From a virus, in IMG/VR virus record IMGVR_UViG_3300046529_000421, positions 1 to 51,987 of that record: a DNA stretch of 51,987 bases. One strand, given 5' to 3'. The position numbers were made by a program, and so were the translations under genes. Positions within the stretch are counted from its first letter, which is position 1. Every line of letters begins with the position of its first letter. Below the pieces are notes generated by a model. That model searched no databases. It was not told the DNA's origin and saw only the letters and a list, made by a program, of their open reading frames with translations. Shown piece after piece: positions 1-51,987 of this stretch.

Positions 1-127
1 CAGCCCTTCTGCATCAGCCATTTCTTTGGCCTCCTGTTTCGGATCGCCGGAGCGACCGTTGACTTTTTCTTCTATGTAACGTGCTTCAGGTTCCTCCAAG
101 TCGGCATACGGGTCGCGGCTGAAAAGC
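1..127. repeat. Terminal direct repeat (assembly overlap), left copy
   Basis: The first 127 bases are identical to the last 127 bases of the window. The repeat lies inside a protein-coding gene and is exactly the length of a common assembler k-mer. It is therefore best read as the overlap left when a circular graph is linearised, not as a biological terminal repeat. It implies that the unique genome is 51,860 bp and that DNA ends cannot be located from this sequence. Confidence 0.95.
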
Positions 128-876
128 TGCGGCGCGTCTCCTTCCAGGGTAGAACTGAAGGCTTTGAGACCATCTCCGATTGCCTGCGACATAGCTATGC
201 GCTCGTCGCGAGTGAGATGGCCTTCCCCGAACAACCGGTCGGCTGTTTCGGTGAAGTTTCTATGAATGTTCGCCTCTAGCCAATTGCCCGCGTTGCGAGC
301 CTCCTCTACTACGTTCGGCTGCGATTTCGCTTTGGCCGACTCGAACAGAGGACGGATACGCTCGCGAACCGACTCAACTAGCGGCCCGACTTTGCCACCT
401 GCTCCCGCAAGCGTTACGTAGTCGATTGAAAGACCCTCGGTGAGAGCTTCGATGATTTCTCCGTCTTTCCCTCCTGCTGAGCCGGGTTCACCTAGCCCGA
501 GAGCGCGGATAGAAAGACCAAGATGTTCACCGATACCGTCGATGACTGGCAGCCAATGCTCGAAAATTTCGGCAACGGCTACCGATGCGATCCCCGCCAT
601 GCGAGGAGCCTCAGCGACGACGCCTACCCAATCTCTAACGTCGCGCTCGGGACGTTCCCGATCTTCGTTTTCGGTCGGATGGTTGAGGTACATATGCGAG
701 CCGACGGGGAAAATACGAGGGATGTCTCGCTCCAAGACTTTCTCGGAGTAGTAGCCAGACGAACCCCAGCCAGCTTCGATGATGACAATTTCCCGCCGCT
801 GACCCGTCTGGCTTGAACCCTCGCGGAAAGCACGTTGCCGTGCCTCTTGAATTTTCTCTTTGACAGCGGCGGTCAT
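1..876 (-). CDS. Capsid maturation protease-scaffold fusion, N-terminal part
   Basis: This is the first 292 codons of a gene that continues in frame at 51860-51339 on the circular genome, giving about 465 residues. The start ATG at 876 follows a GGGGAGG ribosome site. The N-terminal domain looks like a prohead serine protease: an early GWGSSGYYS segment, a conserved MYLNHP segment with the probable catalytic histidine, and a GLSIRALG segment with the probable catalytic serine. The family processes the scaffold and capsid protein inside the procapsid. The rest of the protein (see the right-hand entry) is charged and helical like a scaffold, so protease and scaffold appear to be one chain. It lies directly upstream of the decoration and major capsid genes, as expected. 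The protease call is by motif only, and the catalytic residues are inferred from their position in the family. Confidence 0.85.
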   Translation of the reverse strand, partial: MTAAVKEKIQEARQRAFREGSSQTGQRREIVIIEAGWGSSGYYSEKVLERDIPRIFPVGSHMYLNHPTENEDRERPERDVRDWVGVVAEAPRMAGIASVAVAEIFEHWLPVIDGIGEHLGLSIRALGLGEPGSAGGKDGEIIEALTEGLSIDYVTLAGAGGKVGPLVESVRERIRPLFESAKAKSQPNVVEEARNAGNWLEANIHRNFTETADRLFGEGHLTRDERIAMSQAIGDGLKAFSSTLEGDAPQLFSRDPYADLEEPEARYIEEKVNGRSGDPKQEAKEMADAEGL

Positions 877-880
877 TGTC

Positions 881-1222
881 TTACCTCCCCAGCTTCTTCG
901 CCTCGACGCTGACTTCAGTCGTGACCGAGAAGGTGACTTCGATCTGGCCTTCTTCGTTGTTGTACTCGTCAGTCGGGAATGGGCCGATGTCGAGGGTTTC
1001 GTTTTTGGCCATGTTGTATTCGCGATCCGCAATCGCCTGGCCATCGACGAGCCCAGTAGTCTTGATCGTTACTTTCGTCGTCGCTTCTTTGGTCGTAATG
1101 CGGAGCGACGTACGCCCATCGTTCGGAATTACAAAGGTGTCGGCATTCGACAACCCCGTATGCACGGTCGGTTTTTTACCGGCCCGCACGATTTCATCAG
1201 GTGTGAATTTGGTGATCGCCAT
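881..1222 (-). CDS. Small virion-associated protein, paralogue of next gene
   Basis: This 113-residue protein has no function I recognise. It has no signal peptide or membrane segment and is rich in beta-forming residues (many T, V and I). It aligns over about 85 residues with its upstream neighbour: TFVIPNDGR against TYLVPNNGR, a shared GLVDGQ/NLVDDE region, and IGPFP against MGPFP. The pair therefore look like a tandem duplication that has diverged. It sits 4 bp upstream of the protease-scaffold gene inside the head operon, so a structural role such as a small beta-sandwich appendage or decoration protein is an inference. Confidence 0.8.
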   Translation of the reverse strand: MAITKFTPDEIVRAGKKPTVHTGLSNADTFVIPNDGRTSLRITTKEATTKVTIKTTGLVDGQAIADREYNMAKNETLDIGPFPTDEYNNEEGQIEVTFSVTTEVSVEAKKLGR

Positions 1223-1230
1223 GATTCTCC

Positions 1231-1635
1231 TTAGATTTTGATACGGTCTAGTTTCAGGAATGAAACGAAAAATCCTTCTCCGTTATCAAACGTCATTTCT
1301 AGATAACGAAGTTCAGCATTGAAAGTTCTTACGGGGAACGGACCCATCTCTCTGGTCTGTCCGTTCGGTACAAGTATTTGCTTTGATTCGATTATCAGCT
1401 CATCATCGACCAGATTCGGATAGCGGATAGATACCGTCGTGTCTTTGATTACAGAGCTAGCTCGAATCCACATCCTTCCGTTATTCGGTACAAGGTAGGT
1501 TTTCCCCGCGATGATTCCGCCGTGGTCTTCCTCGGAGACTCCATCAGTCGTTACCAACTGAGGCTCTATGACTATGAAGTCGCCATCACCAAAGGTGCCG
1601 TCTTCAAATAGTCCGTCTCCGAAAGTGCCGGTCAT
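1231..1635 (-). CDS. Small virion-associated protein with Gly-Asp-rich N-terminus
   Basis: This protein of 134 residues starts with a Gly-Asp repeat (MTGTFGDGLFEDGTFGDGD) and is followed by a domain homologous to the next gene downstream. Shared points are a PNNGR segment, an LVDDE segment and the GPFP turn. The start ATG overlaps the stop of a 43-residue gene (ATGA), which indicates translational coupling. Repeats of the GTFGDG kind occur in phage structural proteins, so I infer a virion appendage. No enzymatic motif is visible. Confidence 0.8.
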   Translation of the reverse strand: MTGTFGDGLFEDGTFGDGDFIVIEPQLVTTDGVSEEDHGGIIAGKTYLVPNNGRMWIRASSVIKDTTVSIRYPNLVDDELIIESKQILVPNGQTREMGPFPVRTFNAELRYLEMTFDNGEGFFVSFLKLDRIKI

Positions 1636-1763
1636 TTCGTGAATGCACCTATGTTGATATGGAAGACGCCGAGAACGGCCCAGCCGAGACGGTACTCAAA
1701 ACCTGTCTCGACAGCGGCATCGCCCATCGTGCCGTCGCCCATAGTTCCTGTTTCAAATGGCAT
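1632..1763 (-). CDS. 43-residue Gly-Asp-repeat peptide
   Basis: This short gene has a GGAG site 6 bases before its ATG and ends in an ATGA overlap with the next gene. The peptide begins MPFETGTMGDGTMGDAAVE, the same Gly-Asp repeat style that opens the next protein (GTFGDG). It may be a linker-like or structural peptide, or the remnant of a longer fibre protein whose reading was split. Support comes from the ribosome site, the coupling and the shared repeat, not from homology. Confidence 0.6.
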   Translation of the reverse strand: MPFETGTMGDGTMGDAAVETGFEYRLGWAVLGVFHINIGAFTK

Positions 1764-1773
1764 GTTCTATCTC

Positions 1774-3156
1774 CTATACCGCTGCCGTCGTTTGGTAGGC
1801 GCCCAGATCGGGTTTATTGCCGCGCGGCCGTTCGTAGATGTCAACCTCGCAGACTCCGGGCACTCCAGCCTGCCTGCAAGACGATCCGACCGCGAGTTCA
1901 AGGTTCGGCTCCGTCGTCGCGCTGCCTCGGCTTACGTAGCCGGGATCGGCGGCGATGAACTCGCCTTCGCCCAGTACGAGTCCGACAGGAGCCTCTTCAA
2001 AGCAATTATGGCTATGAGGATTCGCTACGGCAGTTCCGGCATCCTGTTCGAAGCCGCTCATGATGTTGTTACGCATAGCAGCTTCGAAATTCCCTCGGGA
2101 GTTATGGAACCAAACCGGACGGAATGCGTAGGGGGTAAGGATCGAACAATGATCCATACGGCATCCGGGCGAGTCCATCTCGAAGGTAACTACCTGTGTG
2201 AAGTTGAACGAGGTAGTTAGTTTGAGCTGACAGAATACGACTACGTTAGTCATTTCAAACTGTTCGATCGGATGGAACGCAGCGGCCATGAACATCTGCT
2301 GGACTGCGCGAGCGCCGGTAGTTCCGCCTCCTATGACTTCACCCGGTTCGAAGTTGGTCGGGTCTTCTAGCTGCATGAGCATGCAAGCGTCCAGGTGAAC
2401 CCGGCGTTCGTCTCCCGAACCCTGTATCTGGTCAGAGTGCGGTTCTTCTGGTTTGTTACCGAGTCCGTTCGCTCGAAGGATCGAGTGGTAGATGTGAATG
2501 TCTTCTCGGCTAGCAGTCTGAGTCAGATCGCCGTGGCAGCGCTCGATCAAACATTCCTCTATCTCGCCGTACCGCTCTCGTCTTAGATCGGTACTTCCAA
2601 CTTCATGACCGCCTCCGATTCCGCCCCATGAGTCGTGGATCCAGCAACGACGGAAGCTCCACCAACGATTGCCGTTCTGCAACCACAGAGCGTAACCAAA
2701 CCCGCCGAACCCACCTTCTCCGACGTTGCCCGCGCCGAAGTTGCCGGTAGTAATGTTGAGGTCGGTTACGTCAACGCCGGTCGTTTCGTTCTTCAGAGCA
2801 AATCCCTTTACACTACAAGTAAGGCCGGTGAGAGCGCGAACTCGTGTATCCCAAATCCCGCCTCGGAGCGTAGAGGTACACGGTACTCCTCTAAACATGA
2901 TCTTTGTAGCACCTTCCAGAGCGACGATCCCCAGTTCATGTTTGCCCGGTTGCAACTGAACCGTCAAAGGATGCGTCGCCTGTCTTTTGCTAGTGAAATC
3001 TTCGTTTTTGGAAGTGCCAGGCGCTACGTACAGGACGCTTCCGAACGAATCCGAAGCCAATTCCATCCCATGTTTAATAGTTTTCCATGGGTTGAGTTCT
3101 GTTCCGGTACCCGTAGAGTCCGAACCTTCAGGATGACAATAGGCTTCGGCGGACAT
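1774..3156 (-). CDS. Right-handed beta-helix (pectate-lyase-like) appendage protein
   Basis: The 460-residue protein reads like a DUF1565/right-handed beta-helix protein. It opens with a GSDSTGTGTELNPWKTI segment, typical of the cap before the helix. It is followed by repeating short beta-strand turns with many buried N, C and I residues, and closes with PDLGAYQ, like the DIGAYE ending of the family. Such folds form tailspikes, fibres or polysaccharide-degrading enzymes at the virion surface. The start overlaps the preceding stop (TAATG). Its place between the MuF and capsid protease genes, away from the tail genes, is unusual for a receptor-binding protein. It could instead be a capsid fibre. 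No catalytic residues can be assigned. Confidence 0.75.
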   Translation of the reverse strand: MSAEAYCHPEGSDSTGTGTELNPWKTIKHGMELASDSFGSVLYVAPGTSKNEDFTSKRQATHPLTVQLQPGKHELGIVALEGATKIMFRGVPCTSTLRGGIWDTRVRALTGLTCSVKGFALKNETTGVDVTDLNITTGNFGAGNVGEGGFGGFGYALWLQNGNRWWSFRRCWIHDSWGGIGGGHEVGSTDLRRERYGEIEECLIERCHGDLTQTASREDIHIYHSILRANGLGNKPEEPHSDQIQGSGDERRVHLDACMLMQLEDPTNFEPGEVIGGGTTGARAVQQMFMAAAFHPIEQFEMTNVVVFCQLKLTTSFNFTQVVTFEMDSPGCRMDHCSILTPYAFRPVWFHNSRGNFEAAMRNNIMSGFEQDAGTAVANPHSHNCFEEAPVGLVLGEGEFIAADPGYVSRGSATTEPNLELAVGSSCRQAGVPGVCEVDIYERPRGNKPDLGAYQTTAAV

Positions 3157-3980
3157 TAGGAGATGCGCGCTATCAGAGCGATTGCCGAGTTATTGACTGC
3201 CAGAGTCGCATCGGAGATTTTTTCCGGGATGCCCGCTTCAGTCAGCGTCTTCTGCCCGGAGAGCTTCGGTTCAACCGCTTCCCCAGGAACGAACGACGGT
3301 GGCAGCAGGGTCGCATTCGCCGTCGAGAGTACACCCGAGCCGCAGCGCCCGAATTCGGTTGTACTGGCAGCGAAGATCAACTGAGCTGCAAGCATTATCT
3401 CTTGGCCCTTTTTGACGGCCAGGTTCGGATCGTATATGACGTTCCATTTTTCGTTTTCGGGCGTCATTTCGGCTTCCAGCCTAGACAAGCGGGTGTATTC
3501 GTTCGCATGAGCGCCACCGGTATCGAATACTCCGCCAAGTATTTTTGCTTCACCTTTGGCCTTGATGAAGATCGAGAGATCGCGCAGATTTCCTGTCTTC
3601 GGAACGACGCATCGAACAAGGTAGATGACTTTCGTAGTGGCAGCCACCGACGTATTCACGATGGGCGAGCCGGTCAGCCTCGGAACTACCAGTTTGTCTG
3701 CAAGGCGATACGATGCAAGAGCTTTCGCGAGCAGAGCTACGGTCGGGTATTTAACATCACTGGGTTCAGCTTCTTCCAGTTTGGCAATTTCTGCCGCGAT
3801 GAGCTTGTCCCGAATATCGGCTGCGAAGGTAACGTCGCCAACATCAAGTTCTTCGATGATTTTTTCGAGCGACGGGAACGCCAGCAGAAGTTCGTTGATG
3901 GCTTCGTTTGTCAGGTTGTGAGCAGCCGGGTGGGTATCTTTATTAACCGTTTTATTCGTATAGTCAGTTTTGAGCGCCAT
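3156..3980 (-). CDS. Fibre-like virion protein with C-terminal beta domain
   Basis: I chose the internal ATG (protein begins MALKTDYTNKTVNK) because it has AAGGAG 5 bases upstream. A start 36 bases earlier lacks a site and overlaps the MuF stop. The 274-residue product has a helical N-terminal third (LTNEAINELL, IRDKLIAAEIAKLEEAE) that may trimerise. It is followed by a beta-rich domain (TKVIYLVRCVVPKTGNL, KGQEIMLAAQLIFA) resembling the receptor-binding ends of phage fibres. It overlaps the beta-helix gene by one base. A role as an adsorption or head fibre is inferred from this layout and from the neighbouring appendage genes. Confidence 0.7.
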   Translation of the reverse strand: MALKTDYTNKTVNKDTHPAAHNLTNEAINELLLAFPSLEKIIEELDVGDVTFAADIRDKLIAAEIAKLEEAEPSDVKYPTVALLAKALASYRLADKLVVPRLTGSPIVNTSVAATTKVIYLVRCVVPKTGNLRDLSIFIKAKGEAKILGGVFDTGGAHANEYTRLSRLEAEMTPENEKWNVIYDPNLAVKKGQEIMLAAQLIFAASTTEFGRCGSGVLSTANATLLPPSFVPGEAVEPKLSGQKTLTEAGIPEKISDATLAVNNSAIALIARIS

Positions 3981-3988
3981 AACTCTCC

Positions 3989-4792
3989 TTAAGCCGGTCC
4001 CCAACAGAGGACGCAATTTGGGTGGGTGTTGCCGTTTTCCAGTTCAGCTTCTTCGATGGTGAATTCCTCGCCGTTGCGGCTGGCGCAGATTTCATCGAAC
4101 TCTTCGCCGTCAAACGCGATCACTTTTTCCACGGTTCTACTAAGTTTGTACGTCTTCAGGCTCGCATCCCGCGCGGCGCTCAGCGTCTCTGTGCGAGCGA
4201 TCATCAGTGAGCGATACTGTTTGCCTGCGAGCGTGAAGCGGCCCGCCGGTACTGCCTGTTCAATCAAGAGTGCGGTCTTACGCGGGCTGAGTCCTAGACT
4301 GCGACCGACGTTGACGACCGACATAAGGGCTCGTTTCGTATCCCCTGCGATGTCAACGAGGCCGATTCGTTTCCCGCCTGACAGCAAAACGTCTTCGGCG
4401 ATCTTCTCTCTCAGCGAAGGTTTGATGTCGTGCTTTTCGATGGCTGCCATCGTCGCTTCGGCTGTGCGTTTCCAGTGTTTCTCAAACATCGGCTTCAGAC
4501 GCTGTATTTTCCAAGCGTCTAGACGGGCGCTAGCGACGATTGCGTCTATACGCTGTAGCTCGGCTGGGCTAGCTTCGCTCTCCACCAGAGGCGAGCCGAT
4601 ATGAACGCTCGCACCGGCTACCCGCGTCCCCAGATCGTCTAGAGCCGCGCGGAGTTCTGGCCGCATGAGGCGTTCCAGTTTCGGCTCATTCTTCCTGATG
4701 TCGTAAACAACCTCCGCGCCGGGCTGAATGGTAGCCGCAGCCGAGCGAAGTTGCTCCGCCAGCGAACGTCGTGAGAGGATTGCTCCGGTCAT
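3989..4792 (-). CDS. MuF-like minor head protein (SPP1 gp7 type)
   Basis: The C-terminal 90 residues carry the hallmark of the Mu F/SPP1 gp7 family. There is an RTETLSAARDASL helix, then a strand that ends in a cysteine (EFDEICASRNGEEF), then THPNCVLCWGPA at the very end, equivalent to the family's C-x-R-x-G...HPNC pattern. These proteins are packaged in small numbers, act during procapsid assembly and may travel with DNA. The gene directly follows the portal gene with an ATGA overlap, which is the standard position. The length of 267 residues fits a stand-alone member without a toxin domain. Confidence 0.88.
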   Translation of the reverse strand: MTGAILSRRSLAEQLRSAAATIQPGAEVVYDIRKNEPKLERLMRPELRAALDDLGTRVAGASVHIGSPLVESEASPAELQRIDAIVASARLDAWKIQRLKPMFEKHWKRTAEATMAAIEKHDIKPSLREKIAEDVLLSGGKRIGLVDIAGDTKRALMSVVNVGRSLGLSPRKTALLIEQAVPAGRFTLAGKQYRSLMIARTETLSAARDASLKTYKLSRTVEKVIAFDGEEFDEICASRNGEEFTIEEAELENGNTHPNCVLCWGPA

Positions 4793-6417
4793 TTGGGAGG
4801 TTCCGGTTTCGGTTTGGGCGGTTCGTCTTCAGGGTTCGGCGCTTCCTTTTCCATTGAAGCGAGAGCCTGCGTGAGGCCAGCGACCGCGTCGTTCAGTTCT
4901 TTCCGTTCCTCTGGATCAATTTCGTCCAGAGCCTGCTGTACGTCCTCCACTTCTAGGGTTTCCAGCAGCATCTTCGATACAAGTTGCGGCGGAATCGTGC
5001 CCGACTCGCTTTTGCCTTCCAGAGTCGCAGCGGCGATGATCGCCTTGACCTGGTCGAGCAGGTCTTCCTGGAGGATCGGTGGGAACGCCACTTTGACATC
5101 GTCATAGTCGCTCTTAACTGTGATGCAACCATCGGAGTCGTATTCAATCGTGCCTTTGAGCGTTCCGCCGGGGGCGAGTATCTGAGCATCCATCATGTAC
5201 CTGAAAAGGTTCTGTTCAAATTCTTTCTCGGCGAACTGACGTGAGCGCATGCGGAGCCAGGTCGGCCTATCCAGGGTTTTGGAAGTAGCGAAGTTGCCGA
5301 TGTCTACATCGCCAGACAGGATCGTCTCGGGCAGGTCCGTAGCGGAAGCGACCATGAGGCGGCTTGGGCGAGCGTCTTCTGCACTTGTATGCGCGCCGGT
5401 CTTCGGGATCGCCGTGAGGTCGTCACCTTTTTTGCCCATGAAGATGCCGCCTGCTGGACCTTCATTTTCGTCAAACAGCGTATCCGAGTCGTCCAGGTGG
5501 CTGCGTAGCTTCTCCTTGCCTTCTTTGAGTTTCGAGCCTTTTGTAGAGGCTTTCCACGCGAATTTGGCCAGGGAGGCGACCAGGGTGTGCCAGTTCTCCA
5601 GGAATTGCTTGTAAGCCCTAGCCCAGTCAAGTGCGGAGTAAACCTCGGGCACCCCGAATTGCATCGACTTCAGCCCGCCGGACTTTTTGTGCATGATGGG
5701 GGCGTCCCAGCGTACAGGGATGCGTCCGATCTTCGCCGGTTTGACCTTCGGGCGATAGAGCCAGTCGGGGTACAGACACCCCATCGAGCGCGACTTGACC
5801 GTGCCGGTGTTCTCGTCTAGGTAGGTTTCCGACCATTGACGCAGATAAAGCATCGGAGTTCGTTCGTCGCCGTCTTTGTGGTAGATTTCCCGTATCTGTT
5901 TCGTCGGGAAGGAACGGATTTTGACGTTGCCTTCTAGGTCGGTAAAGAGCGCGAAGAATGTGTTGCCCTCAACCTGCTGGTCTACGTCGGTGAGCATCCT
6001 CTGTTGATGCCCGTATAGCTCGCGACGGTTGCCAGGGTCTTTGGTAGCTTTCTCGACGATCTCTTTCTGGATGGTGTCGTCCTCATGATTGTAGGAGACA
6101 CCCTGGCCGAAGGTGTAGTACGTAGTTACGTTGATCGCTCGTCGGATGAGCGGGTGCGAGAGGAACATAGCTCGGGACAGGTCAACGATGTCGTCCAGAC
6201 CGGGGCGCGTGAATTCGCGCTCAACCTGCATCGAGATGCGTTTCCACTGTCCTTCACTTGAGGCGTCTTCCAGTTCGGAGAGTCGCTCCTCAAATATCTC
6301 GTTCATGACGCCGCGTCGGGTAGCGATCTCCATTACATCTGGAGCGCGCTCGGCATAGGTACCGGGTCGGACCCCCGATCCGAACGCGGCCTCACGTATT
6401 TGTCCGAAGATGCTCAT
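4789..6417 (-). CDS. Portal protein
   Basis: The 542-residue protein sits between the terminase region and the MuF gene and has portal features. Near residues 90-110 there is an LIRRAINVTTYYTFGQG segment like the HK97/SPP1 portal core. A central region contains a VYSALDWARAYKQFLENW helix. A TLDRPTWLRMRSRQ stretch is followed by a long charged C-terminus ending in a proline-rich tail (PKPKPEPPK). Portals form the dodecameric ring at one capsid vertex and bind terminase during packaging. The stop overlaps the MuF start by four bases. The length fits the family. Confidence 0.9.
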   Translation of the reverse strand: MSIFGQIREAAFGSGVRPGTYAERAPDVMEIATRRGVMNEIFEERLSELEDASSEGQWKRISMQVEREFTRPGLDDIVDLSRAMFLSHPLIRRAINVTTYYTFGQGVSYNHEDDTIQKEIVEKATKDPGNRRELYGHQQRMLTDVDQQVEGNTFFALFTDLEGNVKIRSFPTKQIREIYHKDGDERTPMLYLRQWSETYLDENTGTVKSRSMGCLYPDWLYRPKVKPAKIGRIPVRWDAPIMHKKSGGLKSMQFGVPEVYSALDWARAYKQFLENWHTLVASLAKFAWKASTKGSKLKEGKEKLRSHLDDSDTLFDENEGPAGGIFMGKKGDDLTAIPKTGAHTSAEDARPSRLMVASATDLPETILSGDVDIGNFATSKTLDRPTWLRMRSRQFAEKEFEQNLFRYMMDAQILAPGGTLKGTIEYDSDGCITVKSDYDDVKVAFPPILQEDLLDQVKAIIAAATLEGKSESGTIPPQLVSKMLLETLEVEDVQQALDEIDPEERKELNDAVAGLTQALASMEKEAPNPEDEPPKPKPEPPK

Positions 6418-6578
6418 TACTCTTGCTCGACCTTATTCACAAAGGCTGCTGGGTTTTTCTTCTTGAGGCTAGGCAGTCGCGCCTCAGCAGCCTGCTCGGT
6501 CAGGAAGTTACTTGACAAAACCTCCTGCGTGAGCGCGTCCTCGACGCGAAAGAGATATTTCATTTTGAGCTCTGGCAT
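6417..6578 (-). CDS. Small hypothetical protein between protease and portal
   Basis: I place the start at the ATG that overlaps the protease stop (TGATG), giving 53 residues beginning MPELKMKYLFRVED. A longer upstream reading is possible but lacks a ribosome site. The ATG five codons later is also possible. The product is charged with short helices (ALTQEVLSSN, QAAEARLPSLKKKN). It ends in a TAATG overlap with the portal start, so it is probably translated as part of the terminase-protease-portal unit. Function unknown. Confidence 0.65.
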   Translation of the reverse strand: MPELKMKYLFRVEDALTQEVLSSNFLTEQAAEARLPSLKKKNPAAFVNKVEQE

Positions 6579-7363
6579 CAGGCACCCTTGGGACGGTAGA
6601 TCGAACGCCAGTCGCTCGCGTAGTTGGGATTGCAGAGGAAGTTCCAAGGCATGAGGAAGTAGCCGTCCATCTGCCATCCGGTGCCCCAGGAGTTGCGAAC
6701 GAGTGCGTGGTTGGGGTAGCCCTGGAGGTAGCCGACGAGCAGGACCTCATGACCGCCCAAGACGCCCTCGCCTTTCTGCGGCATCGGCATCTCGCCGTCA
6801 ACCCAGTTGCTCGACTCGAAGCTCTCGTACACCGTGAACCCGAAAGCGATCGTCTGTCGGTTGGAAAGTACCTTCTTGAAGGCGTCGCGGCGCTCCTCCC
6901 AGGTTACGTCGTGCCCGAGTCCGGGATGCGTGTATCCGCCGATCTTGTGATGAGCAGCTTCCAGGTACGCCTCTTCAGAAGGCTTTGTGGTGAACTGGCT
7001 TATGTCGTAGGGCCAGATGTCCTCGGGAGGCGCTCCGGTTTTGCGTAGCGACTTGAACCCGTCGCGACCCCATGCACCGGAGTCAGTGCTGACCGAACCC
7101 TCGCGGACCCGCTCACAATAATAGATAAACAGGCGACTTGGGGTAGCCACAGCCGTGTCGAGGGTAAGGCTCTCGTCATACTCAAGAGCGCCCGCGATGG
7201 CGTTCGCCGTACAGGAGCCGAGATTGCCTTGGTCGTAGCAAGGAGACATGGCCTGTCGGGGATCAACCTCTGCTAGCTCGGTAAGCTCGCGAAGGTCAGC
7301 CTCCTGGTCGTTGATATCGGTAAGGCTGGGTTTCCAACCGTAGCGATGCGGAGTGGTGGTCAT
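6578..7363 (-). CDS. Papain-like (C1A family) cysteine protease
   Basis: The 261-residue protein shows the full papain catalytic set. The nucleophile is C51 in DQGNLGSCTANA (the family's QGxxGSCWA). H205 is in GGHEVLLVG, and N224 is in RNSWGTGW, which is almost the textbook NSWGxxWG. No signal peptide or long propeptide is visible, so the enzyme should act in the cytoplasm or inside the capsid. It lies between the large terminase and the portal, coupled by ATGA and TGATG overlaps. Maturation of a virion protein or cleavage of a host target is possible. The genome already has a separate capsid protease, so this is an extra peptidase. The fold call is firm; the substrate is unknown. Confidence 0.88.
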   Translation of the reverse strand: MTTTPHRYGWKPSLTDINDQEADLRELTELAEVDPRQAMSPCYDQGNLGSCTANAIAGALEYDESLTLDTAVATPSRLFIYYCERVREGSVSTDSGAWGRDGFKSLRKTGAPPEDIWPYDISQFTTKPSEEAYLEAAHHKIGGYTHPGLGHDVTWEERRDAFKKVLSNRQTIAFGFTVYESFESSNWVDGEMPMPQKGEGVLGGHEVLLVGYLQGYPNHALVRNSWGTGWQMDGYFLMPWNFLCNPNYASDWRSIYRPKGA

Positions 7364-7473
7364 TTTTTCGGCTCCTGTTTGGGTGGCGGGTTCTGCGGAG
7401 TGCCCTCGCCGGGTTTTCTGGGTGTACCTACGGTTGTAATGGGTTTCTCATTGGGAGATGCCTTCTCAGCCAC
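7360..7473 (-). CDS. 37-residue proline-lysine-rich peptide
   Basis: A GTG start has a perfect TAGGAGG site 6 bases upstream, and the stop overlaps the protease start (ATGA). The peptide begins MAEKASPNEKPITTVGTP and ends PPPKQEPKK, so it is unfolded and basic. The same frame is open back to an ATG at 7533 that overlaps the terminase stop, which would add 20 residues, but that start has no well-placed ribosome site. It could act as a leader or coupling peptide for the protease. Confidence 0.6.
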   Translation of the reverse strand: MAEKASPNEKPITTVGTPRKPGEGTPQNPPPKQEPKK

Positions 7474-7529
7474 GATTGGCCTCCTATGGTGGTGGATTAT
7501 TCCATTTGTCTCTATGAGTGTGTGCGATC

Positions 7530-8891
7530 TCATATGTTCGCCCCGATCCTCTGAGGCTCCCAGTACTCTACAAGTTGGTCGTTATCGTCCTCGGCCAGGA
7601 ATAGCTCGGTGATGCCCCATACGAGAGCATCCATGTTGTCCGGGCTGTCCTCCTCGCCGGGTACCCAGCTACACATCTGGTCCTCTAGCTCGGTGAACGC
7701 TCCTAGATGTTTGATGCGCGAGGGGCGAACCTTGCCGTCGCCGTACAGGGCGGATACCGGCTGGGCGCGGGTCTGCTTGCCTCGGGAGGCGCGGACCGGC
7801 TTGAAGGGGATGCGAGGGTCAGCAGTAGCGATCACGTACTCGACCATCTCGCCGCCGTTATTGATCTCGCCGATGACGTAATCTGCTTCCCACTTGTAGA
7901 AGGCTCGCGCGACGCGGGTACCCCATCCGTCCGGGCTAAGGTGGCAGGTTAGGTCGTCAAGAACGTATCCCCATCCGTCCGTGCCGTGCCCAATGACTAC
8001 GATGCCGGTGTCGTCCGCTTCCTCGCTGCTAGTAGCTGCGGGATCGACCGCAATGACAATCGTGTGCATCTGCGGGCATTCGCGTGGGTCCTTCAGTCGA
8101 GCGTTGTCGAGCATGAAGCGGGTCCAGAGAGCGCCCTCAACATCGTCTAGGAGTTCGCCGCGAAGCTCCTGCCTGCCGAGCCGGGTGCCTTCATACTTTT
8201 CCCGCATTTTCTTGACAAACGACTCGGGAAGGTGCGGATTATCAAAGAGGGAGGCTCGGGTGAAACAGATACCCGGCGTTTTCCTGATCTCGCGGTAGGC
8301 AGTCGTGTTCCTGGGAGTTGTCGAGCAGACGCGGTGGGGGAACCCTTCACGTAGGCCGAAGGCAGCCTGGTCCCATGCGTCTTTCAGCTGAGTATTGGCT
8401 GCAAGCTCCTCCCACCAGTCGAGTTCTCTGTTTCCTCCCGCTCTGAGCCTGTCTACATCGCGCGGCTGCGGAGTTCCAATAACGAGCATCTCGCTACCGT
8501 TCGGCCATTTCACCTTAGCGCCGCCATCTGCGGAGGGATGCCAGGTGACCTCTGGGTCTACCCGCATGAGACCGGACGGACCGCGTACGCAGGCTTCTAT
8601 CGCGTCTCCTGTGGTGGGGGCGATGATCCTGCCGCGCATGCCGGGAACCCTGTGTGCCTGTGATGCACAATAGTGCGCGCAGGTCTGAGTCTTGCCGGTT
8701 CCACGACCTGCCTCTAGGAGCCACATGTCGGACTTATGTGTTTTGAGGTCCTGGGGAACCTGCTGGTAAGGCAGTAGCTCGATGCCGGATGGGCTGATCC
8801 AGTCGGGGGGATCAAAAATATCCGCAGCCAGTGCGAAGGGGTCCATCGGAGCGTCGGCGGGTGCGTCCCGGAGTTTTGTCTTAGCGGGCAT
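7530..8891 (-). CDS. terL: Terminase large subunit
   Basis: The 453-residue protein has both terminase engines. The ATPase shows Walker A at about residues 61-68 (AGRGTGKT) and an acidic Walker B in LDWWEE near residue 160. The C-terminal RNase H-like nuclease has VIAVDPAATS, YVIGEINNGG and a late DNMDALVWG segment carrying the metal-binding acidic residues. It drives DNA into the procapsid through the portal. I chose the ATG that overlaps the upstream small gene's stop (TAATG), with AGGAAA about 10 bases before it. A start 57 bases earlier would overlap that gene in another frame. The gene sits 57 bp before a small peptide gene and then the papain-like protease. Confidence 0.93.
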   Translation of the reverse strand: MPAKTKLRDAPADAPMDPFALAADIFDPPDWISPSGIELLPYQQVPQDLKTHKSDMWLLEAGRGTGKTQTCAHYCASQAHRVPGMRGRIIAPTTGDAIEACVRGPSGLMRVDPEVTWHPSADGGAKVKWPNGSEMLVIGTPQPRDVDRLRAGGNRELDWWEELAANTQLKDAWDQAAFGLREGFPHRVCSTTPRNTTAYREIRKTPGICFTRASLFDNPHLPESFVKKMREKYEGTRLGRQELRGELLDDVEGALWTRFMLDNARLKDPRECPQMHTIVIAVDPAATSSEEADDTGIVVIGHGTDGWGYVLDDLTCHLSPDGWGTRVARAFYKWEADYVIGEINNGGEMVEYVIATADPRIPFKPVRASRGKQTRAQPVSALYGDGKVRPSRIKHLGAFTELEDQMCSWVPGEEDSPDNMDALVWGITELFLAEDDNDQLVEYWEPQRIGANI

Positions 8892-9043
8892 TACTTGAAT
8901 TTCCTGTAACCGACGTTCTGCGGCGTCAGAAGGCGCGCGAGAATGCAACCGGCGACCGCTCTGACTGCACTGCGGCGATTCTGTTGGCGACCGTAGCGCC
9001 AGGCCGCTCGCAGCGGTAGGTGTGGGTTATAGTCGAGTTTCAT
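8891..9043 (-). CDS. 50-residue basic protein before terminase
   Basis: This short frame runs from an ATG that overlaps the stop of the FlgM-like gene (ATGA) to a TAA that overlaps the terminase start (TAATG). It has no other ribosome site. The product begins MKLDYNPHLPLRAAWRYGRQ and is arginine-rich, so it may bind nucleic acid. Being bracketed by two coupling overlaps is the main support. Function unknown. Confidence 0.55.
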   Translation of the reverse strand: MKLDYNPHLPLRAAWRYGRQQNRRSAVRAVAGCILARLLTPQNVGYRKFK

Positions 9044-9258
9044 GTGCGGTGTGGTATGAAGGTGTAGAACAAATCGCGCGGATTACGGAAACCCGCCGAC
9101 CGCATCGCAGGGTGTGAATCGCCGCGACGCGCAGCCGATGAGTTCTTAGTCAATCGATCTGCGCGCGAAAGCATGGCCTCTGCAATTTTGTCGGCGCTAG
9201 GTACGGCGTAGGTACCCAGCTGAACCTGCTCCTTTATCTTCGGGAGATTCGGGTTCAA
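9040..9258 (-). CDS. FlgM-like small protein
   Basis: The first 40 of 72 residues resemble the sigma-28-binding part of FlgM: LPKIKEQVQLGTYAVPSADKI followed by AEAMLSRA, compared with the family pattern of a helix, GxYxVdaexIA and a final helix. The remainder is basic and not FlgM-like. FlgM proteins bind and block the flagellar sigma factor. Small FlgM-domain proteins also occur in actinobacteria without flagella, where their partners are unknown. It overlaps its neighbours on both sides by four bases. Host transcription takeover is one possible role. The match is short, so I hold it at moderate confidence. Confidence 0.55.
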   Translation of the reverse strand: MNPNLPKIKEQVQLGTYAVPSADKIAEAMLSRADRLTKNSSAARRGDSHPAMRSAGFRNPRDLFYTFIPHRT

Positions 9259-9470
9259 AATGAGTTCTTTCCTGCGCCGTGACGCTCCATGGCTACCTGA
9301 AGACGATTCTTGTACGGGGTCTGATTCATTATTACTGTGGTAGGAATGCTGGTATCGCGAGGTTGTAGGACGATGCCGTACTCCTGCTCAGTACAGAATC
9401 CGCATTCGCCGGGAGTTCTGACCGCTAGCTTGCATCTAGGACAACGCTGGCTGGAGTGATTGCCTTTCAT
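9255..9470 (-). CDS. Small zinc-ribbon protein
   Basis: The 71-residue product has two CxxC knuckles close to its N-terminus (CPRC and CGFC, 10 residues apart), which fits a minimal zinc ribbon, followed by an extended tail ending HGAGKNSF. There is no Shine-Dalgarno site before the ATG. Translation may depend on a 25-codon leader frame whose stop overlaps the start (ATGA). It lies between the small and large terminase genes. A nucleic-acid or protein-binding role is inferred from the zinc motif only. Confidence 0.65.
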   Translation of the reverse strand: MKGNHSSQRCPRCKLAVRTPGECGFCTEQEYGIVLQPRDTSIPTTVIMNQTPYKNRLQVAMERHGAGKNSF

Positions 9471-9544
9471 GACAAAACACTGTCCGGGGAGAACTTCTGA
9501 AAAATGCTAGACACGGCCACACTCGCGCACAAGCACACCCCCAT
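9467..9544 (-). CDS. Possible 25-residue leader peptide
   Basis: A 25-codon frame (beginning MGVCLCASVAVSSIF) ends in an ATGA overlap with the zinc-ribbon gene, which itself lacks a ribosome site. The peptide frame has no clear Shine-Dalgarno sequence either. A weak promoter-like pair, TTGTGC and TAGCAT spaced 17 bases, lies within it on the same strand, which would instead make this stretch a promoter. The two readings are not compatible with each other and neither is secure. Confidence 0.22.
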   Translation of the reverse strand: MGVCLCASVAVSSIFQKFSPDSVLS

Positions 9545-9569
9545 CACTATTTTGTTGACAGTTGGCACC

Positions 9570-10274
9570 TTACGCCACGCCTGCCTGGAGCTTTGTTAGC
9601 TCCTCACGTACTACCTTTGGCGCGTCGGGATGCTCCAGGACGCCCAACCTAGAGAGGATCGAACGCACTGCACTAGCGAGCATCTGTCCTTGTTGTTCTG
9701 CTAGTTCGACCCTGCGCGTAGCGATGCCGCATTCAATGCAGGTCTTCGCCATGCTCTGTAGGTGCTTGCGCTCCTCCATAAGCATGCGCACGTATACGTG
9801 TGGCTCCGCCCCTGGGATAGCCTGCGGCCCTCCCCCTACTAGCCCGTACTGCTCGTCGGCAGGGAGCGCCTGCACCCGCAGGTCGAGGAAGTGCACATAG
9901 CCTGCCGTGCGGCACAACTCCTGCTCCAGGGCCGTAAACGGGTCCACGTCTATGGGCAGTCCGTAGTTGGCTACCTCGGCCTGGGCTTCTAGCTCGGCTA
10001 CCTTCTTGTCGTACTTCGGGCTACAACCCCCGTGCCTGCTACAACGTCCAACCCCAGCATGCTCTGTGCCATGCCCTGCCGCCTGCTTGCAGTAGCCTCG
10101 GCCACGCGAAAGTCTGGCGTTGCACTGAGTATCCGGCTCCCGCTTAGGGCTTGATACCGCCATCTCCCGTACAGGACTAGATATCGCTGACATGCCCCAG
10201 GAAGGTAGCAGGGCCGGCGACTGCAAGTGTGGCCGCATATCAGGAGCCCAGCCCTGCTCACGTTTCTGAGCCAT
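9570..10274 (-). CDS. Terminase small subunit-like zinc-finger protein
   Basis: The conserved part begins with a C...GRGYC...AGHGTEHAGVGRCSRHGG segment. That is the Cys/His cluster found at the start of many actinophage small terminases, which recognise packaging-site DNA. A helical C-terminal half follows (FTALEQELCRTAGYVHFLDL, EERKHLQSMAKTCIECG). It lies just before the large terminase, as expected. The start is uncertain. I used the ATG giving MAQKREQGW with AGGG 6 bases upstream (234 residues), but ATGs at 10193 and 10163 would give a more typical N-terminus. One at 10379 has a good GGGGAGG site but falls in the loop of a terminator-like hairpin. Confidence 0.7.
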   Translation of the reverse strand: MAQKREQGWAPDMRPHLQSPALLPSWGMSAISSPVREMAVSSPKREPDTQCNARLSRGRGYCKQAAGHGTEHAGVGRCSRHGGCSPKYDKKVAELEAQAEVANYGLPIDVDPFTALEQELCRTAGYVHFLDLRVQALPADEQYGLVGGGPQAIPGAEPHVYVRMLMEERKHLQSMAKTCIECGIATRRVELAEQQGQMLASAVRSILSRLGVLEHPDAPKVVREELTKLQAGVA

Positions 10275-10364
10275 TCCCGGCCCTACCCAGGCCGACCTAC
10301 AGCCCCCTAGACACACACCCGCAGACACACAGAGAGAGCCACCCTGGATAGCCACCCCGAACGC

Positions 10365-10387
10365 AGAGAAGGCCCGCATAGCGGACC
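10365..10387 (-). terminator. Probable terminator hairpin after the secreted-protein gene
   Basis: On the minus strand GGTCCGC-TAT-GCGGGCC forms a 7-bp stem (one G-U pair) with a 3-base loop, followed by TTCTCT. The U-tract is poor, so termination would be weak. It lies about 30 bp downstream of the secreted-protein stop and before the small terminase gene, where a boundary between early and late units is expected. Confidence 0.4.
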
Positions 10388-10416
10388 CTCCCCGTACATC
10401 CGGATATGCCTGTTGG

Positions 10417-10749
10417 CTAGCGGTTAGGCAAGCGGTGGCATACAACCGTAAAGCGACCGCGCTCCTCATACACGTTAGGTATGCGGCACGTAGCAGCATC
10501 GGCACCTAGCGTCCCTAGTACCAACCTACCCGAGCCATCCTCTTCGGGCCTAGAGAGAACGTCGCAGGGCCTGTCCTCTGCGGACACCGTACCGGTAGAC
10601 CAATCCGCGCTAGGGAAGCAAATCTCAACAGCCCTAGATTCGGTCGCCGCTATCGGTTCCACCACAGCCCTGCGAGGAGGTCCAGCATTCGCGACTCCAA
10701 CACCTGCGATTGCGAGTAGAGCGATTACGGACATTGCGTACATCTTCAT
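10417..10749 (-). CDS. Small secreted protein with signal peptide
   Basis: The 110-residue protein starts with a classic signal peptide: MKMYAMSVIALLAIAGVGVANA, with cleavage expected after ANA near residue 22. The mature part has four cysteines (CFPSAD, RPCDVL, ATCRIP, VVCHRLP) that could form two disulphides outside the membrane. No family is recognised. The ATG follows the recurring GGAGCTACC leader and a candidate promoter (TTGACT-N17-TAGTTT) lies about 40 bp upstream. A terminator ends the previous unit, so this gene seems to be transcribed on its own. Exported early phage proteins can act in superinfection exclusion, but that is only a possibility here. Confidence 0.78.
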   Translation of the reverse strand: MKMYAMSVIALLAIAGVGVANAGPPRRAVVEPIAATESRAVEICFPSADWSTGTVSAEDRPCDVLSRPEEDGSGRLVLGTLGADAATCRIPNVYEERGRFTVVCHRLPNR

Positions 10750-10789
10750 GGTAGCTCCTATCGTTCGTTAGTAGAGGACTGCATAGAGG

Positions 10790-10818
10790 AAACTAGTCGG
10801 TCGGTCGGCGGAAGTCAA
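10790..10818 (-). promoter_or_regulatory. Candidate sigma-70-type promoter
   Basis: TTGACT at 10818-10813 and TAGTTT at 10795-10790 are spaced by 17 bases on the minus strand. They lie in the gap between a terminator and the secreted-protein gene. The flanking ATTTGACTTC is also found before the histone-like gene at 11.39 kb, which supports a shared promoter element. Confidence 0.5.
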
Positions 10819-10837
10819 ATTGTTAAATCGAAGGCAA

Positions 10838-10863
10838 GAAAAAGGGCCGACTCTCGCCGACCC
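10838..10863 (-). terminator. Rho-independent terminator
   Basis: On the minus strand GGGTCGGC-GAGA-GTCGGCCC forms an 8-bp stem with G-U pairs and a GAGA tetraloop, followed directly by TTTTT. It lies about 25 bp after the stop of the lysine-rich zinc-finger gene and before a candidate promoter. This is the clearest intrinsic terminator in the genome. Confidence 0.75.
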
Positions 10864-10887
10864 TTTCCCCGCGCGATCTAGCAGAGG

Positions 10888-11310
10888 CTAGAAGGCTTCA
10901 CCGGAAGGCTTTTTGACCTTTTTCGGCTTTTTCACTTTCTTCACCGGCGCCTTTTTGGCGGCTTTCGCTTTGCCTTTTTTCGCAGCGGCTTTCTTGCCTT
11001 TTTTCGCTTTGCCCTTTTTGGGAGCGGGCGAGCCGTCCCGCGAGTCCAGCCAAGCCTGCTTCTGGCTGATCCTCTTGTCCTTACACTCGCTGCAGTAATG
11101 CGAGTCTCCCTCATGCCCCTTCGCTCCAGCATTCTGTCGAGCGTGGACCGTGCCCGCGTCCAGATCGTTCGTTACCGTGTACTGCTTTTTGATCGGGGTC
11201 TTCTTTTCGCACAGCTGGCACTTGCCTTCGCTGCGAGTCCGTTCCCGTCGGCTGCCAAGGTTCGGCTTTGCGCGACGCTCATTCTTTACCTTTGTTGCGG
11301 TGATAGCCAC
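10888..11310 (-). CDS. Zinc-finger protein with histone H1-like lysine-rich tail
   Basis: I chose the GTG start because AAGGAG lies about 10 bases upstream. An ATG 48 bases earlier has no site. The 140-residue product has a four-cysteine zinc finger (CQLCEKK ... CSECKDK) in its first half. Its C-terminal 50 residues are almost only lysine, alanine, proline and glycine (KKGKAKKGKKAAAKK and so on), like histone H1 tails. It probably binds DNA or RNA without strong sequence preference. A promoter-like pair upstream and a strong terminator downstream make it a one-gene unit. Whether it packages DNA, shields it or acts on the host nucleoid cannot be told. Confidence 0.75.
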   Translation of the reverse strand: MAITATKVKNERRAKPNLGSRRERTRSEGKCQLCEKKTPIKKQYTVTNDLDAGTVHARQNAGAKGHEGDSHYCSECKDKRISQKQAWLDSRDGSPAPKKGKAKKGKKAAAKKGKAKAAKKAPVKKVKKPKKVKKPSGEAF

Positions 11311-11366
11311 GTTAATCGTTCTCCTTTTTCGTTTCTGCTCCGGGATCGGAGCGTTCAATATCGATA

Positions 11367-11395
11367 GTAGTAGTGGACGGCTTTCTAGAAGTCAA
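11367..11395 (-). promoter_or_regulatory. Candidate promoter before the histone-like gene
   Basis: TTGACT at 11395-11390 is followed after 17 bases by TACTAC, or after 20 bases by the better TACTAT. The ATTTGACTTC context equals that of the candidate promoter at 10.8 kb. The -10 element is imperfect at the usual spacing, so this is tentative. Confidence 0.4.
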
Positions 11396-11402
11396 ATCCT
11401 TT

Positions 11403-11909
11403 TTAGGAATTGGGATTCGGCTTCTGACGCTCGATGACCATTCTGTACGGACTCGCGCCGTAGCCGATTTCCCAGAGCGGGATTTCTAGATAGCCCTCTT
11501 CGCGGAGCTTGTTCTCTCTCTCACCGTACCAGCGCCAGCTAAGACCACCGTGTGTCTCGGTAGGCAGAACGATGGTCTTCAAATACCCCTCCATCGTCCC
11601 TAGCGCATCTCCGATGTCTGCGACCTTCACCGGAAAATTGTACTTGGGCTTCCTTCCCGGTTGCGTGGTATCGACCTCTCCGACCTCTGGTCGCTTCCCG
11701 TCTTTGTCGCGAACGTCGAAAACCCATCCCAGCTTGCACTCTGATTCGAACCTCTTGAGATCGACTCTGGGATTCGACTCCAGGAATGCGAGGCCGAGAC
11801 AATTCGCCAGTCGGTCCAGCGTATCTTCTTCCTCCTCACCACTTACAACGTTCGCGCGAAACAGACGGAACTCAGCGGCGATTCGGTTCAAATCCTTCTT
11901 TGTTACCAT
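11403..11909 (-). CDS. Hypothetical protein after AAGGAGCTACC leader
   Basis: The 168-residue protein has no domain that I recognise. It opens with a helical stretch (KKDLNRIAAEFRLFRANV) that has a short acidic run, SGEEEEDTLDRL, and later contains aromatic-rich beta segments (GGLSWRWYGERENKL, LEIPLWEIGYGASPYRMVI). The start follows the repeated CTACTAAGGAGCTACC leader. A 155-bp gap with a strong hairpin lies upstream. Soluble, probably cytoplasmic. Confidence 0.72.
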   Translation of the reverse strand: MVTKKDLNRIAAEFRLFRANVVSGEEEEDTLDRLANCLGLAFLESNPRVDLKRFESECKLGWVFDVRDKDGKRPEVGEVDTTQPGRKPKYNFPVKVADIGDALGTMEGYLKTIVLPTETHGGLSWRWYGERENKLREEGYLEIPLWEIGYGASPYRMVIERQKPNPNS

Positions 11910-11986
11910 GGTAGCTCCTTAGTAGAGGTGCGGGATCATCGCTAAGAGTACCGCATCTTGCTGTCCTGTGCATCCTGCATGTAGTT

Positions 11987-12029
11987 CGGGCCGGTCAGAC
12001 CCCTTCTCCAAAAGGTCCGAACCGGCCCG
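11987..12029 (-). other. Long RNA hairpin in a gene-free gap
   Basis: CGGGCCGGT and ACCGGCCCG form a perfect 9-bp outer stem, and an inner GGACC/GGTCT adds about 5 bp around a 12-base loop. No U-tract follows on either strand, so it is not a standard terminator. The gap (11910-12065) holds no other gene. It could be an mRNA processing or stability element at the end of the 13.8-12.1 kb gene run. Confidence 0.6.
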
Positions 12030-12065
12030 ATGCGCTTCCGATCCCGCAGAGACGCGACGCAGAGT

Positions 12066-12143
12066 CTACTCGCCTAGCTCCTCTTCCAGGAGTTCGTCGA
12101 TTTCGTCTTCATCGTATTCGTCGTCTTCAAACGGCCCTCTCAC
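12066..12143 (-). CDS. Possible 25-residue acidic peptide
   Basis: A GTG that overlaps the stop of the membrane peptide gene (GTGA) opens a 25-codon frame that is strongly acidic: MRGPFEDDEYDEDEIDELL, ending EEELGE. The frame is open further upstream, so a longer 76-residue form from 12296 is possible, but that has no ribosome site and mixes composition. Acidic micro-proteins can mimic DNA; nothing else supports that here. Confidence 0.4.
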   Translation of the reverse strand: MRGPFEDDEYDEDEIDELLEEELGE

Positions 12144-12250
12144 AGGACGATCACCAGTATCAGAATCGCCGCAGCCCATGCGAGGAGGACTATCGCGGCC
12201 CAGCTGATTATGGCCGGACTCCGGGTGTAGTTTGGATCTTGCTGCGTCAT
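12140..12250 (-). CDS. 36-residue single-pass membrane peptide
   Basis: The ATG overlaps the stop of the upstream gene (ATGA). The product has a short polar start (MTQQDPNYTRSPA) and then one hydrophobic helix of about 22 residues (IISWAAIVLLAWAAAILIL). A Ser/Pro boundary suggests the N-terminus stays outside the membrane core. It is probably an early membrane micro-protein of unknown function. Confidence 0.65.
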   Translation of the reverse strand: MTQQDPNYTRSPAIISWAAIVLLAWAAAILILVIVL

Positions 12251-12678
12251 AGTGTCTCCGATCCTGCTTTGTATTGCTTCTTGGTAGGTTTCGCACTTCC
12301 CGCAGGTTTCAGACGATCCCACGGGTTCAAGTCTTGCACTCCCTCGTCCCACACTGTCGCCCACCCATCGAACGTCTCAACGTCCAGTCTCATTATCTGG
12401 TCCACGCGTCCTGCTCTCGCTTCTCCCTCATAGTTGAAGTGAGGCTCGAACTTACCCGTTTTGATCGTATCCATGCCGCCAGGTTTGTACTCGAATCTGA
12501 CGATTTCTCTTGCCTCGACTCGCGCGACTCTCATCGTCTTGTAGCCGTACGCTCTGATCTTAACCCGCTCGCCCAGAAGCTCGGTGATCAACATCTGCTC
12601 TCTCTCAATAAGCGCAGGCGCGATCATCTCCTTAACTTGCAACCTACTCAGCTTCGGAGCGTACAAAAAATCACTCAC
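12247..12678 (-). CDS. Hypothetical protein
   Basis: The 143-residue protein has a helical N-terminus (KLSRLQVKEMIAPALIEREQML) followed by a basic, beta-rich middle (GERVKIRAYGYKTMRVARV) and a WATVWDEGVQDLNPWDRL segment. I do not recognise a family. It starts eight bases before the end of the winged-helix gene, so the two are probably translated together. The gene is real by coding pattern and coupling. Confidence 0.72.
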   Translation of the reverse strand: MSDFLYAPKLSRLQVKEMIAPALIEREQMLITELLGERVKIRAYGYKTMRVARVEAREIVRFEYKPGGMDTIKTGKFEPHFNYEGEARAGRVDQIMRLDVETFDGWATVWDEGVQDLNPWDRLKPAGSAKPTKKQYKAGSETL

Positions 12679-13084
12679 CTGCCATCACCTTCCTCTCGGC
12701 TTTGATAGCGTTCTTCGCTTTCTGCGTTAGTCCGTAGCATTCGTGGGACTTCCTGTAGTGCTCAATCCCTATCTTGCGCGCGGGCATCCTACGCACTACC
12801 AATTTGACTGCACCCTGCGCGACCATCTCGCTCAGATGCTTTTTGGCAACCCTTTCGGTAATTCCGATCTTGCGCGCGATGTTCTTAGCAGTGCCCCACC
12901 GATGATCTTGTAGATAGAGCAGCAACTGATATCTGATCCAGGGATGCGTAGCACGGTTGTAGTTAATCTCGCTCCGCATCATCTTCGAATCGAATCCGCT
13001 AGGCGGTGCCATCCTGCGCGCGATCCGCTTAGTCAGCGGCAGGTCCATCGGTAGCTGCTTCTTTGTTGTTTTTCTGCTAGCCAT
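12671..13084 (-). CDS. Winged helix-turn-helix DNA-binding protein
   Basis: The start ATG overlaps the stop of the membrane-protein gene upstream, which decides between it and an ATG 15 bases earlier. The 137-residue product is basic. Residues 50-100 read as a winged helix: WIRYQLLLYLQDHRWGTAKN, then NIARKIGITERVAKKHLSEM as the helix-turn-helix, then GAVKLVVRR as the wing. The C-terminus has GLTQKAKNAIKAE, as in MarR/ArsR-type proteins. It is the only clear candidate transcription regulator in the genome. Its targets might include the repeat clusters at 13.9 and 35.8 kb, which is inference. Confidence 0.75.
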   Translation of the reverse strand: MASRKTTKKQLPMDLPLTKRIARRMAPPSGFDSKMMRSEINYNRATHPWIRYQLLLYLQDHRWGTAKNIARKIGITERVAKKHLSEMVAQGAVKLVVRRMPARKIGIEHYRKSHECYGLTQKAKNAIKAERKVMAGE

Positions 13085-13250
13085 AGGTAAGCGAAGCAAT
13101 GATCATGTATGCCATGAAGATCAGAGTCAGCGCGACGACGATCACCATGACCAATGCGCCGATACGATCCAGCCACTTGTATCCGGTCCAGCACGTATCG
13201 AAGACGTGAACAGGATTCTGACGAGTTCCTTTTATATCTCTGTTATTCAC
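13077..13250 (-). CDS. 57-residue membrane protein
   Basis: A GTG start follows the repeated AAGGAGCTACC leader. The product has a polar 30-residue head (MNNRDIKGTRQNPVHVFDTC) and one hydrophobic helix (IGALVMVIVVALTLIFMAYM), so a type II single-pass topology is likely. The stop overlaps the start of the winged-helix gene. Function unknown. It is one of several early membrane micro-proteins in this phage. Confidence 0.7.
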   Translation of the reverse strand: MNNRDIKGTRQNPVHVFDTCWTGYKWLDRIGALVMVIVVALTLIFMAYMIIASLTYG

Positions 13251-13295
13251 GGTAGCTCCTTATGTAGGTAGAGGGAATCCCGCGCAGGGTAGCAG

Positions 13296-13826
13296 CTATC
13301 CGAGAATGCGGTCAGCCCTGAGAACGAAATGCCTTCTTGCATCCTTTTTGTGCTCACTTCCGGGCACGTACATATCGTACATACGTAGCCTATCGTTTGT
13401 AACCCTGCTCTTAGCATCGCTAGGCGTCTGCCACGCAAGGTTCGGGTACATCTCTCCATCCATTGATGCTTCCTGATAGATCGCAGTAGCAGCAGCAGCT
13501 ACCCAACAACTAGTTAGGTTGCCGGTCGCTCCTCCCTCCCTCCTGCGTCTCAGTACGAAATCCTCGATTGCGAAATGTATGTTGTCTAGCTCGATCCCGT
13601 TCTCCACGTTCGCTCGATACTCGAACGTAGACATGATCTTGGAGAGCTTCTGACCCTGCTCCAGGTAGTTCCCGCTGACCTCTGCATCCTTCTCATTGTA
13701 CAGAGTCTCTAACGTTTCTTTTAGGGTCGGTTTGGTCTCGATATATCCGGCGAAAACTCCGGTGGTGCCGCCGGGGTCTATTGCCAGGATAGCGTGAAGC
13801 TCGCCATATCTGTTGAGAGTTTGCAT
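13296..13826 (-). CDS. RuvC-like Holliday junction resolvase/nuclease
   Basis: The 176-residue protein has the RNase H-fold core of RuvC. D17 is in ILAIDPGGTTGVFAG, E88 in HFAIEDF, and HKKDARRHFVLRA near residues 159-171 supplies the final acidic residue (D162) in the typical HxxDA form. Phage members resolve branched replication or recombination intermediates before packaging. It lies directly downstream of a repeat-rich gap and after the RepA/DnaB-like ATPase gene. Its own start is preceded by a G-rich GGGGGTAGGGGTAC sequence instead of a normal ribosome site. Confidence 0.83.
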   Translation of the reverse strand: MQTLNRYGELHAILAIDPGGTTGVFAGYIETKPTLKETLETLYNEKDAEVSGNYLEQGQKLSKIMSTFEYRANVENGIELDNIHFAIEDFVLRRRREGGATGNLTSCWVAAAATAIYQEASMDGEMYPNLAWQTPSDAKSRVTNDRLRMYDMYVPGSEHKKDARRHFVLRADRILG

Positions 13827-13926
13827 ATGTACCCCTACCCCCTATACCCCTCTAAAGAGGGGGTATGCGGGAGGGTAAGGGTTACTTGTATGAGAGTTGC
13901 GGGTAGGGACATCTTTTACGACCCTT

Positions 13927-14002
13927 CATTTTCGGCTTTCTCAAGCGGTTTACATCGAAGTTTTGTCTTGCACTCAAATTCGAACGTAACGACCCGCAAC
14001 TA
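13927..14002. repeat. Imperfect tandem repeat, unit 1
   Basis: The unit runs from CATTTTCGGCTTTCTCAAGC to GACCCGCAACTAT. It matches the next unit at both ends (CTTTCTCAAGCGG and ACCCGCAACTA), with a diverged centre of similar length. An inverted AGTTGCGGGTAGGG lies at 13895-13908. The GCTT-GAGA-AAGC segment can form a small hairpin on the minus strand. Confidence 0.6.
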
Positions 14003-14019
14003 TCGGGGTAGGTAGGGGT

Positions 14020-14094
14020 CATTTTTCGCTTTCTCAAGCGGAATACCATGTTTTCTTGGATCTCACTTTGATCTTGCTCACGAACCCGCAACTA
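14020..14094. repeat. Imperfect tandem repeat, unit 2
   Basis: The second unit runs from CATTTTTCGCTTTCTCAAGC to GAACCCGCAACTAC and is followed by CCCTACCGG. It shares both ends with unit 1. The two units are separated by GGGGTAGGTAGGGGT, which carries the motif shared with the region at 35.8 kb. Confidence 0.6.
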
Positions 14095-14119
14095 CCCCTA
14101 CCGGATACATGAGGTACAC

Positions 14120-15277
14120 CTATTTTGTCTTGCCAAGCTCGAACAGTTTTTTCTGTCCTACAATACGTTCCTTTATCAGACCTCTTTCGACTCCAATCTT
14201 AATGCTCTTTCGACGCGATTCTCCGCTCCCTTTCAACGCTTGCACGAACGATTTCGTTCCCTCGAAAACTCCATGCTCCTTAACGGCTGCGACAGCTTCT
14301 TTTACTCCTTGATCAATTTTCAGATCGGTCGTCGTTCCGGTCGCCGTTAGCTCGCGCGTATCCTCGTCAAATTCCAGCGCAGTCTCGGGCAGGTCTATAT
14401 CCCTGCCTTCAGCCTCCATCGCGCGCATCCTGCTCCCACGAACCTTGCTCAGATACCAGTTGCCGTCCGGCCATGCCTCTATCTCACCGCCTCCGCGCGC
14501 TCTGCGCCCGCTTTCCGTATCTCTAGGGGTATGCACAGCCAGGAGGAGGTTGCTGACGTCACCCAGCCTCTTCAGTTCGTCTATCGCGCCGAAGAACGCA
14601 GAGAGTTGTATGTTATCTCCCTCGTTATCGACTAGTCCGCGCCAGGCCCTAGCAGCAGGGTCCATGATGATGAACCCTACTTCATTTTTCAATAGCCACT
14701 CGGCCATGCGGTTCATTTCCTTATCGTCCCAAAAGGGTAGGTTCCAGCCACGTAGGTTCAGCGGGACGATTCGGTCTGTGTTCTCAATAGTCGTCTGATT
14801 CAGCCAGTGCCGAAACTGATTCTTGTGCATCTCATAGTTCAAGAACGCTACCTTCCCGTATGGCAAGTGCGTCTCAAACTGTCCTAGAAAGGGAACGCCA
14901 TCTACCAGCGCTCTTGCCAGGTTAATCTCAAGCGTCGTCTTTCCTGTCTTGTACTCAGCTACCAGAAGCGTATTGTTACCTCGGTAGTGCAGTCCTGCTA
15001 TGACCGGCTCGGGTGCCTCTTCGCTCTCTTCCAAGAAGTCGTCAGCAGTCCACCCCTCTTTCGGCAGGTCGAAGGGATGCTGCCTAGTGATCTCAGAATT
15101 GAGTCGCTTCTGTGCCTCATGCCGTATCCGCAGCTTCTCTAGCTGCGCCGTGATCTCGCTCTCGGTCTGTCGCTCTAGGTGTAGACGCTCCCGCTCGCGG
15201 GCTTGAATCTCGGCCTCATGTTCAGCACGGCGTTGCGCCGCTTCCTTCTGTTGTGCTTCAGCTTCCTTTCGGGTCAT
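14120..15277 (-). CDS. RepA/DnaB-like (AAA_25) ATPase, probable replicative helicase
   Basis: The 385-residue protein has a RecA-type core. Walker A is at residues 107-114 (AEYKTGKT). Walker B is at GFIIMDPA (D206), with a LLLAVHTPRD motif and a later GNWYLSKVRGSR segment, as in RepA-like hexameric helicases. An N-terminal 60-residue charged coiled coil precedes it, and a small C-terminal helical domain resembles a winged helix (SRRKSIKIGVERGLIKE). With the primase and DnaE polymerase it would complete a replisome. A recombination ATPase is a less likely alternative. The start overlaps the upstream stop (ATGA). The stop codon lies in the conserved 11-mer of region A. Confidence 0.78.
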   Translation of the reverse strand: MTRKEAEAQQKEAAQRRAEHEAEIQARERERLHLERQTESEITAQLEKLRIRHEAQKRLNSEITRQHPFDLPKEGWTADDFLEESEEAPEPVIAGLHYRGNNTLLVAEYKTGKTTLEINLARALVDGVPFLGQFETHLPYGKVAFLNYEMHKNQFRHWLNQTTIENTDRIVPLNLRGWNLPFWDDKEMNRMAEWLLKNEVGFIIMDPAARAWRGLVDNEGDNIQLSAFFGAIDELKRLGDVSNLLLAVHTPRDTESGRRARGGGEIEAWPDGNWYLSKVRGSRMRAMEAEGRDIDLPETALEFDEDTRELTATGTTTDLKIDQGVKEAVAAVKEHGVFEGTKSFVQALKGSGESRRKSIKIGVERGLIKERIVGQKKLFELGKTK

Positions 15278-15513
15278 ACTTCAATACTGTTCTTCTTAAC
15301 GGTCGCAAGTTGCTCTCGCACCTCAGCTTCCATCTCAGATACCAACGTACTCATCCGTGCTTCGGCAAGTTCCCATACATTGAGAACGCTATCCCCCTCC
15401 TCGGCAACGAGCGCGACCTGCTTCAGAGCATTGATTAGAGGTCCATGAGTGCCGTCCTCGCCGCTCTGCGTCGTATTGACAATCGCTATCTGAACTACGA
15501 TCTCAAGTGCCAT
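15274..15513 (-). CDS. Hypothetical helical protein
   Basis: The 79-residue product begins with a hydrophobic beta strand (MALEIVVQIAIVNTT) and then is mostly amphipathic helix (NALKQVALVAEEGDSVLNVW, MSTLVSEMEAEVREQLATVK). It looks like a small soluble oligomeric or partner protein. It is coupled to the ATPase gene by an ATGA overlap, so it may be a helicase accessory protein. Confidence 0.65.
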   Translation of the reverse strand: MALEIVVQIAIVNTTQSGEDGTHGPLINALKQVALVAEEGDSVLNVWELAEARMSTLVSEMEAEVREQLATVKKNSIEV

Positions 15514-15700
15514 TTTTGGCCTCTAGCTTCTTTTTGCAGTCCTGGCAAACGACCGACTCAGAAGTGAAGTCAAAGCTACGCTCCTGGAGAACGCTCGGCA
15601 GTAGCTCGCCACAGGTCGCATAGATCGTCAGAGAGGCCGCTACGTGGTGCCATACGCCGTACGTTCCCTCCTCAATATCAGTTACCCATCTAACCCACAT
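15503..15700 (-). CDS. Small protein with C-terminal zinc knuckle
   Basis: The 65-residue protein has an aromatic N-terminal part (MWVRWVTDIEEGTYGVWHH) and CGEL ... CQDCKKKLE in the second half, which could bind one zinc ion with a fourth ligand from a histidine. It overlaps both neighbours by 11 bases. Function unknown. It is one of many short cysteine-pair proteins in this early region. Confidence 0.6.
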   Translation of the reverse strand: MWVRWVTDIEEGTYGVWHHVAASLTIYATCGELLPSVLQERSFDFTSESVVCQDCKKKLEAKNGT

Positions 15701-16019
15701 CGTCGCCTCCAGCTACCTCGCGATGCTCCGAACCCGCTGTCGTAACGTCGCGCGATTTATCTACAGCGTCTTGTACTTCCCTATGTTCCAGGAAGATTTC
15801 AAGATCGGTTAGGAACTGAGCATCAAGCTCTAGATTCTCGGGCATGACGGTCAGATGAAGACGATTCGGGTCGTGGATCGACATATGAATATCAATCTCT
15901 TGCAGAGAACGCGTTATGTCGGCCTTGCCACCGTCTTTGTCTTCTATTACGTATGTATACTGATGAGCGAAGTACGAACGCTCGGGCGCATCATCCTTTT
16001 TCTTGATTATTAGCTTCAT
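15690..16019 (-). CDS. Hypothetical protein
   Basis: The 109-residue protein starts MKLIIKKKDDAPERSYFAHQ after an AGGAGCAGG ribosome site. Beta strands (QYTYVIEDKDGGKADITRSL, IDIHMSIHDPNRLHLTVMP) give way to an acidic helix (DLEIFLEHREVQDAVDKSRD). No family is recognised. Its start lies inside the end of the preceding short gene. Confidence 0.68.
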   Translation of the reverse strand: MKLIIKKKDDAPERSYFAHQYTYVIEDKDGGKADITRSLQEIDIHMSIHDPNRLHLTVMPENLELDAQFLTDLEIFLEHREVQDAVDKSRDVTTAGSEHREVAGGDDVG

Positions 16020-16149
16020 CCTGCTCCTTCTCGATTATTCTGTAGGTCTTGATAAGGCTCGGGATCGTATGCTCTTTACCACCGGTCCGAAACATTTTGA
16101 TCTCGTCCCAGTGCTTCTCAATTATCGCGGTAAGCTCCTCGTCTGTCAC
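15991..16149 (-). CDS. 52-residue charged helical protein
   Basis: The GTG start overlaps the upstream stop (GTGA) and the frame runs 29 bases into the next gene. The product begins MTDEELTAIIEKHWDEIKMF and is a plausible small helical protein with an even mix of acidic and basic residues. The coupling overlap and the codon pattern support it. No function can be assigned. Confidence 0.58.
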   Translation of the reverse strand: MTDEELTAIIEKHWDEIKMFRTGGKEHTIPSLIKTYRIIEKEQDEANNQEKG

Positions 16150-16487
16150 GGTATTTCTTTTATTGAGATCAGATGCTTTTTCTGAATGACGATCTCATAT
16201 CTAATATCATCTGCAATATTCTCCACCAATCCTTCCATCTCATCCAGAACATCGTCGTAATCCTCCCGAAAACTAGGATTGGGACGCTCGCCGTCTGGCC
16301 GCATTACTTTTAGCATCTCTTTTGATGATTGAATGACACTCCTGTAAGGCCAAGCGTGAGAACTACGACAGGGAATTCTCTCGCCCCGCTTAACTAGAGC
16401 TTCTACAGACTCCAGAGTATCTGTATCAAATCTCTCCGCATCCGGATCGACTAGATGCGCTCCATTAGTTACGTGTATTACAATCAT
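16146..16487 (-). CDS. Hypothetical protein
   Basis: The 113-residue product opens with a short beta strand (MIVIHVTNGAHLVD), has one potential metal or redox pair (PCRSSHAW), and an acidic helix (DVLDEMEGLVENIADDIRYE). I recognise no family. It is coupled to the ThyX gene by an ATGA overlap, which may only reflect dense packing. Confidence 0.68.
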   Translation of the reverse strand: MIVIHVTNGAHLVDPDAERFDTDTLESVEALVKRGERIPCRSSHAWPYRSVIQSSKEMLKVMRPDGERPNPSFREDYDDVLDEMEGLVENIADDIRYEIVIQKKHLISIKEIP

Positions 16488-17332
16488 GCTCCATCACCCT
16501 TCCTAGCCGCAGCCGGGTCAAACAGCCACTCCTCGTCTCGTATCTGTTCAAACTTATTTTCTTCGACCCGTCCTCTGATCGTACAGTCACGATCGAACTC
16601 TGCGTTGAATGGACACTTCCCCATTTGATAGCAGACCGGTCTGAACAGATCGCTCTTAGCAATCGTTTCAAATTGCCAGTCGTAGTCCTGCAACAAACGA
16701 TAGTTACGGATCGCCTCGACTATGCAGAACATAACCGAACGCCACTCAAATTGAGCCTGTGTACAGAGTCGGTTCCCGGCATGATCCGCTAGGTTACGCA
16801 GATTCGTCTTGTAGTGGAGACGGGTAGGTGTTGCATGCGGTAACAGTCCGCGAGCATCCTCAGCAGGCACTCCCATAGCTATCAACGCGCTATAGGCGTT
16901 CTCGATAGATGCCAGAGCCTTGTCCCATATAACCGACTCGTCAGACTCTTCAACGATACTCGGCGGAAACGCAGTATCTATCAAATCCTTCTTTACCGCG
17001 AAACGCAGCGACTCCTGAGCGAAGACTGCCGTTCGTTGCCGCACCATCTGGTGAGTGAAGGCTCGCGAGACTCCTTCTATCAAAAAGTGAAAGTCCACCG
17101 CCTCATGCGGCGCTCGCAGATGCGTTTTCTGAGACTCTGCCCAAAAATGTTTGCGTTCTATGTCGCTGACCTGAAAGAGGTCGCGCACTACCTCTCCTTT
17201 GTAAATCTTGCTCATCGCAGCAATTGCTCCGAGCGGGTCCGGAGTAGCGCTGAGCAGATATACCTTGATGCCGCCCTGCATAGGCTCGGCCTCGTACATC
17301 GCCTTATCTGCCCACTTCTGTATCTCATTCAT
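16484..17332 (-). CDS. thyX: Flavin-dependent thymidylate synthase (ThyX)
   Basis: The 282-residue protein has the ThyX core: FHFLIEGVSRAFTHQMVRQR (about residues 81-100), followed by TAVFAQESLRF. The signature RHRx7S is present as RQRx7S, with glutamine replacing the histidine at residue 99 and the serine at 108. ThyX makes dTMP from dUMP using FAD and methylene-tetrahydrofolate. The cysteine-rich C-terminal addition (CYQMGKCPFNAEFDRDC) is unusual and could bind a metal. Phage ThyX normally raises the dTTP supply. A paralogue acting on a modified base is also possible, given the nearby metabolic genes. Family call secure, precise reaction not. Confidence 0.88.
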   Translation of the reverse strand: MNEIQKWADKAMYEAEPMQGGIKVYLLSATPDPLGAIAAMSKIYKGEVVRDLFQVSDIERKHFWAESQKTHLRAPHEAVDFHFLIEGVSRAFTHQMVRQRTAVFAQESLRFAVKKDLIDTAFPPSIVEESDESVIWDKALASIENAYSALIAMGVPAEDARGLLPHATPTRLHYKTNLRNLADHAGNRLCTQAQFEWRSVMFCIVEAIRNYRLLQDYDWQFETIAKSDLFRPVCYQMGKCPFNAEFDRDCTIRGRVEENKFEQIRDEEWLFDPAAARKGDGA

Positions 17333-17459
17333 CGTTCTTTCCTTTTTTGTAAGCCTCTCGTTTCGACTTGCAGCTATCGCATACGCATCTCTTGATAGCT
17401 CCCGAAGGCTCGATGTCTCGTTTGTTGTAGCTGAATATCGTATGTTCTATTGTTTTCAT
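17325..17459 (-). CDS. 44-residue cysteine-knuckle protein
   Basis: The ATG overlaps the stop of the upstream basic protein (ATGA), and the stop overlaps the ThyX start. The product is basic and has a CVCDSC cluster in its second half, too few cysteines for a full zinc finger alone, so it may dimerise around a metal. An AAAAAAGGAAAG stretch near its end is the ribosome site for ThyX. No family recognised. Confidence 0.6.
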   Translation of the reverse strand: MKTIEHTIFSYNKRDIEPSGAIKRCVCDSCKSKREAYKKGKNDE

Positions 17460-17695
17460 CTGACTCGCTTGCCTCTCCCTCCTCTTTGTCCTGGTCCGCC
17501 TTTCGGGTTGCCTCCCTTTCGCTTGCGTCGCTTCTCCGATCCTGACAGACTCGACTTCTCATCCTTTGTTACGGGATTCATCTGATCTTGCCAGGACTGC
17601 TTTCGGCTGCGCCAACCAGTAATCCCCTTGAACACACGCGCCTTCGCGCCGTTCATCCGGCTAGATAGTGCTGGCTCTCCTAGTCCTGTCGGCAT
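17456..17695 (-). CDS. Small Arg/Lys/Gly-rich basic protein
   Basis: The 79-residue protein ends in a basic, glycine-rich tail (KRRKRKGGNPKGGPGQRGGR), typical of a flexible nucleic-acid-binding extension. The first half (MPTGLGEPALSSRMNGAKAR) shows no known domain. It overlaps its upstream neighbour (TGATG) and downstream neighbour (ATGA). Binding RNA or DNA is likely from composition only. Confidence 0.62.
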   Translation of the reverse strand: MPTGLGEPALSSRMNGAKARVFKGITGWRSRKQSWQDQMNPVTKDEKSSLSGSEKRRKRKGGNPKGGPGQRGGRGKRVR

Positions 17696-17904
17696 CAGTC
17701 GAACTTCGCCTCAGCAGCACCAGCGAGAGTATTGAGACTCTCAGCGATGTCTACTAGAGAGTGGCCGACGACCTGCACTACATGATTGATGCACTTCGTT
17801 AGCTCTTTCTCTTCATCGTCGAGTCCCTGCTCCTCATCTAGAGCAAGCTCTGCGATGGTGACAGACACATCGTCAACTTTGCGGTGGAACTCCTCGTAGT
17901 CCAT
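17695..17904 (-). CDS. Small acidic helical protein
   Basis: The 69-residue product is almost all helix and acidic (FHRKVDDVSVTIAELALDEE, then a second helix CINHVVQVVGHSLVDIAESL). It could be a two-helix hairpin that oligomerises. It follows the VOC gene with a one-base TAATG overlap and precedes a basic protein of similar size. A paired acidic/basic complex is conceivable but unproven. Confidence 0.62.
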   Translation of the reverse strand: MDYEEFHRKVDDVSVTIAELALDEEQGLDDEEKELTKCINHVVQVVGHSLVDIAESLNTLAGAAEAKFD

Positions 17905-18308
17905 TAGTTACCCTCCAGTGGTGGTCCTGATTTGATTGAATTTGCGAACGCACATATCTCTACTACGTGTCCGCTCGGGCTTGTTGTAAAGGCGTGATGC
18001 TTCCAGTCGGGGTGCGGGTCAAATCTATGCGTGAACCGTCGCATGCCGAGAGACGCAATCTCCCAGCGTCTCGCGCCTAGCTCTAGGCATAGGTGGCCTA
18101 CCCCCTGGCTATCGTCGGGGAGCGGCCCTACGTCCACAGGGATAAGCTCGACTGCGAACGTCTCATCACCGCATATGAGCCAGTGTATCGGGGGTTGCTT
18201 CCTAGTCCGTCGGCGCAGCCCTGTGGGGTTAAAGCCGAGCAGCGACCAGAACTCAAGCTCTTTTGTGATGCAGCCCTTGCTGACTTCAAATGTTACGTGG
18301 TGTATCAT
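17904..18308 (-). CDS. VOC/glyoxalase-fold protein
   Basis: The start ATG overlaps the upstream stop (ATGA), giving 134 residues from MIHHVTFEVSKGCITKELEF. The pattern fits the vicinal-oxygen-chelate fold: IHHVTFEV with an early metal-type histidine, FWSLLGFNPTG, a mid GVGHLCLEL strand with a second histidine, and a final SPSGHVVEICAF strand with a glutamate. Members are dioxygenases, isomerases or antibiotic-resistance proteins. A second VOC domain occurs at the start of the gene at 23.5-24.3 kb, with the same SLNLGHFCVYV-like strand. Two in one phage suggest a common small-molecule or base substrate. Confidence 0.75.
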   Translation of the reverse strand: MIHHVTFEVSKGCITKELEFWSLLGFNPTGLRRRTRKQPPIHWLICGDETFAVELIPVDVGPLPDDSQGVGHLCLELGARRWEIASLGMRRFTHRFDPHPDWKHHAFTTSPSGHVVEICAFANSIKSGPPLEGN

Positions 18309-18508
18309 GATCGTTCGTTCGATTCTGCGATGGAGTGACCGGCCTCTCTGATAGCGTCTGATACATCGAGAAGCGCCCAACCAATTCTGACAGAGGCAGT
18401 ACCGACAGTTCGTGCCAATGCGCTGACCGGCGTCACAGATTCGTAACTTCGGTATCTTTTCCAATGTGCCTTTACTAATTGTTCTTCGGCTTTTCTACGT
18501 GCGTTCAT
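18305..18508 (-). CDS. Hypothetical small helical protein
   Basis: The 67-residue protein starts after a GGAGGAAGACG site and reads as helices with some buried alanines (KAEEQLVKAHWKRYRSYESV, IREAGHSIAESNERS). A central VSALARTVGTASVRIGWALL segment is amphipathic and not long enough for a clear membrane span. Coupled to the VOC gene by ATGA. Function unknown. Confidence 0.65.
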   Translation of the reverse strand: MNARRKAEEQLVKAHWKRYRSYESVTPVSALARTVGTASVRIGWALLDVSDAIREAGHSIAESNERS

Positions 18509-18654
18509 CGTCTTCCTCCTCGCGCCTCGCTACCGCAGTCGCAGCGTCCGGGCCGGGGTGCAAGCAACGCGCACCAAGGCTTATGGCCTCTCTTGCCCTT
18601 CGACCTACGACCTTTCTTTTTGGAATGATTCTTTTTCATCTGTGACTTGCTCAT
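18505..18654 (-). CDS. 49-residue very basic protein with Cys cluster
   Basis: The ATG that overlaps the upstream stop (ATGA) was chosen over a longer reading. The product is lysine/arginine-rich (MSKSQMKKNHSKKKGRRSKG), followed by three cysteines (C...CDC). It probably binds nucleic acid. Its stop overlaps the next gene's start by four bases. Confidence 0.6.
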   Translation of the reverse strand: MSKSQMKKNHSKKKGRRSKGKRGHKPWCALLAPRPGRCDCGSEARGGRR

Positions 18655-18923
18655 GCGTGGAAGTCCGGCTTCGTGTCTGAGCCAAGAATTTTCTCGCATG
18701 CTTCGCCAATCGCCTCTATCGGATCATCGCCATAACCCGTCATGAACGCTGAAGGAGGATTGGAGTAGCGGATCGTACAGAACCAAGGTTTGTCTCGTCC
18801 TACCTCTATGTCCTCGTCTCGGAGAGGCATTCTCGATTCACCTGGTCTTGTACAAGAGATACTTACCGCGTATCCCCAGGTTACGACTCTTTCCAGTATT
18901 GATTGTAGATCCGTCTCCATCAT
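18651..18923 (-). CDS. Hypothetical protein downstream of DnaE
   Basis: The ATG-ATG start follows AGGAGCG just after the polymerase stop, so the 90-residue form is preferred to a 199-residue reading that would overlap dnaE. The product has mixed strands and helices (MMETDLQSILERVVTWGYAV, DKPWFCTIRYSNPPSAFMTG, GDDPIEAIGEACEKIL). The last part resembles the helix of small phage proteins that modify a substrate-binding loop, but no family can be named. Confidence 0.65.
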   Translation of the reverse strand: MMETDLQSILERVVTWGYAVSISCTRPGESRMPLRDEDIEVGRDKPWFCTIRYSNPPSAFMTGYGDDPIEAIGEACEKILGSDTKPDFHA

Positions 18924-18928
18924 CGCTC

Positions 18929-21900
18929 CTATGGCTCGATTACTTGCATTGAATTTACGAACACGACGCCGGACCTCTCGCCCTTGCCGCCAAAGTCTGC
19001 CTTTTTGCACTTCAGTAGCACCAAGTCCTTGGACGGGTCGATACCCCAGATCGCATCCTTGTATTCGGGGTATTTCGACCGACCAATAATGCAGATGATT
19101 AGCTCGTCGCCGTCCCGCACTCGCATGATGACCCACTCGTCTAGGTCGGGTCGCCAAATAGAGGAAAGGTCTAGCTCCTCGCCTTTCTTTTGGTTCTGCT
19201 CGTAGAGGTTGCGCAGGTTCCTCGCTACCGGCCTCCCAAGCAGTACGCACTTCTTATTCGATCCAAGTTTGAGTACCTCTCGGGCGGTATGCGTCGGCAC
19301 CGGGCAGTCGCCTAGCTCGCCCGCTTCTATCTGCTCTTTGACTTCCTCGATCTGTTCGTCTAGCGCGTAGATGCGGAACGGGTCTTCTTGTTGACAGAAG
19401 GCTACGATCTTTTCTATCGTTTTGGGTCCGAACCCGCTGATCTCTACTAGCTCAAGCTCATCGTAGCTCTTGAAACCGCCGATCTCGGTAGCTCGCTCCT
19501 CGATTACCGTTGCCTTCTTCTCTCCAACGCCGGGGATGCTTACCCACCCCGCGCGAATCGACTCGTCTTCGACCTCGATAGACCAATTCGCTTTCGACTC
19601 TAGGTTCGGAGCTAGAATCTCAATCTCATGCTCTTCACAGTCGCGCCGAAGTTTCTGTGCTTTTTCTTTCCCCTCGTCGCTCGACTCGTTGACCCTCGAT
19701 AGAGACGCCGCGAAGAACGCAGCCGGGTGGTAGACCTTCAGCCACATCGTCCAGAAGCTGATCATCCCGTACGAGTACGAGTGCGCTGCATTGAATGCGT
19801 AAGCTCCCGACGTAATGCACATCAGCCAGATTTTTTTGGCAGTCTCCTTATCCATTCGCGGCAACGATGGGTCTCTCTTGTGAAGCTCCTTCGCGCCTTT
19901 CCAAAACTCTTTCCACTCGCGGTTAAACTCCTGCTCACCTTTCTTCTTGGATATGATCTTTCGTATTTTCGCCGCGCCGGTATGACCAAACCCTCCTATC
20001 TCTCGGACGATTCTAATAATCTGCTCCTGGAAGATGATTTGATAATTCGTGGAGAGAGTAATTCTGTCCAAAGCAGGATGAATGCTTTCTCGGTCTGCTG
20101 CATCTCCCCACTTGACATCCACAAAGCCATCCACCGATCCGTTATGTAATGGACCAGGGCGGCCAATAGCAATAATAAGTGCGACTTCATCAAAGTTGTC
20201 AGGCTTAACGACTCCGTTGACAGTCCTCGTGATGTTGCCGTCATACTGGAATACGCCCACAACGTCATTCTCACGAAATCCGTCGAATACCTTCTCATCA
20301 TCCAGCGGTATATCATACAACTCCTCCAGACTCATATCGAGCATGTGCATGGCCTCGGCAAGCATGTCCATCGTATCGAGAGCGAGATAGTCGAGCTTCT
20401 CCATGCCCTGCCGCTCGGCATCATCTTTGTCCATCGAGATCGCGGTGATCCAGTTGCCACTGTTCTTGGGAACTTCACGTTCTAGCTCGGCGCAGACATC
20501 GGTAATCGGGCCGTTGCTCAGTACCAAACCGGCTGCGTGGACCCCGAATCCTTTGACATTACCCTCTAGGTCGAGCGCCGACGCAAGCTCTGGGTATTTG
20601 ACGAACGCCTCATAGGCAGGATCGAACTGGTTGACGGTATCCTCGATGGTTGCGCTTGCTCGCAGGTCGCCAGAGGATCGTTCCAGCAGGAATTCTTTGA
20701 CCGTCTCTACTGCCTTCTTCGGAACATCATGCACTCGCGCCGCGTCTCCTAGCGAGTTCTTGCCTTTGTATTTCGTAAACGTCCCGACGTTGCTGACGTG
20801 ACCCTGTCCGTACTTCTCAACTAGGTATTCGCGAACTACACTGCGACCGTAGGTAGCGAAGTCCAGGTCAATGTCTGGCATATCTTCGCGCGTCCAGTCG
20901 ATAAACCTCTCAAACACCAGGTGTTCATAGAGCATCGGATCGACCTCGGTGATACGCAGCAAATAACAAGCGAGACTAGCCGCAGCCGATCCGCGGGCAG
21001 GGCCGACCGGAATTTGCCGATCCTTTGCATATTTGACTGAGTCGGAGACGATCAAGAAGTAATTCTCATATCCCTTCGCCTCTATGATCTCCATCTCATG
21101 CTGAAGCTGCTGCCTGTATTCGTCTCGTTTGTCCTCTGGGAGTTCGTGGCAGCCTCGGTACCTCCAGCCTTCCTTCAACCAAGCGCGCCATAGCTCGGTC
21201 GGCGTATCGAACCCCTCTGGGAGGGGGTAATCGACCTTCGGTAGACGAGGGAGGGTGAGTCCCTTGCACTCCTGCGCGATCTCCTCTGTCGAGACGATGG
21301 CCTCTATCGCCTGCTGCTTAGTTAGGCCGGTCCCGCGTAGCTCCGCATAGATCGTATTGTCGGTTGCTGGCGGGCAGAGTGGTACGTCGTATCCCCAACT
21401 TTGCTCTAGCTCCTCTACGGTTCGCTTCTCGCCTGGACGGACACCATGAAGGACTTTCTGTATCTCAGCCTCCTCGGGAATAGTATAGTGACAATCTTTC
21501 GTGGCAACCAGAGGTCTACCAATAACCCTTGCGATACGGGCGAGCAGTGGATTAGCACGGCAGGTCTGCTCAAGCTGAGGAAAAGCCTGGACCTCGATAT
21601 AAAAATCATCAAACCTTTCGGAGAGCCAGCGCGCCACTGCCAATCCTCGCTTATACGAGGCATCCTCTTCCGCAACATGCTTCCCACCCACACACGCAGT
21701 AAAGAGAGCAGACCCAGTGCAACCAGAGAGAACAATAAGACCTCGCTGAAGCTCATATAGCCACTTCCAATCTACGGTAGGCTCATGATAGAATCCCTCT
21801 TTCCAGGATTTGGTCACAAGAGTTAGTAGGTTCTGATACCCCTCATCATTCTTCGCGATGACGGTCAGATGATTCTTTTTCTGGGTGCGACGATCCTCGT

Positions 21901-22273
21901 CAGTATGGCCAACGTAGAACTCGCAGCCGAAGATGGGTTGCACTCCCGCTTTGACTGCCGCTTGCTCTAGCTTCACGTGAGAGAAAATGTTACCATGCTC
22001 GGTCATCGCGAGCGCACCCATTTCGATCTCGCCTGCTCGGCGTACGTGCGCCTCGGGCATCTGGAGTCCGTCTAGGAACGAGAATGTGCTGTGGTGATGC
22101 AGGGAGACGAACCGCATCGGCTTCAAACCTATATGCGAATCCTTTTCTGCGGCAGCTTTAGCTTTGACCGCAATCGGCTGGAACTCCACATGACGTTTCT
22201 GCCGTTCGTGAAACGCCTCAATCTTATGTTTCTCCGCGTCATGGGAGCCAGCCTTGCTAGGCAAAGTTATCAA
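18929..22273 (-). CDS. dnaE: DNA polymerase III alpha subunit (DnaE type)
   Basis: The 1114-residue protein has the standard order. A PHP domain comes first (VSLHHHSTFSFLDG, residues 56-69). Next is a polymerase palm with PVGPARGSAAASL and the catalytic pair in MPDIDLDF (about 465-472). A KLDYLALDTMDML segment supplies the third aspartate, and a helix-hairpin-helix (PGVGEKKATVIEE) lies near residue 955. A short C-terminal domain ends the protein. It is the replicative polymerase of the phage. No proofreading exonuclease gene is recognised, so the PHP domain may proofread, as in some bacteria. The TTG start gives a 52-residue charged extension; the ATG at MRFVSLHHH would give the usual DnaE start. 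Neither has a strong ribosome site. Confidence 0.95.
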   Translation of the reverse strand: MITLPSKAGSHDAEKHKIEAFHERQKRHVEFQPIAVKAKAAAEKDSHIGLKPMRFVSLHHHSTFSFLDGLQMPEAHVRRAGEIEMGALAMTEHGNIFSHVKLEQAAVKAGVQPIFGCEFYVGHTDEDRRTQKKNHLTVIAKNDEGYQNLLTLVTKSWKEGFYHEPTVDWKWLYELQRGLIVLSGCTGSALFTACVGGKHVAEEDASYKRGLAVARWLSERFDDFYIEVQAFPQLEQTCRANPLLARIARVIGRPLVATKDCHYTIPEEAEIQKVLHGVRPGEKRTVEELEQSWGYDVPLCPPATDNTIYAELRGTGLTKQQAIEAIVSTEEIAQECKGLTLPRLPKVDYPLPEGFDTPTELWRAWLKEGWRYRGCHELPEDKRDEYRQQLQHEMEIIEAKGYENYFLIVSDSVKYAKDRQIPVGPARGSAAASLACYLLRITEVDPMLYEHLVFERFIDWTREDMPDIDLDFATYGRSVVREYLVEKYGQGHVSNVGTFTKYKGKNSLGDAARVHDVPKKAVETVKEFLLERSSGDLRASATIEDTVNQFDPAYEAFVKYPELASALDLEGNVKGFGVHAAGLVLSNGPITDVCAELEREVPKNSGNWITAISMDKDDAERQGMEKLDYLALDTMDMLAEAMHMLDMSLEELYDIPLDDEKVFDGFRENDVVGVFQYDGNITRTVNGVVKPDNFDEVALIIAIGRPGPLHNGSVDGFVDVKWGDAADRESIHPALDRITLSTNYQIIFQEQIIRIVREIGGFGHTGAAKIRKIISKKKGEQEFNREWKEFWKGAKELHKRDPSLPRMDKETAKKIWLMCITSGAYAFNAAHSYSYGMISFWTMWLKVYHPAAFFAASLSRVNESSDEGKEKAQKLRRDCEEHEIEILAPNLESKANWSIEVEDESIRAGWVSIPGVGEKKATVIEERATEIGGFKSYDELELVEISGFGPKTIEKIVAFCQQEDPFRIYALDEQIEEVKEQIEAGELGDCPVPTHTAREVLKLGSNKKCVLLGRPVARNLRNLYEQNQKKGEELDLSSIWRPDLDEWVIMRVRDGDELIICIIGRSKYPEYKDAIWGIDPSKDLVLLKCKKADFGGKGERSGVVFVNSMQVIEP

Positions 22274-22466
22274 ACTCCGATCTATGACCGTCCGTACCGA
22301 CCGCGAAGAATTTGCGGGCGATAGCTCCGTGTCCCCAGTAGATTACAAACTGTACGCGGGCTTCAGCTGGATGCTCGGTCTTTTCCGAGACGACCTCGTC
22401 ATACGGACCGTGCATGCCTACTAGACCGTTTATTGTTCTACGTTGCTCGACGGTAGGGATGGCCAT
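22257..22466 (-). CDS. Hypothetical protein upstream of DnaE
   Basis: The 69-residue protein has beta strands around a VQFVIYWGHGAIARKFFAVG segment and overlaps the start of dnaE by 17 bases. No motif of note. It overlaps its upstream neighbour with TGATG, so it belongs to the same translated unit. Confidence 0.62.
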   Translation of the reverse strand: MAIPTVEQRRTINGLVGMHGPYDEVVSEKTEHPAEARVQFVIYWGHGAIARKFFAVGTDGHRSEFDNFA

Positions 22467-22648
22467 CAGTCTTCCTCCTCGCCGCGCAATTCTGCAATCT
22501 GGCGCTCTAGTCGGACGTTGTCGTCTATTAACTCCCCTACGATTTTCGTAAGCTCAAGAGAGACGCTATGTAATAGCGATGTGCCGGGTTCGATGCTCAT
22601 AGACTTGAGCATCCTTTCCTTCAAATTATTGGCAGACTCTTGATGCAT
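22466..22648 (-). CDS. Small coiled-coil protein
   Basis: The ATG overlapping the methyltransferase stop (TAATG) gives 60 residues; a longer form would overlap the methyltransferase gene. The second half is a clear amphipathic helix with heptad spacing (LTKIVGELIDDNVRLERQIA), so the protein probably dimerises. Function unknown. Confidence 0.63.
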   Translation of the reverse strand: MHQESANNLKERMLKSMSIEPGTSLLHSVSLELTKIVGELIDDNVRLERQIAELRGEEED

Positions 22649-23148
22649 TATTCGACGGTCCTTATCAACTGAGTGAACAGCGAGAGGTTGCGCCAGACGA
22701 TCCCCATGATGAATTGTGTCTGGACCATCAGCTTCAGATCGCCTCCCGGCGGGTCGTAATGCTCGTTGTGCAGAAGATGCGGGAAGCTCTCCTCGGTCCA
22801 CCGCGTCTTCTTGTGTATGTCGGAGCTACCTAGCTCGGACATTGCATGCGGAGTAACGATGTTGATAACACCTCCCCGCACTAGAACACGCTCGCACTCG
22901 CGCAGGAGTGCAACGGGATCAATTACATAGTCGATGAAACCGTGCATATAGATCGCACCCACTGTGTTGTCCTCGCACGGCAGGGGGTCCAGGTCGGCAT
23001 CCCATCCTGTAGATCGGTCCAGATTTATCACCGGCTGTGGCATCGGGCTATGCCCCGACCCCAGGTTGAGGATTACACCTTTGGCCTCGTTCAGCACCGG
23101 CGCGATACCACGCTTACGAGATTCTTCAAACCACTCTCGTATATCCAT
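22648..23148 (-). CDS. Class I SAM-dependent methyltransferase
   Basis: The 166-residue protein has motif I (VILNLGSGHSP), the acidic end of strand two (INLDRSTGWDADLDPLPCED), the motif IV region (GAIYMHGFIDYVIDPVALLR) and the ECERVLVRGGVINIVTPH strand-helix of Rossmann methyltransferases of the Methyltransf_11 type. No DNA-methylase DPPY-type motif is seen, so a small molecule, sugar, lipid or protein acceptor is more likely than a DNA base, although a nucleotide is not excluded. It sits in the metabolic run between primase and polymerase, coupled on both sides. Confidence 0.8.
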   Translation of the reverse strand: MDIREWFEESRKRGIAPVLNEAKGVILNLGSGHSPMPQPVINLDRSTGWDADLDPLPCEDNTVGAIYMHGFIDYVIDPVALLRECERVLVRGGVINIVTPHAMSELGSSDIHKKTRWTEESFPHLLHNEHYDPPGGDLKLMVQTQFIMGIVWRNLSLFTQLIRTVE

Positions 23149-23513
23149 TATTTCTTTTTGCCTTTCGGAACTTTGGGAGGAGGCGGGGGAGGAGGCATTT
23201 CCCCCTCTTCGCCATCAAATATCTCTTCCTCCTCGTCCTCCTCTAGATCGACCCGCTCTGGCGTAGTAGACGGAGCCTCTAGCATTTTGAGATTCTTCTC
23301 GGTGACCTCATGGAGCGACTGATTCATATGCTTGTCTGAACAGAAGTGGAGATACAGACGGCCTTTCTCCGAATCTTTGAACTCGATCCTGACCCATCCT
23401 CTTGGACAAGAACCGTATATGTGTCCCTCGCCTTCTACTGGTTTTGAATGTTCTCTTACAGACTCATTACATTTGCTGTAGTCACAGAAGTATTCATGAG
23501 TTACTTTCCTCAT
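23148..23513 (-). CDS. Zinc-binding protein with acidic, proline-rich tail
   Basis: The ATG overlapping the upstream stop (TGATG) gives 121 residues from MRKVTHEYFCDYSKC. The first two thirds have four cysteines (FCDYSKC, SCPRG, HFCSDKHM), a pattern like small FYVE- or treble-clef-type zinc proteins. A glutamate-rich run and eight consecutive prolines (MPPPPPPPPK) follow before a lysine end. A similar small zinc protein is often found near phage replication genes, but I cannot name a function. Confidence 0.68.
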   Translation of the reverse strand: MRKVTHEYFCDYSKCNESVREHSKPVEGEGHIYGSCPRGWVRIEFKDSEKGRLYLHFCSDKHMNQSLHEVTEKNLKMLEAPSTTPERVDLEEDEEEEIFDGEEGEMPPPPPPPKVPKGKKK

Positions 23514-24262
23514 CAGAACCAACTCCCGTCGCGGTTGCTCTCGCGGATTGCCCGGATCGTAAACGCCGCGAAATTGATAAGGTCATACAGGTCATCTTCT
23601 ATCGCGCGTATCGAATCCGATTGAGAGTTATAGCGATGGTCTGCGTCCCAGAGACCGTCAAATGCTCTCTCGGCTCGCTCGCGCAGACGGAAAACGCAAC
23701 CACGCCACCCGAACCTACGCCAATTATCCTTATACGTCTCGTTGCGCTTCCCGTATATCTTTATGGCTTTGATCAATATATCTACTTGTTCTTGAATCGG
23801 AGTCTCTGCGTAGCCGTAGGTCTCATCTAGTAGCTCCGGTTTTGGTTCCTCTACATCTTTCGGACCAACAGCGTATTCGCGAACCTCGACCCGCAATCCA
23901 TTCGGATGTTCAAGCCAGATGCGGTTGCTGTCCTCGCGCGCTCTCGTACAGAACTCATAGGACTTCAAATCGTCGTATCGACTGCGCGAGACGTATACAC
24001 AAAAATGTCCCAGGTTCAGAGAGGTAGGACCGATTTTCTCGTCGTCTGAGATCAAGTGTATCTGCGTACCGTCGGCGTCCTGCCACCAACGCACCATCTG
24101 GTTGACACTCAGACTAAGGGCCTCCGCACTATCCGGAGTAACCTCGACAAATCCGAGAGCCTCCATGAATTCTCCTGCTGGGTCTCGTCTCCCCTTCTCT
24201 GGAGTTTGCCAAATAGTAAGTGCGTTAGCAGGAACCTGATATGTTATGTGCTCGATCTTCAC
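23513..24262 (-). CDS. VOC domain fused to DUF1599/Nmad-like nucleotide-modification domain
   Basis: The GTG start overlaps the upstream stop (GTGA), giving 249 residues. Residues 1-135 form a VOC fold: IEHITYQVP, GEFMEALGFVEVTP, SLNLGHFCVYVS and the closing NGLRVEVREY strand. Residues 150-245 match the all-helical DUF1599-type domain: KRNETYKDNWRRFGWRGCVF, RLRERAERAFDGLWD and the acidic DDLYDLINFAAFTI helix. The second domain is associated in the literature with phage nucleotide or DNA modification operons and resembles MazG-type folds that bind nucleotides. The fusion ties the VOC enzyme to a nucleotide substrate. Domain calls are from motif pattern only. Confidence 0.72.
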   Translation of the reverse strand: MKIEHITYQVPANALTIWQTPEKGRRDPAGEFMEALGFVEVTPDSAEALSLSVNQMVRWWQDADGTQIHLISDDEKIGPTSLNLGHFCVYVSRSRYDDLKSYEFCTRAREDSNRIWLEHPNGLRVEVREYAVGPKDVEEPKPELLDETYGYAETPIQEQVDILIKAIKIYGKRNETYKDNWRRFGWRGCVFRLRERAERAFDGLWDADHRYNSQSDSIRAIEDDLYDLINFAAFTIRAIRESNRDGSWF

Positions 24263-24513
24263 TCGTCCCACTCCTTCGGTTCCATCGTGCCGTCCTCCCA
24301 CATCGTGAAGTACGCCCAACCATTAGGATGTACCTGCACTCCGCGCCAGACGGCCTCTGGAGCCTCGTCTTTTATTTTGGCTTTGAGGTCGAAGCTTTCT
24401 AGTTCCTCGTCGTAGCTATCTGCATCAAGCACGACAGTTTCGTCCTCGGTGTAGTGCCCTACGTTGCTTAGGGTCCACGCCTGTGACTTGTTTATGGGCA
24501 GACCCCTCGGCAT
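24259..24513 (-). CDS. Hypothetical acidic protein
   Basis: The 84-residue protein is acidic (about one quarter D/E) with beta strands rich in W, V and F (EAVWRGVQVHPNGWAYFTMW). It has no cysteine pair or membrane helix. It overlaps the SDR stop by one base and the VOC fusion start by four bases. It could be a small partner of those enzymes. Confidence 0.65.
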   Translation of the reverse strand: MPRGLPINKSQAWTLSNVGHYTEDETVVLDADSYDEELESFDLKAKIKDEAPEAVWRGVQVHPNGWAYFTMWEDGTMEPKEWDE

Positions 24514-25214
24514 TAGCGAGTACCTCCGAACAGCTCAACATTGCTGCCGCTCAGCCACTCCAGCGACCGCTCCGTCAGCAGCATCCCGATCACATCGGCA
24601 ATCTCTCGCGGAGACATGAACGGCATTTTGAGGTCTTTTTCCGCGTAGTTATCTGCCTCCTCGCGGGTATAGCTCTTATTGTGCATGACCCCGTCCTGGA
24701 CCGTATCCCACATAGGAGTTCCGACAACATGGTAGGGATGTACGATGAAGGTACGGAAGCCAAGATCACTAGTCTCCCAGGCGAGAGTCCGCGCCGCCAT
24801 ATTCAGACCAGCCTTCGCCGCGCAGTACGCCGTGCCCGTAGAGAAGGGATGCGAGTGAGCGTAGGAGCCGACTAGAACGATCTTCCCGCCCTTACCCTCC
24901 CTAGCTTCCAGGTAGTGCCGCGCCGCCAGTAGAGGGAGCGTTAGGCAGCCTCGGATAACGTCCTCGATTTCCCTCGGCGGGGCAGTCGGGAACGCCTCCA
25001 TAGAGGTCCGACCCAGAGTTACAATTAACGCTTCCGCATCGGCGTAGTTAAGCCCCAGTGGCACTATGTAATCCGGCATCAGTCCGTGAGTCGACATACA
25101 ATTCGACTCTTCGACTGTCATATCGAACTGCTCTGTTAGGACGAATGTGACGGCATCGCCTATGTTGGGTTTCTCGGTCCTGCCCTCCGACGATCCGAGT
25201 ACAATTGCATTCAC
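24513..25214 (-). CDS. Short-chain dehydrogenase/reductase (SDR)
   Basis: The GTG start overlaps the HAD stop (GTGA). An AAGGAGCTACACCC stretch inside the HAD gene serves as ribosome site. The 233-residue product is a short SDR. Active serine lies in IVLVGSYAHSHP, and Tyr and Lys lie in GTAYCAAKAGLNMA (the YxxxK motif). A later FIVHPYHVVGTPM segment corresponds to the cofactor-binding loop. The N-terminal glycine-rich strand is atypical (MNAIVLGSSEG), so cofactor preference cannot be read. SDRs reduce or oxidise sugars, steroids or nucleotide sugars and are rare in phages. The neighbourhood suggests a nucleotide or sugar substrate. Confidence 0.8.
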   Translation of the reverse strand: MNAIVLGSSEGRTEKPNIGDAVTFVLTEQFDMTVEESNCMSTHGLMPDYIVPLGLNYADAEALIVTLGRTSMEAFPTAPPREIEDVIRGCLTLPLLAARHYLEAREGKGGKIVLVGSYAHSHPFSTGTAYCAAKAGLNMAARTLAWETSDLGFRTFIVHPYHVVGTPMWDTVQDGVMHNKSYTREEADNYAEKDLKMPFMSPREIADVIGMLLTERSLEWLSGSNVELFGGTR

Positions 25215-25861
25215 GGGTGTAGCTCCTTCCAGCGCTGGATGCGCGCCAGTATTTCTTTCGTTATTTGTCTTAGGTCGCGATAGTCATATGATGAGTTGTA
25301 ACGAGTAAGGCGAAGCATCGCGACACCTTCACCAAACTCTCTTTCTGCTTCCCGAGTTTTCTCTCGAAGATCGTCTACAACGGCGACGACTCGATCCCGG
25401 TCTACTAGCTCGGCAAGTCTTGCGTACTTGTCTTCGTCATAGATCAGCCCGTCATACTCGATACCGTGTTGCCGCAGCCAGGCGCGGGTATCTGGGTCGA
25501 TGTTATCAAGGCGCAGGTAGGGCCGTGTCGTCGTGACCCATAGTTCTGTGCCGGTCCTACGGATGAACTCGCACATCGGCTGTGCCCAGGAGTAGATCGG
25601 CATAGTCCGCTTTTGTGCGCCTTGCCTGTATGCAAGCTTGATGTCGTGCCACTCCTTTTCGGTGATCCCGAAAGCATCCATAGCCCATTCTTTGAAACCT
25701 TCGTCGCCGCGATACCAGCGCATCGGTCGCAAGCGGTCTGAGTCTCGGCCGAGATACTTTTCCAAGAAGGAAAGGAAATGGCCATGGTAGTCACCCAGGG
25801 TGCCGTCGATGTCAACGGCTACCACTGGGCGTACTACCCGGCTGCACTCAGAGCAGAGCAT
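25211..25861 (-). CDS. HAD-superfamily phosphatase
   Basis: The ATG overlapping the FAD-gene stop (TGATG) gives 216 residues. HAD motifs are clear: motif I VVAVDIDGTLGDYHG (nucleophile D), motif II WVTTTRPYLR, a motif III lysine in DEDKYARL, and motif IV AVVDDLREK. The cap region is long enough (about 70 residues) to close over a small substrate. Such phage enzymes are often 5'-nucleotidases that trim deoxynucleotides, which would fit with a nucleotide pathway. Confidence 0.82.
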   Translation of the reverse strand: MLCSECSRVVRPVVAVDIDGTLGDYHGHFLSFLEKYLGRDSDRLRPMRWYRGDEGFKEWAMDAFGITEKEWHDIKLAYRQGAQKRTMPIYSWAQPMCEFIRRTGTELWVTTTRPYLRLDNIDPDTRAWLRQHGIEYDGLIYDEDKYARLAELVDRDRVVAVVDDLREKTREAEREFGEGVAMLRLTRYNSSYDYRDLRQITKEILARIQRWKELHP

Positions 25862-26769
25862 CAGACGATGCGCGAACCCGGGTGCTGTAGACCCTGCCGG
25901 ACCTGCTCCGGAACGTGATGCAGGAGAAGGCGGCGATCCCAAGTGCCGAATCGACCGACCCGAACGACTGGAGCGTCGCCTTGATTCATAAAGCAGTCAC
26001 ACAGAGTGCCGAGAGGCTTACAGCCAAACAGAATCTGATCTGTCCATACATCGTAGGAGTTATTCAACTGCATCTCTCCGTTATATTTGTGAAGCTCTGA
26101 GTGTCCGAACTCAATCCAGGACGTTCCAAATATGTTGCTCATTCGATACCATCGATCCTGCTCGCGTCCCGAATAGATGACAAAGTTTGGTACGTCCAGA
26201 CTCTCGACCGGCTCGGCAATTGCAATGTCTACCTTCGGGAAGTCGTGACTAGCATTGTGGCAGTACGCCTCCGGAGGTATGGTCGAGAATATTTGAGAGT
26301 ATTCTCCCGATTCGATCAGCGTCTGCATATTCGAAGAGTTGATCTCGGAAGCTATGAGATTATCTTCGTACAGTCTCCACAGTTGACTGTAGACCGGATC
26401 GAGCTTCCATGCATCAGTCTTGGGTTCGATAACTTCCCAACTAGTAATCTTTCCTGGCTCGTTGTATATCTTCTCAGCGTATACCTGCTTCGAACCTAAA
26501 CGACAAAACTCGATCTGACCGTCTGGTGGGGTGTCTGCCATCATTCCGATAGGTTGATGGAGGAACTGTGCCCCGCTGATAGGACTAGGTTGGAGCGGCG
26601 ACTTCGACAGGATTTTAATGCGGTCCTTCTCGATGCCTTCGCGCTCCAGCGTCCAGGCCGCGATTAGCCCGGCTGGGCCGCAGCCCAGGATTGCGATTGC
26701 GTCGCCAGAGGGGCGCTCTCCTGCGGGCACCTCGGCCTTTGCGTCGGTCTGCTCTGCCACGGCACTCAT
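25861..26769 (-). CDS. FAD/NAD(P)-binding oxidoreductase-like protein
   Basis: The 302-residue protein begins with a Rossmann dinucleotide-binding motif after a short polar lead: AIAILGCGPAGLIAAWTLER, with GxGxxG. The rest does not contain further clear FAD motifs. It has a PISGAQFLHQPIG region and a cysteine/histidine-containing middle (YCHNASHDFP, GCKPLGTLCDCFMNQ). The C-terminus (VRVGRFGTWDRRLLLHHVPE) may form the substrate domain. Similar proteins are amine or hydroxylase-type oxidoreductases. Coupled to primase upstream (ATGA) and HAD downstream (TGATG). Redox function likely; substrate unknown. Confidence 0.72.
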   Translation of the reverse strand: MSAVAEQTDAKAEVPAGERPSGDAIAILGCGPAGLIAAWTLEREGIEKDRIKILSKSPLQPSPISGAQFLHQPIGMMADTPPDGQIEFCRLGSKQVYAEKIYNEPGKITSWEVIEPKTDAWKLDPVYSQLWRLYEDNLIASEINSSNMQTLIESGEYSQIFSTIPPEAYCHNASHDFPKVDIAIAEPVESLDVPNFVIYSGREQDRWYRMSNIFGTSWIEFGHSELHKYNGEMQLNNSYDVWTDQILFGCKPLGTLCDCFMNQGDAPVVRVGRFGTWDRRLLLHHVPEQVRQGLQHPGSRIV

Positions 26770-27758
26770 ACTGTGTCCTTTCTTTTGAACTTTTCTGCTC
26801 CGTATAGAACCTCAGCCAGAAGCTCTACCGGATCGTCTTGGTGGATTAGTAAGTCTGTTAAGTCCTTGCCGTGATCCTCTTCGATTGGATACGGCAACTC
26901 ACACTCATAGACATCAGCGATGTCGTCTAAGGCTCGCCCGATGATCTGATTCTGCTTCTGGCCCTGCTTGTCTGCATCAGCGCACAAGAATACCCGCAGC
27001 CCTGCGAAGGCTATGTCCCAGGCACGGTTCCAAGGCTTGCCTGCACCGCTGGTCGTCGTGACTGCTAGGAACCCCGCTTGCAGACAAAGGAGCGTATCCC
27101 ACTCGCCCTCGCATATGATGATGCTATCTCCGTCCTCGCACCAATCGAGCGCATGTGCCGGATAGATGCGAGCGCGGTTCATGCCGCGAGTACCCCATAT
27201 TTTCCGTCGTCCAAACCTCGGTGACGGATCGTATGTGCGTACGTTCCATATCTCTCGTTCCGCTCCCTCGGGGGTCGGCGCGAAGATCGGTATTTTGAAG
27301 TACCTTCCATCGAACCCGATCTTATGGCGACGTATCGTAGTGCGATTGATACCGCGAAGGTTATACAGACGACGCTGCTGACCCTCCTCCTCCTGGAGCG
27401 CGTCGTACCATTCTTTCGCCTTCTTGAGAAGGTTCTCGGGCCGTCCCATCGCATCGTTCGCCGCCTCCTGTAGTCGATCCCTAAGCCCGATGGAGATGTC
27501 TGCCCTACTCTCCATCGGGACCCAGGTGTCCTCCGCATCAATCAACTGGCTAAGAGAGGAACCGCCGCAGCCTGCGTGGCAGTACCAGACGCCCATGTTC
27601 AAGTTCAGACTCGCACTCTTGCGCGAATCCGGGTGAACAGGGCAGAACATTTCCATCTCACCGCGAGCATCGGGCATCGACCCCGCGATATAGGGCGCCA
27701 GCTTCTCCAGTTGTTGATCGGTGACCTTCATGGAACTAGGCGGACTCGCCTGCTCCAT
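26766..27758 (-). CDS. DnaG-like primase (CHC2 and TOPRIM)
   Basis: The 330-residue protein has a CHC2 zinc domain (FCPVHPDSRKS ... VWYCHAGCGG: C39, H42, C60, C64). A TOPRIM domain follows, with the acidic triad in IIICEGEWDTLL (E217, D221) and FLCADADKQGQ (D261, D263). It makes RNA primers for the DnaE polymerase. No helicase domain is fused, and the RepA/DnaB-like ATPase at 14-15 kb may fill that role. Two starts are possible: MEQASPP as given, or the ATG nine codons on at MKVTDQQ, neither with a good ribosome site. Confidence 0.9.
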   Translation of the reverse strand: MEQASPPSSMKVTDQQLEKLAPYIAGSMPDARGEMEMFCPVHPDSRKSASLNLNMGVWYCHAGCGGSSLSQLIDAEDTWVPMESRADISIGLRDRLQEAANDAMGRPENLLKKAKEWYDALQEEEGQQRRLYNLRGINRTTIRRHKIGFDGRYFKIPIFAPTPEGAEREIWNVRTYDPSPRFGRRKIWGTRGMNRARIYPAHALDWCEDGDSIIICEGEWDTLLCLQAGFLAVTTTSGAGKPWNRAWDIAFAGLRVFLCADADKQGQKQNQIIGRALDDIADVYECELPYPIEEDHGKDLTDLLIHQDDPVELLAEVLYGAEKFKRKDTV

Positions 27759-27951
27759 CCGTCGTGTTGGCCGGATCGTTGTCCGTAACCTCGCCTACCA
27801 CGACATCCGTTGCCTCATGAGCATTCGGGAGGTCGATGGTGACGTTCTGGTTGAGACCCAGCTCAACGCTCTCCAGCGTCTCATTGCTGTTCGGGTTCAC
27901 GACCGAAACGGCGGGACATCCATCGCCATCGTTGACAATCTTAATCTGCAT
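27736..27951 (-). CDS. Small beta-rich protein
   Basis: I chose the ATG with AAGGAAAGAGC just upstream; the longer frame lacks a site. The 71-residue product (MQIKIVNDGDGCPAVSVVNP) reads as a small beta sandwich with an acidic end (GEVTDNDPANTTDGAGES). Function unknown. It precedes the primase gene and overlaps one of that gene's two possible starts. Confidence 0.65.
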   Translation of the reverse strand: MQIKIVNDGDGCPAVSVVNPNSNETLESVELGLNQNVTIDLPNAHEATDVVVGEVTDNDPANTTDGAGESA

Positions 27952-27967
27952 TGCTCTTTCCTTTTCG

Positions 27968-28243
27968 TTAGTGCTTCTTGCCAATATCGAGGAACTTGAA
28001 TAGCTCCTCGCGTCTTTCATTTAACTGCTCATGAAAGGCTTTTGGATCGACTTGCGCGTCACCGTCCTGAAACAGCTTCACACTAGCCGGGGTAACCCGG
28101 TTGGGGGCGAAAATCCATGCCCCCACCGGGTACCCGTTCCGACGCTCCCCATCATGCACAAGCTCGTAATCCAAGCCGAGCATATGCAGATAGGTTGCGA
28201 GCGTCAGGTCCGTCGTTTTGAACTCTCCGCTAGAAGGGTTCAT
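27968..28243 (-). CDS. DUF5659-like small protein
   Basis: The ATG at 28243 lies 14 bases before the end of the upstream gene with AAGAAGGGTG ahead of it, giving 91 residues. The first part (MNPSSGEFKTTDLTLATYLH) matches the TkDl.lAayL pattern of the DUF5659 family, whose members are found in phages and have no known role. The C-terminus is charged helix (FHEQLNERREELFKFLDI). Confidence 0.65.
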   Translation of the reverse strand: MNPSSGEFKTTDLTLATYLHMLGLDYELVHDGERRNGYPVGAWIFAPNRVTPASVKLFQDGDAQVDPKAFHEQLNERREELFKFLDIGKKH

Positions 28244-29108
28244 CACCCTTCTTGCCAGCGCCTTTGGCATCGTCTTTCTCAAGACGTTTGACGAGGGCTT
28301 TCTTCGTCCCGGTCGCTTTCAGGTCGCGCCGTTTGAGCTCTTTCTTGAGCTCAGCCATCGTCTTGTCGGCCCAGGACTCAGCGTCCTCTTCTTCTTCGTC
28401 GGCCTCTTCCTCATCCTCCCACTCAACCTCGAACTCCTCGGCGATTGCGCGGCGGATGTCGTCGTCCGACTTGCCTTTGGTGACTTTCACCGCAGACTCG
28501 TTCTCTTTGATGAACGCTTTGAGGGTTTTGCGGTCGTACCCTTCCAAATCCTTCTGGGTCAGGTCGCCCTCATCTTCCTCGTCATCCTCTGCTTCCTCGT
28601 CCTCTTCCTCGTCTTCCTCCTCTTCGGACTCGTCCTCGGCCTCTTCATCCTCAGACTCCTCCTCTTCGGCCTCCTCCTCCTCGTCTTCCTCTTCCTCGTC
28701 TTCCGACTTGGGTTTGAGGAGGGCGGCGACCTTCGCCATGATCTTTACTTCCTCCTCACCCTCATCATTCGTCGTCTCGTAAGATTCATGCTTCGCCTTG
28801 ACGACAATGGTCTCACCGATCATTTTATCGGTGTCGAGGGTGCCTTTCAGTTTCGCTCCGAGCGCGTCGATCAGCTGACGCAGCTTCCACTCAGAGGACT
28901 CGTCCAGGACGATGTACTCCCAGACTTTCCGACCCTTGTGCTCGCCTGCTGGAACTTCTAGCTCCAGTTCGATCATCTCGTTGCCGGATGACTTTGCTTT
29001 TTTGACTAGCGCACTAGCCACCACCATCTTGTATACCCCTACTGGGATCGGCTCGTCGAAGTCCTTGCGCGGCTCGACCTCGCGAACGTCGTATTTGATT
29101 TTAGCCAT
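28230..29108 (-). CDS. DUF669-like ssDNA-binding protein with acidic linker and SAP domain
   Basis: The first 130 of 292 residues fit a DUF669-type single-strand-binding fold (PIPVGVYKMVVASALVKKAK, MIELELEVPAGEHKGRKVWE). Next come two very acidic runs (together about 70 residues of mostly Glu and Asp) around a small helical module (DLEGYDRKTLKAFIKENESA). The C-terminus is a SAP-like DNA-binding motif (MAELKKELKRRDLKATGTKK). Single-strand binding with an acidic partner-recruiting tail is expected, as in bacterial SSB. The gene lies 4 bp after the Sak4-like gene, which fits a recombination pair. Confidence 0.72.
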   Translation of the reverse strand: MAKIKYDVREVEPRKDFDEPIPVGVYKMVVASALVKKAKSSGNEMIELELEVPAGEHKGRKVWEYIVLDESSEWKLRQLIDALGAKLKGTLDTDKMIGETIVVKAKHESYETTNDEGEEEVKIMAKVAALLKPKSEDEEEEDEEEEAEEEESEDEEAEDESEEEEDEEEDEEAEDDEEDEGDLTQKDLEGYDRKTLKAFIKENESAVKVTKGKSDDDIRRAIAEEFEVEWEDEEEADEEEEDAESWADKTMAELKKELKRRDLKATGTKKALVKRLEKDDAKGAGKKGDEPF

Positions 29109-29112
29109 TCGG

Positions 29113-29964
29113 CTATGCCTTTCTTACTTTTTTGACTTTTCTTTTTTTGACCCGTTTCTTAGGCCGTTCCTCGGCCTCTCGCTCTGCCGCCTCGGCAGGC
29201 GTCTCCCGGCGGGACTCCAGAAGCTCGATAAGTTTTGGCATCGTAGGCCGGACCAGACCGCGCTTACCCGATTTGAGCTTCGGTAGCGCGCCATACTGAT
29301 CCTTGCCGAAGAACCCTTTCGCCTCAGAATACAAGATCGGCTTAGGCTCTCCTGCCATATACATAATCATGTTCATGTACCCGCAGACCTTCGCGATCAT
29401 TCCGCGACCCTGCACCCAGGGAGCTAGCACGGATTCCTCGGTCATAGGGTTGTACCAGGTTTCCGGATGACACACGACTCCGAAGTTGATTTTGCCTTCA
29501 TCGGCCATACCGACGAAATCCTGGATCATATTCGTGATCCTCGTCATGTTGATTCCGTACTCACCCTGGTCTGCTCCGAACTCCGGGATCATGATGTTTT
29601 TACCGTCCGGTCCCTCGCCCTTCTTCATCGCGCGGGTCGGCTTTCGATCGATCGCATCTTGGAGTACGTCGCGCAGTCCGAAGTCCTGGAATACGCTCAA
29701 CGAGTCGAGCCACACCCAGTCATACTCCTCCCAACCTCCCTGGTGAACGTACTGGTACGCTTCTAGCTCGGCTGCCCAATCGCGGATGACCATCTCTCGG
29801 CAATTACTCGGGTCTGAGATTGCGTCGGTGTGGTCGGTAGGCGGTCGCAGGATCAGCGTACGCGGCTGCGTCCCTATGAACGGGGTCTTCCCTGCTCCGG
29901 GGAACCCAAAGACCAGTACAGCAACCCCCTTCCCACGCTGGAGTTTTTGCGGTTTCGTCCTCAT
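29113..29964 (-). CDS. Sak4-like RecA-family ATPase (single-strand annealing)
   Basis: The start has AAGGAG 7 bases upstream; an earlier in-frame ATG is not supported. The 283-residue product has Walker A at residues 20-27 (GFPGAGKT), Walker B at YDWVWLDS (about 81-88) and a later FGVVCHPETWYNP segment. This is the Sak4/RecA-like core used for annealing single strands with an SSB partner, which is the next gene. The last 30 residues are basic (PKKRVKKRKVKKVRKA). The pair probably carries out phage recombination and repair. Confidence 0.82.
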   Translation of the reverse strand: MRTKPQKLQRGKGVAVLVFGFPGAGKTPFIGTQPRTLILRPPTDHTDAISDPSNCREMVIRDWAAELEAYQYVHQGGWEEYDWVWLDSLSVFQDFGLRDVLQDAIDRKPTRAMKKGEGPDGKNIMIPEFGADQGEYGINMTRITNMIQDFVGMADEGKINFGVVCHPETWYNPMTEESVLAPWVQGRGMIAKVCGYMNMIMYMAGEPKPILYSEAKGFFGKDQYGALPKLKSGKRGLVRPTMPKLIELLESRRETPAEAAEREAEERPKKRVKKRKVKKVRKA

Positions 29965-30221
29965 GAAATTCTCCTTGTTAGATATGGCAACATGAGAGCG
30001 ACGGCAATCACTCCGTAGAACCAATGTACGTAAGGCGTCGAGTAAGAGCAGAACTTGACAATGAGTAGCAGACCTACCACAGCCGGTACGAGGAGGGCAG
30101 CATCAAGACGCCGGTTCTGCTGCCGATCTTCCGTCGCACGGCTGCGCCGACGCTCCGACCATTCACGGCTCGCCTCGGAAAATTCTTTCAGGTCGCGGTA
30201 ACTGTTGACTCGATGATGCAT
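29961..30221 (-). CDS. Two-pass membrane protein
   Basis: The 86-residue protein starts after the AAGGAGCTACC leader. It has a charged, basic 40-residue head (MHHRVNSYRDLKEFSEASRE) followed by two hydrophobic helices (LLVPAVVGLLLIVKFC and WFYGVIAVALMLPYL) and ends in arginines. The N-terminus should lie in the cytoplasm. Its stop overlaps the Sak4-like start by four bases. Function unknown. Confidence 0.68.
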   Translation of the reverse strand: MHHRVNSYRDLKEFSEASREWSERRRSRATEDRQQNRRLDAALLVPAVVGLLLIVKFCSYSTPYVHWFYGVIAVALMLPYLTRRIS

Positions 30222-30250
30222 GGTAGCTCCTTCGTCTTTGTATGTATTAC

Positions 30251-30643
30251 TTACTTAAACCACTTGTTCAGTATGGAGTCAAGTCTTTCCTTATCCTCTT
30301 CAGTAGCTCCCATCATGTTTCTGGCGCTGTGATTACTTCTCAGAAATTCCGCCCAATCGGGCACAACAGTAGAGAAATCTCCTACTCTGTACGCTCCGAC
30401 CTTCGTTTCTCTTTCAACGATGTCCTGGTGGATGCTATCTAGGACTAGCTTCACTTGTCCTTGCGGAACCGGGGTCAGGACTCCGCGAACTTCTATCAAC
30501 TCGTAATAGACAGCGACTTGCGGTTCATAGCGGTCGCGCACTAGCGGACCTAGCTCCGGATCGTACACGACCTCAACATCGAGGTCGGGCACTTTCTCCT
30601 CGGTCACGCCGTGTCCTGGTATGTGAACTATGTGGACGGTCAT
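30251..30643 (-). CDS. Hypothetical protein
   Basis: The 130-residue protein has a beta-rich first half (MTVHIVHIPGHGVTEEKVPD, EPQVAVYYELIEVRGVLTPV) and a helical second half (ARNMMGATEEDKERLDSIL). No family recognised. The ATG overlaps the stop of a 32-residue membrane gene (ATGA). Confidence 0.68.
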   Translation of the reverse strand: MTVHIVHIPGHGVTEEKVPDLDVEVVYDPELGPLVRDRYEPQVAVYYELIEVRGVLTPVPQGQVKLVLDSIHQDIVERETKVGAYRVGDFSTVVPDWAEFLRSNHSARNMMGATEEDKERLDSILNKWFK

Positions 30644-30738
30644 TTTTCAATTAGGTAGAAGATTAGGTATATGACAAGGAACACGGCGCAAGAATACCAG
30701 CAGCCCGTTACAAATCCTTTCGTGAATTCGTTCTTCAT
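30640..30738 (-). CDS. 32-residue membrane peptide
   Basis: The start overlaps the zinc-ribbon stop (ATGA) and the stop overlaps the next start (ATGA). The product is one membrane helix (SCAVFLVIYLIFYL) after a short polar head. Translational coupling at both ends makes it a likely real gene. Confidence 0.6.
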   Translation of the reverse strand: MKNEFTKGFVTGCWYSCAVFLVIYLIFYLIEK

Positions 30739-30845
30739 GGGTGTGCGTTGTAGGAGTAGTAGCAGTCGGTATTAGTGCAGTACCAGAACAAGTTGAGTTG
30801 CTCTAGAGGCTGACCACAACGCTTGCAGGATCGCTTAAGAGCCAC
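30735..30845 (-). CDS. 36-residue zinc-ribbon protein
   Basis: The GTG has a strong GAGGAGG site 5 bases upstream and the stop overlaps the next start (ATGA). The product has C-x2-C and C-x5-C pairs (CKRCGQPLEQ ... CTNTDC), a minimal zinc ribbon like those in topoisomerase tails. It may bind nucleic acid or a polymerase. Confidence 0.65.
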   Translation of the reverse strand: MALKRSCKRCGQPLEQLNLFWYCTNTDCYYSYNAHP

Positions 30846-31086
30846 GATGCCTCCTCATGGCATAGGCGTTCTGATTTACAATCGAATCGTGTAGAGCAGT
30901 ACGCAACCAGATCGGCTCGACATCATGTAGCTCTACCTCAAATTGAGCCTGCTGGAAGAAAACCGTCTCGCCATCCTGCGAGTAACTAGGGGATTGCTCT
31001 CGTTGATGCAAGGTGACGGCTGCGCTCCCTATCGTTTTCCCCTCCCATTTGAGAGGAACTCTCTCTTGCGGCGAGTTCGGGTTCAT
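30835..31086 (-). CDS. Hypothetical protein
   Basis: The ATG that overlaps the upstream stop (ATGA) gives 83 residues. The product is beta-rich (GKTIGSAAVTLHQREQSPSY, TVFFQQAQFEVELHDVEP) with a basic C-terminus (MRRHRGS). No recognisable family. It overlaps the start of the downstream zinc-ribbon gene. Confidence 0.62.
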   Translation of the reverse strand: MNPNSPQERVPLKWEGKTIGSAAVTLHQREQSPSYSQDGETVFFQQAQFEVELHDVEPIWLRTALHDSIVNQNAYAMRRHRGS

Positions 31087-31265
31087 GCGTTTAGCCCCAG
31101 CAGACGATGCCAGCGACGTTCTAGGGCTTCTGCGCGCGCTATGCGGCAGTCTCGCCGTCGGCCCGTATAGAACGCGGCATCGCGACGCTTGCCGATAGCG
31201 CACCGCTCGATCCTCGCAGCTAGCTCCCAGATCGCGTCTTCTTTTGTTCGGTCTGCCTTGCTCAT
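31083..31265 (-). CDS. Small basic helical protein
   Basis: The ATG overlapping the nuclease stop (ATGA) gives 60 residues from MSKADRTKEDAIWELAARIE. Arginine-rich helices (RIERCAIGKRRDAAFYTGRR) suggest nucleic-acid contact or an accessory role to the nuclease. No family can be named. Confidence 0.62.
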   Translation of the reverse strand: MSKADRTKEDAIWELAARIERCAIGKRRDAAFYTGRRRDCRIARAEALERRWHRLLGLNA

Positions 31266-32413
31266 TTGTTCTCCGCCCATTTGATCTCGTGTGCGTCGTA
31301 GGGGTCCCAGGTCGTCATCGTCGTTTCGATCAAGGTATCGACGCCTGGGGCACCCGCCTCGTGTAGCTCGCATACGTCGCGCTGCGGGCACCATCCACAG
31401 TGGCCGTTGCTGCCCGTCTCGGGAGACTTGTACGCTTGCTTAATCCCGGCGCGTATCTCGCACATATCCATTACTTGTTCGCAAGCTCGCTGTCGGGCTT
31501 TTTCTCGTTCACTATTGGAACGGTAGACGAGTTCACGGTGGAAGCGCGGGCTGGGCTGCTTTTTGCTGATCGACCCGTCGTTGTTGAGATAGTAGCCGTC
31601 AGCGTCCTGGTCGCGGTCGTCCGGCGTCGCCTTGCGAAGGAACGTGTAGAGCATGCCGTCGAGAGCTTGCAAGCTGCGCGGTTTCAGGATCGTCTCGTTG
31701 ATGAGCCAGTCTACACCCCACGTCCAGTAGGCCGTTCCCTGCTCGTCAAGTTTGAGCTTGCCCTGGCCTTCCTTAATCGCATCACCTTTGCAAGTCTTGT
31801 AGTCGTTAACCCTGATGCGATTATCCTGCCGGTTCTTCCAGACACCATCCATTGTCCCGGTGTACCAGAAGAACGGCACCTTTCCTTCCAACACAGCCGA
31901 GGGAAGTTTACACCGGACTCCTCGCTCAATTAGTGCAGGGTCGTCCGGGAAGAAGACAGGCACCTGGAAGTTCATCTCTGACTCGATGACCTCCCACTCC
32001 TCGTCCTTGCCGTACTTCTCTACATACCCCTCCAGCATGTAGATACCCATAGCCTGTGCATCAACCCATGCGTCGTCTGCGAACGTACCCCATTCCTTTT
32101 CGTTCTGCTTGAGGTCGGCCTCGTAAATCTTTTCAAAGGCTCGGGCCGGATGCGGTCCCCGACGTTTACCTTTCGGGTATCTCTCCTCAAGCGCAGCATG
32201 TATCAGAGTACCAAACCGAAGGGCTGGCGACTCCTGTATCGGCTTTAGTCGCTCGTTGTAGTTCCAGTCCCAGAGTTTCGCACAACGGTTATAGGTCGTG
32301 CGCTCGGAAGTACGAACGAGGATTTTATGCTGCTTGGGCTTCTTGACTACTTTTTTGAGCTTGGGCTTTTTAGCTTTGCGCTTGGGTTTGCGCGACTGGG
32401 CTGCTGACGGCAC
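31262..32413 (-). CDS. Cas4/RecB-like PD-(D/E)XK nuclease
   Basis: The GTG start follows GGAGGAGCC. The 383-residue protein has the Cas4/AddB-type core: GTLIHAALEERY, TGTMDGVW with D189, and VNDYKTCKG, where D204 and K206 form the D...D-x-K nuclease site. A cysteine at 44 (YNRCAKLW) and a late CGWCPQRDVC give four cysteines for an iron-sulphur cluster. The first 30 residues are lysine-rich. Such enzymes resect DNA ends for recombination. The nearby Sak4-like ATPase, ssDNA-binding protein and SNF2 helicase make a recombination module. No Cas1 or CRISPR array is present, so this is not a CRISPR gene. Confidence 0.85.
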   Translation of the reverse strand: MPSAAQSRKPKRKAKKPKLKKVVKKPKQHKILVRTSERTTYNRCAKLWDWNYNERLKPIQESPALRFGTLIHAALEERYPKGKRRGPHPARAFEKIYEADLKQNEKEWGTFADDAWVDAQAMGIYMLEGYVEKYGKDEEWEVIESEMNFQVPVFFPDDPALIERGVRCKLPSAVLEGKVPFFWYTGTMDGVWKNRQDNRIRVNDYKTCKGDAIKEGQGKLKLDEQGTAYWTWGVDWLINETILKPRSLQALDGMLYTFLRKATPDDRDQDADGYYLNNDGSISKKQPSPRFHRELVYRSNSEREKARQRACEQVMDMCEIRAGIKQAYKSPETGSNGHCGWCPQRDVCELHEAGAPGVDTLIETTMTTWDPYDAHEIKWAENK

Positions 32414-32638
32414 GGCTCCTCCAATATGTACGTTTTTCTACTCCGACGATTACTAAGCGGCACTCTAGGGTTCGCTGCGGCGGGAAAAAGTCCTGCCCAC
32501 GCTAGACCCCGCGTTATGCGGAATCTTCCCCAGAGACGCTCAGAGGATAAGCCGGGGGTAACCGCCTCTACACGGCACCCCCGGCGCTGCTGGCATGGGC
32601 CTTCCGGCCGACCCAGCGTTTCCCTCCGTTGATAGGAG
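32414..32638 (-). other. Structured gene-free leader before the Cas4-like gene
   Basis: The 225-bp gap has no gene. At 32551-32585 GCCGGGGGT and ACCCCCGGC form a 9-bp perfect stem around a 17-base loop. At 32626-32655, over the SNF2 stop codon, CCGTTGAT and ATCAACGG pair to enclose AGGGG/CTCCT, with the stop triplet in the loop. A third GGCCGGAAGGCC palindrome lies near 32605. None is followed by a U-run. mRNA processing, attenuation or protection sites are possible. Confidence 0.5.
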
Positions 32639-34714
32639 CTACCCCTCATCAACGGAAGCTTTCTCGCGCTGCTCGGCTGCTTCGCGAGCGCGGCGTCTAA
32701 GACTTAGTACACGTTCATTGTTCCAGGACTTATCATCGTTTACATCCTTGATGTATTCCTCGATAGTCCCTTTTGTCCGATAGTAGTAGATCGGCACTTC
32801 AAGCTTTTCTTCCGTCTTTTTGTCGCCACGATGCGCGCGGTCCTCGTCCTGCTCCTGGTCGTCTGGGTTCCAGGTCTCATCCAGGATGTGAACGCTCTTA
32901 GCCTCGCTAAGCGTCAGTGTCGTTCCACCCGCCTTAGTATTCAGCACCAAAACTCGCGGCGGACCATTCTTGATCAGACGTTCGATCAGCGGAGACTTCG
33001 ACTCCCAGTCTTCGAGGAAGGCGACTTCCTGCTGCTGGAAAGCTTGTACAACGGCTTTGCGATTCTTGCCCTTCACTGCGCCGGTGATGATCTCATGCGG
33101 AATCTTCTTGGCACTTAGAATCTCTACGACGCCGAACTCGATGACGCCGTTGAACTGAGAGAAGACTAGGGCGCTCTCCTCGCCGCCGATCACTTGATGC
33201 TCTTCCAGTTTCTCGATTAGTTGTGCGTACTTCCCGGAGTCGGTCGTCGCTTTCACTTCGATCTTCGGCATGCCCGATTTGTTGAGGATGCCCGAATCGG
33301 TTACGTCGCAGTAGGCCGATGCGAATTGCTTGAGGCGCATGTACTCAGACAGGACGTTCGTAGCCGAGAGCCTGCCCGTCGCCTCCTCTTCATCTGCGAT
33401 CCGCCACTCAGCGTCGCGCTCAAAGACTCGATACTGCTCCTGCTGCCGTTTCGTCATGCCGCACCAGACGTTGATCCGGTTCTTCGGCGGCAGGTGAGGA
33501 AGGATTTCCTCCTTGGTGCGGCGGATCAGCCACTGCTTTAGGTGTTCGTCAAATTCTACCTCTCGGCCGAGTTGCACTCCCTCGATTTCGCGCGACTCCG
33601 TATCGCCAACTTTCGTAACCTCCAGCCACTGCCTAGCCCACTTCCATTTGGAGGTAAATTTCTGCGGCTCGATGAAGTGCAGTGCGCCCCACAGCTTGAT
33701 CGGTTTCCCGCCCATCGGAGTTCCCGACATCGCGCAGCGCATATCCGGTTCACATTCGCCTGCGATCCTATTGATACCCTGCGCCGTCTGCGTGCCCGGC
33801 TCGGAGAGTCCGCACAGGTGGAACTCGTCCACGCACATAGAATCGAAGTCAATTTCCGTAAGCTCCGGGTTCGCGAAGTAGTAATCATACATGTCGTCGT
33901 TCTTGATCGACTCGTAGTACGCACCCAGGACGTTTAGCCGCTCTCGCTCATCCTCAATTTTTTCGGCCTCAGCGATTAGCTCTAGAGCTTCGGCGTTCAT
34001 CTCGCTCTTGTACTGCGCCATATGTGGGTTCAGCACCAACCAGAAGGCAAGCCCGTCTTCTGCGAACTCTAGAGCTTCTTTGACGGCTCGCTTGCGGGCA
34101 GCCGGGGTATCGCCGGTGAAGATCGTAGGCGAGTCTAGCCCGGCCATGCGATAGAGGTCTTTGATTTCTTCCTCCCAGACTAGCTCTAGGGAGGTAACCG
34201 GTGCCAGTACAAGATGCTGACCCCAGGTAAGCTCGGCCTCCATCATCGCGCAGACCCACTCGCTGGTCTTGCCGGACCCCGGCTGATTCGCATTGATCGA
34301 ACGACCCTGCGCCATGAACGCAATATCCGCCCGCTGATACGGACGCAGTTTGAAGTCGTCGCCTTCGCGATTCTTCGCTCCCTTGATCAACGGTTCGGGA
34401 ACGTGGAGCAACTTCGCATCGTCTGCGGTGGAGAGGTCAACTAGGTTGCGCTCGTATGCGACCTCGTTGTGTCCCCACTCGTTTAGCTTAGGTCGGATTT
34501 CAAGATCGTCTCCGAGCTTTTCCCGTAGGCGTCGCATCGTTGCGAGGTCAAGATCGACGCGCCATACTTTCGGAGCGCCGCGTTTCTTTGTCTCGCCGAC
34601 GAACCGCCAGGAGGAAATCTCCTTGACCCGTTCGACTACGTGCGGATCGTAGTCAAACTTGAGATCGACGGCCTTGCCATCCTTACTGATCTCAGCTTGT
34701 ATAGGTTTACTCAC
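32639..34714 (-). CDS. SNF2-family helicase with HARP-like N-terminus
   Basis: The GTG start follows the AAGGAGCTACC leader. The 691-residue protein has an N-terminal HARP-like domain (residues 15-70: LKFDYDPHVVERVKEISSWR, APKVWRVDLDLATMRRLREK). A superfamily 2 ATPase core follows: RPYQRADI, NQPGSGKT at 143-150, the CVDEFHLCG box, MSGTPMGG, and in the second lobe ALVFSQFNG, LVLNTKAGGTTL and QDEDRAHRG. HARP-plus-SNF2 proteins such as SMARCAL1 anneal complementary strands at forks. This enzyme probably remodels replication forks or annealed recombination intermediates. The stop codon lies in a strong hairpin loop. Confidence 0.88.
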   Translation of the reverse strand: MSKPIQAEISKDGKAVDLKFDYDPHVVERVKEISSWRFVGETKKRGAPKVWRVDLDLATMRRLREKLGDDLEIRPKLNEWGHNEVAYERNLVDLSTADDAKLLHVPEPLIKGAKNREGDDFKLRPYQRADIAFMAQGRSINANQPGSGKTSEWVCAMMEAELTWGQHLVLAPVTSLELVWEEEIKDLYRMAGLDSPTIFTGDTPAARKRAVKEALEFAEDGLAFWLVLNPHMAQYKSEMNAEALELIAEAEKIEDERERLNVLGAYYESIKNDDMYDYYFANPELTEIDFDSMCVDEFHLCGLSEPGTQTAQGINRIAGECEPDMRCAMSGTPMGGKPIKLWGALHFIEPQKFTSKWKWARQWLEVTKVGDTESREIEGVQLGREVEFDEHLKQWLIRRTKEEILPHLPPKNRINVWCGMTKRQQEQYRVFERDAEWRIADEEEATGRLSATNVLSEYMRLKQFASAYCDVTDSGILNKSGMPKIEVKATTDSGKYAQLIEKLEEHQVIGGEESALVFSQFNGVIEFGVVEILSAKKIPHEIITGAVKGKNRKAVVQAFQQQEVAFLEDWESKSPLIERLIKNGPPRVLVLNTKAGGTTLTLSEAKSVHILDETWNPDDQEQDEDRAHRGDKKTEEKLEVPIYYYRTKGTIEEYIKDVNDDKSWNNERVLSLRRRAREAAEQREKASVDEG

Positions 34715-34871
34715 GGTAGCTCCTTGTAGAGGGAAGATGCCCCGGAGACAACTCGTCGGAACTGCCTCCGGGGCTATGCCGTCTAGCTCGGGAAGAACCC
34801 TAGAACCCTTACCGGACGGAACCCCCGGCCTAGCCAGCCGGGTAACGCAGCACGCAGAACCCTAGCAACTC
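34715..34871 (-). other. Structured leader before the SNF2 gene
   Basis: The 157-bp gap holds no gene. GCCCCGGAG/CTCCGGGGC (34739-34774) forms a 9-bp stem and CCCGGC/GCCGGG (34824-34842) a 6-bp stem. Two CTAGGGTTCT copies lie between or next to them. The gap ends with the CCTCTACAAGGAGCTACC leader. No good promoter is visible. Confidence 0.5.
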
Positions 34872-35102
34872 CTAGCCGATCACGGAGTTCACGCTCAAAT
34901 CGGCTCCTGGCAGTCCGCTTACACGAAAGCAATATGGACAACTACGTCCTACCGCATGCTCACGGGACTCCTTAAATCGTTTCCGTTCGACTTTGAACTC
35001 TCCCTTGCAGTCCTTGCGTGGGCAGCGAAGGGTCGCCCATGGATCGCCCTTACTCATATCAACTACCTCGAAATGTTTCACGTCCAGTACCCGTTTCCCC
35101 AT
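34872..35102 (-). CDS. Small zinc-finger protein
   Basis: I chose the ATG that follows AAGGGAT just after the upstream stop. An ATG 27 bases earlier is possible but lies within that gene. The 76-residue product has C-x4-C (CPRKDC) and C-x2-C (CPYC) pairs about 26 residues apart, a zinc ribbon, with basic residues between (KVERKRFKES). Nucleic-acid binding is likely. Confidence 0.66.
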   Translation of the reverse strand: MGKRVLDVKHFEVVDMSKGDPWATLRCPRKDCKGEFKVERKRFKESREHAVGRSCPYCFRVSGLPGADLSVNSVIG

Positions 35103-35109
35103 ATCCCTT

Positions 35110-35508
35110 TTAGTTGTACTGCGCGGCATCGACTTGCCTTCCGTGCTTGCAGGCGGCGCACTGGCACTTCGACATTTCACAAACGAATAGGGCGCAGTCG
35201 TGTTTCAGCTGCTGGAACACTTGCTCGGCTTTGTTAGCAGAGTCGGTCATCGCATCCCGAGCGAAATGTTTGTGATGAGGACGATGAAAGCATGCTCCGT
35301 TGTTGCAATCCCCGTCGTAATCTTCGCCGTGTTCCTCTTGGAGGAAATCCTGCATGACGCCGATTCCTAGCATCATGCCGCGCAAAGCGTTGATATACTG
35401 CGGGACTTCTCTGCCCCCCAGCATGGATGCTAGGAATACGACAGGATTGTCTAGAGCGATCGCTTCCTCTACTGCGTCCTGTGCTTCCGCGAACGTGAGT
35501 TCCTGCAT
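35110..35508 (-). CDS. Early protein with His/Cys-rich C-terminus
   Basis: The ATG follows AAGAAGGAGCTACC, the recurring leader. The 132-residue protein has a helical start (MQELTFAEAQDAVEEAIALD) and a middle with several cysteines and histidines (CNNGACFHRPHHKHFARD), then CALFVCEMSKCQCAACKHGR. At least one metal site is probable. No family recognised. It lies just downstream of the regulatory region B, so it is among the first early genes. Confidence 0.7.
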   Translation of the reverse strand: MQELTFAEAQDAVEEAIALDNPVVFLASMLGGREVPQYINALRGMMLGIGVMQDFLQEEHGEDYDGDCNNGACFHRPHHKHFARDAMTDSANKAEQVFQQLKHDCALFVCEMSKCQCAACKHGRQVDAAQYN

Positions 35509-35523
35509 GGTAGCTCCTTCTTA

Positions 35524-35733
35524 CTAGTTGTCACAGCCGAGGGTACTCACGGAGAATAGCCCCGCCTGCCGATCTTTGACCCAACGTCTAGGTACTGTAT
35601 CAGCCGAATCATCGTCAAAGAGGACGACACAGCCGTGTGAAGAAAACCCGCAGAAGACCCCCTTTTTGGGAGAGTCACTATCGGGGTAAAAAACTACTAC
35701 CTCTTGATCCTCGTGTAGCTGCTGCGTTTTCAT
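35524..35733 (-). CDS. Small SH3-like early protein
   Basis: The 69-residue protein has a small beta-barrel look (EVVVFYPDSDSPKKGVFCGF, HGCVVLFDDDSADTVPRRW), reminiscent of SH3-type domains such as carbon-storage or Tudor-like folds. It is the first gene after region B, and its start follows a GGGAGTTGT site. Function unknown. Early genes in this position often act on the host. Confidence 0.66.
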   Translation of the reverse strand: MKTQQLHEDQEVVVFYPDSDSPKKGVFCGFSSHGCVVLFDDDSADTVPRRWVKDRQAGLFSVSTLGCDN

Positions 35734-35911
35734 ACAACTCCCGTGGCTAGTCGGGTATATTCAGAGGTACTTTACCGCTTCTGAAGGCGGAACGCTTACC
35801 TACCCTCCCTATGACCCCTTCCTCCCGGACCCTACCTAAAGGTAGGGGTCCAGATGCGGGTAGAGGGGCAGCCGCACAAGAGGTAGGGGTCGGTAGGGGT
35901 AGGTACACCTA
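35734..35911. promoter_or_regulatory. Repeat-rich gene-free region B (candidate origin or early control site)
   Basis: The gap between the holin stop and the first early gene holds the 11-mer AGGTACACCTA (35901-35911), GGTAGGGGT copies near 35841, 35882 and 35892, and a bulged hairpin GGACCCTACC-TAAA-GGTAGGGGTCC (35827-35851). A second imperfect hairpin CCGCTTC-T-GAAGGCGG lies near 35778-35793. It shares the 11-mer, the 9-mer and the TAAA-loop hairpin with region A. It separates the late lysis genes from the early genes, so the early promoter should be here, but I cannot pick a convincing -35/-10 pair. Confidence 0.58.
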
Positions 35912-35913
35912 GA

Positions 35914-36294
35914 TTAAATCAGTGTCTTTTGTCCTGAATTAACCGGTGGCTTTGTTGGTGCATTCGTCTTGCGCCACACAGCGTAGGTAACGGCGAAAGC
36001 GTAAAGCAGCGCCAGTACCTTTGTAGTCGTGCTAGAGGGGATCGTTGCGTAGAATTCCAGCACGGCGAGCAGGGACGTTGCGAGGGCTGCGAGAGCCTTA
36101 TATACAGCGTCTCCGGTCGGGTTCGGTAGGGCGAATACTGCTACCACACCGATTACCGCGATGATCAGGGTTTCGACGCCAGCTTGGAAGCCAGGATCGA
36201 GTCCCACGAACAGCGCGACGCCCGCGATGATCAACCCGAGTAGGGCGATCAGGAACTTCTGCACTTCGGGCAATGTGTGTCCGAGAATAGTCAT
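35914..36294 (-). CDS. Holin-like membrane protein
   Basis: The ATG follows AGGAGGTGAC, one of the strongest ribosome sites in the genome. The 126-residue protein has four likely membrane helices (FLIALLGLIIAGVALFVG, TLIIAVIGVVAVFALP, ALAALATSLLAVLEFY, VLALLYAFAVTYAVW) and a short polar tail. The place directly after the amidase gene and the size fit an actinophage holin, which forms lesions in the cell membrane to release endolysin. No sequence signature is firm, so this is by topology and context. Confidence 0.75.
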   Translation of the reverse strand: MTILGHTLPEVQKFLIALLGLIIAGVALFVGLDPGFQAGVETLIIAVIGVVAVFALPNPTGDAVYKALAALATSLLAVLEFYATIPSSTTTKVLALLYAFAVTYAVWRKTNAPTKPPVNSGQKTLI

Positions 36295-36306
36295 TTGTCA
36301 CCTCCT

Positions 36307-36906
36307 CTATCGAACCGGGGCGATCCCGTAACGCTTCCGCGTCCGGTTCACCTGTTTGGCAAGCTTGCGAGTCGTTTTGCTTTTCTTATCGTTGTGGTAA
36401 GCAACGTAGTAGCGGGCGAGCTTCATCACGTAGTCCTGCGGATAGTCCGGACCGCAATCAGTGTGGCCGCAGCCGATGATCCCTAGATCCTTATGCTGCA
36501 CCACGCCATCGCGCTCGATGCCTCCGCCGAGTACCTTACCCTGGCGGATCGGGACGCCGTAATGTTCGTGGCCGTATTGCAGGAACTTCGCGGCACCTTC
36601 CAGCTGCTTGTGATGCTTCTCGAACCACGTGTGCAGGTCGGTGGAAGCGAAAGCGATCTGCTCTAGGTTCAGTGCGACCGAATTGTAGTTGCAGACGGCC
36701 CACGCTTTCTGCGAGTCCTCGACATATCGGCCAATCCGACCCTCGATGTCTACACCTAGATGCGCGGAGGCTTCCTCACCGTCGAAGATTTCTCCTAGCT
36801 GCGCGAGGCTGCCCGACCCCTCGGTCGTATGCAGAACAAGCAGATGAATTCTTGCGCCCTCACGCGAGGACTGGTGAGGGGTGATATGTGTGTAGTCGAT
36901 CTTCAT
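36307..36906 (-). CDS. Endolysin: N-acetylmuramoyl-L-alanine amidase
   Basis: The 199-residue protein is an Amidase_2-type enzyme. HLLVLHTTEGSG carries the first zinc ligand (H26). VVQHKDLGIIGCGHTDCGPD carries H138 and the cysteine/aspartate-rich end of the site. It cleaves the amide bond between MurNAc and the stem peptide. No separate cell-wall-binding domain is apparent beyond a basic tail (KTTRKLAKQVNRTRKRYGIA), and there is no signal peptide, so the holin should release it. The gene is followed 12 bp later by the holin gene. Confidence 0.88.
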   Translation of the reverse strand: MKIDYTHITPHQSSREGARIHLLVLHTTEGSGSLAQLGEIFDGEEASAHLGVDIEGRIGRYVEDSQKAWAVCNYNSVALNLEQIAFASTDLHTWFEKHHKQLEGAAKFLQYGHEHYGVPIRQGKVLGGGIERDGVVQHKDLGIIGCGHTDCGPDYPQDYVMKLARYYVAYHNDKKSKTTRKLAKQVNRTRKRYGIAPVR

Positions 36907-36922
36907 GCCACGTCTCCTTGTT

Positions 36923-37255
36923 TTAGTGGTTACAGCTAACTTCGTTAATCGCTTTTATCGTCGGGTGAAAGAAGTGCTTGATTTCTTTGAGGCTCGTCGT
37001 CTGTGAAGTCACTCCCGCTTTTACGTTCTGAATAGACTTGTCGCGGATATGAACGACGAATTCCTTAAAGATTGCATTGTTCTTCTCGACCGCATTGCAG
37101 GCTGTGCTCTTAGCATCTACATGCGAGTAATGCTGATTGAGAACGAAAAACCCCGATGAGCCAAGAACGATCATCACGACGATCCCTAGACCTACGAGCC
37201 ATTTGCGTAAACGCTTCTCACTCTTATCAATCTTTGCTACGTCGTCAGCGGTCAT
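36923..37255 (-). CDS. Single-pass membrane protein in lysis cluster
   Basis: The 110-residue protein has a basic cytoplasmic head (KIDKSEKRLRKWL), one membrane helix (VGLGIVVMIVLGSSGFFVL), and an extended outer part with two cysteines (TACNAV, EVSCNH) that may pair. It sits just before the endolysin gene with coupled genes on both sides. A spanin-like or lysis-regulating role is possible but not supported by sequence. Confidence 0.68.
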   Translation of the reverse strand: MTADDVAKIDKSEKRLRKWLVGLGIVVMIVLGSSGFFVLNQHYSHVDAKSTACNAVEKNNAIFKEFVVHIRDKSIQNVKAGVTSQTTSLKEIKHFFHPTIKAINEVSCNH

Positions 37256-37584
37256 CCGCCTAGTCCTTTCACTACTCCGATTACGATGCCTGCCACCGTT
37301 ACGATGAACAGGGTCCAGTTTCGGAAACTGGTAGCCAGCTTGTCGAATCTTTCGCTGACTGCACCCGCTGCTTTTTCGGCTGCGATCTTCGCCGTTGCAG
37401 CGGTTTCTTTTGCATTAGTGATTTCACTTTGAATGCGTATGCGACTCTCTTTCCCTACCTCCAAAGCCGCCTGGGCATCGGATAGACCTACCTCTAGTCG
37501 TCCAATACTTCTGTGGTGAGACTCTAGACGTTTCTCGTGATTGTCTAGTTTCTCTTTCACCACCCCATCTGAATAGCTATCCAT
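37252..37584 (-). CDS. Coiled-coil protein with C-terminal membrane anchor
   Basis: Of 110 residues, the first 80 form a long coiled coil (KLDNHEKRLESHHRSIGRLE ... AATAKIAAEKAAGAVSERFD). The last 25 are a membrane helix (NWTLFIVTVAGIVIGVVKGL). The layout matches XhlA/holin-associated proteins of Gram-positive phages. With the next two genes it makes the lysis cluster. TAATG and ATGA overlaps couple it to both neighbours. Confidence 0.72.
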   Translation of the reverse strand: MDSYSDGVVKEKLDNHEKRLESHHRSIGRLEVGLSDAQAALEVGKESRIRIQSEITNAKETAATAKIAAEKAAGAVSERFDKLATSFRNWTLFIVTVAGIVIGVVKGLGG

Positions 37585-39263
37585 CAGCTGACTCCCCGCG
37601 ATATCAGTCCCACTTGTAGCCTTTCTAGTAGTGCTTCCATGCCGGATGCAGGGGCATCGAGATCACATTCAACGCTCCTCCGGTCATGCGTATAAGTAGT
37701 ATTGATTACCTTGCGATAACCGTGATCAGCCGCGTTCAGAACGGATATGTAGTCGCCAGATTTGAGCTGACCGACCGGACGCAGAACCGATTGCGCGTCG
37801 AGGCAGTAACCCTCCAAGGTGACCGATCCCGAACGCGGTAGCAAGTTGGCTTCTTCTAGAAAACGTTCTCCGACCTTCGCAGCTTCTTCAGGGTTGGAAA
37901 ACCCTTTCATATCGAGCAGCGCGTGGCGCGGTCGGTTCGCTTCTACAGCAGGGTTCGACGGGTCGGTAATTTCGAGACCGTCTCTGATGACGTCGGCTCC
38001 GCTGCCAGGCGGTCCGACCAGTACCGTCCTCCCGCTCACGTCCTGGAATTGCACAGTGCAGGAACGCCAGAGATGCTTGCTGTCAGTTCCCGTTTCGTTG
38101 AGTTCAGACTCTTCAACGTACGTCTTCCAGTACCGGCTATAGGTTCCGGGTTTGCGGTACTCCAGCTTCTTGTTCTTATATACGAACCAGTCGTACAGAG
38201 CGTATTTGACGAGGTCTTTCAGGATCGTCGCGAGGGTGCCCGGAGTGCCGTACCACGCCTGGGGGTTTATGAACCCGTCATCTTCAATGCTTTCCGAGTC
38301 GGCAACGAGCGGCGCGCCGAAGGTTTCGATCAAGTACAAGATCATCTGCTTCGCGCTGAAGCCTACGTTCGGCCATACGCCTAGCAGAGGTAGTTTGTGA
38401 TTGCCTACTGCCCGTATATTGGAGAACCCGAACGTCTCTCCTGCAGATTCACCTTCATAGGCTCCCGCGAACATCGTCTGGAAGACTGCCCATTTCCATT
38501 CGCCTGGGCCTTCGTCTTTAACGATTTCATGAATTTTGGAAGGAGTGGTACCGAAGTCTTCTGAGCTGATGAAAGAAGTCGAATTGTCGTCCGACGCGAG
38601 GAACCCGTGATTGTGTCTGAATTCGGCTTCGCCACCGGGGTTAATCGTCTCAAAGTCGAAGTGCAACTCGCCTATGTTGCAGCCTTCGCCGTCGAACCAC
38701 GACTCTCCAAGCTCTACCTTTTTCCCGTATTCGGCTAGGTATTCAAAGAACAGACCGGCTGCTGCTTCGCCCGCGTCGCGGAACCCTTGCGTCAATGAAA
38801 CCGAAAGATCGAATTCGGCTTTCAACAAAGCGATGCGTCGTTCCGAAGACATGTCGCCGATCTTGCTCAAGTCTCCCGAGATGAACCCCATGCGGATTTT
38901 TTCGTCGTCTTCTAGGATCGCTTGATTGCCTAGAGCGGCAGGGGTGATGAGGATGCGACCGCCCGACTCATCCGGCTTTTCGTCTAGGTAACCCTCAAAG
39001 ATTGGATCGCCTGTCTTCTGCCTAGCGATGATCTCGTCATAGGGTCGAAGGTCGTTCCACTGCCTCTGAGGGTCGCGAGCCAATTCGCCCCCGCAGCCCT
39101 TGGCTCCTCCCGGCATCTCGGTCTGCGTTGTGATATTGCCGATGACGTTCTCGGCTAGGTACTCATCCTCAGACCAGCGCCCCTTAGTCGGGCCGTTCGG
39201 ATGTTTGACCTCGATGGCCAGCTCATCCGGTGGATACTCGTTTACAAAGATCGGGACCGACAT
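37584..39263 (-). CDS. Minor tail (baseplate-like) protein
   Basis: The 559-residue protein is the second gene after the tape measure. It is mixed alpha/beta, with a middle that looks like a tail-hub domain (FSAKQMILYLIETFGAPLVA, TILKDLVKYALYDWFVYKNK) and a C-terminal beta domain (GSVTLEGYCLDAQSVLRPVG, SGDYISVLNA). In siphophages this position encodes the tail-associated hub or lysozyme-like protein; no lytic motif is visible here. Coupled to the lysis cluster by a TAATG overlap. Assignment rests on position and composition. Confidence 0.7.
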   Translation of the reverse strand: MSVPIFVNEYPPDELAIEVKHPNGPTKGRWSEDEYLAENVIGNITTQTEMPGGAKGCGGELARDPQRQWNDLRPYDEIIARQKTGDPIFEGYLDEKPDESGGRILITPAALGNQAILEDDEKIRMGFISGDLSKIGDMSSERRIALLKAEFDLSVSLTQGFRDAGEAAAGLFFEYLAEYGKKVELGESWFDGEGCNIGELHFDFETINPGGEAEFRHNHGFLASDDNSTSFISSEDFGTTPSKIHEIVKDEGPGEWKWAVFQTMFAGAYEGESAGETFGFSNIRAVGNHKLPLLGVWPNVGFSAKQMILYLIETFGAPLVADSESIEDDGFINPQAWYGTPGTLATILKDLVKYALYDWFVYKNKKLEYRKPGTYSRYWKTYVEESELNETGTDSKHLWRSCTVQFQDVSGRTVLVGPPGSGADVIRDGLEITDPSNPAVEANRPRHALLDMKGFSNPEEAAKVGERFLEEANLLPRSGSVTLEGYCLDAQSVLRPVGQLKSGDYISVLNAADHGYRKVINTTYTHDRRSVECDLDAPASGMEALLERLQVGLISRGVS

Positions 39264-39269
39264 GTGGAG

Positions 39270-41351
39270 CTATCCGGCCTCGGTCATGAAGTGGTAGCCA
39301 GGGAAGTAGATCAATTGGCCCTGAATATAGTTCGAACCGTTATCTCCCACTTTGTCGAAGTCTCCGCGAGTCGGAGCGCCGATGATCCGTAGGGGTCGAT
39401 CCTCTAGACCGGATGGAGGAGCCCAAGGCAGTGAGCCGCGATCCGGGGTCAGCTTGCCCCAGACCTCGGTACCGTCACCTTGCCGGATGACTCCCTCGCT
39501 TCTAATCTCAATCCCCATACCGGCGTAGCAGACCGACTCGGATTCAGTCCCCCAGATCGACATATTGGAGTACTGACGGATACTAGCGACCCCGCCTTTT
39601 GTCTGTGTATCCATCAGGTAGACATCGCCAGCTGCCAGATTACCAATTTCAGAATCTTGCAGTGAGCTAATGATCTCCATCGGCAAGTTAGCCGGGTCTA
39701 GAGACATCCATACCGTTACGACATCTCCGATTACCTGACAAAGCAATCTACCTTTTACTACTGTCGGTATCGGTGTTCCAAGAAGTTTCGGAGGTATGTT
39801 ATGAATCTGATTCCTAATCGCCCCTCCTGCTACAACCTTAATATGAATCTGATAAAGGTTCAGAGCGAAGTCCCATTCAAACCATACTGCTATAAAGTTT
39901 TCGCTATCTTTGTACTTAAGGAAAGAACCCCACTGATAATTGTGATACAGTTCTAAGGTAGTATGCTCAGCGAAGAAGTCAAACTGGAAGTTTACGTCAG
40001 ACATGTTTACGTCCAGACCGATTGCACGGCCTTTGAAACCGCCGGTCGCTCCGGAATCTTCAATCGCATCCCTCTGTAACAGCCCTAGTTCTTCTGCTCT
40101 TACCTTGAAGTCATCGGCATCCGATCCTGCGGTAGCGATGTAATTTCCCGGGCCAACTAGAGGAGCAGTACCCGTTACTCCCCCTTCATGTGCAACCCGG
40201 AACGTATCTCTCGCTACAAATTCCGGAGGGATCGTCAGCGATGGAGACTCCGATACCCGAGTGAATAGCTCGGTCGGATGTATCCATACGCAGTCTATGT
40301 CGATTTCAGTTTTGGCTTCGGTAGTTGCGCGCGCTATCAAACGCCACTCCCAGGATCGTTCTCCCAGGATCGCTAGCTCCGGTCGGCACTCTCCCATATC
40401 GAGTATGTCGTAAGACCCAGACAACTTAGTCGATACGATGCCGGTGTCATTACGTGACCACTGAGTAGTACCGTTGGCTCTGTATTCAAGACGTAGCTGA
40501 ACGTTTCCCGGCGTGAATTCATTGAAGATGCGGAAGTAGAGGCGACGCACTCCCTTGTGCGTCATATCTTCTTCGCCGCCAATTTTCGATCCGAGTATCG
40601 CCGTCCATTCTTCGGTCAGAGTAGCTCGTACAACTTCTGTCCCCGAAGAAAAGTTCCTGGCATGTTTTATCGACGCGCCGAGCAGATCGAGTTTTTCAGT
40701 GTTGTAGAAAGGTTTCGCGGTATCGGCGCTGCTGTAGTCCCGCGACTCGCCGGATAGGACGATGCCATGCCAGTCTGCTTCTCCTCCGTTTTCAAACTGG
40801 CAACGAACGAGTCCAGGAGCAGTACCCAGAACCTTCGGAATTAGGAGTTCAAGGTACCTGTGAGCACCAGCGTCAGCTATGGTCCCTGTTTCAACCGGGG
40901 TAATACCGTAGCAGAAAGGCCCACAGTTGAATCGAAGTTCGACGTTCGGCGCATGCTGCCGGTGCGCCATGTACCAGCCTTGCAGTCCGCCGATAGCAGC
41001 CGAGTGAGCTTGGAAGACGACGGGCTTAGAGCCGCTGCGACTATCAGGAACGCGCTTTACAAATCCGCTCTCGTCTCCGATACGTCCAATCTTCTGTTGC
41101 AGCATCACCGCAGCCGTTGCGAGGTCTTGCTCGCCCTCTTCTTTGACGCCCACTTTAATTTTCACTTCGCGATTCGGCGGGCGCTTATTTGAAGGGATTT
41201 CGCCTAGCCGCTGTTTCACCAAGAACAGTTCGATGGAAGCATCGTCCCAGTCGGCATCGACTATGTACAGGCCAAGGCCATCCAGGGCAAGCTCTGTGCG
41301 CTCGACTGCGAACTCGGGTGGGTCAAGCGTCACTGTCTCGTTGCTGTTCAA
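39270..41351 (-). CDS. Large distal tail protein
   Basis: The 693-residue protein follows the tape measure with an ATGA overlap. That is the position of distal tail (Dit) proteins, but it is longer than the classic 250 residues. It contains two lectin- or concanavalin-like beta regions (about 125-340 and 450-620: VWIHPTELFTR, FIAVWFEWDFALNLYQIHIK), so carbohydrate contact at the tail tip is possible. The C-terminus (LRIIGAPTRGDFDKVG, GQLIYFPGYHF) is beta-rich. It may combine tail-tip and receptor-binding functions. Confidence 0.72.
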   Translation of the reverse strand: MNSNETVTLDPPEFAVERTELALDGLGLYIVDADWDDASIELFLVKQRLGEIPSNKRPPNREVKIKVGVKEEGEQDLATAAVMLQQKIGRIGDESGFVKRVPDSRSGSKPVVFQAHSAAIGGLQGWYMAHRQHAPNVELRFNCGPFCYGITPVETGTIADAGAHRYLELLIPKVLGTAPGLVRCQFENGGEADWHGIVLSGESRDYSSADTAKPFYNTEKLDLLGASIKHARNFSSGTEVVRATLTEEWTAILGSKIGGEEDMTHKGVRRLYFRIFNEFTPGNVQLRLEYRANGTTQWSRNDTGIVSTKLSGSYDILDMGECRPELAILGERSWEWRLIARATTEAKTEIDIDCVWIHPTELFTRVSESPSLTIPPEFVARDTFRVAHEGGVTGTAPLVGPGNYIATAGSDADDFKVRAEELGLLQRDAIEDSGATGGFKGRAIGLDVNMSDVNFQFDFFAEHTTLELYHNYQWGSFLKYKDSENFIAVWFEWDFALNLYQIHIKVVAGGAIRNQIHNIPPKLLGTPIPTVVKGRLLCQVIGDVVTVWMSLDPANLPMEIISSLQDSEIGNLAAGDVYLMDTQTKGGVASIRQYSNMSIWGTESESVCYAGMGIEIRSEGVIRQGDGTEVWGKLTPDRGSLPWAPPSGLEDRPLRIIGAPTRGDFDKVGDNGSNYIQGQLIYFPGYHFMTEAG

Positions 41352-44300
41352 GTTAGTCCTCCGGGGGTAATGGCCTGGCTTTTGCGGCCTTGTTTCTTAG
41401 TTGCCTTATTGACCTTCGCCTCGAAAGTCTGGTCGCCTATCTTCACATCGGCTGTGCCATCTTCATAGACGTTTAGCTCGTCTATCGTTAGGTTGAGGCT
41501 GCCTCCTGCGTCGGCGCTGACGGCGCTCCGAGCCTCAGCCTGCGTAACGACCCGGCTGCCGTTCGGCATGACTAGCTTCTCTGCGCCCCTCTCGCCCACG
41601 TCCGCGACGACGGAGCCACCTAGAGCGAACGCACCGGCATAGGGCACAGCTGCGGTCGCGGCGACGCTAGGCGTGTTCCTAAGCTGTTCCATCTGGTACT
41701 GCGAGACGATGAACCGCTTACGCCATTCAAGGTCGATTTCCTTTTCAAGGTCTTTCAGTTCCGAGTTATCGGTACCACCGGCAGGCGACTGCGGTTTCTT
41801 GTTCATTTCTTCGCCGATGTCTTTCATGCGAGAAAGGATGCTGAACGCTTCGCCACCGACCTCGTCTATTGGCGGAGGATTGCCGATGTCGGCCTTTTTC
41901 GATCCGCCTTTGCCTTGTATCTGTTCTAGGCCGAAGAACGAATCTCCAGTACCTTCAAATTCTCCTCCTGATGTGAAGAGGCTCGCCATAGTCTTGTAGA
42001 GGCTGTCGTGTCGTTCTTCGAGAGTCCCGACGAGAGATTTCGCGCCGCCTTCAACGCGCGTCTTATCCTTGACATCCTTTTCGATAGCGGTGATCTGTTC
42101 CTGATCTTTTTTGATCTGGCCGGTCGCGCCTTTATTGGTGCTTCCTATCGCTTCGTTCTTCGATTTGATAGCAGCGTTCACGGCTTCGATTTTGCTATGG
42201 TCGGGATGTTTCGCGCTCTGGAGCTTGCTCAGATTGCGTTCAAGTTCCTTCTTTTCTTTTTCGAGCTTCTGAACGCCGTCGTTCTGCGCTTTTTCTAGGT
42301 CTTTGATTTTTTTCGCGAGTTCACGCTTCTTGGCTTCATCCTTACGAATCTCGGCCTGCACTTTCGCGAGCCGCTCTTTCGTATGTTTCATCAATTTCAT
42401 AACTCGCGGCAGAGTTTTCTGAGCGATGACGCTGTGCGAGGTAACGACCTGTTTGCGGAGAGCCATGAGCGAGCCAAGCTCTTTTTCTAGCCAATTACCC
42501 TCGGTCGCTCCCTTGAAGATGCCCTGCGTGATCGCGCCGGTTTCTTCATCGCTCGTCGTCAGCGTCCCGGCGTTGGTAGAGTATTCACCGAACTTTTCGG
42601 TTTCATTAGTAAGTTCGCCAAGCCTACTCATCTGCGACTTCGGCAGATCGATCTTCGAGATTTGACGGTTAATCTTTTTAAGTTTTGAATGGAACAGAGG
42701 CAGGTGTTTGCCTTCGCCCAGACCATGCAGAGTGCTACCAATTCCTTTTTCGACTTCGCCGCCTTTTTGGTACCAGCCCTTCGCAAGGTGTTCGCTCCAG
42801 GCGTTGGCCGGAGTCTGGTAACGATCCTTCACGTAGCCGACCATCCATTCAAGCTGCTTCTTAGCCGACTCCGGACCCTGGTAGGGCCACGCGCCTTTCG
42901 GGTACTTGGATGGCGGGAGCGCCTGCGCGAGCCCTGCTGCGCCGGATTCCGGGTTAACGGCTCGCGGGTTCCATCCGGCCTCGCTCATCTCCAGCGAGTT
43001 GAACGGCGACCATTCGCCCATGCCCCAGACGTTGCCGACCATTTCTTTCGCCATTTTGACTACAGGTCCGGTAGCAACCGATCCTAGGCCAGAAGAGCCA
43101 GTGTGCTTCTTCAGATAGCTCTGCGCCATCTTGACTGCCGTATCGAGCGTCGCCTGTCCTACCTGCTTGAGTTCTCCTCCGGGTCCGGAGAATTTCATCC
43201 CAGGGATATTCGGGACATGACCTTCAAACTGTCCTTTAGCGCCTGTCGCCTGTTTGCCGTATAGCTGAACGTGGTTGACCTCGGCTGCGCTCGGCGGATA
43301 GAACGGACGGTACAGACCGATTGCTCTCAAAGTTTTCTCATGCACCGCGAACATCGAGTCACGCGAAGGCGATCCTGCACCTACATCAGCTGCTTCTCCT
43401 TTGGTATGCGGATCGTTAGCGAATCCTCCTACTTCAACCGAATGCTGCGGTGTCCGGTAGCCGGAGATAACGAACATCGTTTTATTGATCGCACTAGAGA
43501 GCTTGTAGAGGTCGTTCAGAATCTGCGGCTCATCCCCTACCGACATATTGGCACCGCCGATTTCGACGGCTCCTCCCAGTTGGAAGCGCGGCGCTAGACC
43601 GAAGTTTATTTCGTTGAGTTTGTGGATACCCGTTTTAGCTACTGCTTCGCGATTGAGTACGTACTCGCCCTTCTCCAGCATCGCCGGAACCGAGTCGCCG
43701 GAAGCTGCGCCCATACTGATGTGGCCGCCTCGTGCTTTATGCACCGCTTCTTTGTGCGCTCCGAATTTCGCACCTTTGATCCCGAGGTTGCCTGCGAACC
43801 CTCCAAGTACGGTTTCGACTTTCAGTATCCCGTTAACAGATGCTTTCGAGAAGTTGTGTATGTCTCCCGACGCCTTCTGCATCTGCGTTTTCGTTTCCGA
43901 CTGGAATGGCCCCATCTGTTGTTTGAGGTTTACGACCCTTTCCTTCGAGTCGTCCATACCGCTCGTAAACTTCTTGACTTGAGAGGAGAAATCGGAGATG
44001 GGGAACAGGGGATGTGTCTTCTTGAACTCAGCGTTCGTATGCTCTACAGCTTCACGCACTTCCTTCTGCCGCGATACTAGTCCTTCAAGCTTCTTCTGGA
44101 ATTTATCGCTGTATTGTCCGCCTTCAGAGAAGGACTTTTTTAGGTTTATATTAGCCTTGTCGCTAGCTTCAGCAGCTTTAGCCCATTGTTGACCGACTTC
44201 TGCTAGGCGATTCGGACCGGCATTATTGAACATCGCATTTTTCGCCTCTTCCTTCGCGTGTTTGAGAGCGAACTTGCTAGCTTCAGCGGCGTGCTTCTGT

Positions 44301-46621
44301 ATACGAACGTTGTTTTCAAGGATGCGTTTATTCAACGCTCCTTTCAGTCCCTGATTTTCTTCGGCGCTTCCCAGATGTCTTTTAGCTCGGGAGAGTTCAT
44401 CCGTAGCAATCTTGATTTTCATCGTGTCATGAAGAAGACGATCCGCCCCGGTGTGACCTTGCCTGCGATCCTTCTCAAGCTTATTTTCGGCCTGGTGTAG
44501 GTGATCCGCTGCGACCGTTACGCTTTTGTGAGCATGCCCGGTAACGTTTTCGGCCTGCGCGAAGCTCCGCGCTGCCTCTCTCTGTTTCTTCAAAGCATCG
44601 GCCATGCTCTTACTAGAGTGTTCGAGTCCCTTCTGAGCTTTCTGAGCCTTGTTCAATTCCTGATGCGATCCGCCGATGAAGTCGGAGACGATGGACCCGA
44701 TGCCTGCCCCGGCGAGCGCACCGGCAACCGTACCGACACCTGGTACAACCGATCCGAGTATCCCGCCGATAAGAGCGCCGCCTGCCGCACCTCCAGCCTC
44801 TTTCAGAGCATTGTTAGTATCGCCAGAGATAGCTGAAGTCAATATATTCGCGAGTCCGACCGCAGCTATCGCGCCGGGGATAGCGAGAGCCATGCCGCTC
44901 GCCAGCCCTCCTGCGATCCCTGCCCCTCCCGCCTCGGCTGCGGGTACTGCCTCAGCTGCTGCCGTAGATACAGACGACGCGGCCGCACCCTTGCTCGAAG
45001 CGAAGAGGGACATTTGTCCACCGGTCGCCGCAGCCTCGGGAAGGAGGGCGTCCATAGAGTTGATGCCGCGCAGCCCGCCGATGGGCATGCCCAGGATCGC
45101 CTCGGCGTTCGCTGCCTTCTGGGCGGCTGCTACCTCCTCTATCGCAGCGGTTTGTGCTGCTGCGCTTGCCTCGGCTGCTGCTGCCGTAGCCTCGTAAGTC
45201 CCCGCCAGAGTCTCCTCGGCTGCGGCGACCTCCTCGATGGCTGCTGTCTCTTTGGAGAACCATCCGATAATTGCGCCGACTGCCTGTACCATCAGTCCGA
45301 AGGACTTAACAAAGAATCCGGTAAGGCGAATCAGGTAGGCAAGAACTACCGTCAGCGCTATGAACGTAAGAATTGAAGACTGAACGTGGACGGGCAGGTT
45401 ATGGAAGATGTTGAAGAGCGCCGTTACTCCGCCAACAAGAGTATGCAGGACGATAACGAGAGGAGGTATGATCTGTATACCCATTTTGGTCAAGACCGTC
45501 TCGACCTGAACCCAAGCCTCTTTCAGCTGATTGACAGGGGCATCTTCTGCCTCGCGGATTTTTTTCGGAGTTTCTTCGCGAAGCGTTCGTATGCGCCCGT
45601 ACGTTTTTTTGAGCGAGTCGAGATTCTGAAGCATTGAGATAGCGCCGCGCGAGGTTCGACCGCCACCGAAGATTTCCTCGATAGTTTTGATCTGGTGCGT
45701 CGGGTCTTTACCTTCGATTTTTTCAAGGTGTTCCTCCAGCAGCGACATAGCGGAGAAGAGTCCATGCTGAGGGTTCGCTTTGATTGCATTCGTCAGCGCG
45801 TAGTAGCTCAGGTGAAGTCGTTCAAATGCTTCTTCCGCCTTTTCGGTATGCGGTATCAACATCTGGAAGGTCATCGCGAGACGGTACGCGCCCTGCTGAG
45901 CCGGGACGCCGCGCTGCGTTAGGAGGTCGAGCGCCGCGCCTACGTCTTCAAACGATAGGCCCATCTGCTTCGCCGCCGGAATGATGCCTGTACTCATCGA
46001 CCCGGTAACTTCGTTCATCTTTGTATCGCCTGCACCCATGATGGCGTTCAGGTTCGCAATCGTTTCTTTTGCAGTCAACGCTCCCTTGATCTGGTTTTTC
46101 AGAGCGGAGACGACGGCGTAAGTCGTTTCAGCCATCCCAGACTGCCCGACCATCGCGAGTTTCGCGGACTGGCTGAGAACGTCGATCGCTTTTGCGCCTT
46201 TGTAACCGTCAGAGGCTACGTGGTACAGACCTTCTGCAAGTTCGGTTGGTCCCTGGGTATATCTCCCCGAGGCGGACATATCCAACAAAGTCCGCTTATA
46301 CATTGCTAAGTTTTTCTGAGACGTATCTGTATGCGTCTCTACCAGCAACATTGCTTTGTCATACTTCTGACCGAAGTAGACAGCTGCCGCTCCCGCCGCT
46401 AAGAGAGGAGTAGCGTAATACTTTGTAGCGGCCTTGCCGACTTTGCTTATGCCAACACCGGCTCGCTCGATCTTTTTACCGCTTGATGCAAGAGAAGTGC
46501 CCGCCGCGTCCGCAACCGCAGCCGTCTTTTTGAGGTTCGACTGGACCGAGCTTATTTTAGCGTTTGTTGGTCCGACCCCCTCAGCAGAGACGATTACGGC
46601 TAGGACAGCAGCGGGCAGCAT
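41348..46621 (-). CDS. Tape measure protein with M15 peptidase and SLT transglycosylase domains
   Basis: The 1757-residue protein sets tail length. It has an N-terminal TMP region (phage tail tape domain with LIPHTEKAEEAFERL), several membrane-type helices near 380-460 and 560-640 (FLTFIALTVVLAYL, GIAGGLASGMALAIPGAIAA), and long coiled coils. A carboxypeptidase-like M15 domain spans about residues 1025-1122 (FVISGYRTP, DPHTKGEAADVG, EVNHVQLYG: zinc His, Asp and His). An SLT-type transglycosylase lies at about 1185-1280 (MSEAGWNPRAVNPESGAAGL with catalytic Glu). The start follows AGGAAGG and lies 7 bp after the chaperone extension stop. Both hydrolases probably help open the wall during DNA entry. 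Confidence 0.93.
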   Translation of the reverse strand: MLPAAVLAVIVSAEGVGPTNAKISSVQSNLKKTAAVADAAGTSLASSGKKIERAGVGISKVGKAATKYYATPLLAAGAAAVYFGQKYDKAMLLVETHTDTSQKNLAMYKRTLLDMSASGRYTQGPTELAEGLYHVASDGYKGAKAIDVLSQSAKLAMVGQSGMAETTYAVVSALKNQIKGALTAKETIANLNAIMGAGDTKMNEVTGSMSTGIIPAAKQMGLSFEDVGAALDLLTQRGVPAQQGAYRLAMTFQMLIPHTEKAEEAFERLHLSYYALTNAIKANPQHGLFSAMSLLEEHLEKIEGKDPTHQIKTIEEIFGGGRTSRGAISMLQNLDSLKKTYGRIRTLREETPKKIREAEDAPVNQLKEAWVQVETVLTKMGIQIIPPLVIVLHTLVGGVTALFNIFHNLPVHVQSSILTFIALTVVLAYLIRLTGFFVKSFGLMVQAVGAIIGWFSKETAAIEEVAAAEETLAGTYEATAAAAEASAAAQTAAIEEVAAAQKAANAEAILGMPIGGLRGINSMDALLPEAAATGGQMSLFASSKGAAASSVSTAAAEAVPAAEAGGAGIAGGLASGMALAIPGAIAAVGLANILTSAISGDTNNALKEAGGAAGGALIGGILGSVVPGVGTVAGALAGAGIGSIVSDFIGGSHQELNKAQKAQKGLEHSSKSMADALKKQREAARSFAQAENVTGHAHKSVTVAADHLHQAENKLEKDRRQGHTGADRLLHDTMKIKIATDELSRAKRHLGSAEENQGLKGALNKRILENNVRIQKHAAEASKFALKHAKEEAKNAMFNNAGPNRLAEVGQQWAKAAEASDKANINLKKSFSEGGQYSDKFQKKLEGLVSRQKEVREAVEHTNAEFKKTHPLFPISDFSSQVKKFTSGMDDSKERVVNLKQQMGPFQSETKTQMQKASGDIHNFSKASVNGILKVETVLGGFAGNLGIKGAKFGAHKEAVHKARGGHISMGAASGDSVPAMLEKGEYVLNREAVAKTGIHKLNEINFGLAPRFQLGGAVEIGGANMSVGDEPQILNDLYKLSSAINKTMFVISGYRTPQHSVEVGGFANDPHTKGEAADVGAGSPSRDSMFAVHEKTLRAIGLYRPFYPPSAAEVNHVQLYGKQATGAKGQFEGHVPNIPGMKFSGPGGELKQVGQATLDTAVKMAQSYLKKHTGSSGLGSVATGPVVKMAKEMVGNVWGMGEWSPFNSLEMSEAGWNPRAVNPESGAAGLAQALPPSKYPKGAWPYQGPESAKKQLEWMVGYVKDRYQTPANAWSEHLAKGWYQKGGEVEKGIGSTLHGLGEGKHLPLFHSKLKKINRQISKIDLPKSQMSRLGELTNETEKFGEYSTNAGTLTTSDEETGAITQGIFKGATEGNWLEKELGSLMALRKQVVTSHSVIAQKTLPRVMKLMKHTKERLAKVQAEIRKDEAKKRELAKKIKDLEKAQNDGVQKLEKEKKELERNLSKLQSAKHPDHSKIEAVNAAIKSKNEAIGSTNKGATGQIKKDQEQITAIEKDVKDKTRVEGGAKSLVGTLEERHDSLYKTMASLFTSGGEFEGTGDSFFGLEQIQGKGGSKKADIGNPPPIDEVGGEAFSILSRMKDIGEEMNKKPQSPAGGTDNSELKDLEKEIDLEWRKRFIVSQYQMEQLRNTPSVAATAAVPYAGAFALGGSVVADVGERGAEKLVMPNGSRVVTQAEARSAVSADAGGSLNLTIDELNVYEDGTADVKIGDQTFEAKVNKATKKQGRKSQAITPGGLT

Positions 46622-46627
46622 CAGATG

Positions 46628-46774
46628 TTACCTTCCTGATTCTTCTCTAGCTTGATTTTCCTCTGCGGCAATCTGCTCATAGAACGCTCGCCAGACAGCC
46701 TCGTCGTGCGGAGTGAGTTCATCTTGCATTTTGTCGATAGAGGCATAACCAAGGTCTTTCGCTAGCAGGTATCT
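46628..46774 (-). CDS. Tail assembly chaperone GT extension (frameshift product)
   Basis: The frame is open without its own start and overlaps the end of the G gene in the +1 (or -2) frame. Its 48 codons after the G stop encode RYLLAKDLGYASIDKMQDEL and end VWRAFYEQIAAEENQAREES, with the W-x-A-F-Y pattern common at the end of phage T extensions. In siphophages G and GT are made by a programmed frameshift before the tape measure gene, exactly here. A likely slip site is GTT TAG A, where valine tRNA could move +1 at the stop codon. No heptamer typical of -1 slipping was found. Confidence 0.72.
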   Translation of the reverse strand, partial: RYLLAKDLGYASIDKMQDELTPHDEAVWRAFYEQIAAEENQAREESGR

Positions 46775-47240
46775 AAACCTCAGGTCGCTCGTCTTGTCCC
46801 TGAAATTCTTCCCGGCTCTCCTCCAGAGCCTTCTTGTCGATGCCGCTGTTCTCGTCGAGCCATTTGATGACCCTCTGGAAGCCAGGACCGGAGGACAGAT
46901 GCAACTCGCGCACCTTCTCCTCGGTGAAGTCCGGTCGTTTGACTCCGAGCTTGAACTGCATCATCTCCATCTCAGCCCAAGCAATCTCTACGTTTTCCCC
47001 TCGGAAAGCGTACCCGCGAGTCTTGATGCGGGCTGCTTGATTGGCGGTGAACGAACGAACCTCGACTGAATAGCCCCACTCGGGAACCTCCAGTATCTCG
47101 GTCTTGATATCTTTCGGCGCGGCGGTGAGGATGTCCTCGACCGTACCGATGGGCAGCTTGCCCTTCTGAACATCTTTGACGGCAGAACCGACCGCAGGTG
47201 CGGTGCCACCGGCTCCAGCTTGACTCGTTGCGTCAGACAT
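46773..47240 (-). CDS. Tail assembly chaperone G
   Basis: The 155-residue protein starts after an AAAGGAGAAG site. It has a conserved DILTAAPKDIKTEILEVPEW segment and ARIKTRGYAFRGENVEIA, then a helical C-terminus (EFQGQDERPEV). The place between the tail tube and tape measure, with an overlapping out-of-frame extension, is diagnostic of the G/GT chaperone pair, which coats the tape measure during tail assembly. Confidence 0.85.
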   Translation of the reverse strand: MSDATSQAGAGGTAPAVGSAVKDVQKGKLPIGTVEDILTAAPKDIKTEILEVPEWGYSVEVRSFTANQAARIKTRGYAFRGENVEIAWAEMEMMQFKLGVKRPDFTEEKVRELHLSSGPGFQRVIKWLDENSGIDKKALEESREEFQGQDERPEV

Positions 47241-47276
47241 CTTACTTCTCCTTTTTCGTTGTCTAGTCGGAATCGC

Positions 47277-47699
47277 CTATTCGGTGATTCGTTCTAGACC
47301 TTTTTCGTCGGAAGCGTTTTTGAACGTCACCTGTGTGGTGGACGCCTGTCCGACCGACCCGCTGATGGGCGAGTAGTTGAACATACGCACTTCCATTTTG
47401 TACAGCGGGTTCGTAGCCGATTTCGCCGCTTTGTCCGCCTTCACTTCGATGATGAAGGGTTCGTCAGCGATGAACAGGGGCCACAGGACATCATCGACCA
47501 TCCCAGCGTCGAAGTCCTGGAAGAACGTCACCTGGATGGATGCGTCCTTCAGGCCGACCCCGGTGTCTTTGAACTCACCCTGGAATGCCGAAAGATCAAC
47601 TTCTTCCGTCGGCAGGTCGATCATGACCTGGCTAGCACGCTTCGACAGATCGGTCCCGTCGATAACGATACTCGCTTTGTTGAGTACTGTCTTGCCCAT
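47277..47699 (-). CDS. Major tail (tube) protein
   Basis: The 140-residue protein has the small beta-barrel look of tail tubes (ASIVIDGTDLSKRASQVMID, GLKDASIQVTFFQDFDAGMV, PLYKMEVRMFNYSPISGSVG). It sits just before the chaperone genes in the standard siphophage order. It should polymerise into the tail tube around the tape measure. The length is near the lower end for the family. Confidence 0.82.
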   Translation of the reverse strand: MGKTVLNKASIVIDGTDLSKRASQVMIDLPTEEVDLSAFQGEFKDTGVGLKDASIQVTFFQDFDAGMVDDVLWPLFIADEPFIIEVKADKAAKSATNPLYKMEVRMFNYSPISGSVGQASTTQVTFKNASDEKGLERITE

Positions 47700-47701
47700 T
47701 T

Positions 47702-47959
47702 TTACTTGCCTTTCTTCTCTGAGACGGGAAATTCATCGCCATCCTCGACGACAGGGAATTCTCCGGTCTCATTTGACTCCTCCGCATCCGGAGAAGTCTC
47801 CGGCGGGGTATCTGTCGGAGTCGCGCCCGAGACGATTTCAATCGACCCGCGCTCGATCATCCGCTTCTCCTGACTCTCAGGAAGGTCTGCATCAAAGGTC
47901 TTGCCGGTGGGGGTATCGCATACCGACGCCTTGCTCAAGACCTTGTAGGTCTTATTCAT
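47702..47959 (-). CDS. Small structural protein between tail terminator and tube
   Basis: The 85-residue protein has an N-terminal segment (GKTFDADLPESQEKRMIERG) similar to small phage head-tail or tail proteins, followed by a disordered acidic tail (TDTPPETSPDAEESNETGEF). It lies between the terminator and the tube protein and is coupled to the terminator gene. Function unknown; structural by context. Confidence 0.7.
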   Translation of the reverse strand: MNKTYKVLSKASVCDTPTGKTFDADLPESQEKRMIERGSIEIVSGATPTDTPPETSPDAEESNETGEFPVVEDGDEFPVSEKKGK

Positions 47960-48357
47960 ACTTCCTCCTTCTCGCTTGTAATGCGGTAGTTAGCGCCGAT
48001 ATGCTGGTACCGCTCGCCATCGACGGCCTCTGCATAGTTGATGTCGTTGTATCGCCGAAGGTACTTCACATCTCTTCCTTCAACGATCAGTTCGGCATCG
48101 GATAAGATTGTGTCGATCAGTTCTGCTATTCGCTCGGCGGTATCGACCTCGCCGACACCCTTCACGGTCCAGATGTCCCAATCGAGAGGATCACCCTGGA
48201 AGGCGTGTTCAGGAGTACCGGTGTACTTGGCGACGATTACGTACGGTGTATTCGTCTCCTCACCTTTGTCAGCTAGACCGAACCAGACTTCCTTAGCCGC
48301 TTCCATAAGTTCGGCGTTATCTTCCAGCTTTTTGACTATGGCTTCGCGAAGGTTCAT
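47956..48357 (-). CDS. Tail terminator protein
   Basis: The 133-residue protein has the pattern of the DUF3168/gpU-type tail terminator: a helical start (LREAIVKKLEDNAELMEAAK), PYVIVAKYTGTPEH, DWDIWTVKGVGEVD and AERIAELIDTILSDAELIVE. It caps the tail tube and joins it to the head connector. The position after the HK97 gp10-like gene and before the tube matches the usual gene order. Confidence 0.82.
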   Translation of the reverse strand: MNLREAIVKKLEDNAELMEAAKEVWFGLADKGEETNTPYVIVAKYTGTPEHAFQGDPLDWDIWTVKGVGEVDTAERIAELIDTILSDAELIVEGRDVKYLRRYNDINYAEAVDGERYQHIGANYRITSEKEEV

Positions 48358-48695
48358 ATCGGTCGAACCTCGTATACCGTTGTCATATCCGTGAGGAACT
48401 TCTGCTTCTCTTCCTCGACGGCGGGAACGAGCATCGGCTGTGCTGACATGAAGATCGTTCCAAGCTCGTTATAGATCGTGTAGTTCACAAGGTTGAACAC
48501 GACGCCTTCCAGATGGCCTTGCATGCGAGCTTCCCACCCAGCGCGCATGTTGCCGGTATCGACGCGGGATCGTTCCTTCGCACCCGTCTCGATGCGATTG
48601 ATAGAACGCTCGATCACCGCTTCGATCTCGGCCTCGCTACCCAGAACTATCCGGGGGATATCAGACTTCAACTCTGCTCTCATCTGCATGAGCAT
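48354..48695 (-). CDS. HK97 gp10-like head-tail/tail-completion protein
   Basis: The 113-residue protein contains the hallmark region of the HK97 gp10 family: SRVDTGNMRAGWEARM, then VNYTIYNELGTIFMSAQPML near the C-terminus, with the YxxxxExGT...M.A.P.L pattern. These proteins act at the head-tail junction or finish the tail. It overlaps the terminator start by four bases. Confidence 0.85.
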   Translation of the reverse strand: MLMQMRAELKSDIPRIVLGSEAEIEAVIERSINRIETGAKERSRVDTGNMRAGWEARMQGHLEGVVFNLVNYTIYNELGTIFMSAQPMLVPAVEEEKQKFLTDMTTVYEVRPI

Positions 48696-48925
48696 TAGTC
48701 GTCATCCTCCTGGAAGCTCGCCATAGGACGTTTTCCGCTGATCTGCGGTGTCCTGCTCGCTGCGGCGGCATAGGCCTGGACCGCTTGCGTAACGACCGCC
48801 TCGGCCAGCGCAGGAGCCAGGATCGTGGCATCGTCGGCATCCTCTACCTCGCCGCTTATCGTCACCCAGACCTTCCTGTTGGGGTCTAGGTCGAAGCTCG
48901 CCTCAGCAGTCAATTTGACGCTCAT
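48695..48925 (-). CDS. Small structural protein in connector cluster
   Basis: The 76-residue protein is beta-rich at the start (EASFDLDPNRKVWVTISGEV) and helical in an Ala-rich middle (ALAEAVVTQAVQAYAAAASR). It lies between the head-closure and gp10-like genes and is coupled to both. A connector-associated role is inferred from position only. Confidence 0.66.
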   Translation of the reverse strand: MSVKLTAEASFDLDPNRKVWVTISGEVEDADDATILAPALAEAVVTQAVQAYAAAASRTPQISGKRPMASFQEDDD

Positions 48926-49329
48926 ATGATTTTCGCCTCCAGCATCATCGTCGGCTCGTCGGTTCGGTGTATACGAGCCAACACAGCCCAGGTGAGGTCA
49001 TGAGCAGGATCGACGATCCGATCCGCAGCTGTCAGGTCGGTTACCGGATCGACGTTCAAGTGAATGATGTGCGTCGTCTCCTCGTTCAGCGAGTCCGCCA
49101 CGATTCCTTTCGGCAGACGACGACTAACGTTGTCCACTCGACCGGGAACGTGTTCGGCTATGGTGGCCCAGTCTTCTTTTTTGACGCCACCGACCTTTTC
49201 GCCTTCATCTCGTTCGACGTTGTAGAGATCAGTCATGCCGAGCGCCCGCGCGTAGGTCTTCGCATCGTCTGAGAAGATGTCCTGTCCGGGACCGGGGAGG
49301 CCGCCACCTATGAGGAGCGGACGGGTCAC
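48922..49329 (-). CDS. Head closure (stopper) protein
   Basis: The 135-residue protein looks like SPP1 gp16-type stoppers: a long loop region, RVDNVSRRLPKGIVADSLNE, then TTHIIHLNVDPVTDLTAADR and a closing strand (WAVLARIHRTDEPTMMLEA). Stoppers close the capsid exit after packaging. It lies between adaptor and gp10-like genes, as in other siphophages. Confidence 0.78.
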   Translation of the reverse strand: MTRPLLIGGGLPGPGQDIFSDDAKTYARALGMTDLYNVERDEGEKVGGVKKEDWATIAEHVPGRVDNVSRRLPKGIVADSLNEETTHIIHLNVDPVTDLTAADRIVDPAHDLTWAVLARIHRTDEPTMMLEAKII

Positions 49330-49709
49330 TGATTTTCCCTTTGTAGACGATGCCGGATAATTTCGCGTCGACTGAATTCATCGACGCATACCTTGACAAT
49401 CTCGAAGCACTGGTCTTCGTCTTCTGCTTCTACCAAGTCTTGTGCGAGTTCGCGCAGAGCCTTCGCGGTATCTCCGCCGTCCGTTTCCAGTTCAAGAAAC
49501 GTGATGCGTTTGAGTACCTGCGCGATGTTGCCCGCGATGGTGCGAAGTGCCGCTGCGGCTGCAAGTTGAAGTGCGCCGCCCTTGATGTCTATGAATTTCT
49601 GAATCTCGTTATCCTGGAACAAGAAGGATTTGCCGTCGGTACCACCGATGTCCGAGATCAGCAGTCGGACCGTTCCAACATCGGTTTCAACGTCGTAAGT
49701 AGCAGCCAT
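49326..49709 (-). CDS. Head-tail adaptor protein
   Basis: The 127-residue, mostly helical protein has the gp6/gp15-type arrangement: TVRLLISDIGGTDGKSFLFQ, NEIQKFIDIKGGALQLAAAA, then AALRTIAGNIAQVLKRITFL and a C-terminal helix (DEFSRREIIRHRLQREN). The adaptor binds under the portal. It follows the capsid gene after a gap that holds two small hairpins; its ribosome site is AAAGGTTGAC. Confidence 0.8.
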   Translation of the reverse strand: MAATYDVETDVGTVRLLISDIGGTDGKSFLFQDNEIQKFIDIKGGALQLAAAAALRTIAGNIAQVLKRITFLELETDGGDTAKALRELAQDLVEAEDEDQCFEIVKVCVDEFSRREIIRHRLQRENQ

Positions 49710-49738
49710 GTCAACCTTTCAGTCGAACCGGCGTGGCC

Positions 49739-49792
49739 GGGAGCTTGCGCCCCCGACCATTGCCAGTTCTGACGCGCTGAGTCAAACTCAGC
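49739..49792 (-). other. Two hairpins after the major capsid gene
   Basis: GCTGAGT-TTG-ACTCAGC (49776-49792) is a 7-bp perfect hairpin that spans the capsid stop codon. GGGGGC-GCAA-GCTCCC (49739-49754) is a 6-bp hairpin with a GCAA tetraloop. No U-run follows. They may protect or process the capsid message, or reduce read-through to the low-copy connector genes. Confidence 0.55.
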
Positions 49793-50969
49793 TGCCTTTA
49801 CCGCTCGATGCGACCGTGGCTTTCGCACCGCCGGTGTTGATAAGGCGAGTGCCGCCCAGGACATGCCTGATGCGCCATGCACGAGAGTCATCCTCGAACG
49901 ACTCAAGTACCTCGCCCCCTCCGCCGCCAATCCTTCTGGCATTGGGGAGTCTTTCGTACAGGCTCGGCTCTTCATACCCGAGCAGGTAGTCCATCTCAAT
50001 CGCCGGACGCCCGACCGAAGGCTCTGCGAACAGCGCCCAGGTCGTGTCTCCGTTTTCTTTCGTGGCGACGAACGGGATGTACGGCTCCACCACGATTTGG
50101 AGACGGTTTTTCATCCAGTTGGCTGCGCGCAACTTCTGATCTTCGGTCCCGCCGTGCCCGGTGAGCCAAACCTCGGTTGCGTTGATGATGTTATTCGCCA
50201 CGACTTCCAGAGCGGGAGGAATGACGAGGCTGACCATGTCAACCACGATCGGTTCGCCCTCGAAGTCCACCATCTTGCTCAGAGCGAGCAGAGCGTCCTG
50301 GAGACTTTCAATTGAAAGTTCCGGGTTACCCGTGATGATGTTTTTGAATTCGGCCGTGTAGAGCGAAGCATGCGGACCTTTAGAGTCGATCCAAAGTTCC
50401 ACCGCCTTTTTCTGCTCCGACCGACGAGCCGCTCGCGCGAGCCTTTCCGGAATACGTGAGAACGCATCCAGATCGTCGTTGATGAGCGCCTCCCAGGACA
50501 GATCGACCCTCCGGCCAAACTTGCTGACCAGCAATTCGTCTGCCCTGTCCGAGAGGGGTGCCTCGGGGTACTCTTCCCGCTCCTTGACGTCCGGCAGGAC
50601 CGTCTCCGCGCCGTCAACTGCGAACTTCTTGGCTTTGCGGAAATCCCGGACTTTTCCTTTGCGGCAGTAGGACTGCCACGTAGGTGTCGTCTCGTTGAAG
50701 TAACCGAGAAGCTGACGGTCCAAAACGTCAGCGAAGAGAATCGGGAAGTCTGAGGTGGTCATCGCCTCCTCAAACTCGTGGACCCTCCTTCGACCGATCT
50801 CGATGTCCCGCATGAAGTTGATCGTCTCGATCAAGTTCGCACGGTACCTCGGATCGCGCTCTTTTGCCTCTCTACGTGCGCGAACACCAGTCCCGACTCC
50901 TCCAAAGAGGTTCTCAGGGGAGGCTTTCTCCGCTCGCAGATTCTCGACCAACTCAAGCATGTCTGGCAT
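49788..50969 (-). CDS. Major capsid protein (HK97 fold)
   Basis: The 393-residue protein sits after the decoration protein and before connectors, as expected. It has a helical N-arm (LVENLRAEKASPENLFGGVG), an E-loop/P-domain region (EEAMTTSDFPILFADVLDRQ, FGRRVDLSWEALINDDLDAF, RIPERLARAARRSEQKKAVE) and a late A-domain (NRLQIVVEPYIPFVATKENG, PAIEMDYLLGYEEPSLYERL). It probably forms the icosahedral shell. Whether the N-terminus is cleaved by the protease-scaffold protein cannot be told. Confidence 0.9.
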   Translation of the reverse strand: MPDMLELVENLRAEKASPENLFGGVGTGVRARREAKERDPRYRANLIETINFMRDIEIGRRRVHEFEEAMTTSDFPILFADVLDRQLLGYFNETTPTWQSYCRKGKVRDFRKAKKFAVDGAETVLPDVKEREEYPEAPLSDRADELLVSKFGRRVDLSWEALINDDLDAFSRIPERLARAARRSEQKKAVELWIDSKGPHASLYTAEFKNIITGNPELSIESLQDALLALSKMVDFEGEPIVVDMVSLVIPPALEVVANNIINATEVWLTGHGGTEDQKLRAANWMKNRLQIVVEPYIPFVATKENGDTTWALFAEPSVGRPAIEMDYLLGYEEPSLYERLPNARRIGGGGGEVLESFEDDSRAWRIRHVLGGTRLINTGGAKATVASSGKGS

Positions 50970-50987
50970 GTCGAATCAGCCTCCTTT

Positions 50988-51332
50988 CTAGTATCCGACC
51001 TTGACAGCGATGATTTCGGTTTTACCCGCTTCAATCGCCTTCAAGGCATACCCGTAACGGGTACCTTCTTCGTTGTTGACGCCGAGAACGCCGCCTTTCA
51101 TGTAGAGGATGTCTCCCTCTGCGATGGCTTTGTTACCGGCTTTATTTTTCGCTACGACCGAGAGGTTGTAGCCGCCATTGAACTGGAGGCTCGCCTTCCC
51201 GTCCGCTCGGCGGTCCGTCGTCGCAACGGCAGGCAGCCCGTTACCAACGATGAGGGCATCACCGGATTTGGTACCTTCCGGCACCGGCAGACTGACCTCG
51301 TCTGCGTGTGCGTAGATGCGATCCTTTGCCAT
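50988..51332 (-). CDS. DUF2190-like capsid decoration protein
   Basis: The 114-residue beta-rich protein has the DUF2190 pattern: an early GTKSGDALIVGNGLPAVATT loop, SLQFNGGYNLSVVAKNKAGN, then DILYMKGGVLGVNNEEGTRY and a final AIEAGKTEIIAVKVGY. Members are capsid decoration or cement proteins. It lies between protease-scaffold and capsid genes. No other role is suggested. Confidence 0.8.
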   Translation of the reverse strand: MAKDRIYAHADEVSLPVPEGTKSGDALIVGNGLPAVATTDRRADGKASLQFNGGYNLSVVAKNKAGNKAIAEGDILYMKGGVLGVNNEEGTRYGYALKAIEAGKTEIIAVKVGY

Positions 51333-51338
51333 TGTTGT

Positions 51339-51987
51339 TTACCGCCCTCTCGCGGCGATCTTCGCCGCCTCGTCGGACATGCCCTGAGCTTTGAAGCTCT
51401 CGATCAGGGGGTCGTCCGCCTTACCGTCATCGCTACCGCCGGACGGCGATCCGCTCTCCGAGAAGAACGAATTGTCGCTGCCAGCACCGCTGACCTCACC
51501 AATCTTGGAGCCGGACTCGGCCAGGTACTGAGCCTCCTCACGGACGCGAGCGCGGGTACGCTCCTCCAACACAGCCGAGTCGAGGTCATCGCCGTTCATC
51601 GGCAACGTCCCAGCGGTAACCGACTCAATGATCCGAGTCTTCGCCTTGCTGGGCAGGTTCTCGACCGACTCCAGGAACTTGTCAACCATGCCGATGGCCT
51701 TGGTTTTCGTGTCCCCTTCCTTGCGAGCCTCCTCTTTACGAGTAGCCTCGTCTTTCGCCTCTTTGAGGTCTTTCTCTGCCTTCTCAGCCCGCTCGTTAGC
51801 CTCTTTGACGGCTTTCTCGCTGGACTCTTTGAACTGGCGGAACTCGTTGCGAAGCTCCGACAGCCCTTCTGCATCAGCCATTTCTTTGGCCTCCTGTTTC
51901 GGATCGCCGGAGCGACCGTTGACTTTTTCTTCTATGTAACGTGCTTCAGGTTCCTCCAAGTCGGCATACGGGTCGCGGCTGAAAAGC
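51339..51987 (-). CDS. Capsid protease-scaffold fusion, C-terminal part
   Basis: This is the rest of the gene whose start lies at 876. The last 127 bases repeat the window start. The segment from about residue 250 on is charged and helical (EFRQFKESSEKAVKEANERA, KAEKDLKEAKDEATRKEEAR), the expected look of a scaffold that is degraded on maturation. It is followed by a Ser/Gly/Asp-rich stretch (SGAGSDNSFFSESGSPSGGS) and a short terminal helix (LIESFKAQGMSDEAAKIAA) that probably binds the capsid protein. The decoration gene follows 6 bp later. Confidence 0.85.
   Translation of the reverse strand, partial: LFSRDPYADLEEPEARYIEEKVNGRSGDPKQEAKEMADAEGLSELRNEFRQFKESSEKAVKEANERAEKAEKDLKEAKDEATRKEEARKEGDTKTKAIGMVDKFLESVENLPSKAKTRIIESVTAGTLPMNGDDLDSAVLEERTRARVREEAQYLAESGSKIGEVSGAGSDNSFFSESGSPSGGSDDGKADDPLIESFKAQGMSDEAAKIAARGR
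51861..51987. repeat. Terminal direct repeat (assembly overlap), right copy
   Basis: This is the exact copy of bases 1-127. It belongs to the same protease-scaffold gene, so only one copy should be counted. Joining the copies closes the circle without a frameshift in that gene, which supports a true circular or circularly permuted genome. Confidence 0.95.

Follow-up and report, generated by a model that had tools for sequence, protein, structure and literature searches.

The viral DNA analysed here (IMG/VR record IMGVR_UViG_3300046529_000421, positions 1 to 51,987; this whole stretch of 51,987 nucleotides is referred to as the window) carries a gene cassette whose core, comprised of an FAD-binding oxidoreductase, a HAD phosphatase, a DUF1599-like protein, a DnaE-like polymerase and the thymidylate synthase homologue ThyX, is phage-borne and was found in about 150 distinct virus sequences. 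In our judgement there is an even chance that this cassette constitutes a phage deoxynucleotide pathway, which provides DnaE of the phage itself with an altered nucleotide (most likely a pyrimidine) and protects the virion DNA. The co-conservation of the genes suggests that they form one pathway even if the DNA itself is unmodified.

As the first-pass annotation had described, a compact run of seven genes lies between the primase and polymerase genes (Table 1), and each junction within the run is a stop/start overlap of 1-4 bases. A second VOC-superfamily gene and ThyX, which had been placed downstream of the run, were located there, and all of these genes, including the flanking primase and DnaE, are on the minus strand. 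The stand-alone TOPRIM primase forms the upstream boundary of the cassette.

Table 1. Genes of the cassette and of its surroundings in the window.
Gene	Position	Strand	Role	Evidence or remark
Primase, stand-alone TOPRIM	26766..27758	-		phrog_239/47/6088 DNA primase, best 1e-14; PF13155
FAD-binding oxidoreductase	25861..26769	-	core	phrog_8720, 6e-29
HAD phosphatase, deoxyribonucleotidase-like	25211..25861	-	core	phrog_415, 4e-15; PF06941 NT5C weak, 0.04
SDR	24513..25214	-	optional	PF00106, 9.5e-13; phrog_3142, 4e-13
Small acidic protein	24259..24513	-		scans of other contigs
VOC + DUF1599/Nmad1-like fusion	23513..24262	-	core	GTG start; phrog_1485 on C-terminus; fold model
Cys-rich putative zinc protein	23148..23513	-		no significant family match
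SAM methyltransferase, small Methyltransf_11 type	22648..23148	-	optional	phrog_6636, 7.8e-26; PF08241, 1.2e-6
DnaE-like DNA polymerase III alpha	18929..22273	-	cassette partner	phrog_405, 6e-278
Second VOC-superfamily gene	17904 to about 18311	-		distant relatives only in loci L167 and L171
ThyX, flavin-dependent thymidylate synthase homologue	16484..17332	-		PF02511, 3e-32

The window possesses all four features by which the cassette was recognised, namely a phrog_8720 FAD gene, an adjacent HAD gene, a DUF1599-like gene upstream of DnaE and a ThyX gene in the genome. Nucleotide megablast of the window against phages gave no match, and the first-pass annotation knew of no exact counterpart; this has to be corrected, since the same order exists, annotated without being explained, in Mycobacterium cluster D, Gordonia (DV), Streptomyces, Arthrobacter and Microbacterium phages; the carriers of the core include Mycobacterium cluster D and phages of Gordonia, Microbacterium and Streptomyces. 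The search for this order in other phages, which had been proposed, showed that two independent contigs and many further phages have it too, which is far beyond chance. Relatives of the FAD protein were found in 120 phage records and 80 IMG/VR loci; the IMG/VR relatives of the FAD and fusion proteins were recovered only via alignments, single-sequence scans of IMG/VR with either protein giving no matches, and one peptide pattern found no member of the FAD family in bacterial chromosomes. In 124 of 125 distinct viruses, the distance between DnaE and the FAD gene is at most 5 kb. Homologous clusters lacking the DUF1599-like or ThyX genes, which had been named as evidence against a modification system, are not the rule: DUF1599 is within 3.5 kb of FAD in 117 of the 130 distinct viruses with enough flank, and 48 of the 50 whole cassette records include ThyX. 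Seeding with HAD retrieved new loci that all carry FAD as well (74/74), while 58 of 80 ThyX-seeded loci carry FAD and, of the other 22, all except one end before the FAD position. Literature on the cassette consisted of genome announcements and surveys; Iyer et al. 2013, on Nmad domains, was outside the scope covered and may mention it.

The set is kept although its order is shuffled: in L003 and L026, ThyX separates FAD from DUF1599, the SDR gene is found on either side of DnaE, and a different arrangement of the core set is present in Pbunavirus, Wifcevirus and Xanthomonas phages. Members also fuse, HAD with DUF1599 in Pbunavirus Ab27 and E. coli phage Bas100, and VOC with DUF1599 in the window, L161 and L162. 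In locus L194, FAD and HAD are replaced by a nucleoside deoxyribosyltransferase (PF05014, 1.5e-14) and a YfbR-like 5'-deoxynucleotidase (PF12917, 2.4e-23); one scan of close relatives revealed no second variant of this type. Gordonia phage Yndexa shares the helicase-exonuclease-RecA-DnaE-RuvC module, but no FAD, HAD, DUF1599 or ThyX is annotated in it, and FAD was absent from the whole Yndexa record.

The FAD protein contains a GxGPxG FAD motif, and its residues C170, H175, C257 and C259 probably constitute a metal site; this Cys/His tetrad is present or absent as a whole set. Its AlphaFold model (pLDDT 87) has UDP-galactopyranose mutase, renalase and FAD monooxygenases as nearest PDB folds, with TM about 0.5. 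The HAD phosphatase, encoded next to it, shows 47.5% identity to Xenia2 gp70. In alignments the SDR retains the catalytic Ser, Tyr and Lys, with Cys in place of the usual Asn. The fusion protein is composed of an N-terminal VOC domain and a C-terminal DUF1599/Nmad1-like three-helix domain. The VOC identity is supported by the predicted fold, for which Foldseek returned glyoxalase, FosB and DOPA-dioxygenase, and His/His/His/Glu metal ligands are possible. The C-terminal domain joins the DUF1599-like family encoded upstream of DnaE; DUF1599 was below significance when the window protein was compared with Pfam, and the label holds indirectly, via homologues that match PF07659 (6 of 38 members, best 8e-5). 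ThyX of the window has RQR in place of the RHR motif.

The reading of the whole run as a nucleotide-modification set stood in part. The core is co-conserved with the polymerase and ThyX, whereas the zinc and acidic proteins are peripheral: the zinc protein, which matched no Pfam or PHROGs family at significance, gave an HMM that hit the window only and no other phage, and the acidic protein occurs elsewhere only in L161 and L162 (about 40% identity) and, weakly, in L165. The SDR and methyltransferase genes are optional members; of 130 distinct viruses, only 15 encode the methyltransferase at a distance of 3.5 kb or less from FAD. A role as DNA methylase was ruled out for the methyltransferase, since its alignment lacks N6A/N4C and C5 DNA-methylase catalytic motifs and its family matches are of Methyltransf_11 type only.

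Among described phages, mycobacteriophage cluster D and Gordonia DV (Nova gp61-gp68, Xenia2 gp69-gp84) possess, as the window does, FAD oxidoreductase, HAD, methyltransferase, DUF1599-like, FabG-like SDR, DnaE and ThyX genes in one block. Unlike in the window, no VOC domain, zinc protein or acidic protein was recognised there, and their SDR keeps the catalytic Asn. These genes have been annotated merely as enzymes, their function never being explained (PMC11385102). Microbacterium phage RikSengupta (cluster EF, gp55-gp71) displays the window order FAD-HAD-SDR-VOC-DUF1599-DnaE-ThyX, with VOC and DUF1599 as neighbouring but separate genes of Wifcevirus type and no annotated methyltransferase. 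Wifcevirus, Carpasinavirus and Pbunavirus (Bas100, Carpasina, Ab27), which are phages of Proteobacteria, resemble the window core in carrying FAD, a fused HAD-DUF1599, ThyX and DnaE. In Bas100 the genes are Bas100_0051 (FAD), _0048 (HAD-DUF1599), _0047 (SDR), _0046 (VOC) and _0049 (ThyX). Wifcevirus and Carpasina share SDR and VOC with the window as well, neither of which was found in Pbunavirus, and no methyltransferase was recognised in the three groups. Their FAD protein belongs to a different family, phrog_4828, with a profile match of 8.6e-7 to the window family. A single VOC subfamily for the window and Wifcevirus found no support (hhalign probability about 10%), the superfamily alone being in common.

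What we observed is the gene set, its co-conservation, the exchange of partners, the fusions and a related set in phages that resist restriction; the substrates, the order of the steps and the product in DNA we infer as follows. At C5 of dUMP, or of a nucleotide related to it, the divergent ThyX would add an alkyl group; the ThyX product would then undergo a redox or transfer reaction catalysed by the FAD protein; the HAD enzyme may trim phosphates from deoxynucleotides or remove competing ones; and the DUF1599 domain may aid nucleotide binding or channelling. SDR, VOC and methyltransferase would provide lineage-specific tailoring, and the altered base would guard virion DNA from host nucleases. 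Against this, no kinase for a modified triphosphate was recognised, although host kinases could serve. In favour of this pathway we count the linkage of FAD, HAD, DUF1599, ThyX and DnaE despite shuffling, the Yndexa module without the set, the fusions, the exchange in L194, the additional TAGT or UDG-superfamily genes near DnaE or ThyX in some cassette loci, and the related set in the restriction-resistant Wifcevirus. Further points count against it: between the window and Wifcevirus the FAD and VOC families show only a distant relationship, TAGT was recognised in only 3 of 50 cassette records, and a ThyX with a non-His RxR also occurs outside the actinophage-type cassette. This RxR was discarded as a hallmark because ThyX of Pbunavirus, Serratia, Escherichia and Rhizobium phages also lacks the His, while a motif census found RHR kept in GordDuk1, P1201 and Shaeky.

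The E. coli Wifcevirus isolates Bas98-101, which carry SDR and VOC, were published in 2025 as withstanding, by a mechanism not known, almost every restriction system tested; their remaining sensitivity to EcoP1_I counts against the proposed pathway. More tentatively, we propose that a previously unknown flavin-dependent deoxynucleotide hypermodification, involving divergent ThyX, the FAD enzyme and HAD-DUF1599, might replace or decorate a pyrimidine in hundreds of phages and so explain this resistance; this reading spans cluster D mycobacteriophages, therapy Pbunavirus phages and restriction-resistant Wifcevirus. If true, a single gene set would account for the resistance, and a function would be assigned to several gene families which hundreds of phage genomes, those of much-used therapy phages among them, list as 'oxidoreductase', 'phosphatase', 'FabG-like' or 'hypothetical'. 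Missing sites were rejected as the cause of the resistance, as Bas100 retains 19 EcoRI and 5 EcoRV sites. Its genome nevertheless avoids GATC (106 against 297 expected) and has zero BamHI and zero SacII sites, which argues against protection, since avoidance would be superfluous in a genome that is protected anyway. DNA of Pbunavirus JG024 is cut by SacII (PMC3008698), so G/C-only sites at least are not blocked in that relative with the core set.

The cutting of JG024 DNA is also consistent with ordinary nucleotide supply, a reading that we hold to be possible if rather unlikely, in which ThyX makes dTMP, HAD and DUF1599 tune dNMP/dNTP pools and reuse nucleotides of the host, cofactor turnover is maintained by FAD and SDR, and the DNA keeps four normal bases. 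ThyX and deoxynucleotidases are common pool enzymes of phages, and MazG and dCTP deaminase genes are present in some cassette phages; however, dTMP requires no dedicated phage-borne FAD family, SDR, VOC or methyltransferase, and the Wifcevirus resistance is left unexplained. It is improbable that the cassette instead produces or modifies a small molecule or a cofactor (e.g. flavin, folate, NAD or a nucleoside signal), blocking host defence with the DNA unchanged: methyltransferase, SDR and VOC are small-molecule enzyme families, the first without DNA-methylase motifs, and renalase and the mutase are among the FAD protein's nearest folds, but deoxynucleotides are indicated by the unvarying association with polymerase and ThyX as well as by the L194 exchange. 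Equally improbable are unrelated metabolic passengers inherited alongside a successful replication module, for although a helicase-exonuclease-RecA-primase-DnaE module is common to most carriers, the actinophage clusters are joined in a single gene-sharing network (PMC7302621) and common ancestry of the module explains part of the linkage, Yndexa has the module without the cassette genes, and the set outlasts rearrangement across differently arranged phage groups, with members fusing.

With regard to described modification systems, the TET/TAGT glycosylation of 5-hydroxymethylcytosine was set aside as the explanation, a TAGT glycosyltransferase being shared by only 3 of 50 cassette records, the window not among them, and Tet_JBP dioxygenase by 0 of 50 including the window, in a search in which control genomes also gave nothing. 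The thymidine hypermodification of phages ViI and M6 is a multi-enzyme process with a thymidylate-synthase-like first step and includes an FAD enzyme. Its 5-hydroxymethyl-dU kinase, pyrophosphorylase and amino-acid transferase were not recognised among selected cassette genes compared with Pfam and PHROGs, while the cassette resembles it in being multi-enzyme and in combining a thymidylate-synthase-like with an FAD enzyme.

Seven genes lie between the stand-alone primase and the DnaE polymerase of the window, whose 51,987-base record carries nearly all of its genes on the minus strand: in order, an FAD-binding oxidoreductase (FAD) protein, a HAD phosphatase, an SDR, an acidic protein, a VOC–DUF1599 fusion, a Cys-rich protein and a methyltransferase. 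Every junction is an overlap of 1–4 bases; downstream of DnaE lie ThyX and another gene for a VOC protein. The first-pass annotation had described this overlapping run, its two flanks and the genes beyond, an account that is borne out, with three gene starts corrected. A 127-base direct repeat at the ends of the window suggests a complete circular assembly.

Coordinates of features in the window and in related virus loci
Feature	Sequence	Position	Remark
Direct terminal repeat	window	1–127 and 51861–51987	127 bases
DnaE polymerase	window	18929–22273	one flank of the seven-gene run
Stand-alone primase	window	26766–27758	other flank of the seven-gene run
HAD phosphatase	window	start 25861	corrected
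VOC–DUF1599 fusion	window	start 24262	GTG, corrected
Cys-rich protein	window	start 23513	corrected
Deoxyribosyltransferase + YfbR-like 5'-deoxynucleotidase	L194	4924-6014	ahead of DUF1599-DnaE-ThyX
TAGT-type glycosyltransferase (PF20691)	L009	13717-14529
TAGT-type glycosyltransferase (PF20691)	L101	408-1400
Uracil-DNA-glycosylase superfamily (PF03167)	L038	11646-12314
Pyrimidine-dimer-glycosylase-like (PF03013)	L065	7435-7983	just upstream of FAD

By tblastn, the window FAD protein matches 120 phage records (hosts Gordonia 46, Microbacterium 36, Mycobacterium 26, Streptomyces 9, Arthrobacter 2 and Nocardia 1) and the HAD protein 77, with the same host genera. The block is present, complete or partial, in the annotated phages Nova (cluster D), Xenia2 (DV), Gibson, Wollypog, Hiddenleaf, Onyinye and RikSengupta, and a profile built from six FAD proteins recovered 80 IMG/VR loci. 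Counted at 95% identity, HMM searches over all loci found FAD in 154 distinct viruses. Among those with enough flanking sequence, HAD lies within 2 kb of FAD in 116 of 139, DUF1599 within 3.5 kb in 117 of 130 and DnaE within 5 kb in 124 of 125, with SDR (43/130) and methyltransferase (15/130) nearby less often.

The linkage of FAD with HAD and ThyX is reciprocal. FAD is present in all 74 new HAD-seeded loci and in 58 of the 80 ThyX-seeded loci, 21 of the other 22 ending before the FAD position. Of 50 whole cassette records, the window among them, 48 have ThyX. The set stays together through rearrangement, since, for example, ThyX sits between FAD and DUF1599 in L003 and L026, and SDR downstream of DnaE in L014 and L046. 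Gordonia phage Yndexa shares the helicase, Cas4 exonuclease, RecA-like, DnaE, RuvC and primase module; no other cassette gene and no ThyX is annotated in that stretch, and FAD was not found anywhere in the whole record. The pham table of the Xenia2 announcement displays a matching pattern across clusters (PMC11385102).

An assembly accident as the source of the VOC–DUF1599 fusion is ruled out by two further contigs (L161/L098 and L162/L149), which carry it in the conserved order primase–FAD–HAD–SDR–acidic–fusion–DnaE–ThyX; in RikSengupta, VOC and DUF1599 are adjoining separate genes after SDR, in unchanged order. The sole intact ThyX-seeded locus without FAD, L194, holds a nucleoside 2-deoxyribosyltransferase and a YfbR-like 5'-deoxynucleotidase at the FAD and HAD position. 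This replacement, seen in one contig only, suggests deoxynucleotides as the substrates of FAD and HAD.

The FAD protein, modelled with confidence (pLDDT 87), resembles UDP-galactopyranose mutase, renalase and the FAD monooxygenase class with a TM of about 0.5, a likeness that does not fix the substrate. Positions C170, H175, C257 and C259 vary as a set: of 86 sequences, about 70 have Cys or His at all four and 16 have them at none, as expected for a metal site. The SDR retains Ser, Tyr and Lys, with the catalytic Asn replaced by Cys in the window, L161 and L162. The DUF1599 domain is modelled as a helical unit (pLDDT mostly >90), and PF07659 matches 6 of 38 relatives. The methyltransferase belongs to the small Methyltransf_11 type and shows no motif of DNA methylases. 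ThyX has RQR in place of RHR; the His occurs in 0 of about 145 cassette-locus ThyX with a readable motif, but some phage ThyX outside the actinophage-type cassette lack it too.

Co-conservation, the fusions and the replacement in L194 speak for a pathway shared by these genes. In the simplest account, for which we judge the chances about even, it would act at the deoxynucleotide level and make an altered pyrimidine nucleotide for DnaE; we infer both the substrate and a modified base in DNA. Phage DNA-modification pathways are closest in kind, although the enzyme set matches that of no known pathway compared. Plain nucleotide supply by the same genes is a possible but doubtful reading, and smaller weight falls on cofactor chemistry and on hitch-hiking genes.

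Searches with DnaE and ThyX led to a second lineage, Pbunavirus and Escherichia Wifcevirus, in which an altered nucleotide might likewise be made. Pbunavirus Ab27 and E. coli phage Bas100 carry a FAD protein (phrog_4828) related to the window family by profile comparison (E 8.6e-7, 177 columns), and a HAD phosphatase fused with a DUF1599-like domain (phrog_4889). In Bas100 and Xanthomonas phage Carpasina, the SDR matches the cassette model at about 1e-47 and adjoins a VOC protein; VOC and SDR counts agree as totals per host genus, rather than record by record (Escherichia 27/27, Serratia 9/9, Xanthomonas 6/6, Microbacterium 4/4, Pantoea 3/3). Window-type DUF1599 matches that of the second lineage weakly. 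DUF1599 and VOC of RikSengupta are clearly of Wifcevirus type, suggesting exchange of these genes between the two lineages.

All four of Bas98–101, Wifcevirus isolates published as resisting nearly all tested restriction systems, have SDR and VOC. Bas100 (PQ850605.1) is strongly depleted in GATC (106 versus 297 expected) and has no BamHI or SacII sites; it retains 19 EcoRI and 5 EcoRV sites, so site absence is not the full explanation of the resistance. Cleavage of Pbunavirus JG024 DNA by SacII (PMC3008698) is evidence against bulk G or C modification in this lineage.

Other genes recur at cassette loci. A TAGT-type glycosyltransferase is found at 21, often between DnaE and ThyX or close to the helicase; a search of 50 cassette records for a TET enzyme gave no hit, nor did it in its control genomes. 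The uracil-DNA-glycosylase superfamily gene of L038 recurs at 19 more, usually directly between DUF1599 and DnaE, and the pyrimidine-dimer-glycosylase-like family, which includes RikSengupta gp54, likewise just upstream of FAD, at 24 in all. In many cassette phages (L003, L005, L074 and others) DnaE is encoded by two genes, in some separated by an HNH endonuclease gene.
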